From: Acidimicrobiia bacterium
GTDB lineage: Bacteria > Actinomycetota > Acidimicrobiia > Spongiisociales > ZC4RG35
Reading direction: 5' to 3'
NCBI GenBank assembly: GCA_025922945.1
Contig: JAICGW010000018.1
Coordinates: forward strand, 1-32,793
DNA: 32,793 nucleotides
In this document: positions 1 to 32,793 of the stretch, in pieces
How the letters are laid out: the number at the start of each line of letters is the position of its first letter
Position numbering within the stretch: the stretch's first letter is position 1
Notes under the pieces: generated by a model
The model's database searches: none
What the model was told of the DNA's origin: nothing
Seen by the model: the letters and a program-made list of their open reading frames with translations, nothing else
Made by a program: the position numbers and the translations under genes

Positions 1-1
1 C

Positions 2-100
2 GCCTCCCATCAGGTACTGGATGCCATCGTCGATCTGGCGGGCAATCTGCGCCCGGTCCCGGTGTTGGCGGCCCTGTTCTCGTCTCTGGCCGGCGACTAA
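2..100 (+). CDS. C-terminal end of an unidentified protein (partial)
   Basis: An open frame enters from the left edge and ends at TAA 98-100, leaving the last 32 residues. The tail is hydrophobic and Leu/Val/Ala-rich (…LAGNLRPVPVLAALFSSLAGD). Codon third positions are mostly G or C, as in neighbouring genes. No motif is visible, so I cannot name the family. The frame is chosen because it is open from the edge and ends just before the tRNA gene. The downstream tRNA and hairpins suggest that transcription of this gene ends nearby. Confidence 0.5.
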   Translation, partial: ASHQVLDAIVDLAGNLRPVPVLAALFSSLAGD

Positions 101-134
101 AACGAGGGCGCCGGAATTAACCTCTGCGCTACCC

Positions 135-207
135 GCCGGGGTAGCTCAGTAGGTAGAGCAGGCGATTCGAACTCGCCAGGTCAGGGGTTCGACTCCCCTC
201 TCCGGCT
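135..207 (+). tRNA. tRNA with CGA anticodon on a short-variable-loop (class I) body
   Basis: A full cloverleaf can be drawn by eye. The acceptor stem is 135-141 with 200-206, with one G-T pair. The D arm is GCTC/GAGC with an AGTAGGTA loop. The anticodon stem GGCGA/TCGCC encloses the loop TTCGAAC. The variable loop has 5 nt, and the T arm AGGGG/CCCCT carries a TTCGACT loop. T33 and A37 are in the expected places, so the anticodon is CGA (168-170), which reads the serine codon UCG. Bacterial tRNA-Ser normally has a long variable arm, which is absent here, so the amino-acid identity is uncertain. The discriminator base is T and CCA is not encoded. It is either a divergent or reassigned tRNA, or a decayed copy that still folds. 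Confidence 0.75.
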
Positions 208-213
208 CTCCTT

Positions 214-318
214 CTGCGCGGATTTTTTGCGTGCTTGGCACGAAAAATACCGCGCAGTCGCGGCGAGCATCGGTTTCTGCGCGGATTTCTGGGTCTCTGG
301 CCCCAAAAATCCGCGCAG
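214..318. repeat. Two tandem hairpins with identical arms
   Basis: Two palindromic units lie 7 bp after the tRNA. Unit 1 (214-257) has arms CTGCGCGG/CCGCGCAG extended by a T-run/A-run pairing and an inner CGTGC/GCACG stem. Unit 2 (277-318) has arms CTGCGCGGATTT/AAATCCGCGCAG plus an inner TGGG/CCCA. Outer arms are the same in both units while loops differ, and unit starts are 63 bp apart. This resembles a REP/BIME-like element. The pair may also end tRNA transcription, although no T-run follows the stems. The upstream extension of the sigma-factor frame runs through these hairpins, which argues for the later sigma start at 353. Confidence 0.75.
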
Positions 319-352
319 AGGGAGTGTCGGTGCCTGCGATTACCGTTGGGGA

Positions 353-931
353 ATGGCGGATCAGGCGAACTTCGAGCGCGATGCCATGCCCTTAGCGCCT
401 CAGCTCTATGGGGCAGCGGTGCGGCTGACCCGCAATCCCGCCGACGCCGAGGATCTCGTCCAGGAAACCTTCCTCAAGGCGTACCGGGCCTATGCCACAT
501 TCGAAGAAGGAACCAATCTCAAGGCCTGGCTATACCGCATCCTCACCAACACCTTCATCAACAACTACCGCCGCGACACTCGACGACCCCAGGAAACAGA
601 TCTCGGTGAGCTCGAAGACCTGTATTTGTTTCGCCGGCTGGCACGGGAGACCTCACCCACCAGTTCGGGCTCGGCCGAGGATCAGCTTCTCGAGGGCCTT
701 GTCGAAGAGGACATCAAGCAGGCCATCGAGAGCTTGCCGGAGAACTTCCGGATGGTGGTTCTCCTCGCCGATCTGGAAGGATTCTCCTACAAGGAGATCG
801 CCGACATCCTCGACATTCCCATCGGTACCGTGATGTCTCGGCTCCATCGGGGAAGAAAGGCGCTTCAGGTGGCGTTGTGGGACTTTGCAACCAAGCGCGG
901 GTTGGTCGGCGAAGGAGACCGGCCCCGATGA
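353..931 (+). CDS. sigR: ECF sigma factor, SigR/SigH type (thiol-oxidative stress)
   Basis: This is a 192-residue group-4 sigma factor that would direct RNA polymerase to redox- or heat-stress promoters. Region 2 spans about residues 15-80, with the family hallmark [13 protein letters not shown] (28-40) and [18 protein letters not shown] (53-70). Region 4 spans about 122-175, with the helix-turn-helix [20 protein letters not shown]. Both blocks match my memory of Streptomyces SigR and mycobacterial SigH closely. The ATG at 353 is chosen because the frame upstream runs through the palindromes at 214-318 and has no plausible translation there. No strong ribosome-binding site is seen. It lies directly upstream of a zinc anti-sigma gene, the classical arrangement. 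A GGGAAT at 349-354 resembles a SigR -35 box but overlaps the start codon and has no matching -10, so I do not call autoregulation. Confidence 0.92.
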
Positions 932-950
932 AGCAACCAGAGAGACAGCT

Positions 951-1178
951 TTGAGCACTTGCGACGATGCCCTCCACGAGGTCTACAGCTACCTCGATCA
1001 AGAAGTCAACTGGTACCGCTCCTTTCTGATTCGTCGCCATCTCAAGGGCTGCCCGCCCTGCGTTCAGGCCTACAAGTTCGAGCAGAGGCTGCGGATAGTC
1101 GTGAAAGAGCGTCTCCATGAAGAGGTTCCGCCCGAATTCATGGATCGCCTTCGCCAGGCGATCCAGAACGGTCCGTAG
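951..1178 (+). CDS. rsrA: Zinc anti-sigma factor, RsrA/RshA type
   Basis: This 75-residue protein is expected to bind the preceding sigma factor and release it when its zinc-thiolate centre is oxidised. From the TTG at 951, Cys4, His30, Cys34 and Cys37 form the ZAS pattern. The spacings of 26, 4 and 3 residues are those of the zinc ligands I recall for Streptomyces RsrA (Cys11, His37, Cys41, Cys44), which also supports this start. The sigma gene stops 19 bp upstream. A GAGAG stretch precedes the TTG as a weak ribosome-binding site. The frame could extend upstream to a TTG at 885, but that would overlap region 4 of the sigma gene for no gain. The family is sure; the start codon is likely but not proven. 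Confidence 0.88.
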   Translation: MSTCDDALHEVYSYLDQEVNWYRSFLIRRHLKGCPPCVQAYKFEQRLRIVVKERLHEEVPPEFMDRLRQAIQNGP

Positions 1179-1211
1179 CGTTTCCAACCCCTGATTAGGC
1201 TCACCTCTCGG

Positions 1212-1568
1212 ATGGGATCTCGGCGCTTATTGGCGTTCCTCTTTGTTTCTTGCCTGGTCCTTGGTCTGAGCATTCCCCTGGGAGCAACGACCACCACCGG
1301 GACCGGGACCGCAACCACCGTCGCTGAAGGTGCGGCCACCACTGTGGCCGAAGGTGCCGCGACCACCGCCGGTGAGGCAGAGCCAGCGGCCGAGCCGATC
1401 GTCCCCGCGGTCTCAGTGGAGGTAACCGAGCCTCCCGAAACCCAACCCGACTGGACCTATCGATTCTTCATCCCGACGCTCTTGGTGCTGGCAGCCTTGG
1501 TCGTGATCGCCACGGTCATCCAGTACTTCACCCGTGTGGTCCGCAAGCGCTATCGCGTCATCCGGTGA
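1212..1568 (+). CDS. Small exported or membrane protein with Thr/Ala-rich repeats
   Basis: A 118-residue protein with no family I recognise. It starts with MGSRR and a hydrophobic stretch (about 5-26), which is a signal peptide or signal anchor. A low-complexity Thr/Ala/Glu segment follows, built from three 8-residue units of the ATTVAEGA type (34-57). After an acidic, Pro-rich spacer there is a clear transmembrane helix (about 81-104, FIPTLLVLAALVVIATVIQYF) and a very basic tail (RVVRKRYRVIR). The likely topology is a disordered extracytoplasmic linker with a short cytoplasmic tail. Its stop TGA overlaps the GTG of the next gene, which suggests translational coupling with the metalloprotease-like protein. 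Confidence 0.75.
   Translation: MGSRRLLAFLFVSCLVLGLSIPLGATTTTGTGTATTVAEGAATTVAEGAATTAGEAEPAAEPIVPAVSVEVTEPPETQPDWTYRFFIPTLLVLAALVVIATVIQYFTRVVRKRYRVIR
1311..1382 (+). repeat. Three 24-bp imperfect tandem repeats inside the small membrane-protein gene
   Basis: Units at 1311-1334, 1335-1358 and 1359-1382 encode ATTVAEGA, ATTVAEGA and a diverged ATTAGEAE. The period is in frame, so copy number can change without a frameshift. The units have drifted at third positions, so the array is not a recent expansion. Confidence 0.75.
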
Positions 1569-2602
1569 CCGATACCCGATGGCCGCTGGCAGTGCCAGTG
1601 GCGACCAGGATCGCCGGGACCTATCCACTCGCCGACACCTACCACCTCGCTCATATGAAGGCCCAGGTGCCGGGCTTCTTCTCCGAGGCCGCGGCCTTGG
1701 TCGAAAAGGAGACCGGCCTCACCACTCCGGGTGCTCCGGAAGTGAGAGTCGTTTCGCGGGGCGAGTGGGCGGAGCGAAACCTGGCAACCTTCGCCCGGAT
1801 GCTGGCGCCGCTGGAGGAAAAGATTGCCTCGCGGCTCGAGGAAGCCGGCCGCAGCAGCCCGGCGTTCGCCCGCAGGGTTATCGCCATCGAGACCGGGGCT
1901 CTGTTGGGCCTGCTGGCCAAGCGGGTGCTGGGCCAATACGAACTGGTTTTGCCCGAGGATGAATCAGGAGACGTGGTCGCGCTAGTCGGCGCCAACATCC
2001 TCGCCCTCGAACGGCAGCATCAGTTCCGCCCCTTTGAGTTCCGGATGTGGATCGTGCTCCACGAGGCCACCCATCGGGCCCAATTTCTCGGAGTGCCATG
2101 GCTCCGGGACTACTTCCTCTCGCTGATCGACCAGCTGGTGGCGAACGCCGGGCCCACGCCGGGCCGGCTATCGAGATTGGTAGCCGAGGTCATCGAGGCC
2201 GGCCGCAACAACCGACCGCTCATCGATGACTCAGGTTTGCTCGGTCTCTTTGCCACTCCCGAGCAAAAGTCGGTCATCGATCGCGTGCAGGCGTTGATGT
2301 CTTTGCTCGAAGGTCACGGCCACGTGGTGATGGATCGAATCGGGGCTCGACTGCTTCCCAGTCAAGATCGCATGTCAGCGATTCTTAAGGCGCGCCGTCG
2401 CGACCCGCGGACAGCGGCGTTGTTCCGACTCCTCGGCATGGAGATGAAGATGAAGCAGTACGAGTTGGGAGAGGCCTTCATCGTCGAGGTCGAGAAGGAG
2501 GCCGGTTGGCCAGCACTCGACCGGGCCTGGGCGGGACCCGAATCACTTCCCACCCTCCCCGAGATCTACAGCCCGGGCGAATGGCTGCGACGCGTCGCCT
2601 AG
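1565..2602 (+). CDS. Zinc metalloprotease-like protein (DUF2342/zincin_2 family)
   Basis: A 345-residue protein of the actinobacterial family annotated as zincin_2 or 'coenzyme F420 biosynthesis-associated'. The visible zinc site is HEATH at residues 166-170 (HExxH) in the context WIVLHEATHRAQF. N-terminal family features are the VSRGEWAERNLATF block and a mid-region LALERQHQFRP. The gene sits directly before tilS, as its homologue does in Mycobacterium (Rv3626c before Rv3625c). GTG at 1565 overlaps the previous stop as GTGA, and its 3' end overlaps tilS by 22 nt, so the genes are probably co-translated. The substrate is unknown, and the F420 link in the family name is a genome-association label, not a demonstrated function. 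Confidence 0.87.
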   Translation: MTDTRWPLAVPVATRIAGTYPLADTYHLAHMKAQVPGFFSEAAALVEKETGLTTPGAPEVRVVSRGEWAERNLATFARMLAPLEEKIASRLEEAGRSSPAFARRVIAIETGALLGLLAKRVLGQYELVLPEDESGDVVALVGANILALERQHQFRPFEFRMWIVLHEATHRAQFLGVPWLRDYFLSLIDQLVANAGPTPGRLSRLVAEVIEAGRNNRPLIDDSGLLGLFATPEQKSVIDRVQALMSLLEGHGHVVMDRIGARLLPSQDRMSAILKARRRDPRTAALFRLLGMEMKMKQYELGEAFIVEVEKEAGWPALDRAWAGPESLPTLPEIYSPGEWLRRVA

Positions 2603-3516
2603 AAGAGCTACGCAAACAAATCGAGGCGCGGACCAGCCTGCCTTCGGGCTCGCTGCTGGTGGCACTCTCGGGCGGGGCCGACTCGGCCGCCTTGGCGGCG
2701 CTGGTGGCGGATCGGCCATCGACCCGGGCGATGCACGTCCATCACGGCCTAACGACCTCGGACCGGATGGAGCAAGCCGCCCGAGCGATCGCCGACCGCC
2801 TCAATCTGCCCCTGGTAGTCGAGAGAATGAAAGTGGAGCCCTTTCGTGAGGAAACCGCCCGCCGCGAGCGCTATCGACTGCTCGAGTCGGCCTTGACCGA
2901 AAACGGGTGGCTGCTGACCGCCCACACCCGTGACGATCAGGCCGAAACCGTTCTCGCCAACCTGATGCGGGGAGCGGGCAGCGGGGGTTTGGCCGGGATT
3001 CCGGCCCGGCGAGGACGCATCGTGCGTCCATTTCTGGAGGTGAGCCGTTCGGAGACCCGTGAGTTCGCCACCCTGGCGGAGCTGGCATGGTTTGACGATC
3101 CCCAAAACGACGACCTTTCGTATCAGCGCAATCGGATTCGACACTGGCTCCTTCCCACTCTCGAGGCCGAATTCAATCCGGGAATCCGCTCGGCCCTGGT
3201 GGCGACCGCCCAGGCGTTCGCGGCGGTCAGCTCGGAGGAACCGGCCGGGGAACATCGAGAGGGGGGCTGGAGGGTGTCGAACTCGATCCTCTGGGCGGCT
3301 GGGTTCGAGCGTGCCGCCGCCATCCTGCGAGCCTCCCTCCGCCAGCTCTACCAGCGATATGGACCCGATCGGGGGGAGTTGACCAGAATCTGGGAGGTGG
3401 TGACGGGGAGCGCAACCGCCACGGAGTTAAGCGGTGGGCTCCGGGTTTATCGGGAGGGGCCGTGGCTCATCTGCGCTCGCTCAGACGGCGGCGGCCCACC
3501 CGATTCGCGGCGCTAG
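2581..3516 (+). CDS. tilS: tRNA(Ile)-lysidine synthase
   Basis: TilS ligates lysine to C34 of the tRNA-Ile that has anticodon CAU, using ATP, so that it reads AUA. The 311-residue product has the PP-loop SGGADS (30-35), followed by HVHHG, the AHTRDDQAETVL block and the RNRIRH motif, all typical of the N-terminal adenylation domain. The C-terminal part is short and Arg-rich, as in the shorter actinobacterial enzymes. The ATG at 2581 is chosen over upstream in-frame starts because those lie deep inside the metalloprotease gene and add residues with no homology to TilS. It is followed by hpt after 9 bp, the usual tilS-hpt pair. Confidence 0.93.
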   Translation: MAATRRLEELRKQIEARTSLPSGSLLVALSGGADSAALAALVADRPSTRAMHVHHGLTTSDRMEQAARAIADRLNLPLVVERMKVEPFREETARRERYRLLESALTENGWLLTAHTRDDQAETVLANLMRGAGSGGLAGIPARRGRIVRPFLEVSRSETREFATLAELAWFDDPQNDDLSYQRNRIRHWLLPTLEAEFNPGIRSALVATAQAFAAVSSEEPAGEHREGGWRVSNSILWAAGFERAAAILRASLRQLYQRYGPDRGELTRIWEVVTGSATATELSGGLRVYREGPWLICARSDGGGPPDSRR

Positions 3517-3525
3517 GTTTCGAAT

Positions 3526-4050
3526 GTGGAGGCGAACATTCGCAACCTGATCTCGGCGGAGGAGATCTCGGCCGCGCTGGAGAAGATGGGCAAAGAGATC
3601 AGCGACGACTACCGCGGGCGCGACCTCTTGATGGTCGGGGTTCTCAAAGGTGCCTTCATCGTGATGGCCGATCTCGCCCGGCACATATCGGTTCCGGTCG
3701 CTTTCGATTTCATGGCGGTCTCGTCCTACGGAGCATCGACGCAGACCTCTGGAGTGGTGCGAATCCTCAAAGACCTCGATAACGAAATCGCCGGTAAGGA
3801 CGTTCTCATCGTCGAGGACATCATCGACTCCGGACTAACCCTGAGCTATCTCCTCAAGTCGCTCCAAGTGCGGCGCCCGGCCTCGCTCGAAGTAGCGGCT
3901 CTGCTGTTGAAGGAGGGAATCCAGCGGATCCCCCTCGACGTGAAGTACGTCGGTTTTCGGATCGGCCCCGAGTTCGTGGTTGGCTATGGCCTTGACTACG
4001 CCGGCCTCTACCGCAACCTGCCCTACGTCGGGGTGATGGAAGAGACGTGA
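3526..4050 (+). CDS. hpt: Hypoxanthine phosphoribosyltransferase
   Basis: This is a purine salvage enzyme that makes IMP (and usually GMP) from hypoxanthine (guanine) and PRPP in the cytosol. At 174 residues it has normal length. The PRPP-binding loop is VEDIIDSGLTL (about 96-106). Other family blocks are VGVLKGAFIVMADL near the N terminus, the FMAVSSYG segment over the flexible loop, and FRIGPEFVVGYGLDY near the C terminus. The start is GTG at 3526; an ATG two bases earlier is out of frame. It lies 9 bp after tilS and before ftsH, as in many bacteria. The spacer to ftsH holds a long dyad. Confidence 0.94.
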   Translation: MEANIRNLISAEEISAALEKMGKEISDDYRGRDLLMVGVLKGAFIVMADLARHISVPVAFDFMAVSSYGASTQTSGVVRILKDLDNEIAGKDVLIVEDIIDSGLTLSYLLKSLQVRRPASLEVAALLLKEGIQRIPLDVKYVGFRIGPEFVVGYGLDYAGLYRNLPYVGVMEET

Positions 4051-4055
4051 GACGT

Positions 4056-4124
4056 CAGACATCAGACATGAGCCTTCAGACATCCGACTACAGGCCGAAT
4101 CTGACATCTGAAATCTGATGTCTG
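4056..4124. repeat. Large imperfect inverted repeat built from CAGACATC-like words (hpt-ftsH spacer)
   Basis: The 108-bp spacer between hpt and ftsH is dominated by a dyad. Arm CAGACATCAGA (4056-4066) pairs perfectly with TCTGATGTCTG (4114-4124). An inner arm TTCAGA (4075-4080) pairs with TCTGAA (4107-4112), and partial pairing continues inward. The word CAGACATC or its complement recurs several times, so the element looks like a degenerate short-repeat hairpin. No T-run follows, so it is not a standard terminator. It may shape mRNA processing or decouple hpt from ftsH expression, but this is inference. Confidence 0.7.
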
Positions 4125-4158
4125 TTATCTGAGATGTGGACGTAGCATCTAGGAACCC

Positions 4159-6153
4159 GTGAATCGCTCCCTTCGCACCTTGGCCATCTATGCCATTGCC
4201 ATCATGGCCCTTGCGCTATTGGCCCAGCGTTGGTTCGACCAGTGGGGCCAGCCCCAGCAAGTAACCCTCACCAAGTTCCTCGACGACGTCAACCGGGAAC
4301 AGATCATTGCGGTTGAGGTCCTTACCCGGTCCAATCAGGTCCAGGGTCGCGTCGAAGGCTCGCCGCTTCCCGCCGATCGCTACGACGTCATTGCCGACTA
4401 CCCCGACGGCTGGGAAGGGGAGCTCACCGAGCTACTCAAGAACGGCGGGGTCTTCTTCCAGGTCAATAACCAACCCGATGGTCTGTGGGCGATCCTCATC
4501 AGCCTGCTGCCCTGGGTGTTCCTCCTCGGCTTCATGATCTTCATCTTCATGCAGATGCAGGGGAGCGGGAACCGTGTGATGCAGTTCGGCAAGGCGAGAG
4601 CCCGCATGTTCTCCAAAGAGCAGCCGCGGGTGACCTTCGGAGACGTCGCCGGCCTGTCGGAAGCGATCGAGGAGCTGCAGGAGATAAAGGACTTCCTCCA
4701 GAATCCCGACAAGTACCGGTCCTTGGGCGCCAAGATCCCCAAGGGGGTGCTGCTCTTCGGTCCTCCCGGAACCGGTAAGACCCTCCTCGCCCGGGCGGTG
4801 GCCGGGGAAGCGGGCGTTCCCTTCCTCTCCATCTCGGGATCGGACTTCGTCGAGATGTTTGTGGGCGTCGGCGCCTCACGGGTGCGCGACCTCTTCGAGC
4901 AGGCCAAGAGCCACGCTCCCGCCATTGTTTTCATCGATGAGATCGACGCCGTCGGCCGCCACCGCGGAGCGGGCCTGGGTGGGGGACACGATGAGCGCGA
5001 GCAGACCCTCAACCAGTTGCTGGTCGAGCTGGATGGCTTCGACACCAACAATGGCGTCATCGTCGTCGCCGCGACCAACCGCCCCGACATCCTCGACCCC
5101 GCCCTGCTGCGACCGGGTCGATTCGATCGCCAGGTGGTGATCGATGCTCCCGACATCGTCGGACGCGAGGCGATCCTCCAAGTTCACGCCAAGGGCAAGC
5201 CCCTCGGCACCGACGTCAGTCTCGAGGTGATGGCTCGTCGCACTCCCGGATTCACAGGAGCGGACCTCGCCAACCTGATCAACGAGGCGGCCCTCCTCAC
5301 GGCTCGGCGCCGCAAGAGCACGATCTCGATGCTGGAGATGGAAGAGGCGATCGATCGGGTCATCGCCGGTCCCGAGCGCAAGACCAAGGTGATGACCGAC
5401 GACGAGAAGCGACTCATCGCCTATCACGAGACCGGTCATGCTCTAGTCGGCTGGGCGTTGCCGATGGCCGATCCGGTCCACAAGATCACGATCGTGGCCA
5501 GAGGCCGTTCCCTCGGCCACACCCTGGCCCTGCCGACCCACGACAAATATCTCACCCGGCGGTCAGAACTGGTCGATCAGCTCGCGATGTTGCTCGGCGG
5601 TCGCACTGCCGAGGAGCTGATTTACGCCGATCCGACCACCGGCGCCGCCAACGACATCGAGAAGGCCACCCAGATCGCGCGGCGGATGGTGATGGAGTTC
5701 GGGATGAGCGACAAACTCGGTCCCATGCAGTACGGCCGGCCTGGGGGCGAGGTGTTCCTCGGTCGCGATTACGTGCGGCAGCAGGACTATTCGGACGAGG
5801 TCGCCGCCTTCATCGACGAGGAAGTCCGGCAGATGATCAACGCCGCCCACTCCGAGGCACTACTCATTCTCGAGTCCCACACCGACGCCATGGAGCGGAT
5901 GGTGGGGATCTTGCTCGCCAAGGAGACAGTGGGACCAGAAGAAGTGGCCGAGATCTTCTCCGATGTGCCCAAGTGGGAGCACGACCCCGAGGGCGGGCTC
6001 CGCATTCGCAAGCCCGAAGGCGGGACGGGAACGAAGAAGCCGGACCTCGCGGCCGCCGCCTCCCAGGAGACGCCGACCCCCTCGGAGCCGGCAGGACGCA
6101 AGCCGCGGGTACTGCTGCCGCGGATGAAGCCGGCCGACGCCCCCGGTTCCTAG
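4159..6153 (+). CDS. ftsH: ATP-dependent zinc metalloprotease FtsH
   Basis: A membrane-anchored AAA+ protease that extracts and degrades membrane and short-lived cytosolic proteins as a hexamer. The 664-residue product has two transmembrane helices (about 5-24 and 109-131) flanking a short extracytoplasmic domain. Walker A GPPGTGKT begins near residue 200 and Walker B IVFIDEID near 256. The second region of homology contains the [20 protein letters not shown] block. The zinc site is HETGH at 423-427. The C-terminal tail (after about 620) is Pro/Lys/Thr-rich and probably disordered, as in other actinobacterial FtsH. The start is GTG at 4159 with AGGAA just upstream. It precedes folE by 6 bp, a conserved actinobacterial arrangement. 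Confidence 0.96.
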
Positions 6154-6159
6154 CCCAGC

Positions 6160-6759
6160 ATGGGCGATCGCCAACAGCCCGCCCCCTCCGGGGCTATCGA
6201 CACCGACGCCATCGAAGCTGCGGTCCACCAAATTCTGATCGCCATCGGCGAGGATCCCACTCGTGAAGGATTAGTGGGAACGCCCGAGCGCGTGGGGCGG
6301 ATGTTCGCCGAGATCTTCGAGGGCATCCATCGCGATCCGGCCGATGAGATCGATGCCTTCTTCGGCGACGAGCACTATCAGGAGATCGTGATGGTGCGCG
6401 ACATTCCGTTTCAAACCTTTTGCGAGCATCACATGCTGCCCTTCCTCGGCAGAGCCCATGTCGCCTATATCCCCAAGGGGCGAGTGACGGGCCTCTCCAA
6501 GCTCGCTCGTTTGCTCGAGGGCTACTGCCGTCGGCTCCAGATGCAAGAGCGCCTGACCTCCCAAGTGGCCGACGCCCTGATGGACCGTCTCGACGCGATG
6601 GGGGTCCTGGTGGTGTTGGAAGCCGAGCATTTGTGCATGACCATGCGAGGGGTGAAGAAGCCGGGAAGCGTCACGGTCACCTCGGCTGTGCGGGGCACCA
6701 TGGCGAATAACCCGGCGACGCGAGCGGAGGCGCTGGCCCTCATCGATCGCGGGCGATGA
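6160..6759 (+). CDS. folE: GTP cyclohydrolase I
   Basis: First step of folate synthesis: GTP to 7,8-dihydroneopterin triphosphate plus formate. The 199-residue product carries the zinc ligands Cys88 and His91 in FCEHHMLPF and Cys159 in [12 protein letters not shown]. The substrate-binding [12 protein letters not shown]-type segment is present as [13 protein letters not shown]. The N terminus up to about residue 16 is polar and variable. Start ATG 6160 lies 6 bp after ftsH. Its stop overlaps the folP start (ATGA). It is clearly type IA, not the zinc-independent FolE2. Confidence 0.96.
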
Positions 6760-7619
6760 CCCGACGGTGGGGGATCGCCCGGGGAGAGCTTTCCCTGGAG
6801 GCGCCTCTCCTGATGGGAATCGTCAACGTCACCCCGGATTCGTTCTCAGACGGTGGGCTTCTCCCCACAGCCGAGTCGGCGATTGCTCATGGAAGGCGGT
6901 TGGTGGCCGACGGTGCGGCCCTGCTTGACATTGGCGGTGAATCGACGCGCCCTCGAGCCCAACCAGTCGCTTTGGACGTGGAGTTGGAGCGGGTCTTGCC
7001 CGTGGTGGCCGGGCTCAGCGCCTCCGGCGCGGTGGTCTCGATCGACACCACGAAATCGGATGTGGCCCGGGCAGCCCTCGAAGCCGGTGCCGTGATCATC
7101 AACGACATCAGCGGCGGGTCTGATCCGGATCTGTTGGAAGCCGCGGCCCGGTTCGACGCAGGGATGGTGTTGATGCACATGCGGGGTACTCCCCAGACCA
7201 TGCAAGACGATCCGACCTACGCCGACGTCGTCACCGAAGTCGGAGATTTCCTGGCCGAACGCACCCGTCTGGCGATGCAGGCAGGCATTTCGCCTGACCG
7301 CATCTGCGTCGACCCCGGGATTGGATTTGGGAAGCGCCAGGAGCACAACCTCGCCCTGCTCGCCGGTCTCCCTCGATTGCGGAGGTTGGGGTTTCCGATC
7401 ATGGTCGGCATCTCGCGCAAGGCGTTCCTCGGACGCATCACCGGCGAGAAGGATCCGTTGCGTCGGGATGTTGCCACCGCTGCCGGTGTCGCGACCCTCT
7501 GGGACCGGGGAGTCGATATTTTTCGCGTTCACAATGTGACCGCTTGTCGAGAAGCGCTCTTGGTGGCCATGGCTATCGTGCCGCCTGTCGACGACGGTGA
7601 CGAATCAACACGGGACTAG
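6756..7619 (+). CDS. folP: Dihydropteroate synthase
   Basis: It condenses 4-aminobenzoate with dihydropterin pyrophosphate to dihydropteroate and is the sulfonamide target. The 287-residue TIM-barrel protein shows [15 protein letters not shown] (20-34), [39 protein letters not shown] and GISRKAFLG in the right order, so both substrate-binding loops look intact. Start ATG 6756 overlaps the folE stop. The last codons and the stop lie inside the first copy of a 43-bp duplicated sequence (7596-7638), so the extreme C terminus ([10 protein letters not shown]-like) may have been shaped by that duplication. Confidence 0.95.
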
Positions 7620-7700
7620 AGCACGTCGGGTTCACATGAGCTGGCCGCGCGAGAAAGGGTGACGAATCAACACCGGTTTAAAGCCCCGCGGGTTCATGTG
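7596..7700. repeat. Duplicated 43-bp sequence spanning the folP stop and the next start
   Basis: Copy 1 (7596-7638) and copy 2 (7658-7700) share GGTGACGAATCAACAC exactly. They stay similar through AGAGCACGTCGGGTTCACATG versus AAAGCCCCGCGGGTTCATGTG. Copy starts are 62 bp apart. Copy 1 contains the folP stop TAG (7617-7619), and copy 2 contains the ATG (7696) of the following gene. CACATGA (7633-7639) can also pair with TCATGTG (7694-7700), which would close a hairpin just before the downstream start. Confidence 0.75.
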
Positions 7701-8139
7701 GGTGATAGCTGATCGCCTGGCAGTCTCTGAACGCATCGGGGGACACGGGTTTCAACATCGCAAAATCCGCCGCGAGGAAGAGATCAACTGGCTGAAGCGG
7801 GGAGCGCAGGTGACATCGGTCATCACCCTCTTGCCTGGCAACCAGAACTTGGCGGCCTACCGCGATGCCGGCCTGAGCGCTCGCCAGGTCATGATCTCGG
7901 AACGTCCGACTCCCCAGGACGCCGAACGTGTTTTCAAAGCCGTCCACGAGGAGCTCTCGGATCCCACCGCCCGCGTTCTCGTTCATGGCGAGGTCATCAA
8001 CGACGACCTGGCGGGTCTGCTGGCTGGTTATCTGGTCTGGTCGGGAATGGTGGGGCAACCGATCATGGCGGTCTCGCTGGTCGAGGAGATTTTGCGCCGA
8101 CCGCTCGGCCCCGAGGGGCGCTCCCTCGTGCCCAGCTAG
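7696..8139 (+). CDS. Phosphatase-like protein without the catalytic Cys (family unrecognised)
   Basis: A 147-residue soluble protein that I cannot assign with confidence. The order of elements resembles a small dual-specificity phosphatase. An N-terminal strand MWVIADRLAVSERIGG is followed by a helix. ITLLPGNQNLAAYRDAGL follows, with ERPTPQDAERVFKAVHEEL as a general-acid-side helix. VLVHGEVINDDLAGLLAGYL sits where phosphatases have the HCxxxxxR P-loop. Here the Cys and Arg positions are Gly and Asp, so phosphotransfer by the usual chemistry is not expected. It is inserted between folP and folB, and its TAG overlaps the GTG of folB, so it is co-transcribed with folate genes. Being a real gene is well supported by codon use and packing; the fold call is inference. 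Confidence 0.6.
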   Translation: MWVIADRLAVSERIGGHGFQHRKIRREEEINWLKRGAQVTSVITLLPGNQNLAAYRDAGLSARQVMISERPTPQDAERVFKAVHEELSDPTARVLVHGEVINDDLAGLLAGYLVWSGMVGQPIMAVSLVEEILRRPLGPEGRSLVPS

Positions 8140-8501
8140 TGGATCGGCTTCAGCTCACCGGCATCGAGGTCTTTGCTCACCACGGCGTGCTTCCCGAGGA
8201 AAAGCAAATCGGTCAAAGGTTTCTGATCGATCTTGACATCGAGGCCGATCTGAACCCGGCCGGCAATAGCGACAGCCTCGCCGACACCATCGACTACGGC
8301 GGCCTTGCGATCAAGGTTCATGAGTTGGTCGCGGGATCGAGGTGGAATCTGATCGAGAAGGTCGCCGAGGAAATCGCCAAAGTGGTTCTCTCGATTCCCT
8401 TGGTGAGGTCGGTAGCGGTCACGGTTCACAAGCCCAACGCGCCCATCCCCCTCGATTTCGACGATGTCAGTGTGACGATTGATCGCCGTCGCCAGGGATA
8501 G
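8139..8501 (+). CDS. folB: Dihydroneopterin aldolase
   Basis: It cleaves 7,8-dihydroneopterin to 6-hydroxymethyl-dihydropterin and glycolaldehyde. The 120-residue length is normal. Visible family blocks are LTGIEVFAHHGVLPEEKQIGQRFLIDL at the start (shared pterin site), the DTIDYGGLA segment (catalytic Tyr region), LIEKVAEEIA (pterin-binding Glu) and VTVHKPNAPIPLDFDDVSV near the end (catalytic Lys in the HKP motif). The start GTG 8139 shares its G with the TAG of the upstream gene. It precedes folK by 7 bp. Confidence 0.95.
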   Translation: MDRLQLTGIEVFAHHGVLPEEKQIGQRFLIDLDIEADLNPAGNSDSLADTIDYGGLAIKVHELVAGSRWNLIEKVAEEIAKVVLSIPLVRSVAVTVHKPNAPIPLDFDDVSVTIDRRRQG

Positions 8502-8508
8502 GAGCTAG

Positions 8509-9453
8509 GTGCCGAAGGTTGCGATCTCACTCGGCTCGAATCTCGGCGACCGCCTGGCAAATCTCCGCTTCGCAATCGAACGACTGTCGCGTTCATTTTC
8601 GTTGACCGGGCTTTCATCTCTATATCTCACCGCCCCGGTGGGGGGTCCCGCCCAGGACGACTTTCTGAACGCCGTCGCCCTGATTGATTCCGATCAACCT
8701 CCTCTCGAGATCCTGGGCCAGCTACAGGGGATCGAGGCAGCAGCCGGACGGGTTCGAAACGAGCGCTTTGGGCCCCGCACGCTCGACCTCGATCTGATCG
8801 CGATCGAAGGAATCAGTTGGGCGAGTGCCGACCTCGAGCTCCCTCATCCGCGCAGTCATCAGAGACGATTTGTCGTCGAGCCGTTGAACGAAGTGTGGCC
8901 CGAGGCGTCATTGAGCGGAGGCCCGGCGGCGAGCCTCTTGAGAACCGTGCGAGGGCAGCAGGTAGTGCGCCTGGCGGATTCCTGGCTTACCGATCCCCTG
9001 CGATTCGTCGAGAAAGGCACCCCCTGGTTGGTTGCTCAATTCGGGTTGCTGGTTGCGATCGCGGCGGTCGTCCTCGTCACCGGCAACTGGCCGCCGGTGG
9101 ATTGGAGTTGGCTGGGGCTGATTCCGATGGGAGCGGGTCTCTTCTTCATCGGCTCCGGAGCGAAAGAGCTCGGGCCGGCCTTCACTGCCAATCCCACCCC
9201 GCGGCCAGCCAAGCTGACCGACAGCGGCGTCTACCGGATGGTTCGCCATCCGATCTATATGGGCCTGCTGCTGGGAGCGATTGGAGCAGTGATCTTGTGG
9301 CGAGCCTGGTGGGGCTTTTTGCCAATCGCGGTGCTGGCTGGCTTCTTACGGCTCAAGGCGCGCTTTGAAGAAAAGCGGCTCAGGGTGATCTATCCCGCGT
9401 ACGCCGACTATGCGGGACGCGTACGGGCGACCATCCTTCCGGGTTGGCGATGA
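8509..9453 (+). CDS. folK: HPPK (FolK) fused to an isoprenylcysteine/phospholipid methyltransferase-like membrane domain
   Basis: The first part (about 1-155) is 6-hydroxymethyl-dihydropterin pyrophosphokinase. ISLGSNLGDRLANL, APVGGPAQDDFLN, RNERFGPRTLDLDLI (catalytic Arg/Asp pair, 83-97) and LPHPRSHQRRFV are in order. The same frame continues without a stop into a membrane domain (about 172-314). It has hydrophobic helices at about 173-191, 199-215 and 249-280, the signature SGVYRMVRHPIYMG (239-252) and a C-terminal EEKRLRVIYPAYADY block. These are hallmarks of the ICMT/PEMT methyltransferase superfamily. A bifunctional membrane-tethered HPPK is therefore predicted. The start is GTG 8509, preceded by GGAG. 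The stop overlaps the next ATG (ATGA). Mycobacterium has a separate membrane gene (DUF3180) at this place. The methyl acceptor is unknown. Confidence 0.88.
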   Translation: MPKVAISLGSNLGDRLANLRFAIERLSRSFSLTGLSSLYLTAPVGGPAQDDFLNAVALIDSDQPPLEILGQLQGIEAAAGRVRNERFGPRTLDLDLIAIEGISWASADLELPHPRSHQRRFVVEPLNEVWPEASLSGGPAASLLRTVRGQQVVRLADSWLTDPLRFVEKGTPWLVAQFGLLVAIAAVVLVTGNWPPVDWSWLGLIPMGAGLFFIGSGAKELGPAFTANPTPRPAKLTDSGVYRMVRHPIYMGLLLGAIGAVILWRAWWGFLPIAVLAGFLRLKARFEEKRLRVIYPAYADYAGRVRATILPGWR

Positions 9454-10247
9454 GGATTCTGATAATCGGTCCCGGCCGTGCCGGCGGAGCTCTGGCCCTG
9501 GCGGCCGCCGGCGCCGGACATGAGATCTGCGGACTCGTCGTTCGCTCACCTTTGCGTTGGGAGCTCGGGTTCCCATTGGTAGAAAGCCGGTGGCCCGCGG
9601 CCGATCTCGTGGTGATCGCAACTCGCGATGGCGAAATCGCCGAAGCCGCCCGCCAAGCCGTCGATCATCACCCGCCGGCCGCGATCGTCCATCTCTCCGG
9701 TGCAACCAGTATCTCGGTGCTCTCCGGCTTGGCGGCGCGGGGATGGGAGGTCGGCTCCTTTCACCCTCTGCAGTCTTTGCCCGACCCACAAGAAGGCGCC
9801 CGGGTCCTGGCGGGTTCCTGGGTGGCAGTGACGGCCAGCGGTCATGTGCGAGAACTGCTTCGTGAGCTCGCGGCCAGCCTCGACATGCAGGACTTCGACC
9901 TCGACGATCAGGTTCGCTCCATCTACCACACGGGCGCCGCCGCCGCCTCCAATTTTCTGGTCGCCTCACTCGATCTCGCTCAGCAGTTCTTCGAGAAGGC
10001 GAGGGTGCCATTCGCCGCCGCCGAGCCGTTGTCGAGAGCGGTGGTCGGCCATGCCTTCGCCCTCGGTGCCAGGCCCTCGCTCACCGGACCCATCGTCCGC
10101 CAGGATTGGGAGACAGTTCGCCTGCAACGATCGGCCGCGGCCGAACTGGGAGAGGAGGCCCTGCGGCAATTCGATCTCCTCGCCGCCGCCACGGCCATCA
10201 CCGCATCGGTCGTGCTTCCGGCTGATCTGAAGGTCCACCGTGACTGA
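9450..10247 (+). CDS. Rossmann-fold/DUF2520 oxidoreductase-like protein
   Basis: A 265-residue protein like the Mycobacterium gene next to panC (Rv3603c): an N-terminal NAD(P)-binding domain plus a helical DUF2520 domain. The dinucleotide motif is GPGRAGG at residues 7-13, directly after a beta-strand RILII. VVIATRDGEI and IVHLSGATSI complete the Rossmann part. GSFHPLQSLPD (family hallmark) leads into the all-helical half with HTGAAAASNFLVASLDLA. ATG 9450 overlaps the folK stop; a TTG 6 bp upstream is also in frame but less likely. The neighbourhood of panC makes a ketopantoate-type reductase role tempting, but that is inference. Confidence 0.85.
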   Translation: MRILIIGPGRAGGALALAAAGAGHEICGLVVRSPLRWELGFPLVESRWPAADLVVIATRDGEIAEAARQAVDHHPPAAIVHLSGATSISVLSGLAARGWEVGSFHPLQSLPDPQEGARVLAGSWVAVTASGHVRELLRELAASLDMQDFDLDDQVRSIYHTGAAAASNFLVASLDLAQQFFEKARVPFAAAEPLSRAVVGHAFALGARPSLTGPIVRQDWETVRLQRSAAAELGEEALRQFDLLAAATAITASVVLPADLKVHRD

Positions 10248-11124
10248 AGTCACCCGAACTTTTTTCGAGAGTCGTCTACAGCGGCGGGGGCTCACGGCCC
10301 TGGTGCCGACCATGGGTTTTTTCCACGAGGGGCACCTCGCCTTGATGACGGCGGCCCGCCAGGCGGCGGAGACGGTCATCGTCTCCCTGTTCGTGAACCC
10401 GCTTCAGTTCAACGATCCCGCCGATCTTGAGCGATATCCCCGCGACTTCGAACGGGATCTCGAGATGGCTCGGGCCGAGAAGGTGGACGTGGTCTTCGCG
10501 CCGTCGTCGGAGGAGATGTATTCGGAGCCACCGCTCACCCGGGTAAGAGTCGCCCAGGTGGAGGATTACCTGGAAGGACCGCGGCGGCCGGGTCACTTCG
10601 CGGGTGTGGCGACGGCGGTGGCAAAGCTGTTCGCCGGACTCCAACCCGACCTGGCTTTTTTCGGTCGGAAGGATGCTCAACAACTAGCTCTGGTCCGGCA
10701 GATGACAAAGGACCTCTCGTTTCCGGTGACTATCAGCGGTCAGCCCACCATTCGCGAGCACGACGGACTCGCTCTCTCCAGCCGCAATGTCTTTCTCGGC
10801 CCCGAAGATCGGACGGCGGCATTGACTCTTAGCGCCGGGCTCTTCGCTGCCGCCGACTTGGCCGAGGCTGGAGAACGAGAGGGCGGACGATTGCTCGAAG
10901 TCGCCAGCAAGGTGGCAGAGGGGGTGGATATCGAGTACGTGACCCTCGCCTCCCAGAACCATGCCCAGCCCCTCGCCGAGCTCGATCGACCGTCCTTTCT
11001 GGCCGTTGCCGCTCGGGTGGGAAAGGTTCGCCTGATCGACAATGTTGCTTTCGACCTAGTCGCCGGCCAGGTGATGGCCGATCGAGGTCGTCGTCTCGAG
11101 CGAGAGAGCGTTCTTTACCGCTGA
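10240..11124 (+). CDS. panC: Pantoate-beta-alanine ligase (pantothenate synthetase)
   Basis: An ATP-dependent enzyme joining pantoate and beta-alanine to pantothenate, the precursor of CoA. The 294-residue length is normal. Motifs are PTMGFFHEGHLAL (nucleotide HxGH-type motif), SLFVNPLQF, PGHFAGVATAVAKLF, FFGRKDAQQL and REHDGLALSSRN (KMSKS-like loop). The start is GTG 10240, overlapping the upstream gene by 8 nt. No panD lies between panC and coaX, unlike Mycobacterium, so beta-alanine must come from elsewhere in the genome or from another route. Confidence 0.96.
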   Translation: MTEVTRTFFESRLQRRGLTALVPTMGFFHEGHLALMTAARQAAETVIVSLFVNPLQFNDPADLERYPRDFERDLEMARAEKVDVVFAPSSEEMYSEPPLTRVRVAQVEDYLEGPRRPGHFAGVATAVAKLFAGLQPDLAFFGRKDAQQLALVRQMTKDLSFPVTISGQPTIREHDGLALSSRNVFLGPEDRTAALTLSAGLFAAADLAEAGEREGGRLLEVASKVAEGVDIEYVTLASQNHAQPLAELDRPSFLAVAARVGKVRLIDNVAFDLVAGQVMADRGRRLERESVLYR

Positions 11125-11888
11125 TGCTGCTCCTTTGTGATGTCGGCAACACGAACACGATCGTCGGGCTTTGGGATGGAGAGGGCGCCGTGCACCGCTG
11201 GCGGATCTCGACTGATTTCGAGCGCACTGCCGACGAATGTCGGCTCCTCCTGAGATCGATGCTCGCTGAGTACGCCGGCCCGGTCAGCGGCGGATGCCTG
11301 TCGTCAGTGGTGCCTCAACGCACCGAAAGCTGGCGGGAGGCTCTTGCTCCGCTGATCGACGGCCGCCTGGTCGTGGTGGGACCCGGGGTCAAGACGGGAA
11401 TTGCGTTGTCGGTCGACAATCCGCGCGAGGTCGGAGCCGATCGAGTGGCCAATGCCATCGGGGCGGTCCACCTCCGCGGAGCTCCGGTGGTCGTGGTGGA
11501 TTTTGGGACTGCCACCACCGTCGACCTGGTTGGTCCGGACGGGTCGTACCGAGGCGGAGCTATCGCCCCCGGCCTCGAAGTCTCCGCCGATGCCCTGGTG
11601 ACGCACACCGCCGCCCTGCGGCGGGTTGAGCTTTCGGCACCTCGGAGCCCGGTCGGGCGCTCGACGGTCGAGGCAATCCAGAGCGGACTCATCTATGGCT
11701 ATGCCGGACTGGTCGACGGCCTCGTCGAGCGCATCCTGGCTCAGGTCGATGCGCCGGTGCCAGTGGTGGCAACAGGCGGGCTGGCGCCGATCGTTGTCGC
11801 CCACACCCGCTTGGTGAAAGACATCCAACCGGACCTGACGCTCGTGGGTCTGGCCGAGATCTTCGCCCTCAACAACGAAGGCGCCTAG
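11124..11888 (+). CDS. coaX: Type III pantothenate kinase
   Basis: First committed step of CoA synthesis: pantothenate to 4'-phosphopantothenate, in the ASKHA fold. The 254-residue product shows the N-terminal phosphate loop DVGNTNT (6-12), GADRVANAIGA and VVDFGTATTVDLV in the middle, GGAIAPGL, and ATGGLAPIV near the end. These motifs match the CoaX family, not CoaA. ATG 11124 shares its A with the panC stop TGA, so the two are coupled. It is the last gene of the folate/pantothenate run. Two palindromic units follow the stop. Confidence 0.95.
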   Translation: MLLLCDVGNTNTIVGLWDGEGAVHRWRISTDFERTADECRLLLRSMLAEYAGPVSGGCLSSVVPQRTESWREALAPLIDGRLVVVGPGVKTGIALSVDNPREVGADRVANAIGAVHLRGAPVVVVDFGTATTVDLVGPDGSYRGGAIAPGLEVSADALVTHTAALRRVELSAPRSPVGRSTVEAIQSGLIYGYAGLVDGLVERILAQVDAPVPVVATGGLAPIVVAHTRLVKDIQPDLTLVGLAEIFALNNEGA

Positions 11889-11894
11889 CGACGA

Positions 11895-12001
11895 ACTGTG
11901 AAGGTTTGCGCGGGCCAGAGCCGCGAGGATCTCCACAGCAACGGCTTATGAAGCGGACTGTGAAGGTTTGCGCGGGCCAGAGCCGCGAGGATCTTCACAG
12001 T
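11895..12001. repeat. Two near-identical palindromic units in the coaX-lysS spacer
   Basis: Unit 1 (11895-11938) and unit 2 (11957-12001) are nearly the same 44-45 nt sequence, 62 bp apart. Unit 2 is a long hairpin: ACTGTGAAG (11957-11965) pairs with CTTCACAGT (11993-12001), then G-T wobbles, then CGCGG with CCGCG around GCCAGAG. Unit 1 carries one change in the right arm (CTCCACAG) that weakens its stem. They begin 6 bp after coaX and end 38 bp before lysS. They may block readthrough as paired hairpins or be a REP-like mobile dyad. There is no T-run. Confidence 0.8.
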
Positions 12002-12027
12002 TGTAGCGTCGACTAGCGGCACGCGCA

Positions 12028-12033
12028 TACAGT
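12028..12033 (+). promoter_or_regulatory. Possible -10 element for a leaderless lysS transcript
   Basis: TACAGT lies 6 bp before the lysS GTG at 12040, so transcription would begin at or beside the start codon. No ribosome-binding site is seen upstream, which fits leaderless initiation, common in Actinobacteria. No good -35 box is found at normal spacing, so the call is weak. Confidence 0.35.
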
Positions 12034-12039
12034 CGTCAC

Positions 12040-13464
12040 GTGGCTGTTGACGACCATCCGTATCGGTTTGAACGGACCGCGCTGGCGGCTGACTTAGCAG
12101 CCACCCACGCTGAGCTCGGTCCGGGCTCGGAGACCGGACAGCTGGTGGCGGTAGCCGGGCGGGTGATGCTGAAGCGCTCTTTCGGCAAGCTGGTCTTCCT
12201 GACAATCCGCGATTACTCAGGACGGATCCAACTCCTCGCAGAGTCATCTCGCCTCGCGGGCGACCTCTTCGAGCGAGTGACGGAGGTCAACCTCGGTGAC
12301 TGGGTAGGCGGGGAGGGTGAGGTCGTCACCACCAAAAAGGGAGAACTCTCGGTGCGCCTCGACTCGTTCGTGGTTCTAGCCCAGATTCATCGCCCCCTCC
12401 CCGACAAGTGGCACGGCATGACCGACATCGAGGCCCGGTCCCGCCAGCGCTACCTCGACCTCATCGTCAACGACCGCTCGTTGGCGGTGGCCCAGGCTCG
12501 CGCGCAGGTACTCAGCGTGCTCCGCTCCGAGTTTTCCCAGCGTGGCTTCGTCGAAGTCGAGACCCCGGTGCTGCTATCGCAGGCCACCGGCGCCATTGCC
12601 CGACCCTTTCTTACCCATCATGAATCCCTCGACCTGCAGATGAAGCTGCGGATCTCACTCGAGCTCTACTTGAAACGGCTCGTCGTCGGGGGGATGGAAC
12701 GGGTCTTCGAAATCGGCCGCGTGTTCCGCAACGAAGGCATCGACTCCACGCACAATCCTGAGTTCACCATGCTCGAGGCCTATCAGGCCCTGGCCGACTA
12801 CCACGACATGATCACGCTCGTCGAAGAAGTTTTCGTGTCGGTGGTGAAATCGGTCACGGGCGGGACGACCATCACGTACCGGGGCAAGTCCATCGACTTC
12901 AACCCCCCATTGCGAAGGGCGACGATGTTGGAGCTGGTCAGCGAAGCGGCCGGCGAGCCCGTCTCCCTCGATCGCCCGCTCGAAGAGCTCCGTGGCCTCG
13001 CCCAACGCCATGGGACGGAGGTTGACGACCGTTGGGGCCCGGGTCGGGTGATCGAGGCGATTTACGACGAGGTAGTCGAGGGGAGCATCTGGGAGCCGAC
13101 ATTTGTCACGGATCACCCGAAAGAAATCTCGCCGTTGGCCCGCATCCACCGCTCGAGCCCAGACTTGACCGAGCGTTTCGAACTGGTCATCGCCGGGTCC
13201 GAGTATGTGAACGCCTTCTCTGAGTTGATCGATCCGCTCGATCAGAGGACAAGATTTGAAGAGCAGGCCGCGGCTCGGGCGGCGGGCGATCTCGAAGCCC
13301 ATCCTCTCGACGAGGACTTCCTGCGGGCACTCGAGTACGGGATGCCGCCCACCGGGGGCCTCGGCATCGGAGTCGACCGCCTGGTGATGCTGGTTACGGA
13401 CACCCATCACATCCGGGATGTGATCCTCTTTCCGACCCTCCGTCCGGAGAGGCCCCCGACCTAG
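12040..13464 (+). CDS. lysS: Lysyl-tRNA synthetase, class II
   Basis: It charges tRNA-Lys with lysine. The 474-residue product has an N-terminal OB-fold anticodon-binding domain (about 35-130, with VAGRVMLKRSFGKLVFLTIRD). The class II catalytic core has motif 1 around GFVEVETPVL, motif 2 FEIGRVFRNEGI and motif 3 GLGIGVDRLVML. NPEFTMLEAY is the LysRS-specific segment after motif 2. It is shorter at the N terminus than the E. coli enzyme, as is usual. The GTG start has no visible ribosome-binding site. It is separated from coaX by paired hairpins and from the next gene by 43 bp. Confidence 0.96.
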   Translation: MAVDDHPYRFERTALAADLAATHAELGPGSETGQLVAVAGRVMLKRSFGKLVFLTIRDYSGRIQLLAESSRLAGDLFERVTEVNLGDWVGGEGEVVTTKKGELSVRLDSFVVLAQIHRPLPDKWHGMTDIEARSRQRYLDLIVNDRSLAVAQARAQVLSVLRSEFSQRGFVEVETPVLLSQATGAIARPFLTHHESLDLQMKLRISLELYLKRLVVGGMERVFEIGRVFRNEGIDSTHNPEFTMLEAYQALADYHDMITLVEEVFVSVVKSVTGGTTITYRGKSIDFNPPLRRATMLELVSEAAGEPVSLDRPLEELRGLAQRHGTEVDDRWGPGRVIEAIYDEVVEGSIWEPTFVTDHPKEISPLARIHRSSPDLTERFELVIAGSEYVNAFSELIDPLDQRTRFEEQAAARAAGDLEAHPLDEDFLRALEYGMPPTGGLGIGVDRLVMLVTDTHHIRDVILFPTLRPERPPT

Positions 13465-13507
13465 CCGAGACCATCAAGTAGGGGCCAAATTCGGCCGATT
13501 CAACGCC

Positions 13508-14086
13508 ATGGGAGATCCTGAGCACCCCATAACCGATGTGTCTGGCCTGTTGGCCCTGATTGACCAAAAGGACGAGGAGATCGCCCGCCTGCGTCAGTTG
13601 GTCGACACCTTTCTTCCAGTCGATGTGGACACGGGGATGCTCAATCGCACCGGGACGATCGAAGCCATTCGTCGCGCCTGGGCTTGGTGGAACCGGCGGC
13701 GAGAACCATTCGGCGTGATGGTGATCGTGATCCCGGCCATGGCCGACCGTTCACCCGAACAGGCCGCCAGCCTGGCCCAATTGGTCTCCCTTGCTCTCTC
13801 CGATGCCGGGCGAGCCGTCGATGACACCGGTCGGTTGGACAGCCACACCTTCGCTGTTGTCCTCCGCGAGTTTCAGCGACACGGGGCCTCGACCGTCACC
13901 TCCCGGATGCGGACCACCTTGCGTCACGCCATCGCCGATCCCGAGATCACAGCCGAGATCAAATTTGGCCTGGTGGTGGCGGTGGAAGGCGACAGCGCCA
14001 GGCCCGAGGACTATCTCGACCTGGCTCTGGAGGCGGCGCGGACTGCCCGCTCGGAAGTTCCCAACATCGCCGAAATCGAACTCTGA
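13508..14086 (+). CDS. Degenerate GGDEF-like domain protein
   Basis: A 192-residue soluble protein. Residues about 10-35 form a short amphipathic helix or coiled coil (LLALIDQKDEEIARLRQLV). The rest follows the order of a GGDEF domain: DVDTGMLNRTGTIEAI where active proteins have D.LTGL.NR, then FGVMVIVIP, then DDTGRLDSHTFAVVL where GGDEF should be. RLDSHTF replaces RxGGDEF, so the nucleotide-binding glycines and catalytic acids are gone and cyclase activity is not expected. It may act as a GTP- or partner-sensing module. ATG 13508 is 43 bp after lysS. It converges with the prenyltransferase gene, leaving a 1-bp gap. Fold assignment is moderate. Confidence 0.6.
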   Translation: MGDPEHPITDVSGLLALIDQKDEEIARLRQLVDTFLPVDVDTGMLNRTGTIEAIRRAWAWWNRRREPFGVMVIVIPAMADRSPEQAASLAQLVSLALSDAGRAVDDTGRLDSHTFAVVLREFQRHGASTVTSRMRTTLRHAIADPEITAEIKFGLVVAVEGDSARPEDYLDLALEAARTARSEVPNIAEIEL

Positions 14087-14087
14087 G

Positions 14088-15080
14088 CTAAGACCGAGCG
14101 GCTTCGACCCGCTCGACCAGGTATTCGCCAAGATTGGTCAGCACTGCCCTCACCTGGGTATCGGGCAGGCTCAACAGCAAACGCTGAGCCTTGGAGAGCC
14201 GATCGAGGGCGGCGTCGACCGCCTGATCGACCCAGCCGCCGTTCCGCAGGTGGGCGATGGCGCTGGCCACCACCTCCTCGGAATAGGGGCGGGGTCGTTC
14301 GAGAAGGGCGCGCAGCCGATCGCCGTCTGGGGCGGCAACCGCGGCGAGAACCGGAAGGGTGAAGGTGCCTTCGCGAATGTCCGAACCGGCCGGTTTCCCG
14401 AGGGTGGCTTCGTTTCCCACCAGATCGAGCGCATCGTCGCTCAGCTGGAAAACCATTCCCAGCTCCCAGGCCCACTCCGTCAGGGTGTCGACGATGTCAT
14501 CGGTAGCTGCCGCAGCCATGGCACCCAGCCGGGCCGAAGTCCTGATCAAAGAAGCGGTTTTGCCGCCGATAACGCGTTCATACTCGGAGCGGGAATGATC
14601 GAGCGAATCGACCAATTGCAACTCGCGGCTCTGCCCCACTACCAGCTCGGCGTAGGTGACCGCCAGCAGACGGACCGCCTCCTGGGAGAGGTAGGTGGCG
14701 GCGACTTCCGAGGCGCGGGCGAGAAGGAAGTCGCCGGCAAGGATGGCGACGGTGTTGTTCCAGTTGACGTTGGCGGAGGGTGCTCCGCGACGGGTATCCG
14801 ACTCGTCGATGACGTCGTCGTGATAGAGGCTCCCGACATGAATCAACTCCACCGCCACCCCAGCCTCGACGGGGCGTCGAGTCTCGGAATCGGGACCAAA
14901 CTCAGCCGCCAGCAAGGCCAGCAGCGGCCGGAACCGCTTTCCCCCCGCCACCAGCAGGTGTTGAAAGATCTTGGTGAGGTAGGGATCATCGGCGTTGGTC
15001 ACCTCGAGGAGCCTGGCCTCGACCGTCGCGAGGCGGTCCCAGACTTGAGGGAGGGGAACCAGCGCACTGAGTTCCTGCAT
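14088..15080 (-). CDS. Long-chain polyprenyl diphosphate synthase
   Basis: A trans-isoprenyl synthase of 330 residues that elongates allylic diphosphates with IPP. The first Asp-rich motif is DDVID (88-92), followed by the RRG of DTRRGAPS; the second is DDALD (215-219) in FQLSDDALDL. GGKRFRPLL is at about 46-54. The residues four and five before the first motif are Ser and Gly, small, which in this family usually allows long products, so a menaquinone side chain is likely. The start is ATG at 15080; a TTG 21 bp upstream is also in frame. It is transcribed against clpC from a shared spacer. Confidence 0.92.
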   Translation of the reverse strand: MQELSALVPLPQVWDRLATVEARLLEVTNADDPYLTKIFQHLLVAGGKRFRPLLALLAAEFGPDSETRRPVEAGVAVELIHVGSLYHDDVIDESDTRRGAPSANVNWNNTVAILAGDFLLARASEVAATYLSQEAVRLLAVTYAELVVGQSRELQLVDSLDHSRSEYERVIGGKTASLIRTSARLGAMAAAATDDIVDTLTEWAWELGMVFQLSDDALDLVGNEATLGKPAGSDIREGTFTLPVLAAVAAPDGDRLRALLERPRPYSEEVVASAIAHLRNGGWVDQAVDAALDRLSKAQRLLLSLPDTQVRAVLTNLGEYLVERVEAARS

Positions 15081-15177
15081 AGCCAAATCGTAACGAAACA
15101 ACGGGCTCCGAACTCCGGCGGAGTGATCTGCGCGGACGCCTCGGAGTTGGTCACAAGGTGTTGTGGGACCCTGCCGA

Positions 15178-15183
15178 TATAAT
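15178..15183 (+). promoter_or_regulatory. Consensus -10 element of the clpC promoter
   Basis: A perfect TATAAT lies 43 bp before the clpC start in the 146-bp spacer between the divergent prenyltransferase and clpC genes. AAGGTG (15155-15160) sits at the right 17-bp spacing but is a poor -35. I see no clear ClgR, CtsR or HspR-type inverted repeat. The likely control is a housekeeping sigma factor with a strong -10. Confidence 0.6.
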
Positions 15184-15226
15184 CGCTATCACCTCGCCAG
15201 GGGTGTAGCAGTCAGGAGTATTGAGA

Positions 15227-17734
<2,508 letters not shown>

Positions 17735-17741
17735 CCCTGGT

Positions 17742-17788
17742 TTCTCCCCCTGAACGGGGAATTACGGGGCAACCGGGAGAGGGGAGAA
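17742..17788 (+). terminator. Possible clpC terminator (G/C-rich inverted repeat)
   Basis: TTCTCCCC (17742-17749) and GGGGAGAA (17781-17788) form a perfect 8-bp stem with a wide loop. Alternatively TCCCC/GGGGA (17745-17760) makes a small hairpin. Neither has a T-run. The rest of the 137-bp spacer up to the BMP gene shows only a TATTCT (17813-17818) that could be a -10. Confidence 0.35.
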
Positions 17789-17871
17789 CAGGCCGACTTC
17801 CGCAGTGCTCGCTATTCTCCGCTCCGGCGGGACCAAGCGCTCGCCATCACCCAATTGGAAGGAATACAACT

Positions 17872-19047
17872 GTGAGACAACACCTACGCGTGCTGTCGCT
17901 TCTGGCGGCAGCAATGCTGGTGCTGGTGGCCTGTGCGGGCGGCGATGCCGTCACGACAACGGCCCCTACTACGGACACAACTGCGGCCCCGACCGATACC
18001 ACCGAAACCACCGAAGCCACCACCGAAACCACGGCCGGCGCGACAACCACCTCAGGGGCGGTCGCCGCCTGTGACAGTTCAGTGGGCCTGGTCTTCGACA
18101 TCGGCGGCCGGGGCGACCAGTCGTTCAACGACTCCGCCGCCGCCGGTCTCGAGCGGGCGGCCGACGAGATGGGCATCACCTTCACCGAGGCCTCGCCTAA
18201 CGATGACGGTTCGAACCGGGCCGAGCTGCTCCAGCTTGCGGCCGATGCGAGCGACATCGTGCTTGCGATCGGATTCCTCTTCGAGGGCGACGCTGCCGCG
18301 GTTGGCGCGGAAAACCCCGAGGTCAGTTTCGCGGTCGTCGATTCACCGATGCTCGACTTCACCGATAACCCGGAGGGCGTTCCTTATGGCGACAACATCG
18401 CCGGGTTGGTCTTCTCCGAGGAGCAAGGCTCGTTCCTGGTTGGTGCTGCTGCCGCTCTCAAATCCACGACGGGAACCATCGGGTTCATTGGTGGCGTGAG
18501 TGGCGTCGGAGGCTTGATCGAGAAGTTCGAGGCTGGCTACCAGGCCGGAGCCATGGCGGTCAATCCCGACATCGAGATCCTCTCTGAGTACATCACCGCC
18601 GCCCCCGACTTTGATGGCTTCAACGCTCCCGACCGTGCCCGCGAGATCGCCTTGGCGATGTACGACGGCGGAGCCGACATCGTCTACCACGCGGCGGGCG
18701 GCTCCGGTGCTGGCCTCTTCGAGGCGGCCTCGGTGGCGAGCGATACCTCCGGCTCCAAGGTTTGGGCAATCGGGGTCGACTCCGACCAGTACAACACTGC
18801 CGACCCGGCGGTGCAGGAGTTCATCCTCACCTCGATGCTGAAGCGGGTCGACGTCGCCGTCTTCGAGGCGATCAGGGCGCAGTGTGAAGGCACCTTTACT
18901 GCCGGACCCACCGCCTACGACCTCTCGGTCGACGGGGTCGGCTATTCCACCTCGGGTGGCTTCGTCGATGACATCACCGATCAGCTGGAGGATTTCAAGG
19001 CTCAGATCGTCAGTGGCGACATCGTCGTTCCCACCGAGCCGTCCTAG
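17872..19047 (+). CDS. BMP-family nucleoside-binding lipoprotein of an ABC importer
   Basis: The 391-residue substrate-binding protein of the BMP/PnrA/Med family, which usually binds purine or other nucleosides. A signal peptide with lipobox LVAC gives lipid attachment at Cys21. A long Thr-rich linker (about 27-62) tethers the binding domain. SVGLVFDIGGRGDQSFND is the family N-terminal motif (nucleoside-contacting Asp/Phe). VVDSP, GSFLVGAAAAL, GFIGGVSG and YHAAGGSGAGLFEAA follow in the typical order. GTG 17872 has GGAAGGA 8-14 bp upstream. A strong hairpin follows the stop, before the ATPase gene. Exact ligand is not readable from sequence. Confidence 0.92.
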   Translation: MRQHLRVLSLLAAAMLVLVACAGGDAVTTTAPTTDTTAAPTDTTETTEATTETTAGATTTSGAVAACDSSVGLVFDIGGRGDQSFNDSAAAGLERAADEMGITFTEASPNDDGSNRAELLQLAADASDIVLAIGFLFEGDAAAVGAENPEVSFAVVDSPMLDFTDNPEGVPYGDNIAGLVFSEEQGSFLVGAAAALKSTTGTIGFIGGVSGVGGLIEKFEAGYQAGAMAVNPDIEILSEYITAAPDFDGFNAPDRAREIALAMYDGGADIVYHAAGGSGAGLFEAASVASDTSGSKVWAIGVDSDQYNTADPAVQEFILTSMLKRVDVAVFEAIRAQCEGTFTAGPTAYDLSVDGVGYSTSGGFVDDITDQLEDFKAQIVSGDIVVPTEPS

Positions 19048-19087
19048 GTAGGCGCCTAAACAAGTAACGACATCCAACAGCCACGAC

Positions 19088-19125
19088 GAGCGGGACCGGC
19101 CTATTGTCCGGTCCCGCTCCCTTAT
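19088..19125 (+). terminator. Strong hairpin between lipoprotein and ATPase genes
   Basis: GAGCGGGACCGG (19088-19099) pairs perfectly with CCGGTCCCGCTC (19108-19119) around an 8-nt loop, followed by CCCTTATT. It sits inside the importer operon, so it probably works as a partial terminator or an mRNA 3'-end protector. Either would give more lipoprotein than transporter. GGAGG for the next gene starts 11 bp after the stem. Confidence 0.8.
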
Positions 19126-19141
19126 TGACCGGAGGATTTAG

Positions 19142-20662
19142 TTGGCGACGGCCATCGAGTTGTCAGGCATAACCAAGCGATTTCCCGGAGTGGTTGCCAA
19201 CGATCAAGTCAATCTCACGGTTGAGGAAGGCGAGATCCACGCCATCTGTGGCGAGAATGGCGCGGGCAAGTCCACCTTGATGAAGATCCTCTACGGGATG
19301 CAACAGGCGGACTCCGGCACGATGAAGGTTCACGGCCGCGAGGTCCGATTTGTTTCCCCAACCGAGGCAATCGCTGCCGGGATCGGCATGGTGCACCAGC
19401 ACTTCATGCTTGCCGACCAGCTCACGGTGCTGGAGAACGTCATTCTTGGAGCCGAACCAACCAAGGCCTTAGGTCGAATCGATTTCGAGGCGGCCAGGGA
19501 GCACCTTCGCGAAGTTGGCCAGGCTTACGGACTCACAATTGATCCCAACGACCTGATCGAAGAGCTGGAAGTCGGCGAGCGGCAACGGGTGGAGATCATC
19601 AAGGTGCTTTACCGGGGAGCGAAGATCCTCATCCTCGACGAGCCCACTGCGGTTCTGGTGCCCCAGGAGGTGGAAGAGCTCTTTCGCAACATGAGAGGCC
19701 TCAAGGAGGACGGGGCCACCATCCTTTTCATCGATCACAAACTCGACGAGGTCTTGGCCATTGCCGACACCATTACGGTTTTACGGGATGGAAAGACGGT
19801 TGCCACCGTCAAGCCCAATGAGGTGACGGCCCACGACCTGGCCGAGCTCATGGTGGGTTCGGAGCTGCCGACTCCCGAGACCACCGAATCCACCGTTACC
19901 GATCAGGTGGCTCTCGACGTCGAGTCGGTCACGGTGCTCGACGAAGACGAACGGGTCCTGGTGGACGATGTCACGTTCCGCATCCGCCGCGGCGAAGTGG
20001 TGGGGATCGCCGGAGTGGAGGGGAACGGCCAAGCGGAACTGGTCGATGCCATTCTCGGGACGAGACCAGTTCACCGGGGGTCGATCAAGCTGATGGGTGA
20101 GGACGTAACTCTTCTGCCCGTACGAGCGCGGCGGGAGCGAGGGATCGGCTACATCCCCCAGGACCGGCATCGGGAGGGATTGCTCTTGACCGCCCCCCTC
20201 TGGGAGAACGCGGCGCTCGGACACCAGACTCAGGAGCCCTTCGTCAATGGAATCTTCATTGACCGGGCGGGCAGCAAGGAACGGACCGAGCACATCCGCA
20301 AAGAGTTCGACGTTCGCACTCCCAACGTCGACGTTCACGCCCATGCCCTTTCCGGGGGCAATCAGCAGAAGCTGATCGTGGGCCGGGAGATGACAGCCGA
20401 CCCGATCGTGTTGCTAGCTGCCCATCCCACCCGCGGCATCGACGTCGGCGCCCAGGCCGAAGTTTGGGACGACATCAAGCTGGCTCGCTCGAAAGGGATG
20501 GCGACGCTGTTGATCTCCGCCGATCTCGACGAGCTGATCGGTTTGTCCGACACCATCGTGGTGATGCTGCGGGGAGGTCTCGTGGCCACGCTCGATCCGG
20601 CCAAGCTTTCCCCTCGCGAGCTGGGGGCCTATATGACCGGTGCCAAGGAAGGGGCGGCGTGA
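19142..20662 (+). CDS. Nucleoside/sugar-type ABC transporter ATPase with two nucleotide-binding domains
   Basis: A 506-residue double ATPase of the RbsA/NupO type that powers the importer. The first domain has Walker A GENGAGKST (37-45), signature LEVGERQRVEI (141-151), Walker B LILDEPTAVL and the H-loop FIDHKL. The second has a degenerate Walker A GVEGNGQAE, a full LSGGNQQK signature and LLAAHPTRGIDVGA. The weak second Walker A is normal in this family, where site 2 lacks efficient hydrolysis. TTG 19142 has GGAGG (19131-19135) at good spacing. Its stop overlaps the first permease start (GTGA). Confidence 0.93.
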   Translation: MATAIELSGITKRFPGVVANDQVNLTVEEGEIHAICGENGAGKSTLMKILYGMQQADSGTMKVHGREVRFVSPTEAIAAGIGMVHQHFMLADQLTVLENVILGAEPTKALGRIDFEAAREHLREVGQAYGLTIDPNDLIEELEVGERQRVEIIKVLYRGAKILILDEPTAVLVPQEVEELFRNMRGLKEDGATILFIDHKLDEVLAIADTITVLRDGKTVATVKPNEVTAHDLAELMVGSELPTPETTESTVTDQVALDVESVTVLDEDERVLVDDVTFRIRRGEVVGIAGVEGNGQAELVDAILGTRPVHRGSIKLMGEDVTLLPVRARRERGIGYIPQDRHREGLLLTAPLWENAALGHQTQEPFVNGIFIDRAGSKERTEHIRKEFDVRTPNVDVHAHALSGGNQQKLIVGREMTADPIVLLAAHPTRGIDVGAQAEVWDDIKLARSKGMATLLISADLDELIGLSDTIVVMLRGGLVATLDPAKLSPRELGAYMTGAKEGAA

Positions 20663-21789
20663 GCCTTTCCCGACGAATCTTGTTGGCGCTGGCCGCGCCG
20701 GTTGTGGCGTTGGTTGTTGCCTTAGCGATGTCATCGGTTGTCTTAGTCCTCTCGGGCAGCAACCCGCTCGAGGCCTTCGCCGACATGATCGGTCACGCCA
20801 GTCGACTCGAGACCATGGTCGACATCCTCAACCGTGCCACGCCGATCTACATCGCTGGAGTGGCGGTGGCAATCGGCTTCCGCATGAACCTTTTCAACAT
20901 TGGGGTCGAAGGTCAATACCTGCTGGCGGCATTGGTGGCAGCCCACGTGGGAGCCTTGGTCGACTTGCCCGGTCCGCTGCGAATCGTCTTCATCCTGGTG
21001 GTGGCGATGGCGGTGGGGGCGGCCTACTCGGGGTTCGCCGGGGTCCTGAAGGTAACCAGGGGCATCAGCGAAGTGATCTCGACGATCATGCTCAACGCCA
21101 TCGCCATCACCGGTCTGATTGCCTTCCTGATTCGAGAGTGGCAGGCAGGAGGGGCAATTCAGGGAGGAGTGGGCCGGGTCGGTACGACGCCGATCCCGGA
21201 TTCGGGCTTGATCCCCAACATGAACCCCGTACTCGAGTTTTTCACTCGCGAGATACGCCAAGGAAAACAACTGACCGGTGTGCTCGTGGTCGCCATCCTG
21301 GTGGGGATCGTTTATCACCTACTCGTCAACCGCACCCGATTTGGCTTCGACCTGCGAGCCAGCGGTATTAACCCCTTCGCCGCCCAGGTGGGAGGAGTGC
21401 CGGCCAAGCGGATGGTGGTGAGCGCCATGGTGCTTTCCGGAGCCGTCGCCGGGCTGGTGGGAATGACCGAGATCAACCAGGTGGGATTCTTTCCCGCCAA
21501 CCCCATCAAGGGCCTCGGGTTTACAGGAATAGCCGCCGCCCTCCTCGGCCGTAACCACCCGGCGGGAATCATCCTCGCCGCCCTCATCTTTTCCTTTCTC
21601 GACATCTCCTCGGGGGTCCTGCAATTCACCGGCGCCGCTTCGCGGGAGATCGTCGTGATCATGCAGGGGGTCATCATCCTGGCCGCGGTCGTTGCCTACG
21701 AGGTGGCCAGTCGGGCTCGTGAGCGTCAGGAGGCGAAGTCGGCGGCGGAAGCCCTGGGAGACGTCAAACCTTCGGAGGAGGCAGCATGA
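20659..21789 (+). CDS. Nucleoside ABC transporter permease 1 (BPD_transp_2)
   Basis: A 376-residue integral membrane protein with about eight to ten hydrophobic helices. It belongs to the branched-chain/ribose/nucleoside permease superfamily. Family motifs are FRMNLFNIGVEGQ near residues 75-87, RGISEVISTIMLN in the middle, and the FTGIAAALLGRNHPAGI loop that contacts the ATPase. GTG 20659 overlaps the ATPase stop; the frame is open much further upstream, but that part lies inside the ATPase gene. The C-terminal tail is charged (RARERQEAKSAAEAL) and cytoplasmic. Its stop overlaps the second permease (ATGA). Confidence 0.93.
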   Translation: MSLSRRILLALAAPVVALVVALAMSSVVLVLSGSNPLEAFADMIGHASRLETMVDILNRATPIYIAGVAVAIGFRMNLFNIGVEGQYLLAALVAAHVGALVDLPGPLRIVFILVVAMAVGAAYSGFAGVLKVTRGISEVISTIMLNAIAITGLIAFLIREWQAGGAIQGGVGRVGTTPIPDSGLIPNMNPVLEFFTREIRQGKQLTGVLVVAILVGIVYHLLVNRTRFGFDLRASGINPFAAQVGGVPAKRMVVSAMVLSGAVAGLVGMTEINQVGFFPANPIKGLGFTGIAAALLGRNHPAGIILAALIFSFLDISSGVLQFTGAASREIVVIMQGVIILAAVVAYEVASRARERQEAKSAAEALGDVKPSEEAA

Positions 21790-23039
21790 ACTGGGAGAAG
21801 CTTCCCGCCTGGCTGCGCTGGGCGCTCTACGCCGCGGTTGGCGTGTTCGTGCTGACCGTCGTTCAGGATTTCGACGAGACCGGAAGCCTCACCGCCGCCG
21901 GGTCGTCACAGTCGATGCTGCGCTGGGCGGTCCCGATCCTCCTCGCCGGACTGGGCGGACTCTTCTCCGAACGAGCGGGTGTCGTAAATATCGGCCTTGA
22001 AGGCATGATGATCCTCGGCACCTGGTTCGGTGCTTGGGGGGCGGTGGTGTACGGACCCTGGTGGGGGATTGTGTTGGGGATGGCAGCGGGGGCGGTGGGC
22101 GGCTTGCTCCATGCCATCGCCACCGTCACTTTCGGTGTCGACCACGTTATCTCGGGCGTGGCGATCAACATTCTCGCTCCCGGCATCACCCGATTCCTCT
22201 CCTCCGAGGTCCTGACAACTCTCCCCGGGGGATCTATCACCCAGTCTCCCCGGGTTCCTGGCGTCGGCACTTTTACTCTGCCCATCCTCGGCGGGGGCAG
22301 CATCGGCTCCTGGCAGACCCCGGACTTCTTTGGCTGGCTGGCCGGTCGGGAGATATTTCTCATCTCCGACATCGCCAGTATCGCCAAGGGCCTGGTCACC
22401 CGTATCTCCTGGGTCTCCCTCATCGCCCTTCTGCTCGTGCCCTTCACGGCCTGGCTGCTCTGGCGCACCCGTTTCGGGCTCCGGCTCCGGATCTGTGGGG
22501 AGAGACCGCAGGCAGGAGAGGCACAAGGGATCAACGTTTATCGTTTCAAGTACATCGGCGTCGTCATCAGTGGGGCGCTTTCCGGCCTGGGGGGCGCCTT
22601 CATCGCCAGCCCCGAGCTATCTGGGATTTACCTAGAGGGGCAAACCACTGGTCGGGGCTTCATCGGCCTGGCGGCGCTTATCTTCGGAAACTGGAGGCCC
22701 GTTGGAGTTTTGGGTGGAGCACTGCTTTTCGGTTACCCCTTCGGGATCGGTCTCCGCGATCTCGACGGCAGCGCCTCGCACTCTCTGATCCTGGTCAACG
22801 CCATCGGATTGGCGGCAGTGGCGATATGGGCGGCGACCCGGGGGAAGCGAGTCGACGCGGTTCTGGCCCTTGTACTCGGATTGGCAGCGGCGGCGTGGTA
22901 CCTGACCTCGGACACCCTGCCCGACGTGTGGATCAACATCCTCCCGTTCGTCATTGTTTTGATCGTTCTGGTCTTCTTCGCCCAGAGGTTGAGGGCGCCG
23001 GCGGCGGACGGTCTTCGCTACCGCAAGGGTGAGAATTGA
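21786..23039 (+). CDS. Nucleoside ABC transporter permease 2 (BPD_transp_2)
   Basis: The 417-residue partner permease forming a heterodimer with the preceding one. SERAGVVNIGLEGMMILG (about 57-74) is the counterpart of the NIGVEGQ motif. DHVISGVAINILAPGITRFL and RICGERPQAGEAQGIN (cytoplasmic loop) are typical, as is RGFIGLAALIFGNWRPVG before the last helices. It has extra hydrophobic segments at the C terminus compared with permease 1 (VDAVLALVLGLAAAAWYL; WINILPFVIVLIVLVFF). Start ATG 21786. Its stop TGA (23037-23039) overlaps the TTG of the P450 gene. Confidence 0.93.
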   Translation: MNWEKLPAWLRWALYAAVGVFVLTVVQDFDETGSLTAAGSSQSMLRWAVPILLAGLGGLFSERAGVVNIGLEGMMILGTWFGAWGAVVYGPWWGIVLGMAAGAVGGLLHAIATVTFGVDHVISGVAINILAPGITRFLSSEVLTTLPGGSITQSPRVPGVGTFTLPILGGGSIGSWQTPDFFGWLAGREIFLISDIASIAKGLVTRISWVSLIALLLVPFTAWLLWRTRFGLRLRICGERPQAGEAQGINVYRFKYIGVVISGALSGLGGAFIASPELSGIYLEGQTTGRGFIGLAALIFGNWRPVGVLGGALLFGYPFGIGLRDLDGSASHSLILVNAIGLAAVAIWAATRGKRVDAVLALVLGLAAAAWYLTSDTLPDVWINILPFVIVLIVLVFFAQRLRAPAADGLRYRKGEN

Positions 23040-24277
23040 TCGAAGGGAGGACCGACCGGGCGGATTTTGACCCCTATTCGAGCGCCTTCCAGCACGATCC
23101 CTATCCGGTTTACTCCCGCCTCCGGAAAGAGCGACCGGTTTTTTACGACCCCGACTGGGAGCTGACCTTTTTCACCCGCCACGCCGACGTGGCGGGGATG
23201 CTCAAAGATCGCCGGTTCGGGCGTGACATTCGTGGCGTTACGGGGGACATCGATCCTCGGCTCTATGCCCGTAACTATCCCGATCATCTCCCCACCTGGA
23301 ATCGATACATCCGCGGCTCGTTCATCGACCTCGAACCACCGCGCCACACCCGCCTCCGGCGTCTGGTGCAGTGGGCTTTCACCCGGCGGTCGACCGAGAC
23401 CTATCGCCCACGCCTCGAGGCCACGGCCTCTGCCGCCCTTGAGACCGCCATCGAGCGGGGGGCGATGGAGGCCATCGCCGAATACGCCACGCCGATCCCA
23501 CTCGTGATGATCGCCGACCTCCTCGGCATCCCGCAGGGAGACCAACCCCAACTCGTGTCCTGGTCCCACGACATCGTCCGGGTCTTCGACCAGGGCTGCA
23601 CCGCCGAGGAAGGCGCTCGCGCCGAACATGCCGTCAGTGCGTTCGTCGAGTACATCCGTCAGGTTCTCGTCGAAAGGAGGCGCAATCCGGGCTCAGATCT
23701 GGTTTCATCGTTGCTCGCAGCCAATCACGAGGGCGATCGCCTCGATGATGACGAGCTGATTGCCACCTGCATCTTGACCCTCAACGCCGGCCACGAGGCG
23801 ACGGTCCACGCCATTGGCAATGGACTTCTCGCCCTCGCCTCCGACCCCGACCAGTTCGAGCTGCTGAAGACCGACCCGGCCGGTCTCGCGGAGCGGGCTA
23901 CCGACGAGATCCTTCGTTACGACTCACCCTTGCAGATGTTCGAGCGTTGGGTGCTGACCGATCTCGAGTGGTCGGGAACCGAGCTCGAACACGGGACCAA
24001 GGTGGGGCTTCTTTTCGGGTCCGCCAATCACGATGAGGCGGTATTCGTCGAACCCGAGCGCCTCGACCTGCGTCGAATTGATAACCCGCACGTATCCTTT
24101 GGCGCCGGGGTTCATTACTGCGTGGGGGCGCCGCTGGCCAGGGTCGAGTTGGAGGTGGCTTTCGCCGCCTTCGCCACCCGGATCGAGAAGTTTGAGCTGA
24201 ACGGCGAGCCCGAGCGGGTGCGCTCGCTTGTCTTTCGGGGGATGCGTTCGCTCCCGCTGGCTCTCAGCCCCCGGTAG
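23036..24277 (+). CDS. Cytochrome P450
   Basis: A 413-residue soluble bacterial P450. The heme loop is FGAGVHYCVGAPLAR with the thiolate Cys362, and the K-helix ExxR is in DEILRYDSP. The N-terminal FDPYSSAFQHDPYPVYSRLR and IDLEPPRHTRLRRLV (C-helix) are standard class I features. The I-helix reads LNAGHEATVHA, so Ala255 stands where most P450s have the O2-activating Thr, with Thr256 next to it. No ferredoxin or reductase gene is nearby. The TTG at 23036 overlaps the permease stop; a AGGGAGG at 23044-23050 lies inside the frame with no good start after it. The overlap implies co-translation with the importer. Substrate unknown. Confidence 0.92.
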   Translation: MIEGRTDRADFDPYSSAFQHDPYPVYSRLRKERPVFYDPDWELTFFTRHADVAGMLKDRRFGRDIRGVTGDIDPRLYARNYPDHLPTWNRYIRGSFIDLEPPRHTRLRRLVQWAFTRRSTETYRPRLEATASAALETAIERGAMEAIAEYATPIPLVMIADLLGIPQGDQPQLVSWSHDIVRVFDQGCTAEEGARAEHAVSAFVEYIRQVLVERRRNPGSDLVSSLLAANHEGDRLDDDELIATCILTLNAGHEATVHAIGNGLLALASDPDQFELLKTDPAGLAERATDEILRYDSPLQMFERWVLTDLEWSGTELEHGTKVGLLFGSANHDEAVFVEPERLDLRRIDNPHVSFGAGVHYCVGAPLARVELEVAFAAFATRIEKFELNGEPERVRSLVFRGMRSLPLALSPR

Positions 24278-25217
24278 TAGTAGTGGTGGTGTCGTCCACC
24301 AAGGTGGTGTTGGTGGTGGTCTCGGCCGGCCGGCCCACGACGGTGATTTCCTCGATGGCCAGTTCGTCGAATGGCTCCGTACCCTCCACCACCTCCGCCT
24401 GATAGACGCTCTGGATGGTGATGACGATGAAGTTGGCTCGAATGGTGGCGAAGTCGAAACCCTGTTCGCCGGGCGCGTCCTGTAGCTCCTGGGGAACGAC
24501 AAAGGGGTTGCCTTCCGCCTCGATGGTGATTCCTTTCGCTCGGTAATTGCGCCGGAATCGGGTCTCATCTTCGAGATTGAGCCAGATAATTCTGGTCACC
24601 TCCATCGGCTGAGGGAAGGTGAGTCGGATCTCGACTTCCTTTTCGCCTTCGGGCAGCTCGTTGTAGTTGACCTGGAACGAGCCGGCGTTGCCATCGATCA
24701 GATTGGTACACGAGAAATCCCCGCCGAGTCCCTCTGGAACACAGGAGGCAGTGAGAATGTCGAGCGGGGCGGGATTTTCCACCTGCACGGCGCCCGCGGT
24801 AGTGGTGCTGGCGTCAGCCGCCAATGTGGTGGCGGTCGTCTGATCGTCTCCGTTGATCAAGTTGATCAAGACCGCGATGATGACTACCAGGGCAATGAGA
24901 CCGAACAGCGCTCCCAGGGCGCGGACCCCGGCTGTGCTCTGCACGGCGGGCCGAGGTGCGGTGGGCAGTGGACCCTGGCGAAGCCGAGCCCCACACTCCT
25001 CGCAATGACGATTGGTGGAGGGGTTGGGGGCGCCGCAGGATGGACACAGAGTCGGCTCGCCCCGCGCCGTCCGCGGTGGGGGTGGGCCTTCCTCTAGGTC
25101 GAACTCCTCATACTCGTCTTCGTCTTTCTGGAGGGTGTCGACCCAGCTACCGCAGGTGGGACAAAACTCCTCGTCGACCACGGTCGCACCACAGTTGTCA
25201 CACACATAACGGGCCAT
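24264..25217 (-). CDS. Zinc-ribbon membrane protein with discoidin-like extracellular domain
   Basis: A 317-residue single-pass membrane protein. Two zinc ribbons lie in the cytoplasm: Cys6/9 with Cys19/22, and a second pair around CPSCG and CEECG, separated by an acidic stretch. A transmembrane helix (about 96-116, LGALFGLIALVVIIAVLINLI) and a Thr/Ala linker follow. The ectodomain has an ILTASCVPEG…CTNLIDGN start and an EIRLTFPQPMEVTRIIWLN strand pattern. This looks like the F5/8 (discoidin) or NADase-type glycan-binding fold. The end is a Thr run. I chose ATG 25217, since it begins the first ribbon (MARYVCDNCG); the longer frame to 25709 runs through disA. The gene overlaps the P450 3' end by 14 bp, tail to tail. 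Confidence 0.82.
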   Translation of the reverse strand: MARYVCDNCGATVVDEEFCPTCGSWVDTLQKDEDEYEEFDLEEGPPPPRTARGEPTLCPSCGAPNPSTNRHCEECGARLRQGPLPTAPRPAVQSTAGVRALGALFGLIALVVIIAVLINLINGDDQTTATTLAADASTTTAGAVQVENPAPLDILTASCVPEGLGGDFSCTNLIDGNAGSFQVNYNELPEGEKEVEIRLTFPQPMEVTRIIWLNLEDETRFRRNYRAKGITIEAEGNPFVVPQELQDAPGEQGFDFATIRANFIVITIQSVYQAEVVEGTEPFDELAIEEITVVGRPAETTTNTTLVDDTTTTTTGG

Positions 25218-25241
25218 TCGGGCCGGTATTGTGCCACGCAG

Positions 25242-25376
25242 ATGTTTTTTGCGGAGATCGCGGGGGGAGCCGACATCAGGCAGGCCGAGCCCTGGAACGC
25301 GTTCTCCGTTCTCGCAGCCCTGTTGCTCTTCGGAGCTATTGGCTACCTCGTCTGGAGAAGAGTGCGCCGGCCCTAA
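25242..25376 (+). CDS. 44-residue single-pass membrane protein
   Basis: A small ORF with ATG 25242 and TAA 25374-25376. It encodes an acidic/polar N terminus (about 1-19, containing AEIAGGADIRQAEPW), a hydrophobic helix (about 20-37, FSVLAALLLFGAIGYLVW) and a basic end RRVRRP, so an N-out/C-in topology is likely. Codon third positions are mostly G/C, as in real genes here. It lies 24 bp from the divergent zinc-ribbon gene and 25 bp before disA, so it may be the first gene of the disA transcript. No ribosome-binding site is visible. No family is recognised. Confidence 0.5.
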   Translation: MFFAEIAGGADIRQAEPWNAFSVLAALLLFGAIGYLVWRRVRRP

Positions 25377-25401
25377 CCCGGGGGCGGAAGGAAAGTCGTT
25401 G

Positions 25402-26481
25402 GTGATAGCCTCGGGGAGCATGCACGACTCGGTCCTTCTCGAGGTGCTGTCGCGGCTGGCTCCGGGGACCCCTTTGCGGCAAGCGCTCGAGCGCATCATC
25501 CAGCAAGGGAACGGCGCCCTGGTCGTGCTGGGACATGACGATCTGGTCGATGACACCAGCTCGGGCGGGTTCTGGCTGCAGGAGGTCGGATTTAGCCCTC
25601 CCCGACTTGCTGAGCTGGCCAAGATGGACGGAGGCATCGTCCTCGACGACACCTGGGATCGAATCTTGGCAGCGAACGTGCATTTCCTCCCCGATCCCGA
25701 TTTGCCCACCGATGAGACCGGCTCTCGCCACCGAACCGCCGAACGCCTTGCTCGCCATACCGGTAAGCCGGTGGTGTCGGTCTCGGAAGGTCGGCGTCTG
25801 GCGACGCTCTTTTACGATGGCCGCAAGGTCGAGCTGGCTCGACCCACCGTCCAGGCGGCGCGGGCCAATCAGGATCTTCACACTCTGGAACGGTTGCGGC
25901 GTCGGCTCGACGACTCGGACGAGCGGCTGATGCATCTCGAGATCACTGGTCTGGCGACCTTCCGCAACGTGGTTCATGTTCTGCAGCAAGGCGAGCTGGT
26001 ACGGCGAATAGGCCGTCAGATCGAAACGCAAACGGTGACCCTCGGCGGCGAAGCGCGGCTGATCGCGGTCCAGCTAACCGAGCTCACTCGCGGGATCGAG
26101 CAGCTTGTGGCATCGACGTTGGCTGACTACCTCGGAGGCCGCCGAGCCCGATTCGTGCCGGAGGCGATAGAAAGCCTGTCTCTGTTGAGCGACGAGGAGC
26201 TAGAGGACGCCACTTTGGTCGGCAAGGCGGTTGGGTTCGGAGACCTCGACGAGCTGGCCCGGCCCCGCGGAGTGAGACTTCTGGCCAAGGTGGGCCGTCT
26301 CCCGGAAGCGACTCGTGAGAATCTGCTGCGTCATTTCAAGACCGTCGAGCAACTTTTCGCCGCCACCGCAGCCCAGCTCGAAGAGGTAGAGGGCATCGGT
26401 GAAGCCAGGGCAGCGATGCTGCGCCGCTACTTCGATCGATGGCGGGCAGCGGCCGCCACTTGGGATCCAGATCCGACCTGA
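25402..26481 (+). CDS. disA: DNA integrity scanning protein DisA (diadenylate cyclase)
   Basis: It makes the second messenger c-di-AMP from two ATP and scans DNA for damage as an octamer. The N-terminal DAC domain shows GALVVLGHDD, LAKMDGGIVLD and the GSRHRTAERLARHTG block. The catalytic DGA of the family is DGG here, a conservative change. A helical linker (about 150-290) and a C-terminal helix-hairpin-helix domain (VEGIGEARA) follow. I chose GTG 25402 because AAGGA lies 9 bp before it. The ATG at 25420 would give MHDSVLLEVLSRLAPGTPL and is also plausible, with a GGGGAG too close to it. It is next to carD, as in Mycobacterium. Confidence 0.93.
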   Translation: MIASGSMHDSVLLEVLSRLAPGTPLRQALERIIQQGNGALVVLGHDDLVDDTSSGGFWLQEVGFSPPRLAELAKMDGGIVLDDTWDRILAANVHFLPDPDLPTDETGSRHRTAERLARHTGKPVVSVSEGRRLATLFYDGRKVELARPTVQAARANQDLHTLERLRRRLDDSDERLMHLEITGLATFRNVVHVLQQGELVRRIGRQIETQTVTLGGEARLIAVQLTELTRGIEQLVASTLADYLGGRRARFVPEAIESLSLLSDEELEDATLVGKAVGFGDLDELARPRGVRLLAKVGRLPEATRENLLRHFKTVEQLFAATAAQLEEVEGIGEARAAMLRRYFDRWRAAAATWDPDPT

Positions 26482-26485
26482 CGGG

Positions 26486-26491
26486 TACAAT
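26486..26491 (+). promoter_or_regulatory. Possible -10 element upstream of the CarD-like gene
   Basis: TACAAT lies 5 bp after the disA stop and 9 bp before the TTG 26501, inside a 19-bp gap. TTGGGA (26460-26465) is the nearest -35-like word, at a rather long 20-bp spacing. If used, the transcript would have almost no leader. No ribosome-binding site is seen before the TTG. Confidence 0.4.
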
Positions 26492-26500
26492 GCCGGTCCC

Positions 26501-27373
26501 TTGGCTGCAAAGAAAATCAATCGCTCGGTAAAGCGCTCGGCCGCCCCGGCCAAGAAGGCTTCTGCCAGGAAATCTGCCGCTAGCAGCAGCGCCGCCAAGA
26601 AGGCACCGGCCAAGAAGGCTGCCGCGACCCGGACGGCGAAGGCTGTGGCCAAGAAAGCTCCTGTTAAGCGGACCGCCGCCAAGAAAGCGTCGGTCAGTAA
26701 GGCTCCGGCCAAAAAGGCCACCTCCGCCAAGGCGCCCGCCAAGAAGGTGCCGGCCAAAAAGGTGCCGGCCAAAAAGGCAGCAGCTCCCGCCAAGGCTCCG
26801 GCGAAGAAAGCCGAAAGAGCTCCGGAGGAAACCAAACCGCCCGAACCCAAGAAGGGTCCCGCCACCTCGCGCTACAGCGTCGGCGACAAGGTGGTCCATC
26901 CCCAGCATGGTGCCGCCACCATCGCCAAGCGGGTCAAGCAATCTTTCGACGGACAGTCTCGCGAGTACTACGTGCTCGACATCTCAACCGAGTCGCTGAC
27001 GGTGATGATCCCAGTCGACAGGGTCGATTCCGTCGTGAGATCGGTCATCTCCAAGACCGCCTCCAAGAACGTCCTCGCCTCTCTCAAGGGCGAGCCCCAG
27101 GAGGCCGGCGCCAACTGGAGTCGCTGGTACAAGGTCCTCACCGAGAAGATGTATTCAGGCGACATCTTTCAGGTGGCGGAGGTGGTTAGAGACCTCTCGT
27201 TCTCCCAGCAAACCAAGGGGATTTCGCCGGCCCTGAAGCGGATGCTCTCGAAAGCACGTATGACTTTGATCTCGGAGCTTTCATTCTCCCTCGAAGTCGA
27301 CGAGGAGGAAGCAACCAATCGCCTCGATCGGGCCTTGCCCAAGGTCGAGGGCGCTCTCGTTCCCATCGTCTGA
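26501..27373 (+). CDS. carD: CarD-family RNA polymerase-binding regulator with a histone-H1-like N-terminal tail
   Basis: The C-terminal part (about 124-285 of 290) is a complete CarD. A Tudor-like RNAP-interacting domain runs from RYSVGDKVVHPQHGAA. The helical DNA-binding domain contains the conserved Trp in ANWSRWYK, GDIFQVAEVVRDL and KRMLSKARMTLISEL. CarD stabilises the open promoter complex. The N-terminal 123 residues are almost only Lys, Ala, Pro, Ser and Thr, with repeated PAKKA, AAKKA and VPAKK units. They resemble histone H1 C-tails or HupB tails and should be disordered and bind DNA non-specifically. TTG 26501 is the only in-frame start near the tail; upstream lies disA. Mycobacterial CarD lacks such a tail. 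Confidence 0.9.
   Translation: MAAKKINRSVKRSAAPAKKASARKSAASSSAAKKAPAKKAAATRTAKAVAKKAPVKRTAAKKASVSKAPAKKATSAKAPAKKVPAKKVPAKKAAAPAKAPAKKAERAPEETKPPEPKKGPATSRYSVGDKVVHPQHGAATIAKRVKQSFDGQSREYYVLDISTESLTVMIPVDRVDSVVRSVISKTASKNVLASLKGEPQEAGANWSRWYKVLTEKMYSGDIFQVAEVVRDLSFSQQTKGISPALKRMLSKARMTLISELSFSLEVDEEEATNRLDRALPKVEGALVPIV
26744..26773 (+). repeat. Perfect 15-bp tandem duplication in the CarD tail
   Basis: Two exact in-frame copies of a 15-bp unit (AAGGTGCCGGCCAAA) encode KVPAK units. They lie inside a wider, degenerate array of PAKKA codons (about 26575-26820). Exact identity suggests recent slippage, so tail length may vary between strains. Confidence 0.75.
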
Positions 27374-27375
27374 AG

Positions 27376-27849
27376 TTGAGCGAGTTCCGGGCCGGGATCG
27401 GATTCGATGCCCATCGCTTCGGGCCCAGCCCTCCAATCAAGCTGGCGGGGATCGTCGTCGACTCGACGCGAGGGATCGAGGCAACCTCGGATGGGGACGT
27501 CGTCGCTCACGCCATTGCCGATGCCATTCTCGGAGCCTGTGGACTGGGCGACCTGGGCGATCATTTTCCCTCCGATGATCCTCAGTCTCAGGGCGCCGAC
27601 AGCATGTTGCTCCTGCGAACGGTTTTTCGCCTTGCCCGGGCCTGGCGGTGGTGGATCAACAGCGTCGACGTAACGGTCATCGCGGAAGACTTACGAGTCT
27701 CCCCTCACCGTGCGGCGATGATCGAGGCGCTCTCGGCCCTGCTCGAGTGCGAGGCAGTATCGATCAAAGCGACCACCACCGACCAGATGGGGGCGATCGG
27801 GCAGGGGGAAGGCCTGGCGGCCCTGGCGGTGGTCACCGTTACGATTTGA
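27376..27849 (+). CDS. ispF: 2-C-methyl-D-erythritol 2,4-cyclodiphosphate synthase
   Basis: A MEP-pathway enzyme that releases CMP to form the cyclic diphosphate precursor of IPP/DMAPP. The 157-residue trimer subunit shows GIGFDAHRF (metal Asp/His), TSDGDVVAHAIADAILGA (third metal His) and GLGDLGDHFP. KATTTDQMGAIGQGEG lies near the C terminus. TTG 27376 follows the CarD stop by 2 bp. Actinobacteria usually place ispD between carD and ispF; here there is no room for it. The gene supplies isoprenoids that the prenyl synthase at 14088-15080 would use. Confidence 0.93.
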   Translation: MSEFRAGIGFDAHRFGPSPPIKLAGIVVDSTRGIEATSDGDVVAHAIADAILGACGLGDLGDHFPSDDPQSQGADSMLLLRTVFRLARAWRWWINSVDVTVIAEDLRVSPHRAAMIEALSALLECEAVSIKATTTDQMGAIGQGEGLAALAVVTVTI

Positions 27850-27852
27850 CGC

Positions 27853-29244
27853 TTGCAGGTCCACTCCACTCTTCACCGCGGGCTGGTTGAGCTCGAACCG
27901 GCTTCTAAGGGTGAGGTCGGGATCTACGTCTGCGGGGCCACCGTTCAATCCGAGCCCCACGTGGGACATGGACGCTACGCCGTCGTCTTCGATGTCATCC
28001 GCCGCTATCTGATCTGGCGGGGGAACAAGGTGCGATACGTGCGCAACGTCACCGATATCGACGACAAGATCATCGCCGCCGCCGCCGCGGCCGGAGAGAC
28101 GGTGGCCGAACGAGCCAAGAGGATCGAGGCGCTCTTCGATGAGTCTTATGAGGCCCTTGGGGTCCTTCCTCCCGATGTCGAACCTCGGGCTACTGAACAC
28201 GTCCCCGACATGGTCGCCCTGATCGAGACCCTGATCGAGCGGGGCTTGGCATATCCGGCTCGCAACGGGGACGTCTATTTCGAGGTTCGGGCGTTGGAGA
28301 GCTACGGCAAGCTGTCCGGCCGCAACCCCGAAGAGATGCGGGCGGGGGCACGCATCGACGTCTCGGAGATCAAGAACGATCCACTCGATTTCGCGCTGTG
28401 GAAGGCGGCCAAGGAAGGCGAGCCTTACTGGGACTCACCGTGGGGTCCCGGGCGTCCGGGGTGGCACATTGAATGTTCGGCCATGGCAGCCCGTTATCTC
28501 GGAGCAGATTTCGCCATCCACGGGGGAGGGAACGACCTCATCTTCCCCCACCACGAGAACGAAATCGCCCAGTCGGAAGGCGCCACCGGAAAGACCTTCG
28601 CGCGGTATTGGCTCCACAACGGGATGCTCAATCTCTCCGGCGAGAAGATGTCGAAATCCACTGGACGGCTGATCGAGCTCAGCGAGGCGATCAAGAGATT
28701 CGGGGGAATGAGTCTCCGACTCTTCTATCTGCGGGCCCAATATCGCTCGCCCCTGGAGTTCTCTGAGGAACTACTCGAAGGCGCCGCCTCGAGTTACGAA
28801 CGGCTGCAACGCTTCCTGGCCCGGTCGCAGACATCCGAGGTCGAGCCCGACCCAGAACTGATGGAACGATTCGTGACCGCCATGGACGACGATTTCGGGA
28901 CGCCGCAGGCCCTGGCCCTGGTGTTCGAGACGGTGGGTGAGGCCAATCGCGCCCTCGACGCCGGCAGCTCCATGCCCGGCCACGAAGCTGCGATCAGGGA
29001 GATGTTGACTGTCCTCGGATTTTCGCAGCGAGAGATTGACGACGAGGACATCAACCGATTGGCGGCCGAGCTCGGGCTGTCGGTGCAAGGGCTCGACGAG
29101 ACCATGAACGCGATCCTTGCCGCCCGCGCCGAGGCTCGGTCTCAGCGTGACTTCGCTCGGTCGGATCTCATCAGGGATCGCCTGGAAGCCGCGGGAATCG
29201 TGGTCGAAGATACTCCTGATGGCGCTCGCTGGTTTCGGCGATAG
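27853..29244 (+). CDS. cysS: Cysteinyl-tRNA synthetase
   Basis: It charges tRNA-Cys. The 463-residue product has the HIGH-type block YVCGATVQSEPHVGHGR and a catalytic zinc site. That site is formed by the first Cys of VCG, GWHIECSAM, and the HHENE segment after HGGGNDLIFP. The KMSKS loop is EKMSKSTG. NVTDIDDKII is family-typical. The C-terminal anticodon-binding helices end in SDLIRDRLEAAGIVVEDTPDG, a standard CysS ending. It is not MshC, which lacks the full C-terminal domain. TTG 27853 follows ispF by 3 bp. Its 3' end overlaps rlmB by 26 bp. Confidence 0.95.
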   Translation: MQVHSTLHRGLVELEPASKGEVGIYVCGATVQSEPHVGHGRYAVVFDVIRRYLIWRGNKVRYVRNVTDIDDKIIAAAAAAGETVAERAKRIEALFDESYEALGVLPPDVEPRATEHVPDMVALIETLIERGLAYPARNGDVYFEVRALESYGKLSGRNPEEMRAGARIDVSEIKNDPLDFALWKAAKEGEPYWDSPWGPGRPGWHIECSAMAARYLGADFAIHGGGNDLIFPHHENEIAQSEGATGKTFARYWLHNGMLNLSGEKMSKSTGRLIELSEAIKRFGGMSLRLFYLRAQYRSPLEFSEELLEGAASSYERLQRFLARSQTSEVEPDPELMERFVTAMDDDFGTPQALALVFETVGEANRALDAGSSMPGHEAAIREMLTVLGFSQREIDDEDINRLAAELGLSVQGLDETMNAILAARAEARSQRDFARSDLIRDRLEAAGIVVEDTPDGARWFRR

Positions 29245-29953
29245 GGTCGAAGGGCTCCATGCCGTAGCAGCTGCGGCCGCGGCGGGACGGGTCGCTCAGC
29301 TTTGGGTCGAGCGAGGACGTCTGCAACGTCCGGAATTTCAGTCTGTGGTCGACGACGTGGTGGCCTCGACCGGCACGGTGTCGGAGGTCGACGACGTGAT
29401 CTCGCTCGCCGAAACGTCGGCGCCGCAGGGTCTCGTAGCCCGATGCGTGCCGCGGGCTGAGGCTTCGCTGGATCAGTTGGCGACTGGTGTGGCGCCAGCT
29501 GCGGTGATGGTCCTCGATCATGTCGTGGACCCGCACAACCTCGGTGCCATCGCCCGCTCGGTTGCTGCCGCCGGACTCTCGGGATTGGTGCTCGCGAGTC
29601 GGCGGGCAGCTCCCCTCTCGGCCGCTGCTTTCAAGGCGGCCGCGGGAGCGCTCGAGATCGTGTCCGTTACCCGCGTCAGCTCGATCGCTGAAGCTCTCGG
29701 TCGTCTCCGACGCCTCGGCTTGTGGTCGATAGGCCTCGACCAGGCCGCAGAGCAGGTTCTTTGGGGATTGCCGCTTCTCGGGGAGCCGCTGGCCCTCGTG
29801 GTAGGTGATGAAGGAACGGGTCTGAGCCGGCTGGTCGCGAAGCGAGTCGAAGTCCGCGTGCGAATTCCGATCGCTCCTTCGGTGGAAAGCCTCAACGCCT
29901 CCGTCGCCGCGGCTTTGGCCGCGTTTGAGGTTTCCCGGGTTCGTGGTCTCTAG
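29219..29953 (+). CDS. rlmB: 23S rRNA 2'-O-ribose methyltransferase, TrmH/RlmB (SpoU) family
   Basis: A 244-residue SPOUT-fold enzyme expected to methylate a guanosine ribose in 23S rRNA. A short L30e-like substrate domain (about 1-85, VEGLHAVAAAAAAGRVAQLWVE) precedes the catalytic domain. Motif 1 is LDHVVDPHNLGAIARSVAAAG, motif 2 VVGDEGTGLSRL, and motif 3 IPIAPSVESLNASVAAA, all intact. ATG 29219 inside the cysS end is chosen since the longer frame adds only residues read through cysS. It lies after cysS, as in many Actinobacteria. The stop faces a tRNA-Thr on the other strand, 2 bp away. The exact target base is inferred from family position. Confidence 0.9.
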   Translation: MALAGFGDRVEGLHAVAAAAAAGRVAQLWVERGRLQRPEFQSVVDDVVASTGTVSEVDDVISLAETSAPQGLVARCVPRAEASLDQLATGVAPAAVMVLDHVVDPHNLGAIARSVAAAGLSGLVLASRRAAPLSAAAFKAAAGALEIVSVTRVSSIAEALGRLRRLGLWSIGLDQAAEQVLWGLPLLGEPLALVVGDEGTGLSRLVAKRVEVRVRIPIAPSVESLNASVAAALAAFEVSRVRGL

Positions 29954-29955
29954 GG

Positions 29956-30028
29956 AGCTGGCGGAGGGAATCGAACCCACGCGCTCCCGCTTACAAGGCG
30001 GGTGCTCTGCCAACTGAGCTACGCCAGC
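29956..30028 (-). tRNA. tRNA-Thr (anticodon TGT)
   Basis: Read on the minus strand, GCTGGCG opens the acceptor stem and CGCCAGC closes it. The D arm is GCTC/GAGC. The anticodon stem CCCGC/GCGGG encloses CTTGTAA, so the anticodon is TGT. The variable loop is short and the T loop is TTCGATT. The discriminator is T and CCA is not encoded. It converges with rlmB with a 2-bp gap. Confidence 0.93.
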
Positions 30029-30147
30029 GCGATCTGAATTTTATTGGCCACGCGATCGTCTTCGATCAGATTCAAATGCCCGTCGTATCCGCGCTGGCTC
30101 GATAGCCTTTTTGCCGATGTTCCACCGTCACCTGCCTTCGAACTGAT

Positions 30148-30690
30148 ATGTCCGGGCGGCATGCAGCACCGGTCGGGCGAAACTTCTACCGGGACCTGGC
30201 AACGATGGTGGGAGGGATCATCGTCGTGGCAATCGTGGTCTATGGGTTGCTCTGGTTTTTCGCCGGCCGCGACAACGTTCCACCACCCACCTCGCAGGCG
30301 GCGCCGCCGACAGTCTCGACCACGGCCGCGGTGACGACGACGCGTCCGATCGTCATCAATTCGACTTCAACAACCGAGGCCCCGACGACCACTTTGGTCG
30401 CCTTGCGAGCGCCCGAAGAGGTTCGAGTTCTGGTCTTGAACGCGGTCGGCGTGGCGGGTTTGGCGGCGGAGGTAACCGAAGACCTTCAGGGTTTCGGTTA
30501 CCAGGTGCTGACACCATCCAACTACCAGCCGGCCCTCGAGCAATCCCGGGTCTGGTACGGGCCGGCTTTCGAAGCCGAGGCGTACGAACTGGCCGGGGTG
30601 GCGTTTCCAGATGCCCTCGTCGAACTCAACAATGAGCTGACCCCCGACGCCGACATCGTGGTGATACTGGGCGCCTCATTCGAGGGCTGA
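30148..30690 (+). CDS. LytR C-terminal-domain (LytR_C) membrane protein
   Basis: A 180-residue protein with a short cytoplasmic start, one transmembrane helix (about 20-39, MVGGIIVVAIVVYGLLWFFAG) and a Pro/Thr-rich linker (about 44-88). An extracytoplasmic LytR_C domain (about 92-178) begins VRVLVLNAVGVAGLAAEVTEDLQGFGYQV, the family hallmark (VLNgtG.aGlA). It lacks the LytR-CpsA-Psr catalytic domain, so it is a stand-alone accessory domain, perhaps in cell-wall glycopolymer attachment. ATG 30148 has no clear ribosome-binding site. The 119 bp before it hold no gene. The next gene starts 26 bp later. Confidence 0.85.
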   Translation: MSGRHAAPVGRNFYRDLATMVGGIIVVAIVVYGLLWFFAGRDNVPPPTSQAAPPTVSTTAAVTTTRPIVINSTSTTEAPTTTLVALRAPEEVRVLVLNAVGVAGLAAEVTEDLQGFGYQVLTPSNYQPALEQSRVWYGPAFEAEAYELAGVAFPDALVELNNELTPDADIVVILGASFEG

Positions 30691-30716
30691 ATGTCGGAGC
30701 CGTTCCCGCAGGGGAG

Positions 30717-31583
30717 ATGACCGGTAGCTGGGAGCGGCCACAGAGCGCTTGGCCGCTCGGAGCCTGGATCATGGCGGCGATGCTCACGACTGCGGCGGCA
30801 GTCGGGATCTCGACTTCGGTTCTCTCTCCCGGGTTGTTACTGGATGCCATATCACTGTGGCCGGGCCTGGTTCCTGCCCTCATCGCTCTGGTCGTAGTCG
30901 CATTCCGAAAGGCCTGGAGACGACGAGCGGGAGCAGTTCCTCCTTTATTGGTCATCACCTGGCTGCTCCTGGCCAGTGCCGCTCACCTTTCGGCCTGGGT
31001 GGCTCTCCCGTCATCGGCCGGCGAGCTGATCGGTCCCGCCAACTCGGGTCGAATCGAGCTGGTGACAGCGACGATCTCTCCGGGGGGAAGGCTCGTCGTC
31101 GAGTCGAGCACAGACGGTGCTCTCTACCAGGTGCGCTTTCTGCGCTTGGGTGGCCCGGTGGGCGTTCCCGCGGCCGAGGAGGTCACCGGAGGCAGCGGCC
31201 TCAACATTTCGGTCACCGATCGGGGAACGACCCGCTGGTTCCGCTATGCCGGCTGGCGGCTCTTGCTCCGCCCCGAGACCGTCTGGAACCTCAATCTGGG
31301 CGGGGATGTCAGCGGCGATCTCAGCGCTCTGACCCTGGGCTCGTTGACCCTCAACGGGGCGGGCACCGTGACTTTGAACACGGCCACCCAGTCAGCACCG
31401 GTGGCGGTCCTCGGCTCGTATGTCATCAGCCTTCCGGCTGGAGCCGTCGCCCGTGTGAACGGCGAAGCGGAGGTGCCGGAGTCATGGATCGAGACCGAGG
31501 GTGGCTTCGCTTCCGGCGGGGAGGGTGAGGGCTGGATCATCAGTGTCGCCGAAGGAGGCTCCCTTCGGGTCAACCAGCCCTAA
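30717..31583 (+). CDS. Membrane protein with beta-rich (toast-rack-like) ectodomain
   Basis: A 288-residue protein that I do not recognise by name. About three hydrophobic helices lie in the first 100 residues (16-35, 43-62, 77-98), with a basic loop RKAWRRRAG between the second and third. The C-terminal half is a Gly/Thr/Leu-rich repeated strand pattern (LNLGGDVSGDLSALTLGSLTLNGAGTVTLN), like the toast-rack or DUF4097-type beta domains of envelope-stress proteins. ATG 30717 follows GGGGAG. It sits between a LytR_C protein and a permease, so an envelope role is likely, but this is context only. Confidence 0.7.
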   Translation: MTGSWERPQSAWPLGAWIMAAMLTTAAAVGISTSVLSPGLLLDAISLWPGLVPALIALVVVAFRKAWRRRAGAVPPLLVITWLLLASAAHLSAWVALPSSAGELIGPANSGRIELVTATISPGGRLVVESSTDGALYQVRFLRLGGPVGVPAAEEVTGGSGLNISVTDRGTTRWFRYAGWRLLLRPETVWNLNLGGDVSGDLSALTLGSLTLNGAGTVTLNTATQSAPVAVLGSYVISLPAGAVARVNGEAEVPESWIETEGGFASGGEGEGWIISVAEGGSLRVNQP

Positions 31584-31599
31584 GTAAACTTCCGGCCAG

Positions 31600-32793
31600 A
31601 TGATCGAGGAGACAACCCGCGAGCGGATGCATCGCTTCGCCCTCCTCGTCTGGAGCGTCATCGGGGTTCTCGCCCTGGTTTGGCTTCTGATTCGCATCGC
31701 CGAGAGCATTCGCATCATCTGGTTGCCGCTGGCGTTCGCGGCCGGGCTCGTCTTCCTGCTGAATCCGCTTGTCAACTACTTCGAGTCGCGTCGTATCCCC
31801 CGGGTGGTGGGCGCCTTTCTCGCCTTCGCCTTTTTCGTGGCCGTGATCGTGGCCGGTTTCTCGCTGCTGGTGCCAGCGATTCGAACCCAGGCCGAAGCCT
31901 TTGCTTCGTCCCTGCCCGAAACCTATGACGTGGTCTTGACCTGGATCGACGACGTGGCGGAACGGTTCAATCTCCAGGTCGATCTGACTCAGGGGGCGAT
32001 TGCCGAGTGGTTGGCGGATCCCGCCAACCAAGAGACGATCCAGCAGGTAGCGGGCAACTTTGGATCTTTGGGAGGCCGTCTGGTGCGAGGGGTGGCTGAG
32101 GGCCTGGCGGTGCTCGTGCTGGCGCCCTTGTTGGCCCTCTATATGTTGATCGACCTCCGTCGCGGCAAGGCGTTGGCCGTCGAGCTAACTCCGCCCCGAC
32201 ATCGCGAGGAGGCGGTCTTCGTGGCCAGCGCGGTCGCGACCGCTCTCGGTTCCTTTGTGCGTGGCCAGCTGTTGGTCGCCTTCATCGTCGGGGTGGCCTC
32301 GTCCATTGGCCTCTGGCTTCTTGGCATCCCCTTCTGGCTGATCATTGGGATCCTGGCCGGAATCCTCAATCTCATTCCTTTCGCCGGCCCTGTGGTCGGC
32401 GGCGCTTTGGCCGCCATCGTCGCCCTCCTCGACGGCTCGGTCGGCAAGGCTCTGCTGGCGATCTTGGTGTTCACGTTGATCCAGCAGGTCGACAACCACG
32501 TCATCACTCCACTGGTCCAGCGGGCCCGGGTGCAGCTATCGCCGATGGTGATCGTGCTGGCACTGATTGTCGGGGGCTCACTGGCAGGCCTGCTGGGAGT
32601 ACTGGTGGCCGTCCCACTGACCGCCGCCGTTCGGATCGTCGTCGGTCACCTGTGGCGGACGCGGATGCTCGGTCAGACTTGGGACGAGGCTTCCCAGCGC
32701 ATGATCGAGTTGACCCCACCGCCGGATCGGATCGTCGGGATTCGTCGCCGCAATGTCGCCGGCCAGCAGCGGCTCTTCGACACCGCCGAGCGC
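31600..32793 (+). CDS. AI-2E/PerM-family transporter (partial, runs off the right edge)
   Basis: The frame from ATG 31600 stays open to the window end (398 residues, no stop). N-terminal hydrophobic helices (about 14-33 and 39-56) are followed by a soluble segment with RIPRVVGAFLAFAFFV and then more helices. The family signature is the PFWLIIGILAGILNLIPFAGPVVGG block, followed by IQQVDNHVITPLVQ and LIVGGSLAGLLGVLVAVPLTA. Members are proton-coupled exporters or of unknown substrate; the AI-2 label is historical. The last visible residues (…GQQRLFDTAER) are a cytoplasmic tail, so most of the protein is in the window. Confidence 0.9.
   Translation, partial: MIEETTRERMHRFALLVWSVIGVLALVWLLIRIAESIRIIWLPLAFAAGLVFLLNPLVNYFESRRIPRVVGAFLAFAFFVAVIVAGFSLLVPAIRTQAEAFASSLPETYDVVLTWIDDVAERFNLQVDLTQGAIAEWLADPANQETIQQVAGNFGSLGGRLVRGVAEGLAVLVLAPLLALYMLIDLRRGKALAVELTPPRHREEAVFVASAVATALGSFVRGQLLVAFIVGVASSIGLWLLGIPFWLIIGILAGILNLIPFAGPVVGGALAAIVALLDGSVGKALLAILVFTLIQQVDNHVITPLVQRARVQLSPMVIVLALIVGGSLAGLLGVLVAVPLTAAVRIVVGHLWRTRMLGQTWDEASQRMIELTPPPDRIVGIRRRNVAGQQRLFDTAER

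Follow-up and report, generated by a model that had tools for sequence, protein, structure and literature searches.

The window, by which we mean the whole stretch of 32,793 nt analyzed here, comes from an uncultured actinobacterial order of the class Acidimicrobiia and contains a carD gene (26501–27373, + strand) whose TTG-initiated product of 290 aa begins with a long lysine-rich extension resembling histone H1. Is this extension a genuine part of a CarD protein, how widely is it shared, and what might it do? Residues 1–122 constitute the tail and residues 125–278 a complete pair of RID and CarD_C domains. The Tudor-like RNA polymerase (RNAP) interaction domain (CarD_TRCF_RID, PF02559; 26873–27049, + strand, residues 125–183) is matched by Pfam with 52.3 bits for a cut-off of 23, and the C-terminal DNA-contacting helical domain (CarD_C, PF21095; 27071–27328, + strand, residues 191–276) with 89.6 bits for a cut-off of 23.1. 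Only 14 residues follow the end of the CarD_C match. This second domain holds the Trp wedge, W206 in the motif NWSRWYK, which is invariant across 57 sequences. A phmmer search matched Mycobacterium tuberculosis CarD over residues 125–279 (5.7e-29). In the AlphaFold model, the CarD domain has pLDDT values of 91–97 (92–97 over the RID) with the RID strands within residues 130–171, and the top Foldseek matches are the CarD structures 8hvr, 6edt, and 4kbm, all from RNAP complexes (8hvr_H: E 9.1e-13, target TM 0.86; 6edt_M: target TM 0.85). Q147 and M169 align with R25 and R47 of M. tuberculosis CarD, which we take to be RNAP contacts, so that details of docking may differ; both positions may vary in the CarD family. 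Mycobacterial CarD (6edt, 4kbm; PMC4593161, PMC4288152) shows about 40% identity in the domain, the same RID and CTD fold, and the Trp wedge but, unlike the window protein, has no tail. Judged by sequence and predicted fold, the protein is a genuine member of the CarD/CdnL family, with the RID, the helical CTD, and the fold of solved CarD proteins. The gene is accordingly predicted, from its family, to encode a CarD/CdnL-type initiation factor that would bind RNAP beta and stabilize the open complex.

The tail (26501–26866, + strand) is made up of 33% alanine, 26% lysine, and 11% proline, with a net charge of +34 and a pentapeptide periodicity whose lag 5 value was reached in none of 1,000 shuffles. 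Lysine accounts for a fraction of 0.84 of its lysine plus arginine residues versus 0.28 in the 11 other open reading frames (ORFs) of the window, so that the tail lysines run counter to the GC-rich codon bias. A frame or composition artifact was rejected as the source of the tail, as the other frames of the same DNA are devoid of such a composition. The histone H1-like HC2 family (PF07382) scores 28.4 bits, under its cut-off of 40, and the resemblance of the tail sequence to HC2 is a compositional one. A Pfam search of the protein gave no match to the HU domain (PF00216). AlphaFold models residues 1–120 without any secondary structure, and pLDDT drops to 50–60 over residues 1–110. The original prediction of a complete CarD domain preceded by an H1-like Lys/Ala/Pro tail is thus borne out by both Pfam matches and by the composition and charge of the tail. 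It had also pointed to a perfect 15-bp duplication. A tandem perfect repeat of period 15 is present (26744–26777, + strand), with a 19-nt perfect run at 26744–26762 recurring at 26759–26777, and a further 15-nt copy lies at a distance of 60. A run of 19 nt is also attained by 19 of 200 synonymous-codon shuffles of the tail; the duplication is therefore real but ordinary for DNA encoding a repeated peptide.

The TTG (26501–26503, + strand) aligns with an ATG in a member of the same genus (G009, locus L004; named record JACCTH010000001.1, Acidimicrobiia bacterium MGR_bin69, L033), at a nearly equal distance from the −10 element, and 5 of the 69 complete tailed carD genes likewise start with TTG. 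As TTG is a weak start codon and three GTG codons lie inside the window tail, one might argue that the start was miscalled and that translation begins past the tail. Yet the last of these GTG codons leaves 33 tail residues, the next in-frame GTG falls inside the RID and would cut it, and the window gene has no in-frame ATG, GTG, or TTG between the end of the tail and the CarD domain. Moreover, internal start codons are absent from 31 of the 69 complete tails of relatives, over up to 187 codons. A start past the tail is contradicted by this survey and can be given practically no credit. The objection that a downstream start would do away with the tail fails on the same grounds, and the TTG proposed at the outset is retained. 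Since relatives include an aligned ATG and so many start-free tails, and no start precedes the domain, the sequences imply that the tail must be translated.

The original prediction had further proposed a near-leaderless promoter, and comparison of relatives supports it. A −10-like TACAAT (26485–26490, + strand) lies within the 19 bp that separate the disA stop codon from carD, 10 nt (26491–26500) before the TTG. A generic scan for sigma-70 promoters recognized no complete one upstream of the window gene. Among carD genes of the same family, however, 28 of 29 have a TANNNT hexamer (TACACT or TACAAT in most) that ends 8–12 nt ahead of the start, versus a mean of 1.7 and a maximum of 6 in 500 shuffles. 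Control windows 15–44 nt upstream of these genes gave 0, 0, and 2 such hexamers, and no Shine–Dalgarno-like motif was found upstream of any of the 29. Across the order (L120–L203), carD genes outside this family mostly have the −10-like hexamer 25–34 nt upstream (34/65), and 12 of the 65 have a Shine–Dalgarno-like motif. On the basis of this displaced hexamer, a near-leaderless carD mRNA, with a predicted leader of a few nucleotides, appears to be a trait of the family of the window, within which a switch to this organization would have taken place.

To determine how widely the tail is shared, the carD 5′ region was examined in essentially every member of the order with a match; a gene was scored as tailed when its tail was at least 40 aa long or ran off the contig end. 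Tailed CarD was found in 92 of 118 scorable genes, from 41 of 57 genera, with tail lengths ranging from about 40 to 296 aa. All scorable genes are tailed in families f3, f4, f6, f7, and f8, as are 13 of 15 in f5 and 11 of 29 in f1 (the family of the window). None of the 6 f2 genes is tailed, four of them retaining a stub adding about 14 residues. In records named Actinomarina, there is a stub 6–8 residues long (e.g., MATKTKK). One carD gene (L204, genome G001) looks frame-broken, with a tail-less start and a stop after 97 domain residues, perhaps owing to an assembly error. No tailed CarD was observed in the other orders sampled within the class, nor in 20 records drawn from another 19 genomes within the class and phylum; one of these records (L288) carries a basic stub some 30 aa long. 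We rejected the idea of phylum-wide tails, several alignments that appeared to extend into the tail having proved to be fortuitous matches to GC-rich sequence upstream or to run through stop codons. The proposed alignment of orthologues thus uncovered relatives with and without tails, and on this sequence survey tailed CarD is a trait of the order rather than of one gene.

A tree was built by a quick search from the CarD domain alone, excluding the tail columns, and has many open forks. It required 7 changes of tail state, versus 33.7 with shuffled labels, the exact number being soft. All outgroups lack the tail, which most lineages of the order possess. A starred clade uniting the window with G009 and G014 is tailed, and the family around it also holds a tail-less clade of 15 rows. 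This 15-row clade and genera g6 and g28 do without the tail, from which it follows that the tail is not essential to CarD function. The simplest reading of these sequences is one early gain followed by several losses, bearing in mind that parsimony cannot tell gains from losses.

Such a history could also be that of a slippage-prone repeat array which a free N-terminus tolerates, which owes its lasting basic character mainly to repeat copying, and which is itself devoid of function. The wide range of lengths, the repeated losses, and the rapid turnover would fit this nearly neutral expansion, as would the exchanges of tails described below and the few pairs in which dN/dS is about 1 in the tail (L169/L184, and about 1.1 in the close pair L160/L161). 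The composition and its conservation argue otherwise. Over 86 tails (median length 99.5, net charge per residue +0.30), lysine represents 30%, alanine 28.5%, and proline 12.6% of the residues, acidic residues are few, and only 3 aromatics occur among 8,570 residues. Lysine is preferred to arginine despite the GC bias, with a K/(K+R) of 0.93 compared with 0.56 in the CarD domain. In addition, all but one of the eight families of the order have kept the tail, and dN/dS is below 1 in nearly all alignable pairs, mostly 0.1–0.6 for the tail against 0.02–0.1 for the domain. These values suggest that the tail is under weak purifying selection, constrained but loosely. Together with the composition, they indicate that charge and residue content persist despite turnover of sequence and length, and we consider a functionless expansion improbable.

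The tails of family f5 and of genus g3 are partly different and richer in arginine, and many f5 tails open with an acidic or neutral stretch, recalling the acidic-plus-basic layout of Myxococcus CarD. In genus g29, L182 and L184 have identical CarD-domain DNA and quite different tails, and L175 and L182 have nearly identical tails and different CarD domains. Judging from these mosaics, the g29 tails seem to have been swapped by recombination.

The genome of the window (2.56 Mb, 179 contigs, 94.6% complete) encodes a single CarD. Its one other PF02559 match lies in a 1,158-aa open frame of the kind expected for Mfd. carD is preceded by disA and followed by ispF, cysS, and a SpoU methylase gene; carG is absent from among these neighbors. 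In genus g6, ispF (L018:1995–2801, + strand, 268 aa) encodes a YgbB domain (176.5 bits) that seems to be followed at the C-terminus by a degenerate copy of the CarD C-terminal domain (CarD_C, 17.3 bits, under the cut-off of 23.1), and the same pattern is suggested in G012 and G016. This apparent IspF–CarD_C fusion next to carD looks like a local duplication. Other lysine-rich proteins are encoded elsewhere in the window genome. Contig C5 carries the gene for a free 69-aa H1-like protein (MATKKAPARKKAAAKKAPAKK..., L250:1504–1713, − strand), a possible small nucleoid protein candidate. An HBHA-like protein of 177 aa with a lysine-rich C-terminal tail is encoded on contig C16 (L252:1132–1665, + strand), and TopA has a short lysine tail. 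The HU protein, of 96 aa, is tail-less, and no basic N-terminal tail was found on the primary sigma factor ORF beside dnaG (L254); we therefore rejected HU and this sigma factor as donors of the tail.

These observations bear on whether tailed CarD might act as a nucleoid protein, spreading over the chromosome beyond promoters and condensing or organizing DNA in the manner of HupB while HU itself is tail-less. HupB, an actinobacterial HU with a PAKK/KAAK tail, resembles the window CarD in tail composition and repeat type, and requires its PAKK tail for nucleoid binding (PMC5676037). Its tail is C-terminal and borne by HU, whereas none of the HUs of the order whose end was read has a tail. In six genomes of genus g3 (G002–G007, 94–96% complete), no HU (PF00216) match was found, and the divergent CarD carries an Arg/Lys-rich tail of 46–63 aa. 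Nevertheless, tail-less HU also co-occurs with tail-less CarD in the same family, the HUs read in other orders are mostly tail-less too, and the H1-like, HBHA-like, and lysine-tailed TopA proteins are other candidates for such a role in the window genome. A clean trade-off between HU and CarD tails across the class was rejected, since tailed HUs occur sporadically in other orders (L265, L267, L283) and the HUs read are mostly tail-less everywhere. A role as a general nucleoid protein thus appears rather unlikely. It would likewise be a long shot to regard CarD as both an initiation factor and a protein of chromatin type, with an H1-like tail that would tie RNAP to the packaged nucleoid at virtually every promoter and would partly replace the tailed HU of other Actinobacteria, most clearly in g3, given the lack of an HU match there.

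The closest precedents come from myxobacteria. According to PMC9304148, which cites Garcia-Heras et al. (2009, PNAS), CarD-Ad of Anaeromyxobacter dehalogenans and CarD-Vi, from two myxobacteria, carry an H1-like K/A/P-rich tail at their C-terminus, a precedent that the original prediction had passed over. They resemble the window CarD in combining an RNAP-interacting module with an AT-hook-free K/A/P-rich disordered region, but the window tail is N-terminal and belongs to an actinobacterial lineage. CarD of Myxococcus xanthus also shares a disordered basic tail on a CarD module; there it is C-terminal and comprises an acidic segment and RGRP AT-hooks, whereas RGRP was found in none of the 69 complete tails of the order and GRP in two. 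Myxococcus CarD owes both its capacity to bind DNA by itself and its maximal activity to the basic disordered C-terminal domain; without the HMGA domain activity is low, and CarD remains functional when this domain is swapped for human H1, its C-terminal region, or a different disordered basic domain (PMC4374960, PMC8156234). By itself, CdnL, which has no tail, reportedly does not bind DNA (PMC8156234). Myxobacterial CarD works with CarG in Cystobacterineae, alongside a separate tail-less essential CdnL, whereas the window CarD is the only CarD/CdnL of the cell. Actinobacterial TopA offers a comparable case, its H1-like lysine repeats stabilizing the complex with DNA (PMC7398561), although the repeats that hold it on DNA are C-terminal and on a topoisomerase.

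By analogy, the disordered N-terminal polycation probably anchors CarD to promoter-flanking DNA, as the HMGA/H1-like C-terminal tail does in myxobacteria. The lysine-rich tail would grip DNA flanking promoters and hold CarD and RNAP there, raising their local concentration and residence time, and this longer residence would lead to stronger stabilization of the open complex. The tail would act like the C-terminal domain of myxobacterial CarD or the TopA lysine repeats, except that it is attached to the other end of CarD. SMT3–CarD fusion chains are present in the RNAP entries 9e7v and 9e84–88, among them the initiation complex 9e87, so that an extension at the N-terminus need not prevent docking. 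Many polyanions are potential ligands of lysine-rich low-complexity tails, and the target might instead be RNA, polyphosphate, or ribosomes, or the tail might serve as a switch based on lysine modification, DNA not being the main partner. The H1-like AlgP, for instance, works on polyphosphate granules (PMC9239181). On a promoter-bound factor, though, DNA is the nearest polyanion, and no specific evidence for another target was found; such alternatives are very unlikely. The DNA condensation and the lysine acetylation or methylation envisaged by the original prediction likewise find no support in these sequences. We thus favor anchoring of CarD to DNA around promoters.

The association of CarD with an H1-like tail was already known as an idea. 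What distinguishes the Acidimicrobiia form is the N-terminal position, its occurrence on the only CarD/CdnL of the cell, and its presence in another phylum. We found no paper on CarD tails in Acidimicrobiia, in a search of mainly openly accessible literature. This architecture has arisen a second time, apparently through an independent event, with the tail at the other end of the protein and on the sole CarD of the cell. Because close relatives carry the same CarD with and without the tail, the order would provide a natural test of the contribution of a basic disordered tail to open-complex stabilization.
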